64,000 nt of DNA, taken from positions 1-64,000 of the forward strand of contig CAIVZM010000023.1 in the NCBI GenBank assembly GCA_903910385.1. The letters are read 5' to 3'. Position numbers and translations under genes: made by a program. The notes under the pieces are model-generated. The model saw only the letters and a list, made by a program, of their open reading frames with translations, was not told the DNA's origin and did no database searches. Source of the DNA: an uncultured Armatimonadota bacterium (GTDB taxonomy: Bacteria > Armatimonadota > Armatimonadia > Armatimonadales > Armatimonadaceae). Position 1 is the stretch's first letter, and each line of letters starts with the position of its first letter. This document shows positions 1 to 64,000 of this stretch, piece after piece.

Positions 1-1
1 A

Positions 2-202
2 AAGGCTGCAAGCGCCGTTCGTAAGATAGTGGAAGTAAACCCTGCCTATACCAGTCAAATTTGTTGCCGTTGTGGCAATATCGCCAAAAAACCATTGAAG
101 CAACGTTGGCATTTCTGTCCAATATGTTCGTTGTCGTTAGACAGAGACACCAACGCCGCTTTGAATATTCTCGCTCTGGGACTACAGAGCGTTGTAGGCT
201 AG
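2..202 (+). CDS. tnpB: TnpB (IS200/IS605 OrfB) C-terminal fragment
   Basis: This is the last 66 codons of a TnpB-type RNA-guided nuclease; the rest lies outside the window. The reading frame is open from base 2 to a TAG at 200-202. It shows the OrfB zinc ribbon, with two CxxC pairs (CCRCG and CPIC), followed by the conserved D-R-D-x-N-A-A-x-N-I segment that carries the last RuvC aspartate. In this family the protein cuts DNA using a guide RNA made from the element's right end. Whether the complete gene is intact cannot be judged from here. The frame and motifs make the family assignment secure. Confidence 0.9.
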   Translation, partial: KAASAVRKIVEVNPAYTSQICCRCGNIAKKPLKQRWHFCPICSLSLDRDTNAALNILALGLQSVVG

Positions 203-244
203 CCTGCAAAGAAGCCGCCGAATTTATTCGTGCGGAGTAGTCAC
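203..244 (+). mobile_element. right end of IS200/IS605-type element
   Basis: Just after the TnpB stop there is a subterminal imperfect hairpin (214-235, CCGC..CGAA / TTCG..GCGG) followed by AGTAGTCAC ending at 244. This is the layout of an IS605-family right end: a hairpin, then a short cleavage motif. The last part of tnpB and this hairpin would also form the guide-RNA scaffold (omega RNA), so base 245 onward is where a guide segment would begin. The exact boundary is inferred from the motif, not from a target-site comparison. Confidence 0.6.
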
Positions 245-261
245 TGTTTATACCGCTCCCA

Positions 262-1227
262 TCAGGGATGTTTTGTCCGGCGCTCTAGCGCTATAAGCCC
301 GCCTTCCACTTTCGCTGGAACGCCGCAACCCTGACCTTCGCCGCTACCGCAAGAGCCTCCGCAACCTCCGCCCGCAGAACCGCAGTCCCCGCAAGCGCGA
401 GCGATTTGGACTGATTGCGCCGCGACTGTGATAGTGCGGTAACCATCATCGTCCTGAACCGTCACCTGAAGCGTCTGCCGCATAACATTGACTTCTTCGA
501 TAATGGCGCGTTCCCCGTTGGCGAGGACGACACTAGAACCGAGTGGCGGCATTTTATCGCGCTCATCCATGTAAACTTCATGCTCATAGCGGAGGCAACA
601 CATGAGTTTACCGCAGACCCCGGAGAACTTGGAGGGATTGAGATAAAGACTCTGGTCTTTTGCCATTTTCATCGAGACCGGAGCGAAATCGCGCAAAAAT
701 GTGGTGCAACACAGCGGACGACCACAGGGTCCATAACCTCCAAGGGCGCGGGCATGATCACGAGCCCCAACCTGATGCAGATGGACGCGCATTTTGAGAC
801 GCCCGGCGATTTCCTTTACCAGTTGCCGGAAATCGACCCGGGAGTCCGCAACGAAGTACAGGGTAATCTGGTGACCATTGAAGGAAACCTCCGCTTCCAC
901 CGCTTTCATATCCAATCCAAGTCCATTTGCCTTTTCCTGGCAGAGCTTCAGACCTTCCGCCGACTGCACTAACCGTAGGTCGCGGATCTCTTTATCGCGT
1001 TCATTCGCGATGCGGACAATACGAAAGGGGGTATTCGCATCCTCGCGGCGACCGCTGACCGGACGCAGGATTTTGACTTCGCCGCATTCCGTTCCATCCT
1101 CGGTCTCCGCGACGACGGAATCGCCTACGGTCAGGGGCAATGCCTCAGCGGGGTAATAATGAAGCTTACCGAGTTTTCGGAAGGTAACCCCTGCCAGTTG
1201 CGTTTCTGCGTTCAAAGAGTCGGGCAT
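262..1227 (-). CDS. ricT: PSP1-domain protein, RicT/YaaT
   Basis: A 321-residue PSP1-superfamily protein. In Bacillus the homologue RicT (YaaT) joins RicA and RicF in a complex that binds 4Fe-4S clusters and promotes RNase Y-dependent mRNA processing. The PSP1 core fills residues about 55-250. The diagnostic cysteines are present in GPCGRPLCC and, further on, CGKLMCCLRYE. The C-terminus adds a short Cys/Gly-rich tail (about residues 280-305, seven cysteines) that could bind more metal. The ATG at 1227 follows GGGGAGG by about 13 bases, rather a long spacing. It is the last gene of a run read pheT, sigma factor, small unknown, ricT. No ricA or ricF is seen nearby. Confidence 0.9.
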   Translation of the reverse strand: MPDSLNAETQLAGVTFRKLGKLHYYPAEALPLTVGDSVVAETEDGTECGEVKILRPVSGRREDANTPFRIVRIANERDKEIRDLRLVQSAEGLKLCQEKANGLGLDMKAVEAEVSFNGHQITLYFVADSRVDFRQLVKEIAGRLKMRVHLHQVGARDHARALGGYGPCGRPLCCTTFLRDFAPVSMKMAKDQSLYLNPSKFSGVCGKLMCCLRYEHEVYMDERDKMPPLGSSVVLANGERAIIEEVNVMRQTLQVTVQDDDGYRTITVAAQSVQIARACGDCGSAGGGCGGSCGSGEGQGCGVPAKVEGGLIALERRTKHP

Positions 1228-1237
1228 TACGAAAGTG

Positions 1238-1585
1238 TTATCCTCCCCGCTTCAAAAAGCGATCCAGCCAGCTTCGTCGTGGTTGAGCGGCTTCCTGATA
1301 CGTTCCAGCATCCGCAGGCGGTGACGAATTTGGAGTACGTCGCTCCATTTCTCGTTCCGCTCTTGCCAGTGCACGGGCAACGGCGTCCGGGTTCGGGTCC
1401 GGCAGGTGTAAGGTCAACGCCGTCAAATTCGCGGTTCGCGCCAACGAAGCGAGTTCCGCTCGTTCATCGTCGGTCAGTTCTCCCAGCGCCTCAGGCGGCG
1501 CGGACGCGCCTTCCAGCATCGCATCGAGGACGTGTTGCATCGAAGGAGAGACGGGATCGAGAGTGGGTGGATCTTGCATCGCCAT
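1238..1585 (-). CDS. small hypothetical protein after ECF sigma factor
   Basis: A 115-residue soluble acidic/alanine-rich protein that I do not recognise. It starts 13 bases after the ECF sigma factor stop and ends 10 bases before ricT, so it is probably co-transcribed with both. The position is the usual one for an anti-sigma factor. However, there is no membrane segment and no HxxxCxxC zinc anti-sigma motif. The C-terminus is basic (RRSWLDRFLKRGG). A regulator of the sigma factor is only a positional guess. Confidence 0.65.
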   Translation of the reverse strand: MAMQDPPTLDPVSPSMQHVLDAMLEGASAPPEALGELTDDERAELASLARTANLTALTLHLPDPNPDAVARALARAEREMERRTPNSSPPADAGTYQEAAQPRRSWLDRFLKRGG

Positions 1586-1598
1586 AAGCCTGTTTCTA

Positions 1599-2288
1599 TT
1601 ATCCCCGGTTTTCCCGATTTCGTGCGAAATCGCCGTAGGCGCTGACTGTCCGGGTGGGTTCCGATTCCGTCGTTGTACGCCGCCAGTGTTGGAATTGCAC
1701 CGCTTCCTGTTCGGTAGAAATAAGTTCGCGCCGTAAGTTGATCAATGCCCGGTGAAGAAGCGATTTGATCGCCCCCTCCGATTTATTCATCGCAGAGCCG
1801 ATTTCCTTGAGGGATAGATCGCCGCCAAAGCGGAGCAAGACCGCTTCTGATTGATCTGCGCTCAAACGGGAAATCGCCGCACGCAGAAATTCTTGCATCT
1901 CCTGTCGTTCTGCCAGAACGTGGGGGTCAGGAGCGCCGCCGGGCAGGTTCTCGAGATAAGCGCGGACGCCTTCCGCCGATGCCGTATCGAGCGATAAGGT
2001 GATTGCGCCTGCATTCTTTCTGCCCAAATCCGCCACCAGATTGTTTGCAATACGGGAAAGCCAGGGATAAAGGGATTCGCCCTGAAACCGATAGCCTGGA
2101 AGATGAGCGATAGCGCGGACAAAGGTTTCGGAAGCGATATCTTCGGCGTCCGCCTGACTGCGGCAACGAAACAGAGAGAGCCGGAAAATTCGGGCGTAGT
2201 AACGCTTATGCAGGGTCGCAAACGCTTCCCTATCACCTTGCAACGTTCGTGACGCCAGGTCCCGGTCTGTTCGCTCCTCACCCGTCAT
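1599..2288 (-). CDS. ECF-family RNA polymerase sigma factor
   Basis: A 229-residue group IV (extracytoplasmic function) sigma factor that directs RNA polymerase to a small regulon. Sigma region 2 lies at about residues 20-90 (FATLHKRYYARIFRLSL, then DAEDIASETFVRAI and a Trp-Leu-x-Arg-Ile-Ala-x-N helix). Region 4 lies at about 135-190, with the helix-turn-helix ending in SEGAIKSLLHRAL. A 35-residue C-terminal tail after region 4 is not typical. The 47-residue linker between the two regions is somewhat long. It is followed closely by a small unknown gene. The target promoters cannot be inferred. Confidence 0.92.
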   Translation of the reverse strand: MTGEERTDRDLASRTLQGDREAFATLHKRYYARIFRLSLFRCRSQADAEDIASETFVRAIAHLPGYRFQGESLYPWLSRIANNLVADLGRKNAGAITLSLDTASAEGVRAYLENLPGGAPDPHVLAERQEMQEFLRAAISRLSADQSEAVLLRFGGDLSLKEIGSAMNKSEGAIKSLLHRALINLRRELISTEQEAVQFQHWRRTTTESEPTRTVSAYGDFARNRENRG

Positions 2289-2314
2289 AGGTCATAGTAG
2301 CACAAGCGGTCGAC

Positions 2315-2342
2315 GATTATCAAGTGATGATTATCAAGTGAT
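2315..2342. repeat. 14-bp perfect tandem duplication
   Basis: GATTATCAAGTGAT occurs twice head to tail in the gap between pheT and the sigma-factor gene, upstream of the sigma-factor start. It may simply be a slippage duplication. It lies where a promoter or operator for the sigma factor would be. Confidence 0.8.
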
Positions 2343-2387
2343 GCTTTTACAGATTCACGCCAGATTCCGGGACGATAACGTTATTTC

Positions 2388-4448
2388 TTACCGGAACTCG
2401 CCGCCAAGGTTTGTCAATGCCGTACGCACTTCGATGAGCGCATTTTCGACATCCGCATCCCGAAGCGTGCCTTCGCCGGAGCGGAAGGTCAGGCGCAATG
2501 TCAGAGAACGATTTCCCTCGCCGACATTCGCTCCGGTGTATACATCCATCAGGCGCAACGATTCGAGAAGGTTTCCAGCGGCGGCGCGACTGGCTTCCTC
2601 GATAGTAGCATAGGGAATGGCGGATGGAAAGACGGGCGCAAGGTCGCGCACCACTGCCGGGAACTTCGGCAGGGGAGTGTAGCGGACAGTCGTATCAGTG
2701 GAAAGTGCGAAGAGTACGTCGCCGTCCAGATCGAACAGATATGTCCGGCGCGGCAAATCCTGCGCTTCCGCCACAATTTCCGAAACTTCCGCGATCATAC
2801 CGATCTCCCTGCCGGAGACGATGACCTTCGCCGTTCTTCCCGGATGCGTCACCGGATGCGTAGCCGGTAGAAACGACGGCTCGGAGATTCCCAGAGCGGC
2901 AAGCGTCTCCTCGACGGCTCCTTTGGCGAAATACAGATCGGCGGGGTAACTTTCCGGCTTCAAAGACCAGGCGGAAGGCATTGCCGAACCAAAGAGGACG
3001 CCCGTAATACGGATCGGCTCCTGATAAGCGCCTCCTTCCGCCTTACGGTAAACAGGACCCGCTTCGAAAATCGCGGCATCGCGTATACCCGAGGCGAACG
3101 CCCGCGCAATCACGGCGAACAGATTCGGAAGCAACGAAATACGAAGCGAGGCAAGTTCCGGCGATAGAGCGGATCGGATCATCACCCGGTGCGCAATCTC
3201 CTCCTCCGTAGCCAGTGAGGAAGGAGCGGTCAGCGCATGGGATTGCACTTCCTGAAAGCCCTGTCGTACCAGAGTCTCCCGCACCGTCGATAAAAACCGT
3301 CCGCGCCGTGAGTCGCCGCCCTGCGGATTTTGCAAGGGAGGCGAGGTTTCCGGCAGATTTTCATAACCGAGGGCGATACGTCCCACTTCCTCGGCGATAT
3401 CGTCCTCGATGGTGAGATCGGGACGCCAGGAAGGAATGACGCAGTCCAGAGCGCCCATCACCCGTTCGGTAGCGATCCCGAGGCGTTCCAGACCGGCGAT
3501 CATGTCATCCCGTTCGACATCAGCGCCCAGCAAAGCTCGGATACGATCCACTCTGGCGACAATATGATTGGGCGTCCACGGCTTTGCGATAACGTCGATC
3601 AATCCCGGTTCGCTGACACCCCCGGCGATCTCCTGAATCAACTCGGCGGCGCGTTCCGCCGCGATAGGAACCAGATTCGGGTCGACGAACCTTTCGTAGC
3701 GGTAGCTTGCCTCGGTGGCGATACCGAGTCGCCGTGCGGTGCGCCGGATAGACAGCGGATTGAAATGCGCCGATTCCAGAAGGATGTTGACCGTCCCTGA
3801 CGTGATTTCCGTGGGGCCGCCGCCCATGATTCCGGCAAGCGCGACGGGTTTTTCCGGGTCGCAGATACAGAGCATACCCGGCGCCAGTTCTCGCTCCTGA
3901 TCGTCGAGCGTCACCAGTTTTTCCCCTTCCCGCGCTTGCCGCACCACGATCTTCCCTTCGGCAAGGGTATCGAGGTCGAACGCATGGAGAGGTTGCCCCA
4001 GTTCGAGCATCACGAAATTCGTGATATCGACCACATTGTTGATGGTCTTATACTTCTCGCCCAGCGCCGCCGATAGCCGCTTTTGCATCCAGTAGGGGGT
4101 AGGGCCGATCTTGACGCCCCGGATGATTTTGGCGGCGTAACGCGGGCAGTTCTCGGCATCTTCTATGGTGATGCGCTCATTGTTGACCGCGCCGGAAGGG
4201 GAAGGAGCGGAAAGTGTGCGGTAGGACAGGTTCAGAGCGGCGGCGGCTTCTCGCGCCGTCCCATAGACGGACGCCCAATCGCCCCGGTTCGGCGTAATCT
4301 TCGTATAGAGAGTCGGGCCATCGGGCGTGTCCAGAATCTCTTCCACTTCAAGCCCAGCCATGGTGAGGGCGTCACAGAAGGATTGCAAGCCCGGAGTATC
4401 TTCGGGAACAGGGACGAATTCGCGCAACCACGCGACCGGAAGGCGCAT
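2388..4448 (-). CDS. pheT: phenylalanyl-tRNA synthetase beta subunit, OB-domain-less
   Basis: The beta subunit of the (alpha-beta)2 enzyme that charges tRNA-Phe. The start chosen is the ATG at 4448, which has GGAGAG six bases upstream; a GTG six codons further up would overlap that Shine-Dalgarno. The protein is about 686 residues, against the usual ~800. After MRLPVAWLREFVP and MAGLEVEEI it passes directly to the segment LYTKITPNRGDW, so the ~100-residue EMAP-like tRNA-binding OB insert of most bacterial PheT proteins is missing. The B3/B4 editing domain (about 110-300), B5 domain (about 315-390), catalytic-like core (about 400-590) and ferredoxin-fold anticodon-binding domain (about 595-686, RDLAPVFPS) are present. 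A TACAAT -10 lies at 4506-4511 on this strand, so the gene has its own promoter, away from pheS. Confidence 0.95.
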   Translation of the reverse strand: MRLPVAWLREFVPVPEDTPGLQSFCDALTMAGLEVEEILDTPDGPTLYTKITPNRGDWASVYGTAREAAAALNLSYRTLSAPSPSGAVNNERITIEDAENCPRYAAKIIRGVKIGPTPYWMQKRLSAALGEKYKTINNVVDITNFVMLELGQPLHAFDLDTLAEGKIVVRQAREGEKLVTLDDQERELAPGMLCICDPEKPVALAGIMGGGPTEITSGTVNILLESAHFNPLSIRRTARRLGIATEASYRYERFVDPNLVPIAAERAAELIQEIAGGVSEPGLIDVIAKPWTPNHIVARVDRIRALLGADVERDDMIAGLERLGIATERVMGALDCVIPSWRPDLTIEDDIAEEVGRIALGYENLPETSPPLQNPQGGDSRRGRFLSTVRETLVRQGFQEVQSHALTAPSSLATEEEIAHRVMIRSALSPELASLRISLLPNLFAVIARAFASGIRDAAIFEAGPVYRKAEGGAYQEPIRITGVLFGSAMPSAWSLKPESYPADLYFAKGAVEETLAALGISEPSFLPATHPVTHPGRTAKVIVSGREIGMIAEVSEIVAEAQDLPRRTYLFDLDGDVLFALSTDTTVRYTPLPKFPAVVRDLAPVFPSAIPYATIEEASRAAAGNLLESLRLMDVYTGANVGEGNRSLTLRLTFRSGEGTLRDADVENALIEVRTALTNLGGEFR

Positions 4449-4670
4449 ATCAAACTCTCCACACACCGCAGGACGCGCAACGTCCCGCCTTAAAAATTGC
4501 GACTAATTGTACCATGCGTCCGTACCGCTCAACCGCTTCACAACATCAAGATCGGATGCCACTGCCGACAAACATCGCTAAAGCGGAAATTCCAGCGGGA
4601 TGTCTGCAGGCGGTGTGTTAAGCATAGTCGCGTTCTGCGCGGCGGCAGGATCGCTCCAATAAAAAACCTC

Positions 4671-4699
4671 TTGCCAAAAAAGGACATGTCGGTTACAAT
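4671..4699 (+). promoter_or_regulatory. sigma70-type promoter of the C39/RHS island
   Basis: TTGCCA (4671-4676), a 17-base spacer and TACAAT (4694-4699). Transcription should begin near 4706, giving an ~84-base leader before the peptidase gene at 4790. It is the only strong promoter I see for the peptidase-RHS pair. Confidence 0.65.
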
Positions 4700-4789
4700 C
4701 CCGGCATATCCCGGACAAGGGTCTGCGCAATGTTATGCGCCGGACCGTGAATTAAGAATCCGGGAGGCGGTCTCACCAGGAGAGAGTCT

Positions 4790-5419
4790 ATGAGGAAGGT
4801 CACGCTCGCGCTGTCTGATCGCTGTTTCCCCCGCTACGCTTTGCGTCCGCGCCCTCCGCGACGCTACGATTCCTTATCGGGCTGTATCGCTCTCCTTGCC
4901 GTTTCCTTTCTGCTGAGCGCCTGGGGATGCTCCCTTCCCGTGTCCTACGATCTGGCGGCGACCCATTCCTTGCCTCCATCTTCCTTACCTGCCTCATCCG
5001 TGCGGTCTCGTCCCGTACAGGACTGCGGTCCTCGCGCTTTGCTGCTGGTCGCCCAACACATCGGTATCCCAAATCCGCTATCGCTGATTGACCTAACGCA
5101 ACTTGCGGGCGTGCAGCAGGACGGGGCGAGTATGGCCGGAATGGTTGCGGCGGCGAAGGCGATGAAGCTCAAGGCCACCGGCGTGCAGATGGACGCAGAG
5201 GCGCTTGCCAATCTGCCTACGCCGGCGCTGGCGTGGGTGGACGGCAACCACTATGTCGCGGTCCTCAACGTCACCACCGATATCATCGGGGTGACCAGCG
5301 CCCGGATTCATGACCCCAACAAAGCCGACGCCGAAACGATGACGATTCCTGAACTGCTACGGCGCAGCGGCGGCGTTCTGCTCTTGCTGGAAAAAGACGA
5401 TCTGAAGAAAGGAAACTAA
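4790..5419 (+). CDS. lipoprotein C39-like cysteine peptidase
   Basis: A 209-residue protein with a basic N-terminus, a hydrophobic segment (about 31-46) and a lipobox-like SAWGC (Cys47), so probably a membrane-anchored lipoprotein facing outward. The rest is a C39-type papain fold. The visible triad is Cys79 in QDCGPRALL, His154 in GNHYVAV and Asp175 in IHDPN. C39 peptidases cut after double-glycine leaders. The oxyanion glutamine normally about six residues before the cysteine is not there (a Gln lies two before), so activity is likely but unproven. The ATG at 4790 follows AGGAGAG. The next gene encodes an RHS protein with a double-glycine motif, its likely substrate. Confidence 0.8.
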   Translation: MRKVTLALSDRCFPRYALRPRPPRRYDSLSGCIALLAVSFLLSAWGCSLPVSYDLAATHSLPPSSLPASSVRSRPVQDCGPRALLLVAQHIGIPNPLSLIDLTQLAGVQQDGASMAGMVAAAKAMKLKATGVQMDAEALANLPTPALAWVDGNHYVAVLNVTTDIIGVTSARIHDPNKADAETMTIPELLRRSGGVLLLLEKDDLKKGN

Positions 5420-5428
5420 ACGCAAAAC

Positions 5429-5471
5429 GGCCCGCTTTCCCTATCCGACCAAAGAGTATGGAAAACGGGCC
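5429..5471 (+). promoter_or_regulatory. hairpin between peptidase and RHS genes
   Basis: GGCCCGCTTTCC (5429-5440) pairs with GGAAAACGGGCC (5460-5471), a 12-bp stem with one mismatch and a 19-base loop. No U-run follows, so it is not a standard terminator. It could be an RNA-stability or partial-termination element setting the ratio of peptidase to RHS protein. Confidence 0.4.
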
Positions 5472-5604
5472 ATTCATCCCCCCCGAAGCGTTCGGGACAG
5501 TGGGTCATTATACACCCAATGTTCATTCCGCATAAACCCTGTGCGAAAGTTCCCGATACGCTTCCCGTTATTTTCGGGAAGGAGAAGCGCAATACGCGCA
5601 ACGA

Positions 5605-8600
5605 ATGTATTCCTACTGGCTACAAACCTCAAAGAGGGAATCCCTTTCGGATTCCCACCAAGCAATTAGACCTGCGTTAATAAGACCTACGTTAACACGA
5701 CCTGCGTTTGGCTTTTCCCATCGCCTGTTACGCTCGGTAGCTACCCTTACCACCGTCGCGATGCTGTGGCTGTCCGTCTCCCCGGCGATGGCGGCGATTG
5801 TCCATCGCCCCATTCTCGCTGGACACGTCCGCGCCCTTTCCCCAACCGAGATGAACGCTATCCTCGGCGGGCAGGGAGGGCGTCCCACCGCCGCGCCCCT
5901 GGACCAGGCGCCGGGGACCACCTATGCCTGGGAGGGGGACGCCGCCACCGCGTCCGGCGTTCTCAACACCGGCAACGGCAACAAGCTTACCTCGTTGCCT
6001 CTGGTCGGCTGGAAAGTCAAGGGCGGCAGGCTCGCTGTCGATCTGGCGCTGTATCACAACAGCCAGAGCGTCTACAACAACGAACTGGGACAGAAGTGGA
6101 CGCACTCGTACAATTTGTTCGTGGTCGAAGGGGTCACGGAACTGGGGGATGTCTCCTCGGTGCACTGGGGCAGCGACCTCGCCAACACCTACGCCCGTAG
6201 CGGCTCAACCTGCACGGCTCCCGCCGGTATCTACGATACGCTGGTCAAGACCGGGAGCGGGACCTCGGCGGTCTATGACCTGACGACCAAAGATCAGCTG
6301 GTCTACCACTTCACCACCAGCAACGCCGTCACCTGGTACTGTCAGACGATCAAGGACCGGAACAACAATACCATTACTCTGGGGCACAATGCCTCGGGCA
6401 ATGTCACCTCCGTCAGCGATGGGACAAGGACGCTGACCCTGACCTACACCAGCGGGCGCGTCTCCTCCATCACCGATCCAACCAGCCGGGTGTGGACCAT
6501 CACCTATAACGGGAGCGGGGACCTGACGCAGGTTTCGTATCCCCTGCTTGCCGGGGATGCGACCGTCTACAAGGTGCAGTACGGCTACAACACGGGCCAT
6601 GACATCACCAGCCTGACGGACAAGCGCGGCAAAATATGGACGTTCGCTTATGACGCCAGCCATAGCCTGACCTCGGAGACGGACCCTCTGGGGCATGCTA
6701 CGACCTACGCCTACACGTCCACCACGACCACCATTACCGATCCGCTGAGCCATGCGATGGTGCATACCTATGCGAGCGGCAGATTGGCATCGGTCAAGGA
6801 TGCGGCGCTGTACACCGAGTCCTATACCTACAACGCGTCCAACCAGAAGACGCGGGTGACGGACAGGCGGGGCAAAATATGGGACTACACCTATGACAGC
6901 AAGGGCAATGTCCTCACGAAGAAGAACCCGCTGCTCAAAACGTGGACCTATACCTACAACAGCAAGAACGATATCCTGACGGCGACGACTCCTCTGAGCA
7001 AGGTGACAACGTGGGCTTATGATACGGCGGGCAATCTGACCAGCGTGACCGATCCCCTGAGCCATGCCACCACCTTCGCCTACAACACCGATGGCACGGT
7101 CTACACGAAAACGGACGCCCTCTCGCATGTAACGACCTATGCCTACAACAGCAACGGGGATCTGATCACGGTCACGGACCCCCTGAGCCATGCGACCTCC
7201 ACCGGGTACGACACATTGGGGCGGGTCACCTCGGTAACGGACGCCACCAGCAGAGCGACCTCAACGGTTTATGACAACTGGGGCCGGGTGAGCAGCGTGA
7301 CCGCGCCGGGAAGCCGGACCACTTCCTTTGCCTATGACGCCAACGACAACAAAACCAGCGTCACGGACCCCTTGAGCAAAGTCAACTCGTATGTCTACGA
7401 TGACGCCAACCGCCTGACCAGCCATACCGACCCCAACAGCCGCGTCGTCTACTTCGGCTACGATAACGCCGACAACAAAACGTCCTTCACCGATGGCAGG
7501 GGCAAGATCACCAGCTACGGCTACACCGTGCGAAACCAGCTGTCCTCGATCTCCTACCCGGACAGCACGAGCGATGCCTACACCTACCTTGCGACCGGCG
7601 AACTGAACGTCAAGACGGATGGGCGGGCGGTGACCATTACCCACGCCTACGACGATGCGGGACGCTTGACCGGCAAGACCTACAGCGACAGTACGCCCTC
7701 GGTGACGCTTGCTTATGACAACGATGACCGCAAGACGAGCATGGTCGATGGCACGGGAACGACCACCTACGCCTGGGACGACGCGAGCAGGCTCACGACA
7801 AGGAGCGCACCGTCGGGGGCGGACTCGGTGGGCTTTTCCTACGATGCGGCGAACCGTCTCCTGACGCGCACGACAGCGGGAACGTCGGTGACGACCTTTG
7901 GCTATGATAACGCCGACAGGCTCACCAGCGTGACGTCTCCGGGGACTCTGGTAACCTCCTATACCTATGACAACGCCGGACGGACGCTGACCACGACCTA
8001 TCCCAACGGTTCGGTGCAGACCAAAGCCTACAGCACGAGCGAAGCCGATCTGTCCTCGGCGGTGACGAAAACGAGCGGGGCGGTGACACTGGACAGCCAT
8101 GCCTACACCTACAAAGGCGATGGGCGGAGGCTGACCGAGACGGTGACCAATGGGGATGTGATCACCTACGGGTATGACAACGCCGGGCAACTGACCAGCG
8201 AGGCGAGGACCGGGACGACGGCGTACAGCATCTCGTACACCTACGATAATGCGGGCAACCGGGCAACGAAGGTTCAGGGAGGGACGACCGACACCTACAC
8301 GTACGACAACGCCGAGAAACTGACCTCGACCAGCAGTAAGACGTATGGGTATGATAACGCGGGCAATGTGACCTCGGTTGTGAGCGGCGGAGTGACCACT
8401 GCGCTGACCTGGGACGCGGAGGAGCGATTAAAGACCGTTTCGGTGGGTGGTTCGACCACGCAGACCAACACCTACAACGGGTTAGGCCAGCGCACCAAGA
8501 AAGTGGAGGGCAGCAATACCTTTACCTTCACCCTGACCGATGACGCCATTGATAGCGATGTCCTCTCGGACGGCGCGGCCTCCTATATGCAGGGAGCGGG

Positions 8601-9288
8601 CGGTCTGATTGGCGAGACGCGAGGAGGAACCAGCAAGTACTACCACGCCGACGCTCTGGGAACCACACGGGCGATAACGAGCAGTAGCCAGACCAAAACG
8701 GACAGCCTCGACACGGACGCCTTTGGGATGAACGTTGCGGTGACGGGGACGACCCCGACGCCCTTTGGCTTTGCGGGGCAGCACGGCTACCAGAACGAGT
8801 CCGTGACCGGACTGATGCGCCTGGGACACCGGTTTTATGACGCCAGTGTCGGTAGGTTCCTCTCCCGTGATCCGATCCGTGACGGGTACAACTGGTACGC
8901 CTATGTCAACAATGATCCCGTAAATCATGTAGACCCGGAAGGGTTGGCGATAGGCGTAGATGATGCCATAGTAATATACTGGATTGTCGGCGGCATTATA
9001 GTAGTCGGCGGGATCGTCATCAAGTTTATTCACGACCATTGGGATGATCTGCCTACCATACAATGGCCAAGTCAGGCGAGTGGCGACTTGAGCCCGGAGG
9101 AATATGACAAGCATAAGCGAGCCCAAGAGGAGGCGGAAGCGCGAATCCGCGAACTTGAGGAACGTTTGAGAAACGCAAGAAAACATAAAGATAGGAAGGA
9201 TAGCCAAAACGATCTCGACAAGGAGAGAAAAAGGTGGGATGGGCATGACAAAGAAATAAAGCAAAAATGGCCTAACGGTCGCCCCTGA
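5605..9288 (+). CDS. Sec-exported YD-repeat (RHS) polymorphic toxin-like protein
   Basis: A 1227-residue RHS protein. Residues 1-63 look like a long Sec signal peptide (basic, then hydrophobic, ending SPAMA). Residues 78-89 read LSPTEMNAILGG, a double-glycine leader motif. An N-terminal globular part (about 95-260) precedes some 25-30 YD repeats (about 265-960), which would form the hollow RHS shell. The RHS core follows (GFAGQHGYQN near 1055, GRFLSRDPI near 1085), ending in DPEGL near 1110, the usual autocleavage point. The variable tip (1111-1227) begins with a membrane-like Val/Ile/Gly stretch and ends in a charged coiled region finishing WDGHDKEIKQKWPNGRP. I cannot assign the tip to a toxin family. 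The start has no good Shine-Dalgarno, so the first residues are uncertain. No PAAR or type VI genes are nearby. Confidence 0.9.
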   Translation: MYSYWLQTSKRESLSDSHQAIRPALIRPTLTRPAFGFSHRLLRSVATLTTVAMLWLSVSPAMAAIVHRPILAGHVRALSPTEMNAILGGQGGRPTAAPLDQAPGTTYAWEGDAATASGVLNTGNGNKLTSLPLVGWKVKGGRLAVDLALYHNSQSVYNNELGQKWTHSYNLFVVEGVTELGDVSSVHWGSDLANTYARSGSTCTAPAGIYDTLVKTGSGTSAVYDLTTKDQLVYHFTTSNAVTWYCQTIKDRNNNTITLGHNASGNVTSVSDGTRTLTLTYTSGRVSSITDPTSRVWTITYNGSGDLTQVSYPLLAGDATVYKVQYGYNTGHDITSLTDKRGKIWTFAYDASHSLTSETDPLGHATTYAYTSTTTTITDPLSHAMVHTYASGRLASVKDAALYTESYTYNASNQKTRVTDRRGKIWDYTYDSKGNVLTKKNPLLKTWTYTYNSKNDILTATTPLSKVTTWAYDTAGNLTSVTDPLSHATTFAYNTDGTVYTKTDALSHVTTYAYNSNGDLITVTDPLSHATSTGYDTLGRVTSVTDATSRATSTVYDNWGRVSSVTAPGSRTTSFAYDANDNKTSVTDPLSKVNSYVYDDANRLTSHTDPNSRVVYFGYDNADNKTSFTDGRGKITSYGYTVRNQLSSISYPDSTSDAYTYLATGELNVKTDGRAVTITHAYDDAGRLTGKTYSDSTPSVTLAYDNDDRKTSMVDGTGTTTYAWDDASRLTTRSAPSGADSVGFSYDAANRLLTRTTAGTSVTTFGYDNADRLTSVTSPGTLVTSYTYDNAGRTLTTTYPNGSVQTKAYSTSEADLSSAVTKTSGAVTLDSHAYTYKGDGRRLTETVTNGDVITYGYDNAGQLTSEARTGTTAYSISYTYDNAGNRATKVQGGTTDTYTYDNAEKLTSTSSKTYGYDNAGNVTSVVSGGVTTALTWDAEERLKTVSVGGSTTQTNTYNGLGQRTKKVEGSNTFTFTLTDDAIDSDVLSDGAASYMQGAGGLIGETRGGTSKYYHADALGTTRAITSSSQTKTDSLDTDAFGMNVAVTGTTPTPFGFAGQHGYQNESVTGLMRLGHRFYDASVGRFLSRDPIRDGYNWYAYVNNDPVNHVDPEGLAIGVDDAIVIYWIVGGIIVVGGIVIKFIHDHWDDLPTIQWPSQASGDLSPEEYDKHKRAQEEAEARIRELEERLRNARKHKDRKDSQNDLDKERKRWDGHDKEIKQKWPNGRP
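8907..9018 (+). repeat. 112-bp block identical to 10551-10662 (copy 1)
   Basis: Read base by base, this stretch is identical to 10551-10662. It spans the end of the RHS core, the DPEGL junction and the following hydrophobic segment. The core sequences just upstream differ at many synonymous sites between the two loci. That makes this block a probable recent recombination or gene-conversion tract between the active RHS gene and the first orphan tip. Confidence 0.9.
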
Positions 9289-9308
9289 AAAGGGGGTGCG
9301 ATCACGGG

Positions 9309-10154
9309 ATGGCGTCCAGAACCGCAGCGTCATCCCCTCGCATCCGAAAGAAACGCTTCATGAAAAGAAAAGAAATACCCTTCCGATCAGAAACAGGATG
9401 CATCACAGAAATTCTGGGATGGAGTGTCAACGATATTCGTGTCCTGCCCTACAATCAACTTTTCGATAAGGTTCGTTTTCTGAGTGAACCGAAGCAGTCC
9501 GACTTGCTAACCTGTTGCGAGACGATGGACATCGATGAGATCACCGAAAACCTTGATCTTCGCATCCCCGTTGTCCGAATAGTCGTCGCGTTAATGCCTT
9601 TGTCTTTCCCTCTGATCGCCCGCTGGCTACAGGATAAAAGGAGGCGGGAAATACACTTCACGCTTTTTTGCTACCTAGACTGGATCAATAAATTGCCTGA
9701 GGGCGACACCTCCCGGAGCGAAACCCTACGATTGGTGGAACGCTATTTGTTGGAGACGGATTCCGAGGCCGCTAACGCCGCGTGGATGGCAGGAGACTTA
9801 CTAGGAGACCATTGGCCGGTTATGGAATCCCTCCCGGTCTTGATACGCATCCTTCAACTAGGGCGCTATGTTGCAGGACGGAAAGCGGCGCTCTCTGGCA
9901 TCGAAATTATGTTGAACAACCCCAACCTCGGTCTCCATGATCGGAAACGGCTTATCGCTGCCGTGAAAGAGGCGCGCTCCCACGATAGAAGCGGACAACT
10001 TCAATCTACGGCGCGTTCGATGTTAGCGAAAAGGAAATTCTCACCGGCAAAGAAGCAGGAAATAGCGGTCTCGGAGGCACAGGCATCCCAAACTGTCCCT
10101 TATAATATTAACATGGTTACGGACTGGCGTCCTTCCGACCCACGAACGCTCTGA
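9309..10154 (+). CDS. hypothetical protein, candidate immunity to the RHS tip
   Basis: A 281-residue soluble, mostly helical protein beginning 20 bases after the RHS stop. I do not recognise the family. The helices with conserved-looking spacing (for example ETLRLVERYLLE, ESLPVLIRILQLGRYV, GIEIMLNN) suggest HEAT/ARM-like repeats. The ATG at 9309 has AGGGGG 12 bases upstream; an ATG at 9360 is the alternative. Its base composition is more AT-rich than the RHS core. The position right behind a polymorphic toxin tip is the standard place for an immunity gene, and that is the only basis for the suggestion. Confidence 0.65.
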   Translation: MASRTAASSPRIRKKRFMKRKEIPFRSETGCITEILGWSVNDIRVLPYNQLFDKVRFLSEPKQSDLLTCCETMDIDEITENLDLRIPVVRIVVALMPLSFPLIARWLQDKRRREIHFTLFCYLDWINKLPEGDTSRSETLRLVERYLLETDSEAANAAWMAGDLLGDHWPVMESLPVLIRILQLGRYVAGRKAALSGIEIMLNNPNLGLHDRKRLIAAVKEARSHDRSGQLQSTARSMLAKRKFSPAKKQEIAVSEAQASQTVPYNINMVTDWRPSDPRTL

Positions 10155-10230
10155 GTGAATTAGCAGTTATCCGACAACAACGACCTCGCCAGGATTTCCC
10201 GCCAGTCTCTCGGATGGCACGGCCTCTTAC

Positions 10231-11007
10231 ATGCAGGGAGCGGGCGGTCTGATAGGAGAGACCAGAGGAGGAACGACCAAGTACTACCATGCGGACGCCT
10301 TAGGCACGACGCGGGCGATAACCAACAGCGCTCAGACCAAAACGGACAGCCTCGACACCGACGCCTTTGGAATGAACGTGGCTGTCACGGGAACCACGCC
10401 CACGCCCTTTGGGTTTGCGGGGCAGCATGGTTACCAGAACGATTCCGTTACGGGGCTGATGCGGTTAGGGCATCGCTACTACGACGCCAGTGTCGGCAGG
10501 TTCCTTTCCCGTGATCCCATCCAGGATGGATACAACTGGTACGCCTATTGCAACAATGATCCCGTAAATCATGTAGACCCGGAAGGGTTGGCGATAGGCG
10601 TAGATGATGCCATAGTAATATACTGGATTGTCGGCGGCATTATAGTAGTCGGCGGGATCGTCCTCAATTACATCCACGACCATTGGAACGATCTGCCTAC
10701 CATACAATGGCCTGTCTTCTCTTCACCGCCCGGCCCACCGCCGCAACGCGATCCACAAGGTCAGCCATTGCCGCCCAATACGGATATTAATTGGGAGAAG
10801 CCCGGATTTCATGATGGTCACTATGATATCTACATACCTGCTCCCGAAGGAAAAAGCGAATGGCGCTACTATCCGGGGAACCCTTCCAATCCGTGGGAAG
10901 AAAAGGAAAAAAGTATAAAGCGGCGAGAGAGACGTGAAGAAAACGATCGGAACAAGCGGGAAAAAGAAGAGCGACGGGTACGCGATGGCGGAAAACCTAA
11001 GCCATAG
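10231..11007 (+). CDS. orphan RHS tip cassette 1
   Basis: Homology to the RHS core begins abruptly near 10203, inside LSDGxASYMQGAGG, without signal peptide or YD repeats. The first internal ATG is at 10231. About 115 residues of core are followed by DPEGL and then the same hydrophobic segment as the main RHS gene. From about residue 160 the tip is unique: proline-rich, then FHDGHYDIYIP and a strongly charged Arg/Glu/Lys C-terminus. The bases 10551-10662 are identical to the main gene. No promoter or ribosome site is evident, so it is probably a silent reserve that becomes expressed after recombination into the main gene. The next gene is the presumed partner immunity gene. Confidence 0.8.
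   Translation: MQGAGGLIGETRGGTTKYYHADALGTTRAITNSAQTKTDSLDTDAFGMNVAVTGTTPTPFGFAGQHGYQNDSVTGLMRLGHRYYDASVGRFLSRDPIQDGYNWYAYCNNDPVNHVDPEGLAIGVDDAIVIYWIVGGIIVVGGIVLNYIHDHWNDLPTIQWPVFSSPPGPPPQRDPQGQPLPPNTDINWEKPGFHDGHYDIYIPAPEGKSEWRYYPGNPSNPWEEKEKSIKRRERREENDRNKREKEERRVRDGGKPKP
10551..10662 (+). repeat. 112-bp block identical to 8907-9018 (copy 2)
   Basis: The partner copy of the identical block, within orphan tip cassette 1. It ends just before the two tips diverge, where a crossover would swap one tip for the other. Confidence 0.9.
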
Positions 11008-11102
11008 AGGAGAATTTTCGCCTGAATAGGGTGCTACCACCGTGATACGTCATCAGAGACCACGCTCTCTGATGACGTTCATGATAAGTAAAGGAACAAC
11101 AA

Positions 11103-11594
11103 ATGACTGCTCTGAGCGGTGACGCCGTATATCCCGAAGATTTTAACGACCTTCCGTTTGACTACGATGAAAATGCCCAGCGGACGGAGTTGCGTTTTCG
11201 CGAGGATGCCTGCTATGCAGTTCTGAATGCGGAAGCGCTAATGGATTTATTATTCGGTTTAAAAGGGTTAGCGTTTGAGTATAAGATTCATGAGGATATT
11301 GATTTGTGGGCTACTATCGTCAATCCTGATGTCGGGGAAGATAGAGGTTTAAAACTTCTGACGATTTACTCCATTGAGGAGTCGGATAAAAGTCATCCCT
11401 TCTACCAAACTCATGGCACGTTCCGAACGGAGCAAGCCAGACCGGATGATTTGCCGCATCACCGACGGATTTTTTATGACGCTACTCGCGAGGAATTGCG
11501 CCAGATATTGCTGCCGCTGTATGACCTACTGCGTCAGAAAAGCGATAGTGTCGCGCTATTTACAAATCATCTGATCGTGCAAATGGCAAAATGA
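11103..11594 (+). CDS. hypothetical protein, candidate immunity to orphan tip 1
   Basis: A 163-residue acidic, soluble protein of unknown family, with no signal peptide or membrane segment. AAAGGA lies eight bases before the ATG at 11103. It sits 95 bases after orphan tip 1 and before orphan tip 2, matching the tip-immunity alternation seen in RHS and CDI orphan arrays. The high acidity (many Asp/Glu against a very basic tip) fits a neutralising partner, but this is inference. Confidence 0.65.
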   Translation: MTALSGDAVYPEDFNDLPFDYDENAQRTELRFREDACYAVLNAEALMDLLFGLKGLAFEYKIHEDIDLWATIVNPDVGEDRGLKLLTIYSIEESDKSHPFYQTHGTFRTEQARPDDLPHHRRIFYDATREELRQILLPLYDLLRQKSDSVALFTNHLIVQMAK

Positions 11595-11640
11595 CTCGGT
11601 AAGATTACTCGCCTATCTAGCGCCTCGGGCTTTTTGTGGA

Positions 11641-12381
11641 GTGATATCAACGCCTCTTGCACCTACCTGTGCAAGGCGAACCACACGGGCGATAACCAAC
11701 TCCTCGCAGACCAAGACCGACAGCCTCGACACGGACGCCTTTGGGATGAACGTTGCGGTGACGGGGACGACCCCGACGCCCTTTGGCTTTGCGGGGCAGC
11801 ACGGCTACCAGAACGATTCCGTGACCGGACTGATGCGCCTGGGACACCGGTCTTATGACGCCTCGGTGGGGCGGTTCCTCAGCCGTGACCCGATTCAGGA
11901 TGGCTACAACTGGTTCACATACGTAGGCAATGATCCGGTTAATGGGGTTGACCCGGAAGGTAGGGAAGGTCATCCAGCTATCGCTTACAATGACACAGAC
12001 AAAGTCCAATGGGTTATAATAACACCTGTGACAGGTAAAAAATTGCCTGTCATACCAGGGAACCCAAAAAAGAAAGAACCGCCTTTTTGGGTTTCTATCC
12101 CTAACGGTCCTAACTTGCCTGCCTACCCCGTCTATCCGATTGATGAAAAGGGAAAGAAGCAACCAGCCGACCCTAAGAAGTTTATCGTTCCTCTCCCGCC
12201 GAAGCAGTCTATAGGAGACGGTACGAACGTTGATGTGGATGGTATGTGGGGCAATGACGGTAAATGGCATCATCCACGTGGCGGCTTCTGGGGTTGGACT
12301 CCTACCTACTATTGGCCGATAGACGATTACCCTGATTTCAGACCAGGTGGCCCTGGCTCACATTATAGCGGGCCTCCATAG
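11641..12381 (+). CDS. orphan RHS tip cassette 2
   Basis: Core homology begins near 11687 (TRAITNSSQTKTDSLD), shorter than in cassette 1, and runs through GRFLSRDPI to VDPEGR. The unique tip (about 150 residues) differs completely from the others. It lacks the hydrophobic segment, is rich in Pro, Lys and Trp, and ends in a low-complexity Trp/Gly/Pro/Asp stretch. The GTG at 11641 is a nominal start upstream of the homologous part, and no ribosome-binding site supports it. The cassette is probably not expressed as it stands. Confidence 0.75.
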   Translation: MISTPLAPTCARRTTRAITNSSQTKTDSLDTDAFGMNVAVTGTTPTPFGFAGQHGYQNDSVTGLMRLGHRSYDASVGRFLSRDPIQDGYNWFTYVGNDPVNGVDPEGREGHPAIAYNDTDKVQWVIITPVTGKKLPVIPGNPKKKEPPFWVSIPNGPNLPAYPVYPIDEKGKKQPADPKKFIVPLPPKQSIGDGTNVDVDGMWGNDGKWHHPRGGFWGWTPTYYWPIDDYPDFRPGGPGSHYSGPP

Positions 12382-12406
12382 TAATCCTAATCAGGCGGCA
12401 ATCGCG

Positions 12407-12502
12407 CCATAAGCAGTGCGATCCATAAGCAGTGCGATCCATAAGCAGTGCGATCCATAAGCAGTGCGATCCATAAGCAGTGCGATCCATAAGCAGTGCG
12501 AT
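12407..12502. repeat. 16-bp tandem repeat, six perfect copies
   Basis: CCATAAGCAGTGCGAT is repeated six times without a spacer or mismatch, starting 26 bases after orphan tip 2. It is not CRISPR-like because there are no unique spacers. A palindromic hairpin follows at once. Such arrays vary by slippage. Confidence 0.95.
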
Positions 12503-12530
12503 GTGGACGTCCGCGATTGCAGACGTCCAC
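12503..12530. promoter_or_regulatory. hairpin directly after the 16-bp repeats
   Basis: GTGGACGTC (12503-12511) and GACGTCCAC (12522-12530) form a perfect 9-bp stem with a 10-base loop. It lies 18 bases upstream of the TPR gene. There is no U-run, so it is not a clear terminator. It could be a protein-binding palindrome or a translation-control hairpin. Confidence 0.5.
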
Positions 12531-12548
12531 TGATCCTAAGAGGCGAAT

Positions 12549-13085
12549 ATGAAGACTCGAAAAACAATCCTTGCAACAATCATTCTTCTTTTTACAGCGT
12601 TGACTTTCACACGAGAGGGGCGCGGCCTCCTTTACGAGGCATTATATGGTTTCGATGACCTACGAGCCTACAGGGGGGAAATCGTGGAATGTAATGTTTG
12701 GCTTCGCCTTGCCCCGCAGGATGCGGCGACGCACTTTCGTCTTGGACAACTGCTCGCTGACCATCTTAACGATGGTTGTGACCGTGAACGCAGACGGAAG
12801 GAAGCGATTCAGGAATTTCAATTGGCGATTGATTTGGATAACCGTAGGGACGCTGCCTATTTTGAATTAGGCTCTATGGCGATGAACGAATACAAAGACC
12901 TTACGCTTGCCAATGTTCTTTACAAAAAATGCGTAGAACTAAATCCTGCCGATTTTTCCTATCAATATGCTCTGGCGCAAAGTTACGAAGCACTGGGCGA
13001 CAATGTCGCTGCGGAGAAACATAGAAAGATTGGAGAAGGTCTTTTCACAATGTCCTATAAGAAACCTTTGTATAAAGAGCCGTGA
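12549..13085 (+). CDS. exported or membrane-anchored TPR protein, candidate immunity
   Basis: A 178-residue protein. Residues 7-22 form a single hydrophobic segment after a basic start, so it is secreted or anchored by its N-terminus. Residues about 50-160 carry roughly three tetratricopeptide-like units (for example AAYFELGSMAMNEY and SYQYALAQSYEALGDN). TPRs bind partner proteins. It occupies the slot after orphan tip 2, where an immunity gene is expected, but TPR proteins have many roles. A Shine-Dalgarno (AAGAGG) precedes the ATG at 12549. Confidence 0.7.
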   Translation: MKTRKTILATIILLFTALTFTREGRGLLYEALYGFDDLRAYRGEIVECNVWLRLAPQDAATHFRLGQLLADHLNDGCDRERRRKEAIQEFQLAIDLDNRRDAAYFELGSMAMNEYKDLTLANVLYKKCVELNPADFSYQYALAQSYEALGDNVAAEKHRKIGEGLFTMSYKKPLYKEP

Positions 13086-13246
13086 AAATCCTTATCCCAA
13101 TCCATTGATCTTTATCTCCTGTACTTTGTTCAAGTAGATGGCGATACGTGTATTCAGTCATTGGCGCAACACATCGAATGGGAGACAAGTCGCCGTTTTG
13201 GGCACTCCTATGGATAGACCGGTTATAGAGGCGCAATTTTCTGGTA

Positions 13247-13804
13247 CGATTAAAGACAGTTGCGATGGGCGGAACCACTACCCAGACCAACGCCTACAAC
13301 GGGATTGGACAGCGCGCCAAGAAAGTGGAGGGCGCAAACACCTTTACCTTCACGTTGCAGGACGACGCCATTGACTCTGATGTGCTCTCCGACGGTGCCG
13401 CTTCCTACATGCAGGGAGCGGGAGGACTGATAGGAGAAACCAGAGGAGGAACCAGCAAGTATTACCACGCGGACGCCTTAGGCACGACGCGGGCGATAAC
13501 CAACAGCAGCCAGACCAAAACAGACAGTCTGGACACGGACGCCTTTGGGATGAGCGTTGCGGTCACGGGGACGACGCCCACGCCCTTTGGCTTTGCGGGG
13601 CAACACGGCTACCAGAACGATTCGGTTACCGGACTGATGCGCCTAGGACACCGATTCTACGATGCGAGTGTCGGCAGGTTCCTCTCCCGTGACCCGATCC
13701 ACGATGGCGACAACTGGTACACCTACTCCAACAGTGACGCCGTTAACAGCATTGAACCTCCTCGTTTTTATCGATTCAAGTCAAGTGTAAGACGATGGCG
13801 TTGA
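13247..13804 (+). pseudogene. orphan RHS tip cassette 3, decayed
   Basis: Core homology begins near 13247 (within RLKTV) and is the longest of the orphan cores at about 160 codons; the first ATG is at 13265. It runs cleanly through GRFLSRDPI, then the junction that should read NDPVNxVDPEGL has become SDAVNSIEPPRF. The reading frame stops about 15 codons later. The autocleavage aspartate motif and any tip are therefore lost. No immunity-like gene follows before the minus-strand GNAT gene. I read it as a dead remnant marking the 3' edge of the island. Confidence 0.8.
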
Positions 13805-13880
13805 TAGGGGATCCGTGAGGAGCGGCGCTGTTGAGCCTGTATACGCCGTCAAGATGAGTTGTTATTGCGAAGGAGCTTCG

Positions 13881-14354
13881 CTAAAGGGGGAGTTCCATTT
13901 TGATGTCGGCGCGGGCATAGGGCGAGGGGGCGAGAGGTATCTCCCGAAATCCGACGCTTTCATAAAGGGAAAGGGCAGGCTTAAGACGACGGTTCGATTC
14001 TAACCAGATACGTTTTGTGCCAACGGAACGCGCCCAGTGGATCGCTTCATGGCACAATCTGCGGCCCACGCCGTATCCCTGTCGATGCTCGGCGACGCTC
14101 ATTTTCGCCATCTCAAATTCGCCGGGAGCAGTCGCAATCAATGCGACGGTCCCGATAATCTCTCCGCTTTCTTCCGCCGCAAGGAAGATGCGTCCGCCGT
14201 TCTTGAGGATAAATTCCTGTGGGTCGTCGAGTTGCTCCAGATCATGCGCCTCGACAGCGAAATAGCGCTCCAGCCATGCGCGGTTCAATGCCGAAAACGC
14301 GGTCCGATGAGCCCTGTTGCCGGAATCGAAAACCAGAATCTGGATATCTTTCAT
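13881..14354 (-). CDS. GNAT-family N-acetyltransferase
   Basis: A 157-residue GCN5-related acetyltransferase using acetyl-CoA. Motif A is clear (EMAKMSVAEHRQGYGVGRRL, with the Q/R-x-x-G-x-G/A acetyl-CoA loop), followed by the typical late strand-helix (RIWLESNRRLKPALSLYESVGF). The substrate cannot be told. It lies 69 bases downstream of pheS on the same strand and may be co-transcribed. It is the last minus-strand gene before the RHS island. Confidence 0.88.
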   Translation of the reverse strand: MKDIQILVFDSGNRAHRTAFSALNRAWLERYFAVEAHDLEQLDDPQEFILKNGGRIFLAAEESGEIIGTVALIATAPGEFEMAKMSVAEHRQGYGVGRRLCHEAIHWARSVGTKRIWLESNRRLKPALSLYESVGFREIPLAPSPYARADIKMELPL

Positions 14355-14422
14355 AAATCGCAGTTCTGCCGCAATGTGCGAAACGCCTTAAGGAGCGACC
14401 GGATTATGGGAGCGGTCACTCC

Positions 14423-15412
14423 TTAAAATTGCTGAAGGAATCGCAAATCGTTGTCCAGGAAAAGACGCAGGTCATCGATTTTATGCCGGATCATCGGCAT
14501 GCGGTCGATGCCAAGCCCGAAGGCGAACCCGGTGTACTTTTCCGTATCCAACCCGGCGCGGCGCAGAATATTAGGGTGGATCAATCCGGCTCCGCCCAGT
14601 TCCAGCCAGCGGTCGCCCCACTTGATCGCCACTTCGACGCCCGGTTCGACAAAAGGAAAGAAGTCCGGACGGAAGCGAACGACGACATCCGGTCCGAACA
14701 TCCCCCGTGAGAACTCCGCCAGAACGCCCTTCAAATCCGCTAGAGATAGACCTTCGCCGACCGAGAAACCATCGACCTGATGGAATGTATGAGAATGGGT
14801 CGCATCCACCGCTTCATAGCGAAAGCAATGACCTACTGTGGCGATACGGTACGGCGGCTCACGATGCAGTTCGAAGAAGCGACCCTGCAAAGCGGTGGTC
14901 TGCGTTCGCAGGAGATGCGTATCATCCACGTAGAAGCTCGCCTGTTCATCGAAGGCGGGATGATCCGGCGGGAAGTTCAGCCAGTCGAAATTGTACTTGT
15001 ACTCTTCGATATCCGGCCCATCGAAAAATTCAAAGCCAAGACCGGTCATCACGCGCTTGACATCGTTCATGGTGGTCGTCAGCGGATGCAGGCGACCTCG
15101 TGGGCGTGCGCGACCCGGCAGGGTGATATCCAGAGTCTCGGCTAATTCTCGCGCCGAACGTTCCGCATCCGCCAGAAGCGCTTTGCGATCCGTGAGAGCC
15201 GCTTCCACACGCGCCTTCGCTTCGTTGAGCGCCTGTCCAAAAAGCGGTTTCTGGTCGGCAGACAACGACCCGATATTACGGAGCAGTCCGGTCAATTTCC
15301 CGGCTTTGCGACCCAGATAAGCGATATCCGCTTCGTCCAGTTCTTTCAGGGAGGGGGCGTCCCCGATAGTGCGGAGCGCTTCCGCTTCAATTCGTTCCAG
15401 TTCCTCTGTCAT
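14423..15412 (-). CDS. pheS: phenylalanyl-tRNA synthetase alpha subunit
   Basis: The 329-residue catalytic alpha subunit of PheRS. The N-terminal coiled coil occupies about 1-90. Class II motif 2 is seen around FRYEAVDATHSHTFHQVDGF and motif 3 at GFAFGLGIDRMPMIRH. Length is normal for the family. In most bacteria pheT follows at once, but here the next downstream gene is a GNAT and pheT lies about 10 kb further on. Gene order and strand are still the ancestral pheS then pheT. Confidence 0.97.
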   Translation of the reverse strand: MTEELERIEAEALRTIGDAPSLKELDEADIAYLGRKAGKLTGLLRNIGSLSADQKPLFGQALNEAKARVEAALTDRKALLADAERSARELAETLDITLPGRARPRGRLHPLTTTMNDVKRVMTGLGFEFFDGPDIEEYKYNFDWLNFPPDHPAFDEQASFYVDDTHLLRTQTTALQGRFFELHREPPYRIATVGHCFRYEAVDATHSHTFHQVDGFSVGEGLSLADLKGVLAEFSRGMFGPDVVVRFRPDFFPFVEPGVEVAIKWGDRWLELGGAGLIHPNILRRAGLDTEKYTGFAFGLGIDRMPMIRHKIDDLRLFLDNDLRFLQQF

Positions 15413-15506
15413 CGGGTTATTCTATTTCGCTTAAGCCCGGTATGCAAGTAACCGCGCCCGCGATCCTATTCCTCATCGAACATTACTCGATGAGACTCTA
15501 ATTAAA

Positions 15507-16019
15507 CTATACCGGAGAATGGGTTGCGCTCATGACACCGCTAAGCGGAGCGAGCCATTCCAACGAGATATCTTCCGCTAAACGTTGTTGAATCACCGCA
15601 TAAATTTCGGGAGGGTAAGGGGCTGTGCGGCGGACGCTCAGATCGGCGAACGAATTGACACACTCGAAAATAGCGGCAAGCGTCTGGTTCGTCTCATGCA
15701 TCATGAAAAGAAGATAGTGGATTCGCTTCGGGGATGCGCCCACCAAACGCCCGTACAGGGTTACGGAATCTCCCACTCGCACCTCGCGCAGGTAATGGAT
15801 ATGATGCTCCAGATCGAAACCGCCGGTGGTATGCATCCGGTGAAACTCCGGGGTCAGTCCGAACTGCGCCACATAGATATCGCCCGCGTCATCGAAGAGA
15901 TGCAGATAATACCGCATGTTCATGTGACCGTTTGCGTCCAGAAAACTCTCCGGAATGACGGCGCGATAAATCGGGGGCAAAGCGGTAATGAAATCGAGGG
16001 GAATTGCTGGCGGCTTCAT
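15507..16019 (-). CDS. hotdog-fold acyl-CoA thioesterase-like protein
   Basis: A 4HBT-like hotdog protein of about 170 residues. The N-terminal DANGHMNMRYY matches the D-x-N-G-H-M-N signature of thioesterases, in which the Asp and Asn/His region forms the active site. The middle segment EVRVGDSVTLYGRLVG is the typical hotdog beta strand. The ATG at 16019 is preferred because the upstream TTG at 16070 lies inside the rplT terminator hairpin. The natural substrate is unknown; relatives act on carnitine- or acyl-CoA-type thioesters. Confidence 0.8.
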   Translation of the reverse strand: MKPPAIPLDFITALPPIYRAVIPESFLDANGHMNMRYYLHLFDDAGDIYVAQFGLTPEFHRMHTTGGFDLEHHIHYLREVRVGDSVTLYGRLVGASPKRIHYLLFMMHETNQTLAAIFECVNSFADLSVRRTAPYPPEIYAVIQQRLAEDISLEWLAPLSGVMSATHSPV

Positions 16020-16068
16020 GAGCGAATGTCCCGAACGGAGGAGATTGTATTCCGCGATGGCATAAACC

Positions 16069-16102
16069 AAACGCCCGTCGCAACCAGTGCGACAGGCGTT
16101 TT
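16069..16102 (-). terminator. terminator after rplT
   Basis: AACGCCTGTCGCA pairs with TGCGACGGGCGTT on the minus strand (one mismatch in a 13-bp stem), followed by TTT. It lies 27 bases after the rplT stop and would end the infC-rpmI-rplT transcript. Confidence 0.7.
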
Positions 16103-16128
16103 AACTTCTCGATTCTCTCGAATAAGGA

Positions 16129-16485
16129 TTAAGCGGCGGCGAGGCCGACCTGCTTGATGAGCGCGTCGAATGCCGCTTCATCGCGAATGGCAAGATCCGA
16201 AAGAACCTTGCGATCCATCTCGATGCCCGATTGGCTCAGGGCATGGATGAATGCGGAATAGCTCGTTCCGGCATTCCGGCAAGCGGCGTTGATACGGGTA
16301 ATCCACAGTTTGCGAAACTCGCGCTTGCGGTTGCGTCGGTCACGGTAGGCATAGTTGCCCGACTTCATGACCGCTTCATGGGCGACCTGGTAGACGTTCT
16401 TCTTCAGGCCATAATAACCTTTTGCCTGCTTGATAACGTTATTATGACGTTTGCGGGTCATCATCCCGCGCTTGATTCTCGGCAT
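16129..16485 (-). CDS. rplT: ribosomal protein L20
   Basis: The 118-residue large-subunit protein L20, needed early in 50S assembly and the usual autoregulator of the infC-rpmI-rplT operon. The sequence is typical throughout ([24 protein letters not shown] at the start, then [18 protein letters not shown]). It is the last gene of the operon, 154 bases after rpmI, and a terminator follows. Confidence 0.98.
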
Positions 16486-16639
16486 CTTTTCCTTACTTTC
16501 GTCTCATCGGGCGTAGCGTTGTTCGCCACTGTTCTTCCCGACAACTATTCATCCAATTGTTATCCAATAACATCAGAATGAAAGTTGAAATATTTCGCGT
16601 GTTTACCCGAACCTTACGTTCCGGTAATCACCCGGATAT

Positions 16640-16846
16640 TTAGTAGTTGCTGCCATTGGGCAACTGGCGATGAATAACCTTGTTCTTACCGGGATGCAAC
16701 GACGACTCACTGAGCAGCCGGCGCTTACGACCGGGGCTTTTGCTGACCATGGAGTGCGCCCGACTGGTATGTCGGTGCATCAGCTTTCCGGTGGAAGTTT
16801 GATGGAAGCGCTTGACAACGCTCTTCCGCGTTTTAATTTTAGGCAT
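16640..16846 (-). CDS. rpmI: ribosomal protein L35
   Basis: The 68-residue large-subunit protein L35, normal in length. It begins MPKIKTRKSVVKRF and contains the conserved HTSRAHSM-like region followed by KSPGRKRRL. It is the middle gene of infC-rpmI-rplT. A 334-base gap holding two hairpins separates it from infC. Confidence 0.97.
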   Translation of the reverse strand: MPKIKTRKSVVKRFHQTSTGKLMHRHTSRAHSMVSKSPGRKRRLLSESSLHPGKNKVIHRQLPNGSNY

Positions 16847-16905
16847 CGGACGAATTTCGCTCCTGATTTTTCGTGCGTCTCTACATTTCTCTCTGCAATG
16901 CTGGC

Positions 16906-16934
16906 GGAAAAAAGAGCGTCCGTAAACGGACGCC
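16906..16934 (-). terminator. intrinsic terminator or attenuator upstream of rpmI
   Basis: GCGTCCG (16927-16933 complement) and CGGACGC (16916-16922 complement) form a 7-bp GC-rich stem with a 4-base loop, followed by TCTTTTTT on the minus strand. It lies 60 bases upstream of rpmI, so it can either end the infC message or gate rpmI-rplT. Confidence 0.7.
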
Positions 16935-17141
16935 CCAACAAAATATCATACTTTTTACCAGAACGCGAATTCTCCTGGCCGGATTCTGTCAAAACGAACG
17001 ATGCTACCTGGAAAAAGATGGGCAAAAGACGATGTTCAGGGGCAGGAGAGGTACGAACAAGGCGCTTCATGTTCCCGTGTGCAAGTCATTGCAGTGAGTT
17101 AGAAGCGCCTCTTGCCTGATTTTTCTTCCGTATTCCGCTGG

Positions 17142-17178
17142 CTTCTGCACTTAACCCGCTGAGGGTTAAGTGCAGAAG
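17142..17178 (-). promoter_or_regulatory. perfect 16-bp hairpin right after infC
   Basis: CTTCTGCACTTAACCC (17142-17157) and its exact reverse complement (17163-17178) flank a 5-base loop, starting three bases after the infC stop. There is no U-run on the minus strand. A 3'-end stabiliser or processing site is possible. Confidence 0.6.
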
Positions 17179-17180
17179 GT

Positions 17181-17987
17181 CTAACCTGCGGGAGCGGTGA
17201 CTTCCGCCGGAACTACGACTTCCTCAGGAGCTGCAACGTTCACCGCCGGAGCGGATGCAGTCGCTGGAGATGACGATTCCTGAACCGGTTCCACCGGAGC
17301 AGCGGTATCCGCTTCGCCATTTGTCACCGCTTCGCCATTTGAAGCCGTAGGAGCCGCATTTGCCGGAGCTGGTCGAGAGGTCGCCGGTTTCGGCGCTGCG
17401 GGCTTCGGCGCAGGCTTTTTGGCTCCGCCAGCGCTCTGAGGAGAGAGGATCAGGATCATCTGGCGACCTTCCATGATTGGAGGTCGCTCCACGACGCCGA
17501 CTGCCGCTTCCGTCATTGCTGCGGTGATTTTATTCAACGCCGCATAGGCGAATTCCGGGTGCGACATTTCGCGGGATTTGAAACGAACCGTCACCTTAAC
17601 CTTATCGCCATCGGCGAGGAACTTGAGAATATTTTTTGTTTTCATCTCAAGATCGTGGTCGTCGATACGCGGCGTCAGTGTCATTTCTTTGAGGCTGGAT
17701 TGCCGCTGTTTCCGCGCCGCTTCACGCTCTTTCTTGCGAAGGTCGTATTTATATTTGCCATATTCCGCAATACGGCAAACCGGCGGACGAGCCGTAGGGG
17801 CGACCTCGATCAGATCGAGCCCCTTAGAGCGAGCCAGTTCCACGCCTTCGCGTGGGGACATAGGTCCAAGCTTCTCCCCGGTTTCGGTGATAATAAGGAT
17901 TTCCGGAACCCGGATGCGCTCGTTAACGCGCGGCCCCATATCTCGAAAATCCCGATTGCGGTCAAACCCGCGCGAATTGCTGTTTAT
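17181..17987 (-). CDS. infC: translation initiation factor IF-3, probable AUA start
   Basis: IF-3 prevents premature 50S joining and rejects wrong start codons. The N domain begins near RVNERIRVPEILII, and the C domain includes KVKVTVRFKSREMSHPEFA. A perfect AGGAGG (complement of 17994-17999) sits six bases before an AUA codon at 17987. No ATG or GTG start has comparable support; a TTG at 18074 would place this Shine-Dalgarno inside the gene. IF-3 genes in other bacteria use near-cognate starts for autoregulation, so AUA is plausible. A Pro/Ala-rich tail of about 90 residues follows the C domain, with no equivalent in E. coli IF-3. A TTGACA promoter and an attenuator-like hairpin lie upstream. 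Confidence 0.85.
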   Translation of the reverse strand: MNSNSRGFDRNRDFRDMGPRVNERIRVPEILIITETGEKLGPMSPREGVELARSKGLDLIEVAPTARPPVCRIAEYGKYKYDLRKKEREAARKQRQSSLKEMTLTPRIDDHDLEMKTKNILKFLADGDKVKVTVRFKSREMSHPEFAYAALNKITAAMTEAAVGVVERPPIMEGRQMILILSPQSAGGAKKPAPKPAAPKPATSRPAPANAAPTASNGEAVTNGEADTAAPVEPVQESSSPATASAPAVNVAAPEEVVVPAEVTAPAG

Positions 17988-18067
17988 TCTCGGCCTCCTG
18001 TAGCCTCTCGGCCCCGTCGCCGGTTTTCCCGTCGAATAGGGGCGCACATAACAATGATGTGACCTGA

Positions 18068-18127
18068 CAAACAAAACGCCCCGGCAGACCGCATCCCCGA
18101 ATCACTCAGGACGCACGCCGGGACGCC
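18068..18127 (-). promoter_or_regulatory. infC leader attenuator (candidate L20/IF-3 leader)
   Basis: Within the ~150-base infC leader, a long stem (outer arms CGTCCCGGC and GCCGGGGCG, with an inner GCGTCC/GGATGC stem) is followed by TTTTGTTT on the minus strand. Promoter, stem and U-run together resemble a transcription attenuator. infC-rpmI-rplT operons are controlled by L20-binding leaders in Bacillus and relatives, so that is the likely role. I have not matched it to the known L20 leader consensus. Confidence 0.55.
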
Positions 18128-18143
18128 AGAAACGTAACGGTGT

Positions 18144-18172
18144 ATTTTACACGGGAGGAATTTTTCTGTCAA
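18144..18172 (-). promoter_or_regulatory. infC promoter
   Basis: On the minus strand there is a perfect TTGACA (18172-18167), a 17-base spacer and TAAAAT (18149-18144). The start would be near 18137, about 150 bases before the infC start. It is the strongest sigma70 match in this region. Confidence 0.8.
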
Positions 18173-18191
18173 GCCCTCTCTAAAACCCGTC

Positions 18192-18221
18192 TTGAATTTC
18201 CTGTTTCTCCTCTGGTATAAT
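18192..18221 (+). promoter_or_regulatory. candidate promoter for pspA
   Basis: TTGAAT (18192-18197), an 18-base spacer and TATAAT (18216-18221), with a TG just upstream of the -10. It diverges from the infC promoter and would give a ~250-base leader before pspA. The leader holds several short stems but no element I recognise. A second TATAAT near 18288 is another option. Confidence 0.55.
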
Positions 18222-18475
18222 GAAAAACCACCATAGGCGTCAGAATGACCCGTGATAGCGCTCGAGATTCGTTTCATCGAAACCTCGATATAATTACTAT
18301 TTTCTGGGGTCTTATCGCAACTAGACGAACTGTCGGTGTGTCGGATTTGGTGTGCGGAACCATAGTTTCGGTGAAACGCATTGCGTTTATAAACCGTACA
18401 TTTACAGGAAGAAAGCCGTCCCCGAGCGAGCGACACATGCTGATACTGGGATGAGGGCGGAGGGAAGCGTTTTCA

Positions 18476-19249
18476 ATGTTCAAGCGATTGTTGAATGTCA
18501 TCAAGTCCTGGCTGGGCTTCGGTATTGACAAGCTGGAAAACCCGGAACTGTTGCTACAGCAGGCCCAGGAGGAGATGAAGGCGGCGGCGGCGCGAAACCG
18601 TGAGAGGGCGGTTCAAGCCATTACGCAGAAAAATAATCTGCAGCAAATGGTGGATGACCTGCAAAAGACGGTCGATAACCTTCAAGCCAAAGCCGAATTA
18701 TCTTTGAAACGTGGTGATCGTGACCTTGCCCTTCAACTGCTGAAAGAAAAGCAGAATTACGATCAGTCGTTACAATCCACCCGCGCTCAACTGGAAGCTG
18801 CGATTGAAACGGCGGAACAGGTCAAACTCGCTATCAAGCGCGAGGAAGAGAAGATCCGCGAAAAGACCGCACAGGCTCTGGCTCTCAAAGCCCAGTGGAA
18901 AAACTCGCAGATCCAGATCGAGATGAACAAGGCTCTGGAAGGCATTCAGGGAATCGATGTCGATCAGACGTTCGCGCGGGCAGAGGCGAAGATCAAGAAT
19001 TCCACCTCCGAAATGCAAGCGCGTAACGAACTGGCAAAGGGGCGCGTCGAAAACCGGGTGCGCGATCTCGAACTGGGGCAAAACGATGTGAACGCCGAGC
19101 GTGAACTGGCGGAACTCGAAATGAAGATGGGCATGGGCCCGACGTCCAAGGTGGAAACGACGCGCACGACCACCGTCGAGAACGCCGATGTCATGAGTGA
19201 ACTTGAAAAGCTTGAAGCCAAAATCGGTGGGTCGAATAATAGCCAGTAG
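18476..19249 (+). CDS. pspA: PspA/IM30 (VIPP1) family membrane-remodelling protein
   Basis: A 257-residue ESCRT-III-like protein that polymerises on the inner face of membranes under envelope stress. The N-terminal amphipathic helix (MFKRLLNVIKSWLGFGIDKLENPE) and the long helical hairpin with regular Gln/Glu/Lys heptads (about 25-220) are typical. A C-terminal linker (rich in Thr/Val) leads to a final short helix (MSELEKLEAKIG), the extra C-terminal helix seen in VIPP1-like members. GGAGGG precedes the ATG at 18476. A J-like gene follows 45 bases on, and the two probably work together. Confidence 0.93.
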   Translation: MFKRLLNVIKSWLGFGIDKLENPELLLQQAQEEMKAAAARNRERAVQAITQKNNLQQMVDDLQKTVDNLQAKAELSLKRGDRDLALQLLKEKQNYDQSLQSTRAQLEAAIETAEQVKLAIKREEEKIREKTAQALALKAQWKNSQIQIEMNKALEGIQGIDVDQTFARAEAKIKNSTSEMQARNELAKGRVENRVRDLELGQNDVNAERELAELEMKMGMGPTSKVETTRTTTVENADVMSELEKLEAKIGGSNNSQ

Positions 19250-19294
19250 TTTTTGCGATGTCGCTTTGTCATCGCAAAATCAAGGAAGGTCTCT

Positions 19295-19810
19295 GTGAGT
19301 ATACCGGAGCGACTGTTCAAAATAAGTAAGGCGTATCTGGGGCAGGTGCGCGACCGGATTGATTCAGAACTGGCTGAGCGCGAATTGGAAGCGTCGTTGC
19401 GTGAAGCGAATGCACCCGCTTCTCGTGACGACGCCAGCGCAGATGCAATGATGCGCAGGGCGGAAGAGCGAATTGCAGCGATGCGTCGCGAAATTGATGC
19501 CCGTAATACCGTGAACGGAGTTCCGCCGACTATCCCTGTGTCCCAACCTGCTTCGGCGACTCTGGTGGAAGCTGATGTAAACGAAAAAGACTTCCGCGTT
19601 CTGGGCGTTCCGGTAGGAAGCGATCTTGCGACAGTGCAGGCGGCATACGAGAAGCTCGCCCGCCGTTGCGATCCGCGTCGATTCGATAACAGCCCTGCGG
19701 AACAGCAGGAAGCGGAGCGTATTCTGGAGCGTATCAATTCGTCTTACGAAGCCCTGAAAAAGCGTCTTGATCCCATGCAAAACCGCTTTGGGAAATTAGA
19801 ACTGGAATAG
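19295..19810 (+). CDS. J-like (DnaJ-fold) protein next to PspA
   Basis: A protein of about 171 residues read from a GTG with AAGGAAGG four to five bases upstream. The N-terminal half is helical and charged and includes a Ser/Ala-rich segment. Residues about 100-165 resemble a J domain: VLGVPVGSDLATVQAAYEKLAR, then a loop and ILERINSSYEALKKR. The diagnostic HPD tripeptide is replaced by DPR (RRCDPRRF), so Hsp70 stimulation in the usual way is not expected. In chloroplasts a J protein (CDJ2) recruits Hsp70 to VIPP1, so a related adaptor role toward PspA is an attractive inference. It is probably in one operon with pspA. Confidence 0.75.
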   Translation: MSIPERLFKISKAYLGQVRDRIDSELAERELEASLREANAPASRDDASADAMMRRAEERIAAMRREIDARNTVNGVPPTIPVSQPASATLVEADVNEKDFRVLGVPVGSDLATVQAAYEKLARRCDPRRFDNSPAEQQEAERILERINSSYEALKKRLDPMQNRFGKLELE

Positions 19811-19819
19811 GATTATAAT

Positions 19820-19876
19820 TGGCGTATAACCGTCTTCTGATTGCTACCTTGAACGACAGGAGACGGTCATACGCCA
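19820..19876 (+). terminator. long inverted repeat between J-like gene and PfkB kinase
   Basis: TGGCGTATAACCGTCT (19820-19835) and AGACGGTCATACGCCA (19861-19876) pair over 16 bases with one mismatch, then TTTG follows. A TATAAT lies directly before it (19814-19819). It may end the pspA transcript, or it may be an operator for the next gene. Confidence 0.5.
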
Positions 19877-19907
19877 TTTGAGTTTTGAACGATATCCAAA
19901 TTCATGC

Positions 19908-20804
19908 ATGAACTCTTCTTCCGATTCCGCGCCTGAAGTAATTGTTTACGGGACTGTCTGTCTGGACCGCTTCTTAAGGGTTGACGATGCCGGAGAACCT
20001 CTCTCTGCGGAAGTTCAGGAAATGCCAGGGGGCGAAGCCTTCAACACTGCCACGGCGCTGTGCGGATGGGGGGTACAGACGCTTCTGACGGGTACAGCCC
20101 TCGGTTCGGATGCGGAAAGTGACCGCTTGCGTCATCATCTGGACTTTCACCCTCTGGGGGTTTCCCGACGTTACATTCCTGATATTCCGGATGCGGTCAC
20201 TCCCGTTTGCACCGTTTCCGTTTTCCCTGATGGCGAACGGAAAATGAGCGGTCGGGGTTACGCACAGGCAATCGCGCCTCCGCCTCTCCCGAAAGCGGTC
20301 TTTAGCAAACGTCCGATCTATGTCTGCGACCCAAACCTCGGTGAAGCCGCTACGGAAGCCGCTTTGCACGCGCAGCGTTTCGGATGCCTGATCATCGCCA
20401 TGGACTACGCCCGAACGCAGGAGGTGGTGGCGATCAGTCGCATTCTGGTAACCTCACGAGAGATGTTGGCGAAACAGAAAATAGACGAGGAACCCACTAT
20501 CGTTGCGCAACATCTGGTTCTGCAAGGAGCCCAAACCGCAATCATTACCTGCGGACCGGAAGGCTCTGTCGTCTTCGATCGTGATGAAGGTGGAAAATCA
20601 TTTCCCGCTTTCGCCGTCCAAGACATTCAAGATACTACCGGAGCGGGTGACATCTTCCGCGCCGGATTGACTCTGGGATTGTTACGGAACTGGCATTTAG
20701 AGGAAACCGTTCGGTTCGCTTCCGCCGCTGCTGCATTACATTGTCGGGAGTTGGGTGGAGGTTCGCGGATCGCATTGAGAAATATTTTTGATTTTTGTCT
20801 CTGA
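19908..20804 (+). CDS. PfkB-family carbohydrate/nucleoside kinase
   Basis: A ribokinase-like sugar kinase of 298 residues. The N-terminal VYGTVCLDRFLRVD and GGEAFNTATALCGWG form the substrate-binding edge. The C-terminal signature DTTGAGDIFRAGL contains the catalytic aspartate of GAGD. The substrate (fructose, ribose, adenosine or another) cannot be assigned from motifs. The ATG at 19908 is preferred over a TTG ten codons upstream. It is followed after 65 bases by a transglutaminase-like gene. Confidence 0.88.
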   Translation: MNSSSDSAPEVIVYGTVCLDRFLRVDDAGEPLSAEVQEMPGGEAFNTATALCGWGVQTLLTGTALGSDAESDRLRHHLDFHPLGVSRRYIPDIPDAVTPVCTVSVFPDGERKMSGRGYAQAIAPPPLPKAVFSKRPIYVCDPNLGEAATEAALHAQRFGCLIIAMDYARTQEVVAISRILVTSREMLAKQKIDEEPTIVAQHLVLQGAQTAIITCGPEGSVVFDRDEGGKSFPAFAVQDIQDTTGAGDIFRAGLTLGLLRNWHLEETVRFASAAAALHCRELGGGSRIALRNIFDFCL

Positions 20805-20869
20805 AAGCGGCAAGTTATCATGGGTAGCGCATGTAATAGCGTCCTTACGTATGCTATACTGAACCCTAC

Positions 20870-21841
20870 ATGTTGACGGTCGCCCCCCGGCAAAGCGACG
20901 ATCCGACGTCGCTGATACGAACGACGCCGTTCCTCATTCCTTTACCGTCGCCCTTCCCTGCGCCGGTTGCGGTCAATCGCTGTCTGCTCCGTGTAGCCCA
21001 TTTGACTGATTATCGGTATCCAGATTCCGCCCGTGAAATCTGCACGGAAATCCGTCTCGTTCCTCCAGATCAACGCGGATGGCAACATCTCAACAAATAT
21101 GATGTCCGTGTGGCGCCGCTTTCTTACTCTCGATCGATGTATCATGATCGCTTCGGAAACCGTGTCTATGAACTCCGAAATGAAAGCGTCCGTAATCATC
21201 TCACCATTGCAGTGGAGTTGATGGTAGAGAACTGGTGCGCTTATGACGCATCTGGCGCCGGGTTGCCGACTCCGATCGCCATTCGTGATGGCGAACCGAC
21301 GGATGCCTATTGTGAGTTTACCCATCGCACTTTTCCTGATGAGACCATGCAATTGGCGGCTCAAGAAGTGGAAAACGCTACGGACTACCACGACAACCCT
21401 CTGCGCTTTCTGGAAACGGTCGGTTTGTTCGTCCATCATGAAATGCGTTTCTCGGTGGGCACCACCGGCGTAGAAACGACCGCTATCGAAGCGTGGAAAT
21501 ACCATCGGGGAGTCTGTCAGGATTACGCGCACGTCACTCTGGCATTATTGCGTCGTCTCAACATTCCTGGACGGTATGTCTCTGGCTTCGTCCCTGGCGA
21601 GGGCGTCATGCATGCTTGGATCGAAGCGCTGTTGCCGCTTCATGATGGCGACAGCGCCAGATACTGGTTCGCCTATGACCCGACATACGGTCAATGGACA
21701 AACGAAAACTATGTTACCGTCGCTGTAGGACGTGACTATGGCGATATCACGCCGACCTCAGGAACCTATTTCGGGGGGACTTCAGCGTTACGGTATCGCA
21801 ATTCGGTAGAACGAAAAGAGCGGGAAGTCATCGTTCTTTAA
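20870..21841 (+). CDS. transglutaminase-like cysteine protease family protein
   Basis: A 323-residue protein of the bacterial transglutaminase-like group. The N-terminal beta domain (about 37-125, LLRVAHLTDYRYPDSA) is the partner domain seen in this family. The core has the papain-like triad Cys216 (GVCQDYAH), His248 (MHAWIE) and Asp270 (YDPTYG). No signal peptide is evident, so it may be cytoplasmic. A TATACT -10 lies about 11 bases before the ATG at 20870, which suggests an almost leaderless mRNA. The first 30 residues are Pro-rich and poorly conserved in style, so a later start is possible. The substrate is unknown. Confidence 0.87.
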   Translation: MLTVAPRQSDDPTSLIRTTPFLIPLPSPFPAPVAVNRCLLRVAHLTDYRYPDSAREICTEIRLVPPDQRGWQHLNKYDVRVAPLSYSRSMYHDRFGNRVYELRNESVRNHLTIAVELMVENWCAYDASGAGLPTPIAIRDGEPTDAYCEFTHRTFPDETMQLAAQEVENATDYHDNPLRFLETVGLFVHHEMRFSVGTTGVETTAIEAWKYHRGVCQDYAHVTLALLRRLNIPGRYVSGFVPGEGVMHAWIEALLPLHDGDSARYWFAYDPTYGQWTNENYVTVAVGRDYGDITPTSGTYFGGTSALRYRNSVERKEREVIVL

Positions 21842-21857
21842 ACGACCAATTGTGGAC

Positions 21858-21924
21858 GCTCAATTAGTATGCGCTCAATTAGTATGCGCTCAATTAGTAT
21901 GCGCTCAATTAGTATGCGCTCAAT
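21858..21924. repeat. 15-bp tandem repeat, four full copies plus a partial
   Basis: GCTCAATTAGTATGC is repeated four times perfectly (21858-21917), and a fifth partial copy runs into the last codons of the cation-efflux gene. It lies between two convergent genes. It is a second short array of similar period to the one at 12407, but unrelated in sequence. Confidence 0.92.
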
Positions 21925-22852
21925 GCGCGGCTTCCCGGTGCCGTCTCTCTTCTTCATACGGCTCGGTATGGATGAGGACGCTCATATTGGGCAGGGCGTC
22001 TCGCATCTGATCCTCTAACTCCTCGGTCAACTGGTGCGCATCCCGCAGCGACATATCATCATCCACCTGAATATGAACATCCATATGCCGTAGAGAACCG
22101 GACTTGCGCGTTCTCAACTGATGCCAGTCCAGCACTTCCGGGTGCGAATTCATGATACCGATAATGGAGTCGATCTCATGAGGCGGCAACCGTTCATCCA
22201 GTAACGGCGCGAAGGCGTTACGGAATATCTGTCCCCCTGTCCATAGAATGAATGCGGCGATAAACAAGGCGACCGCAGGGTCTAACCACCATAATCCGGT
22301 GATCCACGCCAGGGTGAGGCCGATTGCTACACCGACAGAAGTCCACACATCGACATTGAGGTGGTGTGCATCCGCTTCAAGGGCGAGGGAATCTGTTTTC
22401 CGTGCGACATAGAAAAGGTAACGCGTAACGAAAAAGTTGATCACCGCAGAGACAGCCATCACCGAGACGCCCCATCCCAGATTTTCCGATTGTTTACCGG
22501 TAATCAGGGCGCGGACGGCTTCAAACAAAATGTAGCATCCGGCGGCGATGATCAGGAGGGCTTCGCCAACCCCGGAAATTGATTCCACTTTGCCGTGACC
22601 ATAGGGGTGTAACTCATCGGGAGGGGCATCTGAGGCACGGACAGCCACAAAGGCGATGATAGCCGCGATCAAGTCCGTTGCGGAGTGAATCGCCTCTGAA
22701 ATCACCGCTACCGAACCCATATACAGACCGATAATGAGCTTGGCGATAACAAGGAAGGAATTAGAGAGTACAGAAAGCCGCGCCGCCCGGACTTTTTCGA
22801 AGCGCAGCGACGCGGCCTTCTGAACTTCGGATGGAGGTATAGTCGTTCTCAA
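21920..22852 (-). CDS. cation diffusion facilitator (CDF) transporter
   Basis: A 310-residue metal-ion/proton antiporter of the inner membrane exporting divalent cations such as Zn, Fe, Co or Mn. Six membrane segments fill about 25-210. The metal site residues are visible as SEAIHSATD in TM2 and ADAHHLNVDVWTS in TM5. HPYGHGKVES lies between TM2 and TM3. The C-terminal ferredoxin-like domain (about 215-300) ends in a His/Glu-rich tail. The start is a TTG at 22852 without a clear ribosome site. The 3' end overlaps a tandem repeat. Confidence 0.93.
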   Translation of the reverse strand: MRTTIPPSEVQKAASLRFEKVRAARLSVLSNSFLVIAKLIIGLYMGSVAVISEAIHSATDLIAAIIAFVAVRASDAPPDELHPYGHGKVESISGVGEALLIIAAGCYILFEAVRALITGKQSENLGWGVSVMAVSAVINFFVTRYLFYVARKTDSLALEADAHHLNVDVWTSVGVAIGLTLAWITGLWWLDPAVALFIAAFILWTGGQIFRNAFAPLLDERLPPHEIDSIIGIMNSHPEVLDWHQLRTRKSGSLRHMDVHIQVDDDMSLRDAHQLTEELEDQMRDALPNMSVLIHTEPYEEERRHREAAH

Positions 22853-22935
22853 AGGCCAGTCTCAGTGGATCGCTTGCCCATAAAGTGCGCCAGTTGATAA
22901 CGTTCCCTACCTGCGAAGTCAGGAGGGGAAGAACG

Positions 22936-23412
22936 CTATTTCGCGATAGCGGGGGCTATTACCAGATAACGTTCCGGCTCTTCGCCTTCGGAATAGGTGC
23001 GGATATCCGCGCGGTCTTGTAATGCTTTGTGGACGATTCGGCGCTCCAGAGCGGACATGGGGTCAAGGACTGCTTCCTGTCCTCCGGAGACAACTTGATC
23101 GGCGATTTCGGTCGCCATCTTGTGCAAGGTAGCTTCCCGACGAGCGCGGTAGTTATCAGCGTCGAAGGTGATGTAAAGGCGCGAACCCGCTTGACGATTC
23201 ACAATCAGTGATGCCATGGTCTGCAAAGCGTCCAAAGCCTGTCCCGCTTTGCCAATGAGCCAGCGAGAGTCCGCTCCCTGAAAACTGATCGTAACGCCTT
23301 CCGGCTCATCCCGCGTTTGTTCGGCAGTAATATCCATACCGCCAGCACGCGCCGCCTCAGCAAGTCCTTCCGCGAACTCCAATGCTCGCTGCTTCAACTC
23401 CTCATTCGCCAT
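22936..23412 (-). CDS. khpB: Jag/KhpB-like KH-R3H RNA-binding protein
   Basis: A 158-residue protein with a KH-like domain (about 38-100, ADSRWLIGKAGQALDALQTM in place of the usual GKRGxTL form) and an R3H-type C-terminus (about 105-158, LEPMSALERRIVHKAL style with the final SEGEEPERYLVI). It lacks the N-terminal Jag domain. KhpB binds small RNAs and mRNAs and affects cell division and elongation in Gram-positives. It lies directly downstream of yidC, as in many bacteria. Confidence 0.9.
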   Translation of the reverse strand: MANEELKQRALEFAEGLAEAARAGGMDITAEQTRDEPEGVTISFQGADSRWLIGKAGQALDALQTMASLIVNRQAGSRLYITFDADNYRARREATLHKMATEIADQVVSGGQEAVLDPMSALERRIVHKALQDRADIRTYSEGEEPERYLVIAPAIAK

Positions 23413-23522
23413 GAACCAGAACGCCTCCCGCCCCCGGCGAGTAGTCTCGCCGTCTGTATATTACCGCTAATCCGCATCATTTTCCTGCGCTCGCCTTTTT
23501 TGCGCCCGCTTTTTTGCGGATA

Positions 23523-24848
23523 CTACTTCTTTTTCCGATTTTTGGGTGATACCAGCTTGGTATTCGCTTCGAGCGTCTTCACAGTGCCATTGGAACTCGT
23601 TCCCTCGCTGTTGGAGGTTGCGCCATCATTCAGGTCGGCGAAATCGCCTTTAGCGACGAAAGGCGTCACTGCCGGTAGCGTGCGGTAAATGAGTAATTGT
23701 TGCGTCAGACCGAAAACGTTCGAGAGGAACCAGTACAGAACGAATGCCGCCGCCGGTTGCCATTGGAGCATCATGACAAAGAACATGATAGGCATCGTGA
23801 CTGCCATCATTTTCTGTTGCTCCTGAACCGCCGGGTCTGTTGAAGGCTGGGTGGGCTGGAACTTGGACGATAGGAACATGGAGATGGCGTATAGCACCAG
23901 CAGGGGAAGGTCGCTCTCACCCAGATGGTGCGCCAGCATATTAGTGAAAGGCGGTGGCAGACTGGCGCCGTAGGCTCCCGATGCCGGGTTTATCCACAGG
24001 AAATGCGCTTCGGTAAAGTGGAACTGGTAGTACAGAACCACATTGTACATATAGATGGTTACCGGAAGCTGTAACAGAAGTGGCAGACATCCGGAAAACT
24101 GGTTGATTCCATGCGTCTTGTAAAACTCCTGCGTCTTCTGCATGGCGACTTGCGGATCAGACTTGTACTTTTCCTGTATCTTCTTCAGCTGTGGCTGATA
24201 CCGCTGCATCTCGCGGAAGCCCTTGAACTGCTTGTAGCGCAAAGGCCAGAGAACCAGGGTCACCAGCAAGGCGACCATCACAATCGCAAGAACAGGCGAC
24301 CAACGGGGATTATTGCCCAGCGCACGAACCAGCGTGTCCATGACCTTATAAGCGAAAGTCTTGGAGTTCTGTTCGTCCAGACGCTTTACAAGATCATTGT
24401 TCTGCGCTTCCAACTGCGGACGGAGTTCCGGGAAGGCGGTCGCGGAATACTTGCGAAGGGCGGGTTTCAGAACCGCCTCAGCAGCTTGGAGGTTGCTCGC
24501 TCCCTTATCGAGAGCGTTTGCTTGCTCCATTGTGGCGCGAAGCGCGGTATCGGTGCCGGGAAATTTGTTGGCGACAGCCCCATAGTAGGAGGCGATCTGT
24601 GTCCATTTTTCTTTGGCAATCGTAACATCCCGCGCTTCTTCCGCCTTCTTCGCCTCAATTTTTTTGGCGTCCCCATCCTTCATCGCCTGTTCGATATTTT
24701 CTGTAACAGGAATGCCGGGGCCAAACGGATTGCATCCGGCGGTGAAAACGCCGAAAGGCAATAACAGAAGCAGGAGAAACGCGGACAAGGAAGCCCGCTT
24801 CGTGAACCTTCGCTTCAACAAAGATACATCCTTCGCTTTATCCCGCAT
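23523..24848 (-). CDS. yidC: YidC/Oxa1 membrane insertase with lipoprotein-type N-terminus
   Basis: The insertase that helps membrane proteins fold, alone or with SecYEG. The catalytic core (about 190-395) has the expected helices, with the cytoplasmic coiled loop KGFREMQRYQPQLKKIQEKYK. The N-terminus is unusual. A hydrophobic helix ends in the lipobox FTAGC near residue 39, then about 140 residues of extracytoplasmic helices follow, TPR-like in style (KEKWTQIASYYGAVANKFPG), in place of the Gram-negative P1 beta domain. A Ser/Thr/Lys tail ends the protein. It lies in the conserved rpmH-rnpA-yidD-yidC-jag order. Confidence 0.95.
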   Translation of the reverse strand: MRDKAKDVSLLKRRFTKRASLSAFLLLLLLPFGVFTAGCNPFGPGIPVTENIEQAMKDGDAKKIEAKKAEEARDVTIAKEKWTQIASYYGAVANKFPGTDTALRATMEQANALDKGASNLQAAEAVLKPALRKYSATAFPELRPQLEAQNNDLVKRLDEQNSKTFAYKVMDTLVRALGNNPRWSPVLAIVMVALLVTLVLWPLRYKQFKGFREMQRYQPQLKKIQEKYKSDPQVAMQKTQEFYKTHGINQFSGCLPLLLQLPVTIYMYNVVLYYQFHFTEAHFLWINPASGAYGASLPPPFTNMLAHHLGESDLPLLVLYAISMFLSSKFQPTQPSTDPAVQEQQKMMAVTMPIMFFVMMLQWQPAAAFVLYWFLSNVFGLTQQLLIYRTLPAVTPFVAKGDFADLNDGATSNSEGTSSNGTVKTLEANTKLVSPKNRKKK

Positions 24849-24934
24849 TCGCGATGCGAACGGGGAAAGTACGTTACGCTCTGCGCCTGCTCGTATCGGA
24901 CGAACAAGTCAGGGAGCGTGTGCAATCGCTCACT

Positions 24935-25177
24935 TCAAGGAACCGGGTCATAACCGCCCGCATGGAATGGGTGGCAACGACAAATGCGACGGACGCCCAT
25001 CCAACCGCCTCGCCAGATGCCATGTTTGCTGATCGCCTGCGCGGTATATTCTGAGCAGGACGGGGCAAATCGGCACGTCGCCGGAAAAAGGCGCGAAACG
25101 CGCTGGTAATTACGAATCATCCGCAGACTGAGCCAGATCAGACTGCTATGAACCGCTGTCCTCGCATTCTCTGTCAC
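24935..25177 (-). CDS. yidD: YidD, membrane protein insertion efficiency factor
   Basis: A small peripheral membrane protein of about 80 residues that aids YidC-dependent insertion. The family signature is complete: [20 protein letters not shown] followed by [14 protein letters not shown] and GGYDPVP at the end. The start is uncertain. The GTG at 25177 or 25183 would overlap the end of rnpA, as is common for this pair, while the ATG at 25120 gives only 61 residues and trims the N-terminal helix. It sits between rnpA and yidC. Confidence 0.88.
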
Positions 25178-25598
25178 TGACACTGCCGCCTTTCGATTTG
25201 TTGCTATCCGCCCCTGACACGGAAACTCCCCCGGCAACATCCTCACCCGGGCGAACCAATTTTCCGCGACGCATCAATTCTTCAAAAGCCTTTTCCATCT
25301 CCATATAGCTGGCGGATGCGGCAGCGGAACGAGCGACAAAAACCGCATCAAACCCCTGTTTCCACGTTTCGCCGTTCAACCGGGCGATTTCGCGGAGACG
25401 GCGTTTGACTTTATTGCGGTCATGCGCCTTACCTACTTTTTTGGATACGACAAAACCGAAGCGGCGGGTTTCCGCCGCTTCAGAAGAATATACACGCCGC
25501 ACGTATAAGACCAGAAGGGAAGTCGTCCAGGATCGCTTTGCAGCGTAAACGGCTGAAAAATCTTTTCGCAGGGTCAGCCGTTCTCCGGATGGCAACAT
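25146..25598 (-). CDS. rnpA: ribonuclease P protein component
   Basis: The protein cofactor of RNase P, which trims tRNA 5' ends. The RNR signature [13 protein letters not shown] is clear (about 79-91), and the N-terminal [14 protein letters not shown] is typical. At 150 residues it is longer than the usual 115-125 because of a hydrophilic Ser/Gly/Asp tail after residue 120. It starts 14 bases after the rpmH stop and overlaps yidD at its end. Confidence 0.95.
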
Positions 25599-25612
25599 CT
25601 CCCGGACGCCAA

Positions 25613-25762
25613 CTAATGCTTGTGGGCGAAAACGGTCAGGCGATGCCGACCGATTTGGCGCCGACGACGTAAAACGTTTCGTCCGTCGTTGGTCTGCATG
25701 CGAGAACGGAAGCCGTGTACGCGCAGACGGCGTCGGTTTTTAGGTTGGAATGTTCGTTTCAT
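25613..25762 (-). CDS. rpmH: ribosomal protein L34
   Basis: A 49-residue large-subunit protein read from the ATG at 25762 to TAG at 25613. It begins [20 protein letters not shown] and is almost entirely basic, as L34 always is; the ending (LTVFAHKH) is slightly longer than in E. coli. It is the first gene of rpmH-rnpA-yidD-yidC-jag. dnaA, often on the other side of rpmH, is not present here. Confidence 0.97.
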
Positions 25763-25850
25763 CTTTTCTTACAAAACCTCTGTTTTATTAAATACAAGCG
25801 ACCGCCGGTCTACGACGGGACGCCTAAAAGTCATCAAAAATGGCGGCGAC

Positions 25851-25879
25851 ATTGTAACATGCTTGACGACGAACGGCAA
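25851..25879 (-). promoter_or_regulatory. rpmH promoter
   Basis: On the minus strand there is TTGCCG (25879-25874), a 17-base spacer and TACAAT (25856-25851), about 90 bases before rpmH. No DnaA-box cluster is visible in the 200 bases between rpmH and the plus-strand thioredoxin-fold gene. Confidence 0.6.
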
Positions 25880-25962
25880 CATCGTCTTAAATAGATGACA
25901 GGGTACGAGAGGATTCTCTTCTCCCCGCGCCCTGAAATTTCAATTTATCAATAAGGAACGCC

Positions 25963-26529
25963 ATGCCCGCCCCATACGGAGGACAATCTCAGCAACGCTG
26001 GGGTGATAATACGGTCAACGCCAGCGAATACCTGCGCGATCTGATGATGACAGACCTTGCCACTGGCAGACCCACCGGTACTGCGGATGCCCGTCGCAAA
26101 GGAATGGTCGTCCTCGTCTTTTTCAATGTTGGGACTCCCGATTGCATCACATTGATCCCTGCTTTGCAACGATTATCGGACGCTTATAAGGAAAGCGGCA
26201 AATTTACGGTTCTGGGGGTTTCCGAGGACGATGAACCGATGACCCGCGCTTTCATAGCAGAACACGGGCTGAAATTTCCCCTCGTTCTGGATCATGACGG
26301 TTACCATGCGATGATCTATGGTCTGGCGCGTGTCCCAACCCTGTATTTTGCGGACGCTTCCGGATCGGTTCTGAAAAAAATGGTCGGCTACAGCGGAAAA
26401 ACCCTGAACGATATTTCTCATGCCGTCGCCAATTTCGCACAGGTCGATCAGGTTGTCATCGACGAAAATGCGCCAATGCTTCCCGCTATTCCCCGACCGG
26501 AACCCGTCGCCGCAGAAGCCAAATCGTAA
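25963..26529 (+). CDS. thioredoxin-fold (TlpA/AhpC-like) protein with a single cysteine
   Basis: A 188-residue soluble protein with an AhpC/TSA-TlpA style fold: VVLVFFNVGTPDCITLIPALQ, VLGVSEDDEPMTRAFI, then VPTLYFAD with the cis-proline. The active site that would be CxxC reads TPDC, so only the second cysteine remains. That is also the protein's only cysteine. A disulfide reductase role is therefore unlikely; a peroxiredoxin-like or thiol-binding role is possible. There is no signal peptide. An AAGGAA ribosome site precedes the ATG. Confidence 0.82.
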   Translation: MPAPYGGQSQQRWGDNTVNASEYLRDLMMTDLATGRPTGTADARRKGMVVLVFFNVGTPDCITLIPALQRLSDAYKESGKFTVLGVSEDDEPMTRAFIAEHGLKFPLVLDHDGYHAMIYGLARVPTLYFADASGSVLKKMVGYSGKTLNDISHAVANFAQVDQVVIDENAPMLPAIPRPEPVAAEAKS

Positions 26530-26582
26530 CTGGTAAGCATCGTCCTCACATTAAGAATAGACGATAAATCTTAAACACTGAT

Positions 26583-27521
26583 ATGACACACACGGAACAT
26601 AAAAATGGCGATATCTGGTTGGATATCGATGGCGAACCGATACAGGTGCATGGTGGCGGCATGCTACTCCATCAAGGCGTCTACTACTGGTACGGCGAAA
26701 ACAAGGATTCTGAAAATGCCGTGGGAGCGGAAGGGGCGCTTCTGGATCGGGTGGATGTTATCGGCGTTTCCTGCTATTCCTCAACAGATTTACTGAACTG
26801 GAAAAATGAAGGTGTGGTTCTACCGGCGGTCTCTGATAATCCGGAACACGACCTGCATCCATCGAAAGTGGCGGAACGCCCGAAAGTGATCTTCAACGCC
26901 AAGACCGGAAAATTCGTTCTCTGGTTGCATATTGACACCGGGGACTACAAATATGCGCGGACAGGAGTCGCCGTCAGCGATTCCCCGACCGGCATATTCA
27001 CGTATCAGAGAAGCTTCCAACCACTCGGTGCGGACAGCCGGGACATGACCGTTTATCAGGATGACGATGGGGTCGCTTATCTTCTTCATTCCTCCGATTG
27101 GAATGCCACGTTACATATCGCCCGCCTCAGCGACGACTATCTCAACGTGACCGGAGTATCCGTTCTGGCATTTGAGAAGGGCTATCGGGAAGCCCCGGCT
27201 ATTTTCAAGCGGAACGGCAGGTATTATCTGATATCGTCCGGGTGTACCGGATGGAATCCAAACCCCGCTCAGGTGGCTGTCGCGGAAAGCGTTCTGGGGG
27301 AATGGCATGTGCAGGGCGATCCCTGCGAGGGGGAGGGCGCCGAAACGACTTTCCATACACAGAGTACCTTCGTGATTCCCGGTAAAGACGGGAAGTTCGT
27401 TCTTATGACAGACAGATGGCGCCCTAAAGATTTGCGTCAATCCGGCTATGCATGGCTTCCCATCGATTGGGATGGCGACCGCCTGATTTTGCGATGGCGC
27501 GATACATGGTCTGGCTTATAA
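26583..27521 (+). CDS. GH43-like five-bladed propeller glycosidase
   Basis: A 312-residue protein with the glycoside hydrolase family 43 fold. GGGMLLHQGVYYWYGENK opens the first blade. RDMTVYQDDDGVAYLLHSS carries the aspartate that tunes the acid, and REAPAIFKRNGRYYLISSG holds the probable catalytic glutamate. This GGG-YYWYGE style is found in GH43 subgroups acting on galactans or arabinoxylan side chains. No signal peptide is seen, so it probably works on imported oligosaccharides. It has no carbohydrate genes beside it. Confidence 0.82.
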   Translation: MTHTEHKNGDIWLDIDGEPIQVHGGGMLLHQGVYYWYGENKDSENAVGAEGALLDRVDVIGVSCYSSTDLLNWKNEGVVLPAVSDNPEHDLHPSKVAERPKVIFNAKTGKFVLWLHIDTGDYKYARTGVAVSDSPTGIFTYQRSFQPLGADSRDMTVYQDDDGVAYLLHSSDWNATLHIARLSDDYLNVTGVSVLAFEKGYREAPAIFKRNGRYYLISSGCTGWNPNPAQVAVAESVLGEWHVQGDPCEGEGAETTFHTQSTFVIPGKDGKFVLMTDRWRPKDLRQSGYAWLPIDWDGDRLILRWRDTWSGL

Positions 27522-27579
27522 ATAGTTCAGGTAGCGGAAAATCTATCGTTGACGGACGAATTGCATTCTGGGAAATCGC

Positions 27580-28809
27580 TCAGGAGCGCCAACCTGCCAG
27601 AGTCGTCACAACGCCCAGCAGAGCGGCTCCCAGAATGATCCACGCGGAGTTCACCCTGTAGCGCAATAAGAGAGTGGCGCTGATGAGTGCGAGGCAAATC
27701 GCTTGCCAGTTTATCAGCGCCATGCGGGCGAGTTGCCCCATGACTCCGGTCATCAAGGCGAGGGCGGCGACATTGACGCCATCCAGAAACGCGCCCGCCA
27801 TCGGGGATTTACGTATGCGGGGGACGAGTGGGCCGCTCAGAGCCACAAAGACGAACGACGGCAGAAAGATGCCCAGAGTCGCGGTCAGGGCCGCCCAGGG
27901 GCCGCCCAGAAAGTAACCGATAAAGGTCGCTGTGGTGAAAACCGGTCCCGGAGTCACCTGCCCTACCGCCACCGCATCCAGAAGTTGCGCCCCTGTCAAC
28001 CAATGCCATCGATCCACCAGACCGTCCCGCAAAAAAGCGAGCAAGACATAACCGCTTCCGTACAGGACGCTTCCTACTTTTAGAAAAAATAGGAAAAGCG
28101 GCGTCAGCCTGAAGGGAATCGGCATTCCCGCCGGAACCCCGCTCCAGCGATCCCCAGCATAAGTCAATACTGTCGGAAGCAAGACCATGAGCGCCGCTAC
28201 TGCCAGCGTCGATACGAGGGATAACGCCGAGGGGCGTTTCTCACGCGGCGCATTGAACCAACGCACGATTCCGGCAATCGCTCCTGCGCCAAACAGAAGC
28301 GTCAGTTCATCAGTCCCGATAAGAGTCAAGATGAGAACTGCGCCGCCGAGGACACCCAGAAAAGGAGTCTTTACCGCAGGTTTCAGCAGTCCCCATATTG
28401 CCTGCACGATGACGGCGATAATAACCGGCTTGACCGCAAACAGGACGCCGCGAATTTCTGGAAGGGAACCGAAACGGACATAGACCCAGGCGAATGCCGA
28501 TGTGATCAGGGCCGCCGGGAGAATGAAGCAGACGCCCGCCAACAACAGACCGAGCCAGCCACACCGCAAAAATCCGATATGGATCGCCAGTTCCGTCGAA
28601 TTCGGTCCGGGAATGAGATTCGTCGCGCCGAGGATATCCAGAAACTCCGCTTCCGTCATCCATTGACGACGCGTGACCACTTCTTCCTTCATCATGGCGA
28701 TGTGCGCGGCGGGTCCGCCAAAAGCGGTGATCCCCAACCGCAGAAATAAACGCGCCAGTTCCATCGGCGAAGTCGCTTCCGACCCGGACGGCGCAGTTAT
28801 ATCGGTCAT
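27580..28809 (-). CDS. chrA: chromate transporter ChrA
   Basis: A 409-residue inner-membrane protein with two CHR domains, each about 180 residues. The N-terminal domain shows FGGPAAHIAMMKEEVV and GATNLIPGPNSTELAIHIGF; the second shows YGSGYVLLAFLRDGLVD and VGQVTPGPVFTTATFIGYF. These are the hallmark motifs of the long-chain CHR family, which exports chromate in characterised members, though many may carry other anions. The gene is on its own and convergent with the GH43-like gene. Confidence 0.92.
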   Translation of the reverse strand: MTDITAPSGSEATSPMELARLFLRLGITAFGGPAAHIAMMKEEVVTRRQWMTEAEFLDILGATNLIPGPNSTELAIHIGFLRCGWLGLLLAGVCFILPAALITSAFAWVYVRFGSLPEIRGVLFAVKPVIIAVIVQAIWGLLKPAVKTPFLGVLGGAVLILTLIGTDELTLLFGAGAIAGIVRWFNAPREKRPSALSLVSTLAVAALMVLLPTVLTYAGDRWSGVPAGMPIPFRLTPLFLFFLKVGSVLYGSGYVLLAFLRDGLVDRWHWLTGAQLLDAVAVGQVTPGPVFTTATFIGYFLGGPWAALTATLGIFLPSFVFVALSGPLVPRIRKSPMAGAFLDGVNVAALALMTGVMGQLARMALINWQAICLALISATLLLRYRVNSAWIILGAALLGVVTTLAGWRS

Positions 28810-29073
28810 TCAAACGTCTTTCTCAGACTTTTGGGGTGAATTGCTTCCGGTCGTAAATATCCAGAGCTTTTCGATAGCGGACACTCCGGCGACCGCATTT
28901 CAAATCCTTCATCGCCCAGAACCTTATGTCCATCCACCTCCATCCGCTCCCGAGCGCCTCCCCCTGTTTGGGCGTCAGTATGAGACGCAAAGCTTAAAAC
29001 AAGACGGTGTCTTCTCGTGACTCATGAGGGCGTTACATACGAATGGAACTCTGGTTCGGCTTGACTCATCTCA

Positions 29074-29610
29074 CTATTTTGCTATGGTGAGGCGCAGGTC
29101 TGTACCGCCGAGACGGGCGACAATGATATCGGCGGGGAGATGCAAGGAGGTGTCGCCGGTTTCGACTATGCGAACGGCGGAGGTCAGTGAGCTACCTTGC
29201 AAATCAAGAGTCCCCTTACCAACCACCGTCGTTCCTACCGAACCATGCAAGCGAGCTTCCCAGACAGCAGGCTGTCCATTGGGCGCAGTCACTTCCAAAT
29301 CCAATTCCCAAACGTTGCATCCGCCGCGTTCCGTCACGTTGTTGAGGGCGTAAACGTCGCTGAGGCTAAGTACGGCGCCCTGAGCCTCCGCTTTCCGCCA
29401 GTTCCGTTCGCCCAGAATGCTCCATTTCCAGTGAATTTTGTCGGGGGACTGCATTATGGAGCGGCTGAGAAGGTTGATGTAACCTTCGGCGGGCAACTGT
29501 AGAGGGCCGGAACCTCGCGGCGCGGCGCGATTGCATCCCATGAGGATGGTGCAGATTGTCACGATTAAGCAAGCCAAACCGAGAGTGTAACGGGAAGAAC
29601 GTAGGGACAT
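29074..29610 (-). CDS. hypothetical lipoprotein
   Basis: A lipoprotein of about 178 residues. The chosen ATG at 29610 gives a classical signal (basic MSLRSSRY, a hydrophobic stretch, lipobox ILMGC). A longer frame upstream has no sense as a signal peptide. The mature part is beta-rich in style, and I do not recognise it. The 264 bases between this gene and chrA hold no gene or element I can name. Confidence 0.72.
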   Translation of the reverse strand: MSLRSSRYTLGLACLIVTICTILMGCNRAAPRGSGPLQLPAEGYINLLSRSIMQSPDKIHWKWSILGERNWRKAEAQGAVLSLSDVYALNNVTERGGCNVWELDLEVTAPNGQPAVWEARLHGSVGTTVVGKGTLDLQGSSLTSAVRIVETGDTSLHLPADIIVARLGGTDLRLTIAK

Positions 29611-29711
29611 GATTCTATAATATCGTGCAATTCTCGCAGATGAAGAAGAGCATGCGGCGTGCATTCCCGCTCTGACTTTCCTGGAATCCACAACTATGGG
29701 AAGATGCGTTG

Positions 29712-29741
29712 TTGCTTAGTGGCGAGACGACCGCTTATAAT
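29712..29741 (+). promoter_or_regulatory. promoter of the Ycf46-like ATPase gene
   Basis: TTGCTT (29712-29717), an 18-base spacer and TATAAT (29736-29741). It overlaps an upstream in-frame ATG at 29740, which argues that translation starts further on, at the GTG at 29779 that follows GAGGAG. Confidence 0.6.
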
Positions 29742-29778
29742 GAAGAAACTGCCCCGTATTTTGAGGAGTAACCCCATC

Positions 29779-31473
29779 GTGGCCGATGCCCGCAATGTTG
29801 ATGTTGAACTCGAAACCCTGATCCGCGCCCGCTATCCGATTATCTATATCGTCTCGTGGGAAGAAAGACGGGTCGAGGAGACGATTCGTGAAATTTGCCA
29901 GAAGCGCGGTAAGAAGATGTTGCTCTGGACATACACGACGGGAGTCGCCGGCAATGTCGCTTCCCGTGACCCGTTACAGGCGCTCGAGTATGTCCTTACC
30001 GCCCCGGATCAAAGTGTATTCGTTCTGAAAGACTTTCATCCGTTTATCGCAGATGTAGGAGTCACGCGCCGCCTGCGCGACCTTGTGTATGTCTTGAAGA
30101 CCTCCTACAAAACACTCATTATTCTTTCGCCCATTCTGAAACTTCCGCCGGAACTCGAAAAAGAAGTGACAGTGGTGGATTATCAGTTACCGACCATCAA
30201 TGATCTGGATCGCTTGCTGGAAGGCATTATTCAGTCGGTACGCAGCAATCCGCAGGTATCGGTGGAATTGACGCCGCAGGAACGCGAACAGGTTATACAG
30301 GCGGCGTCCGGTCTGACCTCCAACGAAGCGGAAAACGTCTTTGCCAAGTCGCTGGTCGAGAAGAAAAAGTTCGATGTTACCGTCATTCTTTCCGAAAAAG
30401 AGCAGATCATCCGGAAATCTGGGATGCTGGAATACTTCCCGCCGACCACCGCTTTCGCCGATGTCGGCGGTATGGATATGCTCAAGGAATGGATGGGGCA
30501 GAGAACGGCATCCTTCAGCGAGGAAGCAAGAAAATACGGTCTGCCGGAACCGCGCGGCGTCCTGTTGCTGGGGGTTCAGGGGTGCGGAAAATCCCTGACC
30601 GCCAAAGCTATTGCGTCCCTCTGGAACCTGCCTCTGTTGCGTCTGGATGTTGGCAAGGTCTTCGCAGGTATCGTCGGCTCTTCCGAAGAGAACATGCGGA
30701 AGGCGATTGCGACAGCGGAGTCGGTGTCGCCCGCTATCCTCTGGATCGACGAACTGGAAAAAGGATTTTCCGGGACGCAAAGTTCCGGATCGACCGATGG
30801 TGGAACGACCAGCCGCGTCTTCGGCTCTTTCCTGACCTGGCTCAATGAAAAGACCGCGCCGGTGTTCGTCGTGGCGACCAGTAACGATGTTCAGCAGTTA
30901 CCGCCGGAACTCATGCGGAAGGGGCGCTTCGATGAAATCTTTTTTATCGATTTGCCCGCCGCGCCGGAACGCGCCGAAATCTTTTCGATCCATCTGAAAA
31001 AACGGCATCGTGACCCGGCGAAATTCGATCTCAACCGGTTGGCGAAAGCGTCCATCGGCTTCTCCGGCGCCGAAATCGAACAGGCGGTGATCGCCGCGCT
31101 TTTCTCTGCATTCCATGAAAACGCGCGGGAAATGGTAACAGAAGACGTTCTCAAAGCCGTCGAAGAGACCGTTCCGCTCTCGGTGACTATGGCGGAAGGC
31201 GTGGATACCCTGCGTGAATGGGCGGATACGCGAGCGCGTCGTTCTTCCTCCTCCGAGGCTGAGTCCACCGATGAGATCATTCGTGCGGAAATGGCGACTC
31301 AGGTCAAGAAGGCAGTCTCCGAGCAGGGTTTGTCGGAGTCCGCTGCGATCGAAAAGGCTCGTGCGACGGTCTTCGCATTGCAGGACACTCCAGCGGCGGC
31401 GATCTACGCCATGGAAGACCCTGCCGACGAGGAATCGGAACCAGATGAGGATGCCAGTAAAGACGGTAAGTGA
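29779..31473 (+). CDS. Ycf46-like AAA+ ATPase
   Basis: A 564-residue AAA+ protein resembling cyanobacterial and plastid Ycf46. The N-terminal domain (ELETLIRARYPIIYIVSWEE) is the characteristic degenerate nucleotide-binding fold. The C-terminal AAA domain (about 215-440) has Walker A GVQGCGKSLTAKA, Walker B AILWIDELEK and an arginine-finger region LMRKGRFDEIF. In cyanobacteria Ycf46 is linked to CO2 use and photosynthesis regulation; here its job is unknown. The GTG start is supported by GAGGAG ten bases upstream and by a promoter overlapping the earlier ATG. An acidic tail ends it. The next gene begins within 30 bases. Confidence 0.87.
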   Translation: MADARNVDVELETLIRARYPIIYIVSWEERRVEETIREICQKRGKKMLLWTYTTGVAGNVASRDPLQALEYVLTAPDQSVFVLKDFHPFIADVGVTRRLRDLVYVLKTSYKTLIILSPILKLPPELEKEVTVVDYQLPTINDLDRLLEGIIQSVRSNPQVSVELTPQEREQVIQAASGLTSNEAENVFAKSLVEKKKFDVTVILSEKEQIIRKSGMLEYFPPTTAFADVGGMDMLKEWMGQRTASFSEEARKYGLPEPRGVLLLGVQGCGKSLTAKAIASLWNLPLLRLDVGKVFAGIVGSSEENMRKAIATAESVSPAILWIDELEKGFSGTQSSGSTDGGTTSRVFGSFLTWLNEKTAPVFVVATSNDVQQLPPELMRKGRFDEIFFIDLPAAPERAEIFSIHLKKRHRDPAKFDLNRLAKASIGFSGAEIEQAVIAALFSAFHENAREMVTEDVLKAVEETVPLSVTMAEGVDTLREWADTRARRSSSSEAESTDEIIRAEMATQVKKAVSEQGLSESAAIEKARATVFALQDTPAAAIYAMEDPADEESEPDEDASKDGK

Positions 31474-31502
31474 TTCAATGCGTGAAGGAAACGGTAGGCG
31501 GT

Positions 31503-32357
31503 ATGCCCGGTGATTTAAAAACGCTGCTGGCGGAAATCGAGGCGACTCTGGGCGAAGGTACGCTCGGAGTCGCCGCGACTTTCCTGCCGACAGGCGAAAG
31601 CGTTCATTACCGTGCGGAAGAGGTCTTTCCCACCGCCAGCGTCATAAAAATCGCGATTGTCACCGAACTGTTCGCTCAGGCAGCCGAAGGGCGCATCGAT
31701 CTGAACCGCTCGGTAGAAATTACGGAAGATAATTCTATCGGCGGCTCCGGCGTTCTGGGGCGTCTGTCTCCGGGCGTATCACTATCGCTTGCCGATCTGG
31801 CGTTCCTGACAATCGCCATCTCGGACAATACGGCATCCAATCTGTGTCTGGCGGCGGTCGGCGGACCTGTCATCGTCAACGCCCGAATGCGCGAATGGGG
31901 TATGCCCCAGACTATCATTCACCGTCCGATCAAGTTCCATCTGACGCCGGATGACCCGCCGCATACCGCGACCGGGACGCCGAAAGATATGACGACGCTT
32001 CTGATCCATCTGGCGCAGGGGACGGCGTATAGTCCTGCGGTTTCGGCTCAGACACGAAACTTGATGGGGCAGGTCCGGGAAGGCGATCTACTTTCGCGTT
32101 ATCTGGATTTGAATCCCTATTCGGCGGATTTGCAGTCGAATACTCCGCCCTGGCGTGTCGAGAGTAAACCTGGAGCGGTAACTGGAGTGCGGAACGATGC
32201 GGCGTTGATTTCACGAGGCGACGAAACGCTTGCAGTGACAGTTTATACGAAAGGAAGCTCGGATCCGCGTTGGGTCGTTTCCAACCGGGGCAATGAAGCG
32301 GTGGGGCAGGTAGGGCGGTTGCTGACTGAACAATTCTTTGGCAGCATCGAAATGTGA
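31503..32357 (+). CDS. class A beta-lactamase-like serine hydrolase, cytosolic
   Basis: A 284-residue penicillin-recognising fold protein. The SxxK motif is Ser46-Val-Ile-Lys49 (FPTASVIKIAI), the SDN motif is at 108-110 (ISDNTASN), and a KPG triad replaces KTG (ESKPGAVTG). The deacylating glutamate of the class A omega loop is not obvious (the loop reads HLTPDDPPHTATGTP). There is no signal peptide, so it would not protect against beta-lactams in the usual place. An intracellular esterase or peptidase-like role is as likely. In-frame GTG starts occur upstream, one overlapping the ATPase stop. Confidence 0.83.
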   Translation: MPGDLKTLLAEIEATLGEGTLGVAATFLPTGESVHYRAEEVFPTASVIKIAIVTELFAQAAEGRIDLNRSVEITEDNSIGGSGVLGRLSPGVSLSLADLAFLTIAISDNTASNLCLAAVGGPVIVNARMREWGMPQTIIHRPIKFHLTPDDPPHTATGTPKDMTTLLIHLAQGTAYSPAVSAQTRNLMGQVREGDLLSRYLDLNPYSADLQSNTPPWRVESKPGAVTGVRNDAALISRGDETLAVTVYTKGSSDPRWVVSNRGNEAVGQVGRLLTEQFFGSIEM

Positions 32358-32381
32358 ATGATCGTTTCCTGATAAAACAAA

Positions 32382-32408
32382 AGACCGACTCGCATTGCGG
32401 GTCGGTCT
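32382..32408. terminator. bidirectional terminator
   Basis: AGACCGAC (32382-32389) and GTCGGTCT (32401-32408) form the stem. On the minus strand it is followed by TTTTGTTTTA, a good end for the small lipoprotein gene; on the plus strand it would end the ATPase-hydrolase transcript. Confidence 0.8.
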
Positions 32409-32435
32409 CTGATTATTATAACCGTCTATCGTCAG

Positions 32436-32633
32436 TTATTTGCCAGCCGGTCCCGGGGGCGGGGGCGGGGTTGGCGCACCAGCAGCCGGGGTAGCCATTG
32501 CTCCGCCAGCAACCGGGGTAGCCGCCGCATCCGGTGACGGGGAAGCTTCAGGATTAGGACTGCAACCAGCAACCAGTCCAAGCAGCAAGCAGGCGATTCC
32601 GGCGGTAAGAGCCGTCAGTCGTCGTCGCTCCAT
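32436..32633 (-). CDS. small proline/alanine-rich lipoprotein
   Basis: A 65-residue protein: a signal peptide with lipobox LVAGC (Cys24), then a 41-residue Pro/Ala/Gly/Thr tail ending in PPPPPGPAGK. It has no fold to speak of and may be a surface or periplasmic tether. It is single, with its own terminator. Confidence 0.7.
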   Translation of the reverse strand: MERRRLTALTAGIACLLLGLVAGCSPNPEASPSPDAAATPVAGGAMATPAAGAPTPPPPPGPAGK

Positions 32634-32780
32634 TTATGGAGTTCTCCTCTCGTTCTATCGAGGTCAGGGTGTTTTTGACCGAAGTCACCCTATCATAGCA
32701 GAAAATCAACGAATTGGAAAGGAAGACCCGAGTACGACGGTCTCCCTTCTTAAAATCCCGACAACGGAACAGGAAAACCA

Positions 32781-34205
32781 TTGAAAGACGCATTAAATGC
32801 CTGGGTAGACGCCCACATAGAAGAAATCATTGCAGAGACGCAGGGTATTCTACGAATCCCCAGTCTGCTGGATCCATCGACTGCTGGAACTTCCGCTCCC
32901 TTTGGAAAAGCCGTGTTGGAAGCCCTGACGCATACGCTGGAAATTTGCGCTCAGAAAGGAATGCTGACGCAAAACTTCGAGGGCTTCGCCGGACATGCCG
33001 ACTTCGGCGGTACGGACGATGGGGAAATAGTGGGGGTTCTGGGTCATCTGGATGTCGTCCCGCCGGGGCGCGACTGGACAGTAGACCCCTGGGGGGCGAT
33101 TGTGCAAGATGGATTCATCTGGGCGCGTGGAGCCAGTGATGATAAGGGGCCAACCTATGCTGCGCTGTTCGGCACTGTCGCTGTCAAACAGGTAGCGGAG
33201 GCGCAGGGAATCGAACTGAAAAGAAAAGTTCGCCTAATTTTCGGCTGTGATGAAGAATCGGAATGGCGTTGTACCACGCACTATTTCGGCGTTGCAGGAC
33301 AGCCGAAACCGACGGTCGCCTTCACGCCGGACGCTGATTTCCCGTTGGTCTATGCAGAGAAAGGGTCGTTTACGGGAGTTGCCCGAAAAGAAATTGGCGG
33401 CGTCAAGAGCGCTCCCCTGAAGGTGGCTGCCTTCCATTCCGGGCTACGTCCGAACATGGTTCCGGATGAAGCGACCGCAATTCTCACCGGGGATGCTGTG
33501 GCGCAGGAAACCGTAACGCCGCTTCTGGAAGCCTTGAACGCTACCGTCACCACAACGCCCGAAGGAATTCAGGTGTCTATTCGCGGCGTTTCCGCTCATG
33601 GCGCGACCCCGCAGGAGGGTAAAAACGCGGCGGTTCTGCTGATGAACGCGTTGACCTCCGATGGTATCGCGGAGTTTGTCCCTTTTGATGCTGACTGGAT
33701 GCGCGAAATCGCCCGACGTGGCGCGACGGATGGCAGTGAAGTGGGTATCGGGGGGCGGGACGAGATCACCGGGCCGCTGACCAGTAATTTGGGAATTGTC
33801 ACCAAAGAAGGCGGAGTCGTGCAGGCGACGTTCAATGTCCGATATCCGGCGACCTGGGACAGCGATGAAACGACGGGGAAGTTTATCTCCTCGCTGGCGG
33901 AAACCGGGTGGAGCGTCCCGAAACTGTCGCATACGCCGCCGCTCTATGTCCCTCAGGATGCAGAACCGGTCAAGACCCTGTTGCGCGTCTACCGTGACCA
34001 CACCGGCGATATGCGTCCCCCGAATACCATGGGCGGACGCACCTATGCGACCGTAGTCGCGCCGGTTGGGGTCGCTTTTGGTCCTGCTATGCCGGGCGAT
34101 CCGGAAGTGGCGCATCAAGCGGATGAACGTTTTGCCGTGGAACGCCTGATTCAGTGCGCCAAAATCTATGCGAACGCCATCTGGGAACTGGCGATGCCCG
34201 CCTGA
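32781..34205 (+). CDS. pepV: M20 family dipeptidase, PepV/Sapep-like
   Basis: A 474-residue di-zinc dipeptidase. Metal ligands are visible as GHLDVVPPG (His and catalytic Asp), GASDDKGP (bridging Asp) and CDEESEW (catalytic Glu with metal Glu). A lid domain fills about 190-390 (VSIRGVSAHGATPQEGKNAA), and the final metal His should lie near the C-terminus (PEVAHQADE). PepV enzymes release amino acids from dipeptides in the cytoplasm. Length matches the family. The gene is followed by a terminator and then the ribosomal cluster. Confidence 0.92.
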   Translation: MKDALNAWVDAHIEEIIAETQGILRIPSLLDPSTAGTSAPFGKAVLEALTHTLEICAQKGMLTQNFEGFAGHADFGGTDDGEIVGVLGHLDVVPPGRDWTVDPWGAIVQDGFIWARGASDDKGPTYAALFGTVAVKQVAEAQGIELKRKVRLIFGCDEESEWRCTTHYFGVAGQPKPTVAFTPDADFPLVYAEKGSFTGVARKEIGGVKSAPLKVAAFHSGLRPNMVPDEATAILTGDAVAQETVTPLLEALNATVTTTPEGIQVSIRGVSAHGATPQEGKNAAVLLMNALTSDGIAEFVPFDADWMREIARRGATDGSEVGIGGRDEITGPLTSNLGIVTKEGGVVQATFNVRYPATWDSDETTGKFISSLAETGWSVPKLSHTPPLYVPQDAEPVKTLLRVYRDHTGDMRPPNTMGGRTYATVVAPVGVAFGPAMPGDPEVAHQADERFAVERLIQCAKIYANAIWELAMPA

Positions 34206-34297
34206 CTTACCGATGACGAAACGTTTGAAGACTTCTCCATCCAGAATGAAAAGCGGAAATGAACGACCTGTCCTGCGGGGGGAATCGCAGAGCATGG

Positions 34298-34326
34298 TTG
34301 CGGAGAGGGCGCAGGCGTGTTATAAC
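34298..34326 (+). promoter_or_regulatory. candidate promoter of the rpsN-rpsI cluster
   Basis: TTGCGG (34298-34303), a 17-base spacer and TATAAC (34321-34326). The predicted start is just before the hairpin at 34338, so the ribosomal transcript would begin with a terminator-like stem. This suggests leader attenuation, or a promoter nested in the pepV terminator region. Confidence 0.5.
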
Positions 34327-34337
34327 GTCAAAGTTTC

Positions 34338-34364
34338 CGGACGGCGAAATTCGCCGTCCGTTTT
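34338..34364 (+). terminator. intrinsic terminator between pepV and rpsN
   Basis: CGGACGGCGA (34338-34347) and TCGCCGTCCG (34351-34360) form a perfect 10-bp stem with a 3-base loop, followed by TTTT. It lies 130 bases after pepV and about 105 bases before rpsN. Confidence 0.8.
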
Positions 34365-34468
34365 GTCCGTTGATAATTTGAAAATGGCGGCGCTGATGGG
34401 ATCCATCGGTAGCCGCGCCAAAGTCCGACGGGCGTTTTACCGTTTCGTCGGAACCTGGAAGGAAATAA

Positions 34469-34738
34469 ATGGCACGAGAATCGTGGAAGCAGCGCCAATT
34501 AAAGCGCGAAAAGACGGTGGCGAAGTATGCCGCCAAGCGAAAAGAATTGAAGGAAAAGGGCGACTATGAAGGTCTTGCATTACTGCCGCGAGACGCTTCC
34601 CCTACGCGCCTGAAGAATCGTTGCTCCATCACGGGACGAGCGCATGGCTTTTACCGCCAGTTTGGCGTCAGCCGCATCGTCTTGCGTGAAATGGCTCACA
34701 AGGGCCTAATCCCCGGCGTCCGAAAGGGCTCCGGCTAA
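34469..34738 (+). CDS. rpsN: ribosomal protein S14, zinc-independent type
   Basis: An 89-residue S14 of the longer, zinc-free form. The CxxC pairs of the 61-residue zinc type are absent; only one cysteine remains, in NRCSITGRAHGFYRQFG. It binds 16S rRNA in the 30S head. It is the first gene of this block: the genes that normally precede it in the spc operon (rplN, rplX, rplE) are not here. Confidence 0.97.
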   Translation: MARESWKQRQLKREKTVAKYAAKRKELKEKGDYEGLALLPRDASPTRLKNRCSITGRAHGFYRQFGVSRIVLREMAHKGLIPGVRKGSG

Positions 34739-34767
34739 TTCGATCCCGGTAAAGGAGCAACAAAACT

Positions 34768-35178
34768 ATGGTTATTAATGACCCCATCGGGGATTTATTG
34801 ACGCGCATCCGTAATGCGCAATCCGCCAATCACGACACAGTGGAAGCGCCGGATAGCAAAATCAAGCGGGAAATTCTCCGCATTCTTCAGGCGGAAGGTT
34901 TCATCGTCAAGTACGAAGTCATTCCGGATACCCCGCAGAATCGCCTGAAAGTTACCCTGCGATACGCGCAGATATCCGGTCACCGCCGTGCGCCGGTCAT
35001 CCAGAATCTGAAGCGTATCTCGAAGCCGGGTCTGCGAGTCTACGCCGACGCCAGCAAGTTGCCGGTTGTCCTGCGTGGTCTGGGTGTCGCTATCCTGACA
35101 ACCTCCCGTGGCGTTATGACGGGCAAGCAGGCGCGTCAACTCGGCATCGGCGGCGAAGTCCTTGCCCATATCTTCTAA
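34768..35178 (+). CDS. rpsH: ribosomal protein S8
   Basis: A 136-residue 30S protein that binds the central domain of 16S rRNA; in E. coli it represses its own operon. The start MVINDPIGDLLTRIRNA and the late LPVVLRGLGVAILTTSRGVMT are typical. AAGGAGC lies about ten bases before the ATG. A 142-base gap with no gene precedes rplF. Confidence 0.98.
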   Translation: MVINDPIGDLLTRIRNAQSANHDTVEAPDSKIKREILRILQAEGFIVKYEVIPDTPQNRLKVTLRYAQISGHRRAPVIQNLKRISKPGLRVYADASKLPVVLRGLGVAILTTSRGVMTGKQARQLGIGGEVLAHIF

Positions 35179-35320
35179 AAGAGAACTCATCACGCAGGAG
35201 TAAAGCCGCTCACGGCCCTGCTGATTTCCGAGTTCCATTCTTAAGCGGTGATCGAGACCCGGCGAGAGTTCCATAGCGATCGTTGCGCCGGGGGAGTAAA
35301 CCGGGAGTAATAGATAAACC

Positions 35321-35911
35321 ATGTCACGAATTGGAAAAATGCCGATTCCCCTGCCGGCAGGCGTCACCATAACGGTTGATGCGGATGGTCGCGTAACGGC
35401 GACCGGCCCCAAGGGAACGATTACCAAAAACCTGTCCCCTGAGATGAATATCGCGGTGGAAGGCAACCAGATTGTTGTTACCCGTCCGACGGATCAAGAT
35501 CGACATCGCGCTCTGCATGGTCTGACCCGCACCCTGGTCTCCAACATGGTGACCGGAGTTTCTACCGGGTTTCAGCGCATTCTGAACGTTACCGGCGTCG
35601 GTTTCCGCGCTGAAGTGACGGGTGGGAATTTGAAACTGAGCGTCGGCTACTCGCATCCCGTAGATGTAACCCCGCGACCGGGAATTACGTTCACGACAGC
35701 CCAGAACCCGCAGAACCGTATGCCGATCCTGACAATCTCCGGAATCGATAAGGAAGTGGTCGGACAGCAGGCGGCTGAAATTCGCAAGATTCGCAAGCCC
35801 GAACCGTACAAGGGCAAGGGAATCGCCTATAGCGACGAAGTGATCCGTCGCAAGGCAGGTAAGTCCGGTAAAGCCGGTAAGGGTGGCGGTAAAGGCGGCA
35901 AAAAGAAGTAA
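35321..35911 (+). CDS. rplF: ribosomal protein L6
   Basis: A 196-residue 50S protein with two related domains near the factor-binding site. The start MSRIGKMPIPLPAGV and the C-terminal signature of the second domain ending RKPEPYKGKGIAY are as expected. A Lys/Gly-rich tail of about 20 residues (KSGKAGKGGGKGGKKK) extends beyond the E. coli end. Confidence 0.98.
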   Translation: MSRIGKMPIPLPAGVTITVDADGRVTATGPKGTITKNLSPEMNIAVEGNQIVVTRPTDQDRHRALHGLTRTLVSNMVTGVSTGFQRILNVTGVGFRAEVTGGNLKLSVGYSHPVDVTPRPGITFTTAQNPQNRMPILTISGIDKEVVGQQAAEIRKIRKPEPYKGKGIAYSDEVIRRKAGKSGKAGKGGGKGGKKK

Positions 35912-36006
35912 GCCATAGACTGTAGGCAGGTTCAACGTCTGTTTTGCAGTCTGTCGCTGATAAAGTGGTCGCCGGTCGGGAATCGGCGCCCCGCTGAGGA
36001 AAGAAA

Positions 36007-36366
36007 ATGCTGATTAAACGAAATGAATCGCGGAAACGACGCCATGAGCGGGTGCGCAAGCGCCTTGCGGGTACCGAGGAACGACCTCGACTGGCAGTCT
36101 ACCGCTCCAACAAGAATATTTACGCACAGGTCATCAATGATGACGCCGGCAGGACTCTTGCTTACGCCTCGACAATGGACGCCACGTTACGCACCGAAGG
36201 CAAAGGCGCCAATGTAGACGGCGCCAAGGCTGTTGGCGCGTTGGTTGCGGAGCGAGCGAAAGCCGCAGGCGTCACCAAAGTCGTTTTTGACCGGGGTGGT
36301 TATCTCTATCATGGGCGCATTCAGGCGCTCGCTGACGCCGCCCGCGAAGCGGGACTGGAGTTCTAA
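36007..36366 (+). CDS. rplR: ribosomal protein L18
   Basis: A 119-residue 50S protein that binds 5S rRNA with L5 and L25. The basic N-terminus ([15 protein letters not shown]), [16 protein letters not shown] and the final [23 protein letters not shown] are typical. GAGGAAAG precedes the ATG. Five bases separate it from rpsE. Confidence 0.98.
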
Positions 36367-36371
36367 AAATC

Positions 36372-37004
36372 ATGGCCCGATTAAATGTAGATAGCCTGGA
36401 CTTAAAAGAGCGAATCGTCCGCACCAACAAGGTGCAGAAGACCACCAAAGGCGGACGAACGATGAGCTGGTCTACGCTAATGGTGGTCGGCGACCGCAAT
36501 GGTCACGTCGGCGCTGGAATTGGTAAGGCGCGGGCGATTCCCGACGCTATTCGAAAAGGAACCGATGACGCTAAAAAGGCGTTGATTCGCGTTCCTATGG
36601 TCAATGGTACGATCCCGCATGAGATTCTTGCCCAGCATGGCGCATCACAGGTGCTTTTGAAACCTGCTGCGCCGGGTACGGGAGTTGTTGCAGGCGGCGC
36701 CGTTCGTATTCTTCTGGAAGAAGCCGGTATCCAAGACATTCTGGCGAAATCTCTGGGTTCTAACAACCCGGTCAACAATGCTTGGGCGACTATCAAGGCT
36801 CTCAAAGCATTGAAGACCGTCGAAGATGTCGCCAAAATGCGCGGCAAGACCACCGAAGAAGTGCGTCGCGGTTCGGTTCTGGGTGCGATGCCTTCGATCA
36901 ATGAAGCGCCAATCGCGGCTCCGGCTGTGGTCGCTGAAATCAAGGCTGTCAATGCGGTCGAAGACGCCTTCGCGGTCAGTGCGGAGGAAACGAGCAATGG
37001 CTAA
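36372..37004 (+). CDS. rpsE: ribosomal protein S5
   Basis: A 210-residue 30S protein important for accuracy and mRNA unwinding. The double-stranded RNA-binding part contains [24 protein letters not shown] (in two overlapping motifs), and the second half contains [17 protein letters not shown]. It is about 40 residues longer than E. coli S5 because of an Ala/Val/Glu-rich C-terminal tail. Its end overlaps rpmD by eight bases. Confidence 0.97.
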
Positions 37005-37200
37005 TACGCTGAAAATTACTCTGGAGCGTAGCGCGATCGGTCTGGAAAAAAGCCAGGGACTGACCGCCAATGCGCTTGGTCTGACCAAGCGCGGGAAAAC
37101 CGTCCATCAACCCGACAATGCGTCCATTCGCGGAATGTGCTTTAAAATCCGCCATCTGGTCTCTGTCGAGGAGATCAAGAACGGGGAGGAAGCGAAATGA
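36997..37200 (+). CDS. rpmD: ribosomal protein L30
   Basis: A 67-residue 50S protein. It begins [20 protein letters not shown] and keeps the [25 protein letters not shown]-like core of L30 (given here only as landmarks around residues 22-46). The ATG at 36997 overlaps the last codons of rpsE, and the TGA overlaps the rplO ATG, showing tight translational coupling. Confidence 0.96.
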
Positions 37201-37718
37201 ATTTAGATGACCTTCGACCGGCGCCGGGCTCGGTCAAGCGACGTAAGCGAGTGGGGCGCGGTCCTGGCTCCGGTCATGGTATTCGCTCTACCCGTGGTAA
37301 CAAGGGTGACAAGGCGAGAGGACAGGCGAAACTGGGCTTTGAAGGTGGGCAGACTCCTCTGCATCGCCGCTTGCCCAAGCAACGCGGTCTGGGAACCGGT
37401 CTTACTTCCCGTGGCTTTCTGACAGGGCGCTTCAAGACCTTCTATGCCATCGTCAATCTGTCACAGTTGGAGAAGTTTGACAATGACACGATTGTGACGC
37501 CGGAATTTCTTCTGGAAAAAGGCGTAATAAAAGCAGTACTTGATGGCGTAAAGATACTGGGAGACGGTGAACTGACCAAAAAGCTTACCGTTAGCGCCAC
37601 CAAATTCAGCGGCGCCGCCAAAGAAGCTATTGAAGCTGCTGGCGGAACGGCGTCCATTATCGGCGAAGAGTCATCTGACGATGATTCTTCCGACACGTCT
37701 GAAGAAGCTGACGTCTGA
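37197..37718 (+). CDS. rplO: ribosomal protein L15
   Basis: A 173-residue 50S assembly protein. The N-terminal basic glycine-rich arm ([15 protein letters not shown]) and [11 protein letters not shown] are typical. It ends in an acidic Ser/Asp/Glu tail (about the last 20 residues) that E. coli L15 lacks. The 191 bases before secY contain two GC-rich stems, possibly a processing or attenuation site. Confidence 0.97.
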
Positions 37719-37909
37719 ACCCTGTAATCAATATCCGGCGCTCCGCATTCATTGCGTAGCGCCGGGATTGACCTGATGAACGTGGGATTGGGATTCGCAT
37801 TTGCGAATTTCGCGTTATAGGGCGGGCGGCGGCGAAGACATATACTTCGTTCGTCGCCTTTTTCGCCTTGTAAGGCGAAAGGGCGAGGCGAAAGCGAGAG
37901 TAAAAAGCG

Positions 37910-39292
37910 ATGCTTGAGAAGTTAGCGGCAGCGATGCGGGTTCCCGACATCCGGGGGCGTATCCAGTTCGTGGCGATGATTTTTGCTGTCTATGTGCTGG
38001 CGCTTCACGTTCCAGCGGCGGGCGTCGATCATGCAGCGGTGGAGGGACGCCTTCAAGGCGTTCTGGGCATGGTGGATGTTTTCTCCGGAGGAGCGTTGAA
38101 GAAGTTCTCCGTTATTGCAATGGGGATCATGCCGTACATCAACGCGTCGATCATTATGCAGCTTTTGACGGTCGCCATCCCTCAATTGCAAGCCAAGTCT
38201 AAAGAAGGCGAAAGCGGACGGAAAGAAATCGCCCGTTGGACACGCTATGCCAGCATCGGCTTCGCTGTCGTGCAGGCGTTCGGCGTCTATCAGATTTTCT
38301 CCCGCGCCGCTCCTGGTCTGCCGCCTGCAATCCAACCGGGATGGGCGAGCATGTTCACTATCATGATCACCCTCACGGCAGGGACGATGTTCCTGCTATG
38401 GCTGGGCGAACAGATCACGGAAAAAGGCATCGGGAACGGCGTATCGCTGATTATCTTCGTCGGTATCATGGTTTCCATTCCGACCCAGATTCAGATGACG
38501 GCGGAACTGGCGCGAAATGATCCGGGCAGAATTCCCGGTGTCATTGCCATTGTCCTCCTGTTCCTTGCCTCGATTGTCGGCGTTATCTACATGACACAGG
38601 GAGTTCGCAAGATTCCCGTCCATCATATGAAGCGCATCGTCGGCAATCGGATGACTCAGGAAAGTTCGTCTTTCCTTCCGCTCAAGGTCAATACGGCGGG
38701 CGTTATCCCTATCATTTTTGCCACTTCCATCGTCCTGCTTCCCGCGACGATCGCGACGTATGTGCCGCCGGATTACAAAATTTTCGGATGGCATTTCGGT
38801 GAGTGGGCGATCTGGGCTAAGGATGCACTACAACCGGGCAACAATATCCTGGCTTCTCTGGCGTATTTTATACTGGTAATGTTCTTTACCTACTTCTATA
38901 CGGCAATCCAGTACGATACGACTGATATTGCGGACAACCTGAAAAAGTATGGCTCGTTCATTCCCGGTATCAAACCGGGACGACCGACGGCGGAATACCT
39001 GGATAAAGTGCTTACCCGTATTACCTTTGCTGGGGCGTTGTTCCTCGCCGCACTGGCGCTGGTGCAATACTGGGCGCCAGTCTGGACTGGAATCAGCACG
39101 ATATCTCTGGTAGGCGGAACCTCATTGCTGATCGTTGTCGGCGTTGCGCTTGAAACCATGCAAGCGATTGAGGCGCAGATGGCGATGCGGAACTATGAAG
39201 GTTTCATCCGGACGGGCGGCGGACCTGCGACTCCGGCAACCCCGGCTCCAACGAATCGGGCGGAACGACGCGCCGCCGCCACCGGGCGGTAA
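37910..39292 (+). CDS. secY: protein translocase subunit SecY
   Basis: The 460-residue channel of the Sec translocase, with ten membrane segments. Conserved spots include the plug region after TM1, MGIMPYINASIIMQLL (TM2), GEQITEKGIGNGVSLIIF (TM4) and FFTYFYTAIQYD (TM7-8). Length is slightly above the usual 430-440 owing to a Pro/Thr/Ala and Arg-rich tail. It serves the many Sec substrates encoded here. It is followed by adk. Confidence 0.98.
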   Translation: MLEKLAAAMRVPDIRGRIQFVAMIFAVYVLALHVPAAGVDHAAVEGRLQGVLGMVDVFSGGALKKFSVIAMGIMPYINASIIMQLLTVAIPQLQAKSKEGESGRKEIARWTRYASIGFAVVQAFGVYQIFSRAAPGLPPAIQPGWASMFTIMITLTAGTMFLLWLGEQITEKGIGNGVSLIIFVGIMVSIPTQIQMTAELARNDPGRIPGVIAIVLLFLASIVGVIYMTQGVRKIPVHHMKRIVGNRMTQESSSFLPLKVNTAGVIPIIFATSIVLLPATIATYVPPDYKIFGWHFGEWAIWAKDALQPGNNILASLAYFILVMFFTYFYTAIQYDTTDIADNLKKYGSFIPGIKPGRPTAEYLDKVLTRITFAGALFLAALALVQYWAPVWTGISTISLVGGTSLLIVVGVALETMQAIEAQMAMRNYEGFIRTGGGPATPATPAPTNRAERRAAATGR

Positions 39293-39411
39293 TTCAAGCG
39301 ATATTACGAATCAGGTGCGAGATGGCGCGAAGCGATAGTTCCGCTTCTGCCATCTCGTACCTGTGTTGTCATGATCTATAATGTGAATCCCTGATGTGAG
39401 AGGGGAAGGTT

Positions 39412-40050
39412 TTGCCCAGAATAGTGATGATGGGGCCGCCGGGTTCGGGTAAAGGAACCCAAGGAGTGAAACTGGCGGAGCGATTCGATAATCCCCATGT
39501 ATCTTCAGGAGATATATTGAGACGCATTCTCGCCTCCAATGAAAACAGTGAACTGGCTAATGCAGTTCGTATCATTGAAGAAGGGAAGATGGTCACCGAC
39601 GAAATCGCCGGGGCGATCGTATTCCGGGAACTGGAGAATGTAACCGGTTTTATTCTGGATGGATACCCGCGCAATGTCCGTCAGGCGGAATTGCTGGATA
39701 TCTACCTGAAGGCTCAGGGTAACAGACTCGATGCGGCGTTGTATCTGGCGGTAGACAAAGAGGAATTGATGCGCCGCCTGACCGGGCGCCTGACCTGTGA
39801 GAATTGCGGGGAAACGTATCACCTGAGTCTGGAACCGCCCCGACGCGCCGGATATTGCAATAATTGCGGCTCACCGTTGATCGTCCGTGAAGACGATCAA
39901 CCCGACAGGATAACCGTTCGATTGCGGTTGTATCTGGAGAGAACCCGACCGGTACTGGATTATTATCAGGCAAGCGGGCTTTTGCGGAAAGTGGATGGCA
40001 TCGGATCGCAGGAACAGGTTTTCGCTCGGTGCGAAGCTGCGCTCGTGTAA
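39412..40050 (+). CDS. adk: adenylate kinase with zinc lid
   Basis: A 212-residue enzyme interconverting ATP, AMP and ADP. The P-loop is GPPGSGKGTQ, and the AMP-binding region contains LDGYPRNVRQAE. The lid has four cysteines (CENCGE and CNNCGSP), the zinc-binding form of many Gram-positive and thermophilic enzymes. The start is a TTG at 39412 directly after AGGGGAAGG; no ATG fits as well. A TATAAT at 39377 may be an internal promoter. The map gene that often follows adk is absent. Confidence 0.97.
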   Translation: MPRIVMMGPPGSGKGTQGVKLAERFDNPHVSSGDILRRILASNENSELANAVRIIEEGKMVTDEIAGAIVFRELENVTGFILDGYPRNVRQAELLDIYLKAQGNRLDAALYLAVDKEELMRRLTGRLTCENCGETYHLSLEPPRRAGYCNNCGSPLIVREDDQPDRITVRLRLYLERTRPVLDYYQASGLLRKVDGIGSQEQVFARCEAALV

Positions 40051-40231
40051 TCATTGTGGCGAAGTTTCATATTTGTCTGTATAATGGTCGATTGTATGTC
40101 CCTGCCGACCTGTTGAGGACGGTAAGGGGCTAACTTTTGGTCGCAACAGTTCGCCCAGGCACGCGCTGCGTCCGCTTGGGCGCATTTGTGTGTATTTGGC
40201 GATTTTCTCGAGCCTGGAAGGAAAACCGTGT

Positions 40232-40630
40232 ATGGCAGGAAGGCCCGGGGGGGGCTATAGGCCGGGTGGCGGCGGACGACCGGGCGGCGGTCGGCCCGGC
40301 GGGGGCGGCGGACGTCCCGGTGGCAATAGACCTGGCGGCGGTGGCGGCAGACGTCCCGGCGGCGGCGGTGGCGGACGAAGTCCGGCTCCACAGAATCCGG
40401 AAGATAACGGTCCGGTCAAAGAACAGGGCATTGAGGTTCAGGGAGTCATTTCTGAAAACCTGCCCAATGCGATGTTCCGGGTAAAGCTGGAATCGGGTCA
40501 CGAAATATTGGCTCACATTTCCGGCAAAATCCGGGTGAACTATATTAGAATCCTGCCGGGCGACCGGGTCCTTGTGGAGTTATCTCCCTATGACCTGACC
40601 CGTGGGCGGATTCTATATCGGTACAAATAA
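40232..40630 (+). CDS. infA: translation initiation factor IF-1 with Gly/Arg/Pro-rich extension
   Basis: Residues about 62-132 are a complete IF-1 OB fold ([53 protein letters not shown]), which blocks the ribosomal A site during initiation. The first ~60 residues are a repeat of Arg, Pro and Gly runs (RPGGG units), absent from ordinary 72-residue IF-1. The ATG at 40232 follows GGAAGGAAA. No ATG occurs between the extension and the OB fold, so the extension should be translated. A TATAAT at 40080 could drive it. Gly/Arg-rich segments of this sort bind RNA in other proteins. Confidence 0.9.
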
Positions 40631-40674
40631 GTTTTTTTTGAGGTGTTGAACCTTGAAAAATTAATGGTGGCATT

Positions 40675-40791
40675 ATGAAAGTTCGAGCGTCGGTCAAAAA
40701 AATCTGTGACAAGTGCAAGGTTATCAAACGCGAAGGCGTCGTGCGCGTCATCTGCGCTAAAAATCCGAAGCACAAGCAGCGCCAGGGATAA
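40675..40791 (+). CDS. rpmJ: ribosomal protein L36, zinc-ribbon type
   Basis: A 38-residue 50S protein, [20 protein letters not shown] then [18 protein letters not shown]. The ligands Cys11, Cys14, Cys27 and His33 mark the zinc-binding form, which usually implies no zinc-starvation variant is in use at this locus. It lies between infA and rpsM as in most bacteria. Confidence 0.98.
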
Positions 40792-40812
40792 GGCGTACAG
40801 GAGTAAAGTAAC

Positions 40813-41187
40813 GTGGCACGTATTGCCGGTGTAGACCTGCCCCGCGAAAAAGCGGTCGAATATGCCCTGCCGGAAATTTACGGTATTGGGCTGGCGAGCG
40901 GTCGGCAGATTCTGGAACAGGCGGGCATTGACCCGCGAACAAAGATTTCGGCTCTCGCCGAGTCAGAAGTCGCCCGACTTCGCGACATTATTGAGCGTGA
41001 GTGGCGTGTGGAGGGAGACCTTCGACGAACCATTCAGATGAATATACGCCGACTGCAGGAAATACAGTCGTATCGGGGCATCCGTCACCGACGCGGCTTG
41101 CCTGTGCGTGGTCAGCGGACTTCGACGAACGCACGAACCCGTAAGGGACCGAAGCGCACCGTTGGCGCGAAGAAGAAGAAGAAATAA
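40813..41187 (+). CDS. rpsM: ribosomal protein S13
   Basis: A 124-residue 30S head protein that contacts the P-site tRNA and the 50S subunit. It starts [19 protein letters not shown] and ends in the usual basic tail after [28 protein letters not shown] precedes the start codon. Nothing unusual is seen. Confidence 0.98.
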
Positions 41188-41266
41188 ACGTTAACGAGGC
41201 GGTCGTCGACATCCGGGATAGGATCGTCGACGATAGTCTCGATGACAGGCACTGCAGGAATAAAGT

Positions 41267-41671
41267 ATGGCAAGAAAACTTACATCGGCTCAGGCCGCGC
41301 GTAATAAACCGAAGGCGCGAAAGAATATCGCTGTCGGTATGGCGCATATCCAGAGCACGTTCAATAACACGATAGTTACGCTGACCGATACCAAGGGTGA
41401 CGCCATCTCATGGGCGTCCGCAGGAACGGTCGGTTTCAAGGGAACCAAGAAGGGGACGCCGTTCGCGGCGCAATTAGCCTCGGAAAAGGCTGCCCGCGCT
41501 GCACAAGATCACGGTCTGCGCCGCGTCGATGTCTTTGTCAAGGGACCGGGTTCCGGTCGCGAAACGGCTATTCGCGCTTTGTCGGCGGTGGGATTGGAAA
41601 TCAATCTGATCCGCGACGTGACGCCCCTGCCGCACAACGGATGCCGCGCTCCCAAGCGCCGCCGCGTCTGA
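41267..41671 (+). CDS. rpsK: ribosomal protein S11
   Basis: A 134-residue 30S platform protein. [31 protein letters not shown] and the C-terminal [17 protein letters not shown] are textbook. The 79 bases before it contain a GTCGTCGAC-type stem that could be a minor control hairpin. Confidence 0.98.
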
Positions 41672-41774
41672 TATATCGATTTTCTCGCTTTTCTCCGCAG
41701 AGAAGCGAGGCGTGAAAGAATTTGGCTTGTAAACCGATTCGCTCCTCGGGAACGAATCGGGAGGAAGAGAAGGA

Positions 41775-42425
41775 ATGTCGAAATCTCCCAATTCAGTCAG
41801 CGGGGATGCCCGTTGCCGCCAGTGCCGTCGCGCTGGTGAGAAACTATATTTGAAAGGCGCACGATGCTACACAAAAAAGTGTGGTGTCGAGCGTCGTAAC
41901 TACGCCCCCGGTCAACACGGCGCCGGAACTGGCGGACGTCCGGCGAAAATCACGGACTACGGGATGCAGCTCCGCACCAAGCAGAAAATGCGGCAGATTT
42001 ACCGCGTTCTCGAAGGGCCGTTCCGCTCCTATGTCGGCGAAGCGACCCGTCGTCGGGGCGTCACCGGCGAAAACCTCCTGCAACTACTGGAAATGCGGCT
42101 CGACAACACCGTATTTCGCCTGGGATTCGCTACATCACGCGCTCAAGCGCGGCAGATTGTCAACCATGGACACTTCCTCGTCAATGGCAAAAAGGTGGAT
42201 ATTCCCTCTTATCAGGTGAAGCCTGGTCATGTCATTACTGTTGCCGAAGGTTCGCGGCGTATCCCCATCATTCAGGATGCTCTTGCGAACGTTGGCACTC
42301 GCGTGCCTTCCTGGTTGTCTTTAAACGCGAACGCTTTTGAAGGAAAAGTCCTTTCGGCGCCACGCCGCGAGGAAGTGGATACGGACGTTCACGAGAACAC
42401 CATCATCGAATTCTACTCGCGCTGA
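41775..42425 (+). CDS. rpsD: ribosomal protein S4, zinc-binding type
   Basis: A 216-residue 30S protein that nucleates assembly and often autoregulates the alpha operon. The N-terminus carries four cysteines (CRQC and, later, C-x4-C around GARCYTKKCG), the zinc-ribbon form known from Thermus. The S4 RNA-binding domain lies at about 100-165 (LEMRLDNTVFRLGFATSRAQ). The 103-base gap before it holds two stems (CTCGCTT/AAGCGAG and CCGATTCG/CGAATCGG) that may be an S4-binding leader. Confidence 0.97.
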   Translation: MSKSPNSVSGDARCRQCRRAGEKLYLKGARCYTKKCGVERRNYAPGQHGAGTGGRPAKITDYGMQLRTKQKMRQIYRVLEGPFRSYVGEATRRRGVTGENLLQLLEMRLDNTVFRLGFATSRAQARQIVNHGHFLVNGKKVDIPSYQVKPGHVITVAEGSRRIPIIQDALANVGTRVPSWLSLNANAFEGKVLSAPRREEVDTDVHENTIIEFYSR

Positions 42426-42547
42426 GCGACGCCTGTCTTGCAGAACGCCCGAAAGCGATCCTGCAGACAACCCTTTTTATTTTGGGGCGTTATGGCGCGG
42501 CGAGTCCGCGTCGCATTGTGCGAGCGTGAAAGTAGGTTGGGTAGATT

Positions 42548-43606
42548 ATGCAAATGCAGGACGCGGTTTCGCCGCGTATTGAGACTCTGGAACAAAATGC
42601 GACCTACGGCAAGTTCGTGGTCGAACCGCTTGATCCGGGATATGGGGTTACCCTTGGTAACTCGTTGCGTCGCGTGCTGTTGACCTCTATCGAAGGGGCG
42701 GCAGTGACGCTGGTGCGTATTGAGGGAGTTCAGCATGAATTCCAGCAGATTCCAGGCTTGAAGGAAGATGCGACGGAATTGTTGCTCAACCTGAAAGAAC
42801 TCTATGTCAAAGTTCATAGCAATGGGGACGGTAGAGATCATGACGGCGCCGAACCGAACGGCGATGCTCCTGCGCGAGAACGAAGCCTCCCGACCATAAG
42901 GGTAGAGGCGCGAGGCGCCGGTCGTATCACGGGAGCGGACGTTATTTGCCCGCCAGATGTGGAAATCTCTAACCCCGATGTCTACATCGCGACGCTGTCA
43001 GATGAGACCGCTAGCCTGTATATGGAATTGACTATAGGGCGAGGCCGTGGGTATGTCATGCCCGAAAAGTCGGTCAATCGTACAGAGATCATCGGTGACA
43101 TTCCGGTTCCTGCCGCGTTTAGCCCGATTCGGAAGGTGTCTTATACCATTGACCCGACTCGCGTCGGAAACCGTACGGACTATGAGCGGTTGGTAATTGA
43201 AATCACGACTAATGGAACGATTCGACCGTCGGAGGCTCTTTCTCAGGCCGCTCAGACATTGTCGGATTACTTCTTGCGGTTCGTTGCGTTCCAGGGCGCG
43301 CCGGGTCGTTCCTTTCTCCCGTCGGCGCATTCGTTCGCGATTGGCGCGAACGCGCCGGATGTTCGCATCGAAGAATTGGACTTCTCTGTACGAACATATA
43401 ACTGTCTGAAGAAGGCAGGGATTTTGACGGTTGGGGAACTGACCCTAATTTCCGAACTGGATTTGATGAATATCCGAAACTTTGGTCGCAAATCGTTGAC
43501 CGAAGTTAAGGAAAAACTGGGAGCGATGAGTCTCCAGTTGAAGGATTCGCCTGAAGGCGTCTCCTTCGAAGGGGATGATAGCGAAGACGAGGATGAGGGC
43601 GAATAA
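42548..43606 (+). CDS. rpoA: RNA polymerase alpha subunit
   Basis: A 352-residue alpha subunit, dimerising through its N-terminal domain to seed polymerase assembly. The NTD has EPLDPGYGVTLGNSLRRVLL. The CTD (about 270-335) has VRTYNCLKKAGILTVGEL and IRNFGRKSLTEVKEKL for DNA UP-element and activator contact. Two oddities stand out: a hydrophilic insert of about 18 residues after LYVKVHS (Asn/Gly/Asp/Glu-rich), and an acidic tail (GDDSEDEDEGE). Spacing to rplQ is 23 bases. Confidence 0.98.
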   Translation: MQMQDAVSPRIETLEQNATYGKFVVEPLDPGYGVTLGNSLRRVLLTSIEGAAVTLVRIEGVQHEFQQIPGLKEDATELLLNLKELYVKVHSNGDGRDHDGAEPNGDAPARERSLPTIRVEARGAGRITGADVICPPDVEISNPDVYIATLSDETASLYMELTIGRGRGYVMPEKSVNRTEIIGDIPVPAAFSPIRKVSYTIDPTRVGNRTDYERLVIEITTNGTIRPSEALSQAAQTLSDYFLRFVAFQGAPGRSFLPSAHSFAIGANAPDVRIEELDFSVRTYNCLKKAGILTVGELTLISELDLMNIRNFGRKSLTEVKEKLGAMSLQLKDSPEGVSFEGDDSEDEDEGE

Positions 43607-43629
43607 TATCGGCCCGGAGAAGATAGACT

Positions 43630-44001
43630 ATGCGACACCGGATTGGCGGGCGGCAATTTGGACTGCCCTCTGACCAGCGACGCGCTCTCCTGAAAGGGCT
43701 GGTGCGTTCGCTCATTATTTACAAGCAAATAGAGACGACGGAAACCCGTGCGAAGGATGTACGCATCATCGCAGAGCGTCTGGTAACCAAAGCGAAAGAG
43801 GATTCTGTCCACAATCGCCGAATCGCTCGAACCTACATCGGCGGTCATAACTCGCAGGACGAAGATGTGGTGAAGGAACTCTTCACCGTTATCGCCCCGC
43901 AGTTTAAAGATCGTCCAGGTGGCTATACCCGTATGGCGCGAAAAGGCGTCCGACGTGGCGATGGCGCTCCTGTAGTGCTTCTGGCATTCGTAAACGACTG
44001 A
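43630..44001 (+). CDS. rplQ: ribosomal protein L17
   Basis: A 123-residue 50S protein. MRHRIGGRQFGLPSDQRRALLKGL and the final GGYTRMARKGVRRGDGAPVVLL (described here as two short landmarks at each end) are typical; in other bacteria the first motif reads MRHRKxGRKLGR. The position directly after rpoA is standard. Confidence 0.97.
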   Translation: MRHRIGGRQFGLPSDQRRALLKGLVRSLIIYKQIETTETRAKDVRIIAERLVTKAKEDSVHNRRIARTYIGGHNSQDEDVVKELFTVIAPQFKDRPGGYTRMARKGVRRGDGAPVVLLAFVND

Positions 44002-44053
44002 TAACAACCTGTAGATGGGTCGTGATTTCTATGACTCGTCTACAGATAAGCCG

Positions 44054-44848
44054 ATGCGACGTTTTCGCCTGATCCTGGAATATGACGGTACAGATTATGC
44101 CGGTTTTCAATTGCAGGGCAAAGGTGAGCGCACTATTCAGGGATCGTTAGAAGCAGCGATTGAGCGACTATCTGGCGCTTTTTCGCGAACGCATGGGGCG
44201 GGACGAACGGATGCAGGAGTCCATGCCAGTGGGCAGGTGGTTCATTTCGACACAGAATGGCCGATACCTGCGGAGAATGTGGCGTCTGCGCTCAATGGCG
44301 CATTGCCCCGGGACATTGCGGTAAAAGCGGTTCGTGAAACGAATCTTTCGTTTCATGCCCGCTACAGCGCTTTGAATCGGACATATCGGTACGTGATTCT
44401 GAATCGCTCTGTCCCAAGCGCATTGTTGGGAAGGTTTGCATTGCACATCCGCAATCCGTTAGACCTTTCCGCCATGCGAGCGGTGGCGAACGAATTGATA
44501 GGAACGCATGATTTCGCGGCGTTCGGGCAACCGGATACACCCGGAAAATCAACCGTACGCCGAATCGAGAGTGTGGCAGTGCGTCCCTATCGTGATTGCG
44601 TTCTGATAACCGTCTGTGGAAATGCGTTCTTACGCTCGATGGTTCGGTCATTTGTCGGCGTATTGATTCCGGCAGGCGCAGGTAAACTCGGGCCTGCGGA
44701 CGTTCGTAGAATCCGTGAGAGCGGAGATCGGGCTCAATGCCCGTCCATCGCTCCTGCGCACGGTCTTTGTCTGGTGCGCGTGAAATATGGAGAGGGCAGA
44801 AGTCAGGGATTTGAAGGCGATAGCGTTATCGATTACGCCGAATCTTAA
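44054..44848 (+). CDS. truA: tRNA pseudouridine synthase A
   Basis: A 264-residue enzyme that makes pseudouridine at positions 38-40 of the anticodon arm. The N-terminus FRLILEYDGTDYAGFQ and the catalytic segment AGRTDAGVHASGQVVHF, with its essential Asp, are clear; the C-terminal half has FLRSMVRSFVG-type contacts. The ATG at 44054 matches where family members start; one at 44015 adds 13 residues of no family resemblance. Neither has a strong ribosome site. Confidence 0.95.
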   Translation: MRRFRLILEYDGTDYAGFQLQGKGERTIQGSLEAAIERLSGAFSRTHGAGRTDAGVHASGQVVHFDTEWPIPAENVASALNGALPRDIAVKAVRETNLSFHARYSALNRTYRYVILNRSVPSALLGRFALHIRNPLDLSAMRAVANELIGTHDFAAFGQPDTPGKSTVRRIESVAVRPYRDCVLITVCGNAFLRSMVRSFVGVLIPAGAGKLGPADVRRIRESGDRAQCPSIAPAHGLCLVRVKYGEGRSQGFEGDSVIDYAES

Positions 44849-44888
44849 ACTCCTGATGCCCCCAAGCAATAAACAGGAATAATCTGGA

Positions 44889-45380
44889 ATGAAAACTTTT
44901 ACAGCCAAACCGGCGGAAGTGCAACGAGAATGGGTTGTGCTTGATGCCACCGGCGTACCGGTAGGACGATTATGCGTGGAAGCCGCCAAGATTCTTCGCG
45001 GTAAGCATAAACCCACTTTTACCCCGCATGTCGACACCGGTGACCATGTCATTATTATCAATGCGGAACGCGCCCTTTATACCGGCGCTAACAAGCCTAA
45101 AGAACCGATCTGGCGTCACTCCATGTATCCGGGTGGAATCAAGTCCGTACCCAAAGGCGAGTTTCTGGAAAAACGGGCGGATGATGCTATTATGCGCACC
45201 GTGAAGGGAATGCTACCGCACAACTCGCTGGGCGCTGCAATGTTGCGTAAATTGCGAGTTTACAAGGGCGATTCCCACAAGCATGAAGCTCAGATCAAGG
45301 GAACGCCGAACGCGGAAAAAGCGCAGTCCGTCGCCGCACTGGCTCAGGGACGTTTGCGACGCTTAGAGACGGAAGGATAA
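44889..45380 (+). CDS. rplM: ribosomal protein L13
   Basis: A 163-residue 50S protein needed early in assembly. It begins MKTFTAKPAEVQREWVVLDA and has the typical GRLCVEAAKILRGKHKPTFTP and VKGMLPHN stretches. It is about 20 residues longer than E. coli L13 at the C-terminus. It is coupled to rpsI with a 10-base gap. Confidence 0.98.
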   Translation: MKTFTAKPAEVQREWVVLDATGVPVGRLCVEAAKILRGKHKPTFTPHVDTGDHVIIINAERALYTGANKPKEPIWRHSMYPGGIKSVPKGEFLEKRADDAIMRTVKGMLPHNSLGAAMLRKLRVYKGDSHKHEAQIKGTPNAEKAQSVAALAQGRLRRLETEG

Positions 45381-45390
45381 GGAAAGTATT

Positions 45391-45786
45391 ATGGCGGAAC
45401 AGACCCGTTTCTATGCCACCGGCAAGCGCAAGAATGCGATTGCCAAGGTGTGGCTTACTGCCGGTGAGGCGAATATCACGGTCAATAAGAAGTCGGTGGC
45501 GGATTACTTCCATCGTCGGACTCTCGAAGCCCTGATCAATCAGCCGTTCGAGATCACCAATACAGCGGGACGTTATACTGTCGTCGCTCAGGCTCTGGGC
45601 GGCGGCGTCTCCGGACAGGCCGGAGCGCTTCGACATGGCATCTCCAAAGCTCTGGTAGAGGCTGATCCCGAGTTGCGACCGGTTCTGCGCCGTAATGGTT
45701 ATCTGACCCGCGACCCTCGCGTTAAGGAATCCAAGAAATACGGACATAAGCGCGCTCGTCGCGGTTTCCAGTTCTCCAAGCGTTAA
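45391..45786 (+). CDS. rpsI: ribosomal protein S9
   Basis: A 131-residue 30S protein whose C-terminal tail reaches the P-site tRNA. The start YATGKRKNAIAKVWL and the ending RVKESKKYGHKRARRGFQFSKR (last 22 residues, only summarised here) fit the family exactly. It is the last gene of the ribosomal block, with a terminator 110 bases on. Confidence 0.98.
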   Translation: MAEQTRFYATGKRKNAIAKVWLTAGEANITVNKKSVADYFHRRTLEALINQPFEITNTAGRYTVVAQALGGGVSGQAGALRHGISKALVEADPELRPVLRRNGYLTRDPRVKESKKYGHKRARRGFQFSKR

Positions 45787-45897
45787 TGTCGGGTTTCTTG
45801 CAAAAGATCCTGAATTAAACAGGGATTGTCGGGAAGGCGCTGCAGTGGTAATCCCACCCGACCATGAACGGAAATAGCGTCGTCGCTAAAATATTTT

Positions 45898-45930
45898 GAC
45901 CGCCGTGCAGGAGTACGGCGGTCTTTTGTT
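45898..45930 (+). terminator. terminator of the ribosomal cluster
   Basis: GACCGCCGT (45898-45906) and ACGGCGGTC (45915-45923) form a perfect 9-bp stem with an 8-base loop, followed by TTTTGTTT. Confidence 0.9.
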
Positions 45931-45942
45931 TAAAAAAACGGC

Positions 45943-46854
45943 ATGAAGTTCCGCAGCACTGATATTCGATGTTACTCGCCAACATCATCTCTGATGATTT
46001 TTTCGCTGTCGGCAGTAGCGACGCTATGGATAGTGACGACTGCTACCCCGGCTTTCGCGCAGAGTAAGACCAATATCAAACGAGGATCCGTCACGAACCG
46101 GGGGGGCTTCAACCGTGCGGCGCAACCCCCCGGCGCGGATAAAACGCTAGCGCAAGTAGGACAGGTCATCGTCGGTGAGACGATTATTCGTTCCCGCCCT
46201 GCCGACAACGCCTCCACGAAATTTCGCGTACCACGTAATACGCAGGTAGCGGTTGTGGACGGGGTGGGCATGTACTGGGGCGTTCTCATGGCGGATCGCA
46301 CTATCGCCTGGATTCGCAAAGACGCTATCGAACTTCTGGACTATAACGTAGAAATGCTCGCTCCCATCGGCGATGGAACGGCCCTACCCACCGATAATCC
46401 TCCCCCGATAAGCTCTAGTGACCCCACCGGTTCCGGCGATAGCGGGGAGACCATGACGCGCTTTTCGTCAGATGCAAGCGGCGCCGTTCGCGCTATTTTG
46501 CAGGAAGCGGCGACTTATCTGGGCGTTCCCTACCGATGGGCGTGGAACAGCCGAGCGGGAACGGACTGTTCCGGTTTCACGATGAATGTTTACCGAACGG
46601 CGGGAGTTCGGCTTCCGCGAGTCAGTTCAGAGCAAGCGAATGTCGGGCAACCGGTTGCCTTTGAGGAACTGCAGGCAGGTGATCGGCTATACTTTGACTG
46701 CTCCGACAAGCGTCCCGGCGTCGATCATACCGGCATATGCATAGGAAGTGGTTATCTTATCCATGCCTCTGGTGGGCGTGGGAAGGTGGTTATCGAGAAG
46801 CTCGATACCGCGTACTGGCGCAGTCATTTCGTTACCGGGCGCCGCGATTTTTAA
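45943..46854 (+). CDS. secreted SH3b-NlpC/P60 peptidoglycan hydrolase
   Basis: A 303-residue exported endopeptidase of the D-Glu/mDAP-peptide-cutting kind. The signal peptide ends near residue 39 (PAFA). A bacterial SH3 domain lies at about 73-135, and a Pro/Ser/Gly linker follows. The NlpC/P60 domain (about 180-303) has Cys209 in TDCSGF, His262 in VDHTGIC and a third polar residue His274 in IHAS. It would remodel the cell wall. It is a single gene between the ribosomal terminator and a convergent gene. Confidence 0.93.
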   Translation: MKFRSTDIRCYSPTSSLMIFSLSAVATLWIVTTATPAFAQSKTNIKRGSVTNRGGFNRAAQPPGADKTLAQVGQVIVGETIIRSRPADNASTKFRVPRNTQVAVVDGVGMYWGVLMADRTIAWIRKDAIELLDYNVEMLAPIGDGTALPTDNPPPISSSDPTGSGDSGETMTRFSSDASGAVRAILQEAATYLGVPYRWAWNSRAGTDCSGFTMNVYRTAGVRLPRVSSEQANVGQPVAFEELQAGDRLYFDCSDKRPGVDHTGICIGSGYLIHASGGRGKVVIEKLDTAYWRSHFVTGRRDF

Positions 46855-46878
46855 GCGTCGCCAATTACCCGGTAAGGG

Positions 46879-47571
46879 TTAAGAAGCGGTTAGAACTCCG
46901 TCCGTCGCCTTTCCGCGAACCAGCATCGCAGCGACTGCCCAATCATAAGCGAAATCCGGCTCCGCCGCATTACTGTAAGTGCTGATAAGCGCGATACGGT
47001 CTTCTCCGCTAATATTGGGAAAGGATGCATGCAATGTCAGGTCATGGAAAAGGACAGCGTCTCCTACATTACACTCCGCGATAAACGCTTCGTTCTCATC
47101 GACGGCATCGGGGTTTAAACGATGACCGAAGCCCTCACCTTCCGGCGCTGAGCCATCATGGACGGCGATAGACTTATGACTTCCGGGCAACAGTTTGAGG
47201 CAACCGTTCTCGGTGGATGTCGGATCGAGGGCGATCCAGACCGAAAGCTTGTGCGCCCCCTTCCAATAGTGCCAGTCCTGATGCCAGGGAGATGCGAAAC
47301 GTACATCAGAAGACTTGAAAACGACCTTGTCGCTCAAAAAGAGAATATCTGATCCGATGACGGATTCAATTGCGTCGAGCAACTTTGGATGATGCGCCGC
47401 CGCTTGAAAGACAGCGCTGGTCGCCGCCAACCCGACGAGTACCCCGCCGTAATCCTTTTTCTCTTGGAGAATTCGCTGGATTTCACGTTTCATTTCCGTG
47501 CATTCTTCCGGCGTCAGCAAGTTACGAACAATGAGGAAACCGTTTTGTTGATATTCTTCTTTCGGAGTCAT
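46879..47571 (-). CDS. phytanoyl-CoA dioxygenase (PhyH) family oxygenase
   Basis: An Fe(II)/2-oxoglutarate-dependent oxygenase of about 230 residues. The iron ligands are His and Asp of WHQDWHYW (about 97 and 99) and the distal His of LHASFPN; the Arg of DRIALI probably binds 2-oxoglutarate. The N-terminal YQQNGFLIVRNLLTPEE is typical of PhyH proteins. The ATG at 47571 is preferred; a GTG at 47628 adds 19 charged residues. Bacterial members hydroxylate diverse small molecules, and the substrate here is unknown. Confidence 0.88.
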   Translation of the reverse strand: MTPKEEYQQNGFLIVRNLLTPEECTEMKREIQRILQEKKDYGGVLVGLAATSAVFQAAAHHPKLLDAIESVIGSDILFLSDKVVFKSSDVRFASPWHQDWHYWKGAHKLSVWIALDPTSTENGCLKLLPGSHKSIAVHDGSAPEGEGFGHRLNPDAVDENEAFIAECNVGDAVLFHDLTLHASFPNISGEDRIALISTYSNAAEPDFAYDWAVAAMLVRGKATDGVLTAS

Positions 47572-47797
47572 GTCATGAGCATACTTCGACAAGCGATCGC
47601 TTCGCTCCTTCTCTAATAAATCCCTCACAGGGTGCGACTTTTCTGATAGTGTGTTCGTTTTGTATGACTTCGAACCGGAGTTCAGGAAGGAAATCTATGC
47701 TCCTCTGTGGTACATTGGAAGTAATCTCAACGGCGATTAAACGCCTTCCGTTTACGTAGCAGAAGACCCCTTCTGTGGGCGGCGGCATAAGGGTAAC

Positions 47798-49572
47798 GTG
47801 AATCCACGACGCATAGTTCTGATTCTTCTTGCTTTGTCCGTCGTTTACGGCATTGGCAGTTTTGTCTGGAACCGAGTCCAGACCAGTTCCCAGCTCGCGC
47901 TTGTGGGCGGGAAGGAAGCGACGCAACAGGAACAGGGCGTAAAAAGCCTGATGGATCGTGGCGTACTATTTGACGCTCTTCAGGGTGGCGCTCCGAAAGA
48001 TACGCGTCTGACGGCTGTTGCAACGTTGCAGAAACTCGCTGAAGGCGGTAAGAACCCTGCAGCATTCAAAGAACTGTTGCAGATGCTCAAAGACCCGGAT
48101 ACCGAATCCGTCGAGACCAAAACCCACCCGGTTCGTGACGCCGCCAAGGAGGCGATCACGAAAGTCGGGGCACAGTATATTGACCTGATTTTCGCCGCCG
48201 CCAAAGACCCCGATGGAAATATCAAAGACCAGACCCGCAACGCTCTTAAGGCGATAGGGCGCCCGCTCAAGGATGAAATGGCGAAGCGTCTGGGCGATCC
48301 CGATTTGCGCTCTGCGATGGGCGATATGCTGGCATCGATCGGGCCGGATACGATTCCGCTGATCGTTCCTTATCTTCAACAGGATGCGTTAAGCAAGTTC
48401 ACGAAGCCGGACGATCTGGCAAAAGCGAAAATACAGCTTCTCGATATTCTCGGTAAGTTTTCCGTTCCCGAAGCGGCGACTCCCGCCTTGCCCTTCATCC
48501 GGGATGCTGATCCGAATGTACGCCGTGCGGCGGTCACATCACTGGCAAATATCAGCGCTCCTGAAGGCGCTCCCGCGTTGATCGCGGCGCTCTCTGATCC
48601 GAATGCCGATCCGGCAGCGAGAACGGCGGCGGCGGTCGCTCTGGGAGGCATAGCGACCCCGGAAGCGAATACGACGCTCACCAAAGCGCTGGGCGATTCG
48701 ACCTTACGGTCGCCACCGCCGCCACCGCTGGTTTGCGCCGCGCCGCTGAAAAAGCGTCCGCCAATGTCGCTCAGGCGCTCAAGAGTCCTGATGAAGCTAT
48801 CCGTGCGCGCGCCGCAGAAGCCGCAGGAGGCATGCGCTCACCGACTCTTGCCGCCTCTGCGATAGCGGATCCTTCCGCCGCCGTTCGCTCCATCGCGATC
48901 AACTCTCTGAGCGATATTCTGGCGAAAGCGACGGTCATCCGAAGCGATATAGCGGTTCTGGCGACTGCAACCGATAAGACGGAGCAGGAGAAGGCCTTCG
49001 ATTCTCTACAGACAAGAGGGGCGCTTCTGGATACCCTGTCGAACCCTGCCGCTCAGACGAATGCACTTGCCGTCATTTCCGCACGATCCGCCGCCGCTAA
49101 GGACGATGACGCTCGGAAACCATTTGCGGTACTGACAAAGAAACTGACCGATCCGGCGACCCGAATCGCGCAGAGCGCACTGCCGCCCCTCGCTGATCCC
49201 TCTGCGCCGAACGCCCTCGCCCCCCTCCTGAAAGCTCTGGGAGATACCGAAGGAGCGGTCGCTGAGAATGCCGTCACGGCACTGGGGCGAGTAGGAGCGC
49301 CTGCTGTAGCTCCGTTAGTATCTTTACTCGGAGGCGCAAATGACACGGTCGCTTATTACGCTTCGCAAGCGTTGAGCGCCATACAACGACCTGCTGTGGA
49401 CGCATTGGTCGCTGTCGCCGTGCCTGCCAACCCCGCCGCTCGCTGGGCGGCGATCACTCTGGGGGAAATTGGCGATGCTCGCGCCCGTCCTGCTCTGGAA
49501 GCCTTGGCTAAATCTCCCGATGCCGACACTGCATACGCCGCGACCGCCGCGCTTGCCCGTGTTAAGGGATAG
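47798..49572 (+). pseudogene. exported HEAT-repeat (PBS-lyase type) protein, frameshifted
   Basis: An N-terminal membrane helix (about 5-22) is followed by some 12 HEAT-like repeats (for example VRRAAVTSLANISAPEGAPALIAAL and NAVTALGRVGAPAVAPLV, each split across two helices). One frame runs to about 48700, then decays into a proline run. The rest continues in the -1 frame through 49572. Joined near 48699 the text reads LGDS then DLTVATAATAGLRRAAEK, a perfect repeat, so a single base (probably one G in TTCGGACC) has been lost. There is no slippery heptamer. It is either a sequencing error or a recent frameshift. Such proteins scaffold protein-protein contacts. Confidence 0.8.
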
Positions 49573-49705
49573 TGTGATTTAGCGAATAATCGTTCAAAAA
49601 CAGCGGATAAACAGGCTACGGTGAAGCGAAGCGATTCCTAACCGTCTCCTATTTTTTTGTAGACTGCTTTGCTTTTCCTCACCTGGTGCAAAGAATAGCC
49701 CTCCA

Positions 49706-50085
49706 ATGAGCAGTAGCGGCGAAACGATTCGGCAACCGTCTCTTATTCAGCCATCTCTCATTATCGTAACGGGTCGCCCCGGTTCCAGATTTCAGCATAA
49801 ACTATGGGCTCCGAGGCTGGAGCTATTACAATCCATCGCTCGTATACGGATCATTATTTGTACGCTCGACCCGCAGACTGCGAGTTTGAGGCGGATAGAA
49901 CGAGGAATGACCCGGCACGGGAGAGTTTCCATGAGGATAAAGTGAGCGAGGCGACGCGCAAAAGACTCATGCTGCCGTTTGAGGATTATGATCCTCCGCA
50001 TCTGGGCGTTCCCACGCTGATAGTGGATATATCGAGAGAGTATTCCCCCGATTTTGATTCGATTGTTTCCTTCGCTAATGGGTAA
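49706..50085 (+). pseudogene. decayed P-loop kinase (zeta-toxin/AAA_33 like)
   Basis: The start SLIIVTGRPGS is the first half of a Walker A, but GKT and some 60-70 following residues are missing and the text jumps to RFQHKLWAPRLELLQSIARI, a segment normally far downstream. The frame is then lost near 49906. It resumes in the -1 frame with NDPARESFHEDKVSE and YDPPHLGVPTLIVDIS, the conserved end of this kinase group. An internal deletion plus a one-base frameshift makes this a clear pseudogene. Its original role cannot be recovered. Confidence 0.75.
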
Positions 50086-50127
50086 AAAAAATACTCCCGT
50101 TCCGGGTTAACCCGGAACGAGAGTATT
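50083..50127 (-). terminator. terminator of the tRNA transcript
   Basis: A nearly perfect palindrome (ATACTCCCGTTCCGGGTT / AACCCGGAACGAGAGTAT) followed by TTTTTTTT on the minus strand, seven bases after the tRNA-Ser 3' end. Confidence 0.92.
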
Positions 50128-50133
50128 CCTGAG

Positions 50134-50217
50134 CGGAGAGGGTGGGATTCGAACCCACGGAGCTCATCACTCACTCGCTTTCGAGGCGAGCGCACTAGAC
50201 CACTATGCGACCTCTCC
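50134..50217 (-). tRNA. tRNA-Ser (CGA)
   Basis: Acceptor arms GGAGAGG and CCTCTCC with discriminator G pair fully. The anticodon arm is CTCGC-CTCGAAA-GCGAG, giving anticodon CGA. A longer variable region and the T-arm GGGTTCGAATCCC are present, 84 bases in all, which fits serine. CCA is not encoded. Confidence 0.93.
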
Positions 50218-50247
50218 CTGACAGTGAACATGAAGCGCACTGACAAG

Positions 50248-50322
50248 TCCCGCCGGAGGGATTCGAACCCCCGACCTCGCCCTTAGGACGGGCTCGCTCT
50301 ATCCGGGCTGAGCTACAGCGGG
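50248..50322 (-). tRNA. tRNA-Arg (CCU)
   Basis: Acceptor arms CCCGCTG and CGGCGGG with discriminator A, D-arm GCTC/GAGC, anticodon loop GTCCTAA (anticodon CCU) and T-arm GGGGGTTCGAATCCCT, 75 bases. One mismatch at the base of the anticodon stem and a G at position 32 are unusual. It would read AGG codons. CCA is not encoded. It probably shares a transcript with tRNA-Ser. Confidence 0.9.
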
Positions 50323-50530
50323 TAATCGAACGGGCTATGGTCGGAAGTCACGGGATGCGTCAACAAAAGTCCGCCTCCGTAAATCCAGCGACGTTAAAAA
50401 GTATAGCATGCACAGGCACGTTGCGCCAACGTCCGAACATCCGTTACCGCTCATCAATCCCGTCAACCAAATCATCCGAAAGCCTTGTTGCTGTCGACCA
50501 TTTTGCCCGCTTTGGAGGTACGATGGAAAT

Positions 50531-51346
50531 ATGAACGTTCATGCGTTGATTATCGACCCACAGCAGGACTTTTGCGACCCTGTATCCGGTGCGCTTTATG
50601 TGCCGGGCGCGGAAAACGATATGAGGGGATTGGCGGCATTGCTGGGGCGCTACGGCGCGGAATGGGGTGCGATTCATGTCACTCTCGATTCCCATCACTT
50701 CCTGCATATCGCCCATTCCATCTGGTGGCAGGATCGTGAAGGAAACCCACCCGCACCTTTTACCATTATCTCCGAGGATGATGTCACATCAGGAAAGTGG
50801 CGTACTCGGCGATATGAGGAGGAGGCGTATTCGAGGGAATATGTCGCGGCTCTTGCCAGAAACGGGCGTTATCCTCTGTGTATCTGGCCGTACCATTGCC
50901 TGATCGGAACGCCGGGGCATTCCATCTCCGCGCTACTCTTTCCTGCGTTGACCCAATGGGAAGCGATGACCGGTAAAACCGTGGATTTTGTCCGTAAGGG
51001 GGAAAACCCCCGGACGGAACACTATTCCGCCCTCCGTGCCGATGTAGTAGACCCGAACGATACGACAACCGGAACAAATAGCGTTCTGGTAAAATCTCTC
51101 GAACATGCAGACCGGATTTTGGTGGCGGGAGAAGCCCTCAGCCATTGCATTGCAAACACTGTGCGCGATCTGATCGAAATTACGGATGGTTCCGTGACCG
51201 AAAAACTGGTCTTGATCACGGATGCTTGCTCGCCTGTGACCGGTTTTGAAGGCTACGCGGAGGATTTTCTCCGTGAAATGACCGTTAAAGGCGTTCGCAC
51301 GATGACGACTGCTGAAATTCAGTCGGACAATCTAAAGGCGCTCTGA
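50531..51346 (+). CDS. pncA: nicotinamidase-type cysteine hydrolase
   Basis: A 271-residue isochorismatase-fold hydrolase converting nicotinamide to nicotinate. The triad is the Asp of LIIDPQQDFC, the Lys of FVRKGENP and the Cys of ALSHCIANT. WPYHCLIGTPGHS contributes to the zinc and substrate site. It is longer than E. coli PncA (213). The ATG at 50531 is preceded by GGAGG at some distance. Nicotinate phosphoribosyltransferase follows 30 bases on, which supports the NAD-salvage role. Confidence 0.88.
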   Translation: MNVHALIIDPQQDFCDPVSGALYVPGAENDMRGLAALLGRYGAEWGAIHVTLDSHHFLHIAHSIWWQDREGNPPAPFTIISEDDVTSGKWRTRRYEEEAYSREYVAALARNGRYPLCIWPYHCLIGTPGHSISALLFPALTQWEAMTGKTVDFVRKGENPRTEHYSALRADVVDPNDTTTGTNSVLVKSLEHADRILVAGEALSHCIANTVRDLIEITDGSVTEKLVLITDACSPVTGFEGYAEDFLREMTVKGVRTMTTAEIQSDNLKAL

Positions 51347-51376
51347 TAGAAGTTAAAAAGAAATAAATCGGAATTT

Positions 51377-52537
51377 ATGATCATAGATTCTCTTCTGGAT
51401 ACAGACCTCTATAAACTGACAATGATGCAGGTGGTATGGAGTCGTTTTCCGCATACTCAGGTCGAATACGCCTTTAAGAACCGCACGGCAGATGTAGACT
51501 TGCGACCTTATGCGGACGAAATCCGGTCTGAAATCAGCCATCTGGGAGAACTGCGCCTCAGTGCGGAAGAAGAAGCATATCTACGCTCTATCCGGTTTAT
51601 CAAAGGTGGGTTTGTCGATTCGCTCCGTGGCTTTTCCCTGAACCCGGATGCTGTGGAAATGAGAGCGGACAGTGACCAGTTAAGGATTCATATCAAGGGT
51701 AATTGGTATCAGACTATCTTGTTCGAAGTGCCGATACTCGCTATTGTGAACGAAGTCTATTTCCGAAATACACAACCGGATGCGCCGATTCGCAGTGAGG
51801 AAGGCCGTCTTCGTCTTGAGGAGAAATGCCGTCAAATCAATATCGCTGGGGTTGATCTGGGCATCATCGAATTCGGAACGCGGCGGCGCTACTCTCGCGA
51901 GTGGCAGATGTTCGTTCTGCGGACATTAAAAGACCAGATCGGTGATCATCTTATCGGGACCAGCAATGTGCATCTTGCTCAAACGATGGGATTGAAGCCT
52001 ATTGGTACGATGGCGCATGAGTTTCTGCAGGCGGGGCAGGCGTTCACTTCCCTGGCGGATTCACAAAAGTACGCATTCGAAGAGTGGATGCAGGAGTATC
52101 GCGGCGACCTTGGCATCGCTCTTTCTGATGTGGTGGGAATGGATGCCTTCTTCCGCGATTTCGATCTGTTATTCAGTAAGGCGTATGATGGTGCAAGGCA
52201 TGATTCCGGCGATCCTTATGTCTGGTGCGAACGGCTCATCGCTCATTATGAGGCATTCCGTATCGATCCGAAATCGAAGACCGCTGTCTTTAGCGATGGG
52301 TTGGACATCCAAAAGAGTATCGCCCTCGCCCGGCATTTTCAGGGGCGTATTCGAACGCAATATGGTATCGGTACGAATTTGACCAATGATCTTGGTTTCA
52401 ATGCCCTGGCAATCGTTTTGAAAATGACACGGTGTAATAATCGCCCGGTCGCTAAAATCAGCGATACTCCCGGCAAGACGATGTCCGAAGACTTCGATTA
52501 TATCGAAAGTTTGCGTCGTGCGTTCGAATTGGGCTAA
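51377..52537 (+). CDS. pncB: nicotinate phosphoribosyltransferase
   Basis: A 386-residue enzyme making nicotinate mononucleotide from nicotinate and PRPP, the committed step of the Preiss-Handler pathway. Signature stretches are LLDTDLYKLTMMQVVW at the start, EFGTRRRYSREWQ, the phosphorylatable His of TMAHEFLQAG, and DGLDIQKSIALARHF with GIGTNLTNDLG for phosphate binding. Length matches PncB. It is in one operon with pncA. Confidence 0.96.
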   Translation: MIIDSLLDTDLYKLTMMQVVWSRFPHTQVEYAFKNRTADVDLRPYADEIRSEISHLGELRLSAEEEAYLRSIRFIKGGFVDSLRGFSLNPDAVEMRADSDQLRIHIKGNWYQTILFEVPILAIVNEVYFRNTQPDAPIRSEEGRLRLEEKCRQINIAGVDLGIIEFGTRRRYSREWQMFVLRTLKDQIGDHLIGTSNVHLAQTMGLKPIGTMAHEFLQAGQAFTSLADSQKYAFEEWMQEYRGDLGIALSDVVGMDAFFRDFDLLFSKAYDGARHDSGDPYVWCERLIAHYEAFRIDPKSKTAVFSDGLDIQKSIALARHFQGRIRTQYGIGTNLTNDLGFNALAIVLKMTRCNNRPVAKISDTPGKTMSEDFDYIESLRRAFELG

Positions 52538-52564
52538 AAGCGTTGGGCAGGAACCCCAGACTCT

Positions 52565-53878
52565 TCAGGTTCGGGCATCCCGAATGGCGAGCGCCTGTAA
52601 GACGCCGCCCAGCATCATAATTCCGAATCCCATTACAAAGACCGGTTTATATCCGAACGTATGAATCAGGGGAATGCCCAGCAGGGGAGCCAGCACGCCC
52701 CGGACTCCCAGCAATAGCGCGTGTAACGATTGGTATTGTGCGGTCTTGTGCCGTTCGGCGTAGAGCAGGATACTGGCAAGATATGACAGATCAATGCCGG
52801 AAAAACCGAAGCCGGAAAGCGCTCCTGCGAACAGAAGCGCCTCAGGAGTAGGAGCAAAGAAATACACGATGGGCATTGCGGCAATCAGGCAGATTCCACA
52901 GAGAACGGTAAATGCCGGGCCATTCTTATCCATAAACCGTCCCCAGAAGAAGGAACCGACAATCGCGCTCAACGCGGCGACATTGGCGATATTGGCGATT
53001 TGAGTGCCCGAAATCTTCAACACATCCACCTGATACAACCCGTAGAGCGGAATCAGCATCAGGTTGGCGAACCCGTACACAAATACCGAAAGAGCGAACC
53101 ATCGGTACGGTCGATTGTAGAGAAGTATCGAAAACGTCTGCCGAAGGAACGGTAGCATCGCTTCTTTTTCAACGCCAGCTAAAGGAACTGGGGAGGAACT
53201 GAGGGGACGAACATTTCGGAACGTCATCGCTGCTGTAATTCCGAAAATCCCTGCAATAGGAAACAAGATCGTATACGAAACGCCATGGTCGAGCAGGCGC
53301 CCCACCAGCAGAGTCGAAATAAACGCCATCGACTGCACCGCGACACGTGCGTAACCCATGAGGCGACCGCGAGATTCATCAGGATAGATATCGCGCATAA
53401 TCGATGTGTACGCCGGGGCGGATACGGTTCCGATAATCTGCAGTAACGCAATCAGAAGGACAAACGAATTTCCCGTCAAGGCGAAGGGCATTATCAGCAA
53501 TAGTATTCGCGCCATCGCCCACGAACCGACGCAAAACGGAAGTTTCTCACGACCCTCCATTTGACGCGCCCAGAACGGTGAGAACAGATTTCCAATGAAC
53601 GGTGCGGCGAACATCAGAGAAATAGCGGTAGGCGAAGCGTGTAACATATCCCGCCCGATTTTAATAAAGAAGGGAGCGGTCATTCCCATGTATAATCCGG
53701 TAAGAGCGCCGGTCAAGGAATCCCATTTCAGTGACTGACGCACCTGCCGTGTGATGCCAAAATTGACCCGCGCCGCGATACGCGCCCGTCGTTGCAGACG
53801 ATGTAAGGATCGTGTCGCCGGGATCGAAGGAGATTCGGGAGGAAGAGGAACAGGGGAAGAGTCCATCGCTCCTATCAT
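52565..53878 (-). CDS. MFS transporter
   Basis: A 437-residue major facilitator superfamily protein with 12 predicted membrane segments. The TM2-3 loop motif is recognisable (SPFWARQMEGREKL), and the corresponding loop in the second half reads FFWGRFMDKNG. MFS export of sugars or drugs is possible, but the substrate is unclear. A basic 50-residue leader precedes TM1. Its start lies only 28 bases from the divergent gene at 53907, so their promoters must overlap each other or the coding starts. Confidence 0.88.
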   Translation of the reverse strand: MIGAMDSSPVPLPPESPSIPATRSLHRLQRRARIAARVNFGITRQVRQSLKWDSLTGALTGLYMGMTAPFFIKIGRDMLHASPTAISLMFAAPFIGNLFSPFWARQMEGREKLPFCVGSWAMARILLLIMPFALTGNSFVLLIALLQIIGTVSAPAYTSIMRDIYPDESRGRLMGYARVAVQSMAFISTLLVGRLLDHGVSYTILFPIAGIFGITAAMTFRNVRPLSSSPVPLAGVEKEAMLPFLRQTFSILLYNRPYRWFALSVFVYGFANLMLIPLYGLYQVDVLKISGTQIANIANVAALSAIVGSFFWGRFMDKNGPAFTVLCGICLIAAMPIVYFFAPTPEALLFAGALSGFGFSGIDLSYLASILLYAERHKTAQYQSLHALLLGVRGVLAPLLGIPLIHTFGYKPVFVMGFGIMMLGGVLQALAIRDART

Positions 53879-53906
53879 ACCGCAAGCATGTAATGATAAC
53901 GATAAA

Positions 53907-54311
53907 ATGACGGACGAAGAATTCTTGTACGCCTTTGAAGGCGCAACGTTGCCACGGACGGAATGGACGCATGAAGCCCATGTGCGAATGGGCTATCTGT
54001 CTCTGTGTCGGATGCCATTACCCGAAGCTATAGGGTATGCACGAGAACGGATACTCGCGTATAACCGGGCGCAGGGCAATTTTACTGGCTATCACGAAAC
54101 GATCACCATTGCGTTTCTACATCATATTGCGAAACGGATGCGTGACAACGATGAGGGTAAGTGGGAATCATTCCGCGTAGCGCATGCGGAGTTGATCGCC
54201 CGTGGCATGGAAATCCTTTTGCAGAATTACACCAGAGATGCGCTCTTTTCACATGAGGCGAGGAGCGCTTTCCTGGCGCCTGATATTGCGCCGTTACCGG
54301 AAGCGTCCTGA
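53907..54311 (+). CDS. conserved hypothetical protein (EWTHEAHVRM family)
   Basis: A 134-residue soluble helical protein. TLPRTEWTHEAHVRMGYL and GYHETITIAFLHHIA are motifs I associate with a widespread uncharacterised family in which a tryptophan-histidine-x-x-histidine and a later YHET recur. These His/Glu residues could form a metal site. The ATG at 53907 fits the family start; the frame is open further upstream but runs into the divergent MFS gene. No function is known to me. Confidence 0.8.
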   Translation: MTDEEFLYAFEGATLPRTEWTHEAHVRMGYLSLCRMPLPEAIGYARERILAYNRAQGNFTGYHETITIAFLHHIAKRMRDNDEGKWESFRVAHAELIARGMEILLQNYTRDALFSHEARSAFLAPDIAPLPEAS

Positions 54312-54331
54312 GGTGTCAGTGATGAGATGAA

Positions 54332-54367
54332 AAAGGCGTCCCGATTGATTCTAATCGGGACGCCTTT
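54332..54367. terminator. bidirectional terminator
   Basis: AAAGGCGTCCCGATT (54332-54346) and its exact complement (54353-54367) with a 6-base loop, T/A-rich at both edges, between two convergent genes. Confidence 0.88.
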
Positions 54368-54393
54368 CGCGTTGTATCGAATACCGTCGGCGC

Positions 54394-57300
54394 TCAGGGC
54401 AATTTGAGAGTCGCGATGAGCGTGAAGTCCGTCGCGCCGGGTTGGAAACAGGAACCTTTGTAGGTCACCGTGACCGTATCGCCAGAATTAGCGACGGAGG
54501 CAGGGAATGAAAATGCCCGGTTGATGTAAAACGGTTTTCCGTTAGTATTTCCGGGTATGGAACCGATATTCAACGGAAGGGGAGCGCCTTTCACCTTGTT
54601 GTTTCTAAAAGTGACTTCGATATCCTTGATCTGTACGCCGCTGGCGGTAATGTTTCGGTCATTATAGATGGAGACGATTGCATTAACCATGCCATTCGAA
54701 ATGGTTGGCGTACTGATGGAGGCTCGCAGGGGAATCTGTACCTGGAAAGTCAGCGCATTACTATCGCCGCCGCCGGGGAAGGGATTCGTCACCACAACAT
54801 TTACCGGTCCAACAGTCTGTAGGAGACTCGACGGTATGGTCGTCGTCAATTTCGTCGGCGATACATAGACAGTATCCAGAATTGTCGTTCCAAATCGTGC
54901 CGTCGCGCCATAGATAAAGCCCGAACCATTGACGGTCAAAGGGGTGTCCCCACTTCCGGCGATAGCCTGAGAGGGTTCCAGTGAAGATAAAACTGGTAAC
55001 GGATTCGGCGCAAGGCTTATCCGCCAGATGCCCCGTCCGAAGGTGGCGGCATTCAGGTAGCCCGTTCCGGGAACGACTTTCAGATCATTTACCTGAACTG
55101 GAGGAAGTCCCAGTGGTTGCGTCGCATTCGCCCACGTCAGACCGCCGTTCGAAGTCGTGAAGACGCCGACATCTGTACCGACATAGTAGGCTTTGACCGG
55201 ATCGATAATTCCCAGAGCGACCGAATTCAGGGAGATATCAGGAAGACCGTTCGAGCCTGAACCGCTTACATTAGTCCAGGCGCGGGTCGCTCCTGCCAGT
55301 GTGTTGTCACATCGCCAGAGGTGTCCTGTCCCGCTCCCGGAAACGCCAACGAGTATCTGATCGGGGTTATCGGGTTGAACAGCGATACTCATAATCGCCC
55401 GATTCGGAAGCGATGTCGTTCCACTGTTGATTCGACTCCATGTCGCGCCTCTATCGGCGGTCATCCATACTTCGCCATCGGAAGAACCAGTATATATCCG
55501 CTTTTTATCGCTCGGGGCGACAGCGATTGACCTGATGGCGCCGTTAGCGGAGAGTTTCTGGTTGCCGAGTCGATTTTCCCAGCTTCCAGAGCTTTTCGTC
55601 CATCGATACAGATAGCTGGTTCCTGCATAAAGGACTCCCTGGTCTGCGGGGTCGAGAATGAAGGGGGCTATAAAAGCGACATTATCGTTACCATAGCCGG
55701 GGGTGATGTAATTCCAACCGGCGCTATCATAGTAATAGATGTTCAGGAACTGTGAGGACGTGAAAAATTGGGTTGGGTCGGATTGATTGATGGCGCAATA
55801 CCCGCCGTCTCCTCCTGTGAGTCCGTACCAGTTGCCGGGATCGCCCCCAATTCCTGCTGTCCCATTGTCCTGCGCTCCCGCCATCATGGTCAGAGAGTCG
55901 GAGGGATGGTAAGCGGCGCTGTAAAATTGCGTCATTCCGAGGGAGCGGTTCATGCTCTTTGGCGTCCAGTTCGAACCATCGTAATCCATCTGGTAGACTC
56001 CGCCATCGTTACCGACAACAACATTATTCGGGTTGTTCGGGTTCACGTTCAAGCGGTGTTGATCGACGTGAACGAGATCAACGCCCGTATACGCCCGATT
56101 GATGGACACCCATTTGTCTGATGTATTACCGGTATAGACATACTCCAGAATATCGATAAGACCGACATATACCATGTCACGAGTGACGCCGTTCACCACA
56201 CGAGACGAAGCGGTCACATAGAAGTCATACCAGGACTGACCCCAGCTTGCCGATAGCAGGTCGCCGGAAGCGGGACCGGTAATATCCGTCCAGGTAGCAC
56301 CTCGGTCACCGCTCCGAAATACTTTTCCGGTCGAGGCTCCGCTAGCATTGGAGTAGGCGACTCCAACATAGACCACATTCGCGGAGGTAGGGCTTGCCGA
56401 TACCGAAACCCGGCTAATTCCGGATGAAGTGATCGCCGGAAGCGTTAATTTAGTCCATGTCGCGCCCTGATCCTGAGAGCGATAGGCGTTCGCCGAGACT
56501 GTCCCGTTATTGGTCACACCGACAGCATAATAGCTACGTTTCCCTGTCGCGCTGTCTATAGATCCATAACTGAGATCGAACCACCAGTTTGTGGCTCCTG
56601 CTGGGGCGGGTATCACTCCCACCCAGCTTACGCCTCCGTTGGTGGAGCGGTACACCGTCTTGCCCCTATCGAACGGGGAGACAGTGATGATCTGGGGATT
56701 TTCCGGGTCCACCAGCGCTCTAGTGATGACGCTGGTTCCAAAGACAGACGCTCCCAGTTGTTTCCAGGTAGCGCCCGCATCGCTGGATGCCATCAGACCA
56801 AAACCCCTTTTATACCAGAGGTCGCCCGTTCCTGCATAAAGCCGGTTGCTATTGGTCGGGTCTACCGTAATACTGTAAGACTGTGTCGCAGGCCAGCCGG
56901 CGCTCAGAGATTTCCAGTCCTTGCCGTTATTCGTGCTCTTCCAGATACCGCCTCCGGCAGAGGCAAGGTAAAAGGTGGAAGTGTTTTTGGGATCAAAGAC
57001 AACATCATTGACTCGACCATTCATGGCGCCTATGCCAAAACCCCATTGATAGGGTGGCTGGTAGTTGGTAGGGCCGACAAATTCCCAACCGCCACCTGCT
57101 TGCATTGTGACTGGAACGGACTGCAATGCATTAAATCCGGGAGGCGATCCGATAAAGGCAGGCGCCATTCTATCCCGGTGTTGCGCCGCTTTGATTGCAG
57201 TATTCGGGTCTACTGTGTCTCCGGGATAAGCGCGTACGCTCAAATAGTGATAAAGAGCCCCGAGAGCGTCCGCGCCATTTTCTTCCTTTTCCTCAAGAAT

Positions 57301-57699
57301 AACGGCGGAAAGAGAACCCCGACGGGTAGGTCGGGTTACTTTCAGCGATTCTCTTTCGGCGTCTCTGTCGTGGTCTTTCGCCTTTTCCTGAGCATTGAGT
57401 TGATCCAGCGCTAGTTTTAGAGAACGCGCGGAAAATGGGTCGAACCCGGTGTGAATCGGGGATGGCTTGCCTTTAACGGACGATTTTGTTCTGGCGGTTT
57501 TTACCCCGGACGGCCGCGTAGCCTGTTTTGTTTGCGCGAATGCCGGTGATGAAAGCAGGGAAAAGCAAAGCGTGACAACGCTTAGACCCTGACCGAGAGA
57601 AAATGTAGACGATGACATACCTCTGTCTTGATCAGGCAAACTGCCCTTGTCGGGGGACAACCGGAGTCTACGCAGGATACCGAGAATCACTGAACGCAT
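54394..57699 (-). CDS. giant exported sortilin/BNR-type beta-propeller protein with TIG domain
   Basis: A 1101-residue secreted protein. A hydrophobic segment near 38-55 (ending SPAFA) acts as the signal peptide; an ATG at 57618 is an alternative start. From about 190 to 890 there are many Asp-box/BNR-type blades (repeats of STNNGKDW, SSDAGATWK, SGDRGATWTD, TADRGATWSR), the pattern of VPS10/sortilin-like multi-blade propellers. An IPT/TIG immunoglobulin-like domain follows at about 900-990. A C-terminal beta domain (about 992-1101) is shared with the protein encoded at 58024-61263. No sialidase catalytic residues can be claimed. A binding or scaffold role outside the cell is likely. Confidence 0.85.
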   Translation of the reverse strand: MRSVILGILRRLRLSPDKGSLPDQDRGMSSSTFSLGQGLSVVTLCFSLLSSPAFAQTKQATRPSGVKTARTKSSVKGKPSPIHTGFDPFSARSLKLALDQLNAQEKAKDHDRDAERESLKVTRPTRRGSLSAVILEEKEENGADALGALYHYLSVRAYPGDTVDPNTAIKAAQHRDRMAPAFIGSPPGFNALQSVPVTMQAGGGWEFVGPTNYQPPYQWGFGIGAMNGRVNDVVFDPKNTSTFYLASAGGGIWKSTNNGKDWKSLSAGWPATQSYSITVDPTNSNRLYAGTGDLWYKRGFGLMASSDAGATWKQLGASVFGTSVITRALVDPENPQIITVSPFDRGKTVYRSTNGGVSWVGVIPAPAGATNWWFDLSYGSIDSATGKRSYYAVGVTNNGTVSANAYRSQDQGATWTKLTLPAITSSGISRVSVSASPTSANVVYVGVAYSNASGASTGKVFRSGDRGATWTDITGPASGDLLSASWGQSWYDFYVTASSRVVNGVTRDMVYVGLIDILEYVYTGNTSDKWVSINRAYTGVDLVHVDQHRLNVNPNNPNNVVVGNDGGVYQMDYDGSNWTPKSMNRSLGMTQFYSAAYHPSDSLTMMAGAQDNGTAGIGGDPGNWYGLTGGDGGYCAINQSDPTQFFTSSQFLNIYYYDSAGWNYITPGYGNDNVAFIAPFILDPADQGVLYAGTSYLYRWTKSSGSWENRLGNQKLSANGAIRSIAVAPSDKKRIYTGSSDGEVWMTADRGATWSRINSGTTSLPNRAIMSIAVQPDNPDQILVGVSGSGTGHLWRCDNTLAGATRAWTNVSGSGSNGLPDISLNSVALGIIDPVKAYYVGTDVGVFTTSNGGLTWANATQPLGLPPVQVNDLKVVPGTGYLNAATFGRGIWRISLAPNPLPVLSSLEPSQAIAGSGDTPLTVNGSGFIYGATARFGTTILDTVYVSPTKLTTTIPSSLLQTVGPVNVVVTNPFPGGGDSNALTFQVQIPLRASISTPTISNGMVNAIVSIYNDRNITASGVQIKDIEVTFRNNKVKGAPLPLNIGSIPGNTNGKPFYINRAFSFPASVANSGDTVTVTYKGSCFQPGATDFTLIATLKLP

Positions 57700-57825
57700 A
57701 TAATTTTCTCTATAATCCGCGAGGGAACTTCACCAACAGCGCAACGCTGCGTCTGAAGGTCGGTATCCTGCGGCATCTAACTCAACAAGAAGTCAGGTGA
57801 CGAACCATGCCGCCAACGACGCAAG

Positions 57826-57853
57826 TTTATACGTGAGTCGATCATTTTGTCAA
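57826..57853 (-). promoter_or_regulatory. promoter of the first propeller gene
   Basis: On the minus strand there is TTGACA (57853-57848), a 16-base spacer and TATAAA (57831-57826). The leader would be about 120 bases. The remaining 324-base gap holds this promoter, the terminator at 57961 and nothing else I can name. Confidence 0.7.
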
Positions 57854-57960
57854 GCCTCCTTGACTCCCACATTGAAGGATGTTAATGACGAAAGCAGAGT
57901 GATACCTGAATGCAAGCGCAAGCATCCTATGAGGGGAGGGTAGCTCCTGAAAATCTTCCC

Positions 57961-58006
57961 AAGAAAAAGCGTCTCGGTGGGTATACCCACCGAGACGCTT
58001 TTTCTT
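57961..58006. terminator. perfect 46-base palindromic terminator
   Basis: A fully self-complementary stretch centred on 57983/57984 (AAGCGTCTCGGTGGGTA and its complement, with AAGAAA/TTTCTT at the edges). The minus-strand reading ends in TTTTTCTT, 18 bases after the second propeller gene's stop. It can terminate in both directions. Confidence 0.92.
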
Positions 58007-58023
58007 GCTCAATCAGAACCCGA

Positions 58024-61000
58024 TCAGGGAAGCGCCAGAGTCGCTGTCAGGGTGAAATCATGGGGTCCCGCCTGGAAGTAGGAACCCTTGAAGGTTACCG
58101 TGACCACATCACCCGATCCCGCTACCGAAGTGGGGAAAGAGAATGTCCGATTGATATAGGCAGGTCTGCCACCGCTTTTACCCGGTATCGAACCGATATT
58201 GAGCGGAATCGGCGAGCCCTTGACGGAATTCGCGCCAAACGTCACCTGAATGTCCTTGAATTGGATGCCACTCGCGGTAACTGTCCCGTTGTTGTAAACG
58301 GAGACGATGGCATTCAATTGACCATTGACGATTGTCGGTTTGCTAACCGTGACGCTCAGTTTGACAGGGTCATTGATCGGCACGACCGGAGGCATATCCA
58401 GAGCAAGACGCCACATACCACGGCCGTAGGTCACCGCATTCAGATAGCCCGTACCAGGTACAGTCTTCAGTCCATTGATCCGAACGTTTGGCAGACCCAG
58501 TGGCGCTGTTGCATTGCCCCAATTTTTACCGCCATCCGCCGAGTAGAACACTCCGATATCAGTACCGACAAAGATGTCGTTGTCCGGGTCGGACAAATCA
58601 CGCGCCACCGCATTTGTGGGGATATCCGGCAGTTTCGTCGCATCGAAACCGTCGATTTTCACGAACTTCGTCGGTGGGCGGGACATCGTTTTACAACGGA
58701 AGACATGGGAACTGCCCGTGCCGCTGTACGTGACGATGAGGTCGTCCGGGTTCGTCGGGTGAACGCTCAAGGAGGTGATAGTGCGATAAGGCAATTCATT
58801 CGACGCTATCTGAACCCACGTTTTCCCACGGTCTTTGGACATCCAGAGGAAGCCTTCACCCGTTCCGACATAAAGCCGGTTGCTGTCTGAGGGAGCCACG
58901 GCGAACGCTGTACAGTAGTAATAGGGCGAAAGGTATGCATTACCCACATGCCCTTCCCACTTATGTTGCGCTTCATCCCAGCGCCAGAGGTAGTCTGTCA
59001 GCAGATAGACAGAACCGGTATTATCGTCGGAGAACAGTGGGCCGACAAACGGCCGGTAGTCGAAGAACCAGTTCGGCGTAATGTATTCGCCGGGCATACC
59101 ATTGAGTAGTGTGTCCCAGGGTGCGCCATTAAACCATCTGGTCTGCCAGTTATCACCGGTGCGGAGAACGAATGAGTAGCTCTGATTGGTGCTGAACTGG
59201 GCGTAGCCTGTATTGGTCTTGACGATGGCGCTCCCGCCGCCGTCTCCAACGCCGACGTTCGTCCAGTTGTTCAAATCACCGGTCGAATTTGGCGTCGAGT
59301 TGTCCTGCGCCCCTCCCAGCATGATATTGGGGTCTGTGGGGTGGAAATCGCCATAATAGAATTCGGTAATACCCAGATTGGCGTTTAGACTCGTTATCTT
59401 CCATGCCTTGTAATTTTCCGCTGGGGTGGCAGGATTATACTTGGTAGGATCGAACTCCATGTAGTAGACCCCGCCATCACTGCCGACGATTGCGCCATTA
59501 GGATTAAACGGGTCAAAAGCCATACAGTGTTGATCCGTATGGAAAGTGTCGTTCACATTTATCCATTCGCCGAAATCGTCGGTTTCGACATCGTACGTCC
59601 GAGAAATATCGACCCAGGTGTCATTTGCGCCGACGGAACCGCCGAATCCAAGCGTCCCGCCGTAAAGGACATCCTTACCGCCCTGCACCCCGGCGCGCAG
59701 ATGCATATCGTAGAATGCCTGTCCGAAATTCTGGAAACGTTCATCATAATTGCCGGAGATATCTGTCCAGGAGTAGCTATCATCCGCTGGGTTGACGACG
59801 CCTTTGTAAATAAATCCGAACCCGAACGCGGTGTCGCCTTCCAGAAGATAAACGGTATAGGGATCAGAAGCCGATGGTGCGACCGTCACCTGATAGTAGG
59901 GAAGGTAAAACGGCGTCATTAATGGCGCGTTCAACTTCTTCCATGTGACTCCCCTGTCGGCGGAACGCCATAATGCACCTGTCTTGGAATTGTTGGGGTT
60001 CGAACAGGTCGCGTAATAGTAACGCTTGCCGGTAGCATCGGGAACGCTGTACTTCAGATCGTTCCAATCCCCCTGAGCGCTGGTTCCGGAGATAGTGGCG
60101 CGTTGGAAAGTATCGCCGCCGTTGGTAGAGCGGAAAACGAAAGATTTCAGATTGTCGCCGCGACCGGTTGTCGCCATGACAATATTCGGATTTTCCGGGT
60201 CTGCGACAATAGCGCTGATGGACATTCCCGTCATTAGGTTCGCGCCAATATTCTGCCAGGTTGCTCCGCCATCGCGGGATCGCATGATACCCTTGCTGTA
60301 GACGCTGCCGCCGAATGATCCCGGATAGGCGTAATCGCCCATGCCAACATAGACGGTTCCATCCGGTCCAACCGCCAGGGCGGTGGTCTTCAATGTCGGG
60401 AATTTGTCTCCCAGAGCAGTCCAGTTCTTACCTTTATCAGTAGATTTCCAGACGCCTCCGCTGGGCGATGCAATGTAGACAACACCCTCCTTAGTCGGGT
60501 CAAATGCGACGGAGTTGACGCGCCCGATCATCTTCGCTTCCTGTGAGCCTGCGCCAAAAGGCCAGGGGGGAGTCATGTTTTTCGGACCCGCGAATTCCCA
60601 CTTTGGACCGGGACTGCCTACTGCTGCGCCGCGCACAACAGAAGAGGTGGAGAATCCTTTAGAACTGCTGAGGTTCGCCGCAGGTAACCTGTCGCGTTGA
60701 ACAAGCGCACGGCGGAAAGCGGCGGCATCCAGAGTATCATTAGGGAAGGCGCGTGGTTTGAGATAATAGAGCATCGAGTCGATGATATCCAGACGCTCAT
60801 CCTCTTTGGTTTCTATCTCGGGCGTTCCGATATTGCTTTTCTTCCTCATCGCCGCACGAGCGGCATCCGGACGAACGGCAAGCGTCTTGCCCTTCTCATC
60901 TTCACGCTGTTCGGCTTTCCCCCCGCTTTTTTCCGCTAATTCACGTTCGCGCTTTTCTTCTTTCTCCTTATTTTGCGCTTTGATCGCTTCGGAGAGTCGT

Positions 61001-61263
61001 GTAAGAAAGGATACGGAATTACGGTCAGGAACGCCAAGATCAACATTGCCGATTTTCAGGGTCTTGGCGCCTTTGGGAGCCGGTTTCGGCTTTTCGTGAC
61101 CATACTTTACCGGTCGTGTCGTCGTTGACTTAACTTTGTCAGGCGACGGAGTAGTATCCGCTTTTTGCGCAAATACTGCAGAAGACAGGCAAAGGGTCGC
61201 CCCCAGCAAAACAGACAACCGTGTGGTGACTACTGCACGAGCATACCAAAATTTTGGTAACAT
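58024..61263 (-). CDS. giant exported sortilin/BNR-type beta-propeller protein, paralogue
   Basis: A 1079-residue secreted protein with a clear signal peptide ending SSAVFA (about residue 32). A charged, probably coiled linker (about 85-150, Glu/Lys-rich) precedes the propeller (about 215-965) with repeated BNR-type turns (STDKGKNWT, SRDGGATWQN, SADRGVTWKK, SADGGKNWG). The last ~110 residues match the C-terminal domain of the neighbouring 1101-residue protein (SGIQFKDIQVTF, PLNIGSIPG, INRTFSFP), but no TIG domain is present between them. The pair clearly arose by duplication. The shared terminal domain may be a sorting or anchoring signal. Confidence 0.85.
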   Translation of the reverse strand: MLPKFWYARAVVTTRLSVLLGATLCLSSAVFAQKADTTPSPDKVKSTTTRPVKYGHEKPKPAPKGAKTLKIGNVDLGVPDRNSVSFLTRLSEAIKAQNKEKEEKRERELAEKSGGKAEQREDEKGKTLAVRPDAARAAMRKKSNIGTPEIETKEDERLDIIDSMLYYLKPRAFPNDTLDAAAFRRALVQRDRLPAANLSSSKGFSTSSVVRGAAVGSPGPKWEFAGPKNMTPPWPFGAGSQEAKMIGRVNSVAFDPTKEGVVYIASPSGGVWKSTDKGKNWTALGDKFPTLKTTALAVGPDGTVYVGMGDYAYPGSFGGSVYSKGIMRSRDGGATWQNIGANLMTGMSISAIVADPENPNIVMATTGRGDNLKSFVFRSTNGGDTFQRATISGTSAQGDWNDLKYSVPDATGKRYYYATCSNPNNSKTGALWRSADRGVTWKKLNAPLMTPFYLPYYQVTVAPSASDPYTVYLLEGDTAFGFGFIYKGVVNPADDSYSWTDISGNYDERFQNFGQAFYDMHLRAGVQGGKDVLYGGTLGFGGSVGANDTWVDISRTYDVETDDFGEWINVNDTFHTDQHCMAFDPFNPNGAIVGSDGGVYYMEFDPTKYNPATPAENYKAWKITSLNANLGITEFYYGDFHPTDPNIMLGGAQDNSTPNSTGDLNNWTNVGVGDGGGSAIVKTNTGYAQFSTNQSYSFVLRTGDNWQTRWFNGAPWDTLLNGMPGEYITPNWFFDYRPFVGPLFSDDNTGSVYLLTDYLWRWDEAQHKWEGHVGNAYLSPYYYCTAFAVAPSDSNRLYVGTGEGFLWMSKDRGKTWVQIASNELPYRTITSLSVHPTNPDDLIVTYSGTGSSHVFRCKTMSRPPTKFVKIDGFDATKLPDIPTNAVARDLSDPDNDIFVGTDIGVFYSADGGKNWGNATAPLGLPNVRINGLKTVPGTGYLNAVTYGRGMWRLALDMPPVVPINDPVKLSVTVSKPTIVNGQLNAIVSVYNNGTVTASGIQFKDIQVTFGANSVKGSPIPLNIGSIPGKSGGRPAYINRTFSFPTSVAGSGDVVTVTFKGSYFQAGPHDFTLTATLALP

Positions 61264-61401
61264 GAAAATGCTCTCTCCCTCTAAAACGGAAAGAAAACGA
61301 TGACGAACCGCAATCTATCGCCCCAATGGGATAGTTTGCACATATGCTCCGGCGACAGGAAAAGCGGCGGAGAATTAATATCGCGAAAACGACGACGATA
61401 T

Positions 61402-61431
61402 AGTGTAGCCACAAGAAAAAGTTTTTGTCAA
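61402..61431 (-). promoter_or_regulatory. promoter of the second propeller gene
   Basis: On the minus strand there is TTGACA (61431-61426), an 18-base spacer and TACACT (61407-61402). The ~130-base leader contains a CTATC/GATAG stem with a CCATTGGGGC loop (around 61316-61337). I could not match it to a known riboswitch. Confidence 0.65.
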
Positions 61432-61521
61432 GCCCACACTAACAAACACAGGCATCTTCTCCAGAATGAGTAGACGCCTGTAGAATGCTGATATTTCGAC
61501 TCAGGTATCGATTCGGATGCC

Positions 61522-62292
61522 CTATGGCGCGGTGGGCGCCGGAGGAGTGGTCAAAATTGCGGCATTCACCCGGTGGATAATGCCATTGTTTGCCTGGAGA
61601 TCCGTAGGTTCGACAACGGCGTCATTCACGCGAAGGACGTTATCGATAAAGGTAACTTTGATCGTGCCGCCATTCAGGGTTGGGTAGACGGAACCATCTG
61701 TACCCAGGGGTGCTGCCAAGTCCTTCAACTGATCATACGTGTAGCGACCCAGAATGATATGTCCCTTCAGGAAATTCGCCAGGGCGATCTTGTCTGAACC
61801 AGTCAAAGTTTTGGTAGGCGTTTTGCCGGAAACTGTATTCGAAGGCACATACCCACCTGGCAAGGCGGAGGCGCTGGCGAAAACTGAATCCGTCGGGACA
61901 AAAGCGGTAAACTGCCCCGCCTTTTGTAGATCCGCTTTCAAGCCTGCTTTGTCGGCAGCCGCCGCAAACTGCTTCATATCCTGTGAACCGGCGGTAACGT
62001 CCCAGATAGGACTTTTGGAGATATCGGCAATAGGAGGAATAACAGCGCCACCGCCGCCCGCTCCTGTTGCGACCGCTCCGCCACCAACGCCGGAAGTCGC
62101 TGTGGCGAAAATGCCATAGCCCACGAGACCTGCAACGGCTACCTGAATAGCGACGCTACCGGACGTATTACCGCGTCCGCCATAAGCGTCCCGGGCAAGG
62201 GCGATACCGCTATTCATCGGGATTTGCGAGGCGATTAGTCCCGTCAGGGTCAGGGCCGCCGCGAGGCGAACGCCCCGGCGCTTGAAATTCAT
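61522..62292 (-). CDS. exported fasciclin (FAS1) domain protein
   Basis: A 256-residue secreted adhesion-type protein. The signal peptide occupies about 1-34, and a Gly/Ala-rich segment follows. A single FAS1 domain lies at about 105-250, with the conserved H1 block (FTAFVPTDSVFASA) and the H2 block (NNGIIHRVNAAIL) close to the end, where family members usually have V-I-H-x-I-D. FAS1 domains mediate cell-surface adhesion. GAGGAG precedes the ATG. It is probably a single gene. Confidence 0.92.
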   Translation of the reverse strand: MNFKRRGVRLAAALTLTGLIASQIPMNSGIALARDAYGGRGNTSGSVAIQVAVAGLVGYGIFATATSGVGGGAVATGAGGGGAVIPPIADISKSPIWDVTAGSQDMKQFAAAADKAGLKADLQKAGQFTAFVPTDSVFASASALPGGYVPSNTVSGKTPTKTLTGSDKIALANFLKGHIILGRYTYDQLKDLAAPLGTDGSVYPTLNGGTIKVTFIDNVLRVNDAVVEPTDLQANNGIIHRVNAAILTTPPAPTAP

Positions 62293-62503
62293 GTCTTACT
62301 CCTCGTTTGGGCTTCCATAACTATCATCGGACAGGCGTGACAGTGATTGATCATGTCATGAGTACCGGTCAATTGCTTCCTACTCCCGTTAGTATACCCA
62401 ATTCTAACAGAAATGAAAACACTTTTGGTCGTCAGACGGAGTAAATTTCGTCAGGTTCCCGGAGTCTCGACAGCAGGTGACCCGGTTTAGTATATTTTAA
62501 CAG

Positions 62504-63208
62504 CTATTTTCCGGGTGTATACTCCACAAGGTCTTTTTCAATTACTGATTCACCGGCTACCGTTCGCTGGCGAACCAGACCCACACCGGGAGATAGCCAC
62601 CGGATAATTCGAAAGACGGCATTGCCACCATTAACCGTGGTACGGATGACGGTATCGACACGATACACGTCAAATTTTCGGATTTTATCGATTCCACTGA
62701 TACGACTGGCTCCCGTGCCGGGGGCGTTTGATCCTTTGAATCTTAAGACGCCGCTCCAGGATAGGGTATCGCCCACCTTCGCCGGGTTTCGGAACAGAGG
62801 AAAAGGAGGTTCAAGAGTGACCTTGTCGGCAAAGCCGGCCGATGTCATCTGAGTGACGGCATCGTTCCATCGATAGAATTCTTGCCGTATTGCCCTACCA
62901 TTCGATCGCGTCTCTACAACCGTTTCTGTAAATCCGTCCACCAAGCGTGAGGATGTCACCAGAACTTCCTCTTCGCCCTTCTCATTTTCCTTCCTGGCTT
63001 GTAACTTCCATCGGCTTCCTTTAGTGAGAGGAAAGAGGGAGGCTTGATTCAACATCGTGGGCTGATCGGTCGGAAGACGGAGCAGGTCGTCATCTGTCGC
63101 GAGATTTTCTACGGAATCTTTGCATCCTGTGAGAGAAATCTGGAAAGTGACAACGATCAGTGAAAGGAATAAACGAACTGTATTTTCCCTGCTCCGCGCT
63201 AAGTTCAT
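62504..63208 (-). CDS. hypothetical lipoprotein next to epsI
   Basis: A 234-residue protein with an N-terminal lipoprotein signal (lipobox SLTGC, Cys29). The mature part is beta-rich, with GSRWKLQARKENEKGEEEVLV and WRWLSPGVGLVRQ-type strands, in the style of uncharacterised outer-membrane-associated lipoproteins. The ATG overlaps the epsI stop by four bases (ATGA), so translation is coupled. A link to polysaccharide export or exosortase sorting is inferred from that neighbour alone. Confidence 0.8.
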   Translation of the reverse strand: MNLARSRENTVRLFLSLIVVTFQISLTGCKDSVENLATDDDLLRLPTDQPTMLNQASLFPLTKGSRWKLQARKENEKGEEEVLVTSSRLVDGFTETVVETRSNGRAIRQEFYRWNDAVTQMTSAGFADKVTLEPPFPLFRNPAKVGDTLSWSGVLRFKGSNAPGTGASRISGIDKIRKFDVYRVDTVIRTTVNGGNAVFRIIRWLSPGVGLVRQRTVAGESVIEKDLVEYTPGK

Positions 63209-63885
63209 AGACCCGCCCCATCCTTTTTCATCGCCCGATAAATCGCCTGCGATATCTCAGCGACATTCCGTTGTGTTTGCTCCGCCTTTTTATCATCCTG
63301 ATCAACTGGAGCGTAGACCCGGACAAGGCAAGTTTGCTTGCCTAGAGCAACGGCTCCAAATCCCGTCCGTAGCCGCGCCGCCACATCGCGGTAGTTGCCC
63401 ATTCGGGCTTCGGTATCGGTATTGCCATCCCGATTCTGTTGCCAGTAGTACATGATCATACGCAGATAGCCGTCGCCGGTGGTAATGCGTTCGCTCTTCT
63501 GTTGCGATCGAAATACCATGGCGCGTACCGGACCTGAATTTGATCCGTCTATGGGGAATACTTTTTTCGATGTCAATACAAATCCGCCGCCGGTGACACA
63601 GACCGTGGGATCGTGATAATTTTCAAACGCGCCCGCCGCGATGACGGATACCCAAACCGGTTCGCTAAACGGACTGATATAAGTTCTGCCCATGGCGAGA
63701 GGGTTGCCAAGTTGCCGGATCACTTCACGGTTGGGTGGGTAGTCTATCGCTTCCCATGCTCCGATCTGAGCGGGAATCGTCGGGAGCCATGCCCCGGCGT
63801 TCTTGAATCGGAATGAGGCAAACGTCCCCAGAACCGCTGTCACCGTTATCAGCGTTCCTAGTTTTATAAATGGCGTCACGTTCAT
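63205..63885 (-). CDS. epsI: EpsI-family exosortase-associated protein
   Basis: A 226-residue protein with an N-terminal membrane anchor (about 8-27). The family mark is Cys96 in ENYHDPTVCVTGGGF, where EpsI proteins normally have H-x-P-x-x-C-x-x-x-x-G-W, and the YWQQNRD region lies further on. EpsI domains are found fused to or beside exosortases and in exopolysaccharide clusters of Gram-negative bacteria; the biochemical role is not settled. Exosortase and other genes would be expected just upstream, beyond the window edge. A lipoprotein gene follows with a four-base overlap. Confidence 0.85.
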   Translation of the reverse strand: MNVTPFIKLGTLITVTAVLGTFASFRFKNAGAWLPTIPAQIGAWEAIDYPPNREVIRQLGNPLAMGRTYISPFSEPVWVSVIAAGAFENYHDPTVCVTGGGFVLTSKKVFPIDGSNSGPVRAMVFRSQQKSERITTGDGYLRMIMYYWQQNRDGNTDTEARMGNYRDVAARLRTGFGAVALGKQTCLVRVYAPVDQDDKKAEQTQRNVAEISQAIYRAMKKDGAGL

Positions 63886-63945
63886 AGCATTGACCTCATG
63901 GCGATAGATGCCTCAAATAGATAGCTCAAAGCGGCTTGCGATGCC

Positions 63946-64000
63946 CTAACGTCTTCGGCTGCGCTTTTTAGGGAAAAGGCGCTTCAGACCCTTTTCGATC
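63946..64000 (-). CDS. C-terminal end of an upstream gene (partial)
   Basis: In one minus-strand frame the last 17 codons before a TAG at 63946 are open and encode a very basic tail (KGLKRLFPKKRSRRR); the other two frames are closed. It lies 60 bases before epsI. This may be the end of the preceding gene of the exosortase/EPS cluster, perhaps the exosortase, but the fragment is too short to identify. Confidence 0.35.
   Translation of the reverse strand, partial: IEKGLKRLFPKKRSRRR

What the first reader, a model, noticed from the sequence alone, without database searches (positions are those of the whole stretch)
4790..5900. C39 lipoprotein peptidase paired with an RHS protein carrying a double-glycine leader motif
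Seen: the RHS protein has, 25 residues after the predicted signal-peptidase site, LSPTEMNAILGG (residues 78-89), which matches the LSxxEMxxIxGG leader pattern of class II bacteriocins. The gene just upstream encodes a lipoprotein with a C39-like Cys79-His154-Asp175 triad, under one promoter. Known: C39 peptidases cut after GG in such leaders, normally as part of ABC exporters in the cytoplasm. Inference: here Sec exports both proteins and the anchored peptidase trims the RHS protein outside the membrane, releasing or activating the shell. I know of no described RHS toxin using this two-step route.
Basis: partly seen in the sequence, partly recalled or inferred. Interest (0 to 1): 0.9.

Follow-up and report, generated by a model that had tools for sequence, protein, structure and literature searches.

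The report
Exported peptidase paired with RHS leader
In a little-studied bacterial phylum (Armatimonadota), an exported, membrane-anchored protease sits next to, or is fused to, giant secreted RHS proteins that carry the sequence this protease family normally recognises, suggesting that the protease trims them outside the cell membrane rather than inside the cell as in known cases.

Summary
Window 4790-5419 encodes a C39-family peptidase (Pfam PF03412, E 1.5e-16; AlphaFold model closest to the PCAT1, ComA and LahT peptidase domains) with Cys79/His154/Asp175 and a lipoprotein-like signal. Downstream, a Sec-type RHS protein (5605-9288) has LSPTEMNAILGG at residues 78-89.

Relatives turn this from one motif into a pattern. 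Across 291 genomes of the phylum, membrane-anchored C39 proteins are directly upstream of Sec-type RHS genes (about 36 loci) or fused N-terminally to RHS repeats (21 ORFs). RHS proteins with an upstream C39 carry the motif in 32 of 34 cases; homologous RHS proteins without C39 lack it in 37 of 44 (Fisher 1.6e-12; several exceptions are contig ends or a broken C39). Conserved positions are -12 L, -8 E, -7 M/L, -4 I/L, -2 G, the register known for C39 leaders. Eight C39-RHS fusions have an invariant GG just after the C39 domain.

Corrections: the second glycine is not conserved in separate RHS genes (mostly R/K or A), one promoter is unproven, and cleavage is untested. Best reading: a Sec-exported, membrane-tethered C39 peptidase trims RHS after translocation. 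Precedents: FapD (periplasmic C39) and PCAT leader peptidases. New variant of a known kind.

The parts
4790..5419 (+). Exported C39-family cysteine peptidase, 209 aa; hydrophobic segment about residues 30-46, lipobox-like LSAWGC47 (weak: Trp at -2), C39 domain 75-203, Cys79/His154/Asp175
   Evidence: PF03412 E 1.5e-16; AlphaFold pLDDT >90 over the domain, Foldseek hits PCAT1 7n87, ComA 3k8u/5xe9, LahT 6mpz; C79/H154/D175 invariant in 16 relatives; lipobox-like Cys also in close relatives
5429..5471 (+). Strong intergenic hairpin between the two genes (no U-tract on this strand); similar hairpins at the same place in four relatives
   Evidence: z -3.5 against shuffles
5605..9288 (+). RHS protein, 1227 aa, with Sec-type signal (hydrophobic segment about 45-62, AMA|A at 61-64), RHS/YD repeats and RHS-associated core 1038-1114
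   Evidence: PF05593 E 2e-76 and TIGR03696 E 1.2e-18
5836..5871 (+). C39-type leader motif LSPTEMNAILGG (RHS residues 78-89); presumed cut after Gly89
   Evidence: Leave-one-family-out profile score 14.6, shuffle p 0.001; same place in L020, L021, L022
10207..13804 (+). Three orphan copies of the RHS C-terminal core with different tails, interspersed with small ORFs (possible immunity genes): spare tip cassettes
   Evidence: 300-nt core repeated 4 times at 69-86% identity; ORFs

Best explanation
A two-gene maturation pair. Both proteins leave the cytoplasm by Sec. The peptidase stays tethered to the membrane (lipid anchor in this family, signal anchor in others). The RHS protein emerges with, just after its signal peptide, a short helical leader ending in Gly-Gly that has the recognition residues known for C39 peptidases. 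The tethered peptidase binds that leader and cuts at its end, removing the N-terminal segment and freeing or completing the RHS shell on the outer face of the membrane. In other members of the phylum the peptidase and RHS are one chain with the GG site between them, so cutting would separate the peptidase from the shell in cis. Shown: presence, conservation, exact register of the motif, co-occurrence, fusions, fold and catalytic residues. Inferred: cleavage, its site, extracytoplasmic location, and the effect on the RHS protein.
For: C39 domain and fold with intact catalytic residues. C39 directly upstream of Sec-RHS in about 36 loci of at least 8 families, often with 4-nt overlap. Motif in 32/34 RHS with C39 upstream versus 7/44 without, Fisher 1.6e-12; with profiles trained on other families only, 29/34 versus 4/38 at p<0.005, and the 4 are a contig-end case (L190), a C39 with an in-frame stop (L192), a C39 on the same short contig (L064) and one true exception (L189). 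Information peaks at -12, -8, -7, -4, -2 equal the positions that matter for LahT150 and ComA leaders (PMC6363468). 21 C39-RHS fusions; in 8 an invariant GG with the leader pattern follows the C39 domain. AlphaFold model of one fusion makes the leader a short helix at -10 to -5 and a strand/bridge at -3/-2, confidence 90 to 71 in blocks, falling to 36 after GG, like the helix plus extended -3 to -1 described for the LahT150-leader crystal. The C39 label needs at least 5, by parsimony 9, changes on the RHS tree, so the link is not a single shared ancestry. Periplasmic, catalytically required C39 precedent: FapD (PMC5557850).
Against: No cleavage data. In most separate RHS proteins position -1 is Arg or Lys, outside the GG/GA/GS set known for C39 enzymes; the window's GG is the minority state. 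The Gln usually found 6 residues before the catalytic Cys is absent in the window and many relatives. Some membrane-anchored C39 genes with full context have no motif-bearing neighbour, and 13 C39-RHS fusions lack a GG after the domain. The RHS loci without C39 are on average more distant homologues. No coordinates of the models were available to measure docking.
Confidence: 0.78

Rival explanations
1. The C39-like protein binds the leader without cutting it, as a tether or export chaperone, like the inactive C39-like domains of HlyB-type exporters.
For: The usual oxyanion Gln is missing in many members; -1 is often K/R; HlyB-type domains are also structural neighbours.
Against: Cys, His and Asp are invariant in 16 diverse relatives, whereas inactive C39-like domains lack the catalytic Cys; eight cis fusions keep an exact GG. 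The LahT150 crystal structure placed the Gln 4.3 A from the oxyanion oxygen, with the catalytic His nearer, so the Gln may not be essential (PMC6363468).
Confidence: 0.1
2. The motif is a conserved sorting or retention element of exported RHS proteins, and the C39 peptidase acts on another target (for example the RHS C-terminal tip or a third protein).
For: R at -14 is as conserved as the C39 residues, which C39 recognition does not predict; -1 K/R.
Against: The motif is absent from homologous exported RHS proteins without C39 and its conserved positions coincide with C39 leader positions; a similar motif occurs two genes upstream of C39 in ten loci whose small exported proteins are not RHS.
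Confidence: 0.1
3. The small C39 protein is itself a papain-like toxin or its relative that happens to sit in a polymorphic-toxin island.
For: Tox-PLC39 domains are known as toxin domains in RHS-type systems (PMC3482391); weak structural match to a papain-like toxin/immunity pair (9l5u).
Against: It is upstream of or N-terminal to RHS, membrane-anchored and conserved rather than variable; the best structural matches are leader peptidases by several orders of magnitude in E-value.
Confidence: 0.02

Closest known systems
C39 leader peptidase domains of PCAT/AMS exporters (ComA, PCAT1, LahT)
   Same: Fold, catalytic triad, leader pattern L-12, E-8, L/M-7, I/L/V-4, G-2
   Different: No ABC exporter: free-standing, membrane-anchored on the far side; substrate is a 1200-aa Sec-exported RHS protein; -1 often K/R/A
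FapD, periplasmic C39 peptidase of Pseudomonas functional amyloid (PMC5557850)
   Same: Sec-exported C39 peptidase acting outside the cytoplasm and encoded with its secreted partners
   Different: Fap substrates lack a canonical leader and the target was unclear; here partner and leader-type site are identified; FapD profile matches only weakly (E 0.093)
[quoted passage not shown] PMC3482391)
   Same: RHS shell, variable C-terminal tips, orphan cassettes, a dedicated peptidase
   Different: Those are described as auto-processing domains within the toxin; C39 was reported there as a toxin domain, not as an exported N-terminal leader peptidase

Membership tests
Peptidase family C39 (PF03412) | Profile match above the curated cut-off | tested here: met
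   60.9 bits, cut-off 22; all 16 relatives match
Peptidase family C39 (PF03412) | Catalytic Cys, His, Asp | tested here: met
   Invariant in A4
Peptidase family C39 (PF03412) | Gln 6 residues before Cys (usual, perhaps not essential) | tested here: not met
   Absent in window and many relatives, present in a few
PCAT/AMS exporter | C39 fused to transmembrane and ATPase domains | tested here: not met
   209-aa protein, only a C39 domain
Double-glycine leader substrates | L-12, E-8, L/M-7, hydrophobic -4, G-2 | tested here: met
   LSPTEMNAILGG; profile
Double-glycine leader substrates | G, A or S at -1 | tested here: inconclusive
   G in window; G/A 7 of 28, T 1, R/K 20 of 28 in relatives
Double-glycine leader substrates | Cleavage after the motif by a C39 peptidase | not testable with these tools
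   Needs biochemistry
FapD-type periplasmic C39 | Match to NCBIfam NF058616 | tested here: not met
   12 bits, cut-off 330
RHS polymorphic toxin | RHS repeats plus RHS-associated core domain | tested here: met
   PF05593, TIGR03696
RHS polymorphic toxin | Recognised C-terminal toxin domain | tested here: not met
   No toxin family in the tail at E<1

The most novel reading that the evidence does not exclude
Armatimonadota use a general extracytoplasmic leader-processing route: Sec export followed by a membrane-tethered C39 peptidase that cuts a double-glycine-type leader, serving giant RHS shells in trans, RHS shells in cis, and a separate set of small cysteine-rich exported peptides, with the last leader residue broadened from G/A/S to K/R.
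Probability: 0.6. Interest if true: 0.85.

Novelty: new variant of a known kind. Interest (0 to 1): 0.75.

Why it matters
Double-glycine leaders are known as cytoplasmic address tags of ABC exporters, and the target of the one studied periplasmic C39 peptidase (FapD) was reported as unclear. Here the peptidase, its partner and the probable cut site are paired dozens of times, including natural fusions, so the idea of C39 processing after Sec export becomes directly testable, as does how Sec-exported RHS proteins are released. It also predicts the N-termini of a large class of unannotated secreted proteins.

Tried and rejected
Chance match: rejected by conservation, shuffles and the contrast between RHS with and without C39. 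Shared ancestry only: rejected by the RHS tree (label changes at least 5) and by family-held-out profiles. Strict GG requirement: rejected for separate RHS proteins, kept for cis fusions. FapD membership: tested, not met. Anti-phage defence (PADLOC): no match. C39 of the same kind on plasmids: only distant matches; those carrying an annotation were mostly ABC exporters. A wide C39 alignment could not be used for the named-genome scan; a narrower one found only records of this phylum or unnamed MAGs already seen, so occurrence in other phyla remains open. Paper searches for C39 with RHS repeats found no description of such a pairing, within an open-access library only.

Full report
What is there. 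The window (contig C23 of a 4.47-Mb, 84-contig draft; nearest named relatives are Armatimonadetes and Chthonomonadaceae MAGs) encodes at 4790-5419 a 209-residue protein whose residues 75-203 match Peptidase_C39 (PF03412, E 1.5e-16). The AlphaFold model is confident over the domain (block means 91-98 from residue 81) and its nearest solved structures are the peptidase domains of PCAT1, ComA and LahT. A hydrophobic segment is followed by WGC47; a lipobox-like Cys after a hydrophobic stretch recurs in close relatives, while most members of other families have a signal anchor instead. The next gene, 5605-9288, is an RHS protein with a Sec-type signal and LSPTEMNAILGG at residues 78-89.

Is the motif real? 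In the three other genera of the same family that hold the pair (L020, L021, L022), the same place in the RHS protein reads LTPLELARIHGA, LTPLELQRIQGT and LTAGEMARIFGA, inside otherwise poorly conserved stretches. A profile of the C39 proteins was run over 291 genomes of the phylum: 105 had a match. One hundred loci were fetched and read. About 36 C39 genes lie directly upstream of an RHS gene on the same strand, often overlapping it by 4 nt (four of these, including the window, were misfiled by an intervening spurious ORF in the automatic count, and a few of the counted RHS ORFs are fragments). Twenty-one C39 ORFs are fused to RHS or are very long chains continuing towards RHS; Pfam confirms TPR, C39, DUF6531 and RHS in one chain for L142. 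Many of the remaining loci end at a contig end next to the C39 gene; a minority have full context and no motif-bearing neighbour (L065, L027, L122 and others).

The reverse test. RHS proteins were collected by a profile of the residues after the motif only (A3), including 40 new loci without known C39, and scored for the motif by a leave-one-locus-out profile: 32 of 34 RHS with an upstream C39 score 8 or more, 37 of 44 without do not (Fisher 1.6e-12). With profiles trained only on other families, 29 of 34 against 4 of 38 reach shuffle p<0.005. Of those four, L190 starts at a contig edge, L192 lies beside a C39 hit with an in-frame stop (one search lists G156 with 1 TGA), L064 has a C39 on the same 6.9-kb contig and L189 is a genuine exception in a genome that has C39 elsewhere. 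The two C39-adjacent proteins that miss are L069, whose motif sits in a split upstream ORF, and L077, with a partial variant. The other RHS gene of the window's own genome (L019) has neither C39 nor motif. A tree of the RHS N-terminal domain needs 9 changes of the C39 label (at least 5 by well-supported branches) and puts the window among mostly C39-less RHS proteins, so the link is not one inherited block. The bootstrap of that tree had not fully settled, and two of the rows labelled as lacking C39 may hold one (L121 has a C39 hit on the same contig).

The register. Across 28 loci the information peaks are -14 R, -12 L, -11 S/T, -8 E, -7 M/L, -4 L/I and -2 G. For C39 peptidases the reported recognition residues are L-12, E-8, L-7 and a hydrophobic -4 before Gly-Gly, Gly-Ala or Gly-Ser (PMC6363468). 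The match is position by position, with two differences: an extra Arg at -14 and, at -1, R or K in 20 of 28, A in 6, G in 1 (the window), T in 1. In eight C39-RHS fusions (L075, L090, L097, L110, L113, L142 twice, L147) a leader-like stretch ends in GG 10-30 residues after the C39 domain, and both glycines are among only 16 invariant columns. In the AlphaFold model of one fusion this stretch is a short helix at -10 to -5 and a bridge at -3/-2, with confidence dropping sharply after GG, as in the bound leader of LahT150.

A third arrangement. In ten loci, including the second C39 locus of the window's own genome (L018), a small exported protein, mostly Cys-rich, with the same kind of motif (for example LSTADMESIQGGC, LTIDDMAKVEGGC, PLSAEEMKDTGGRG) lies exactly two genes upstream of a C39 gene. 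This suggests the route is not limited to RHS proteins.

Mechanism. The best-supported reading is post-translocational trimming: Sec export of both proteins, a membrane-tethered C39 peptidase, and cutting at the end of the leader. Extracytoplasmic C39 activity has a precedent in FapD, which is Sec-exported and needs its Cys for Fap secretion, but whose substrates have no canonical leader and whose target was unclear (PMC5557850). What trimming does is unknown: it may release a shell still held by its N-terminus, or allow assembly or onward transport. The shared-promoter claim is unproven: 185 nt and a strong hairpin separate the genes, and comparable hairpins lie at the same place in four relatives.

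Novelty. The polymorphic-toxin survey describes processing peptidases within RHS toxins and lists C39 as a toxin domain (PMC3482391). I found no description of an exported C39 peptidase paired with a leader-bearing RHS protein, in an open-access library only. Each component is known; the combination, its location and its cis version appear new.

Noticed in passing
L018 (G000:C11) 6368-10091: Second C39 cassette of the same genome: small exported Cys-rich protein with PLSAEEMKDTGGRG, an exported 391-aa protein, a C39 lipoprotein-like peptidase and a DUF2079 membrane protein.
   Followed up: partly
L080, L087, L093, L096, L118, L123, L128, L134, L148: Small, mostly Cys-rich Sec proteins with a C39-type leader motif lie always two genes upstream of an exported C39 protein, with one exported protein between: a possible Sec-dependent peptide system.
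   Followed up: partly
window 10207-13804: Three orphan RHS core cassettes with different tails, each near small ORFs that may be immunity genes.
   Followed up: partly
window 2388-4466 and 14423-15412: pheT-like and pheS-like genes (named from my own reading of the sequences), both on the minus strand, lie on either side of the C39-RHS island, as if the island had been inserted between them.
   Followed up: no
window 5429-5471; L020, L022, L060, L077 intergenic: Strong hairpin without U-tract between the C39 and RHS genes in five loci, with different sequence but the same place.
   Followed up: partly
L024, L071, L084, L094, L112, L115, L119, L140, L145, L149, L157: Another class of C39-RHS fusions without a GG after the C39 domain; many share a Cys-rich stretch and a GDPVNLATGEEEY-type start of the RHS part.
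   Followed up: no
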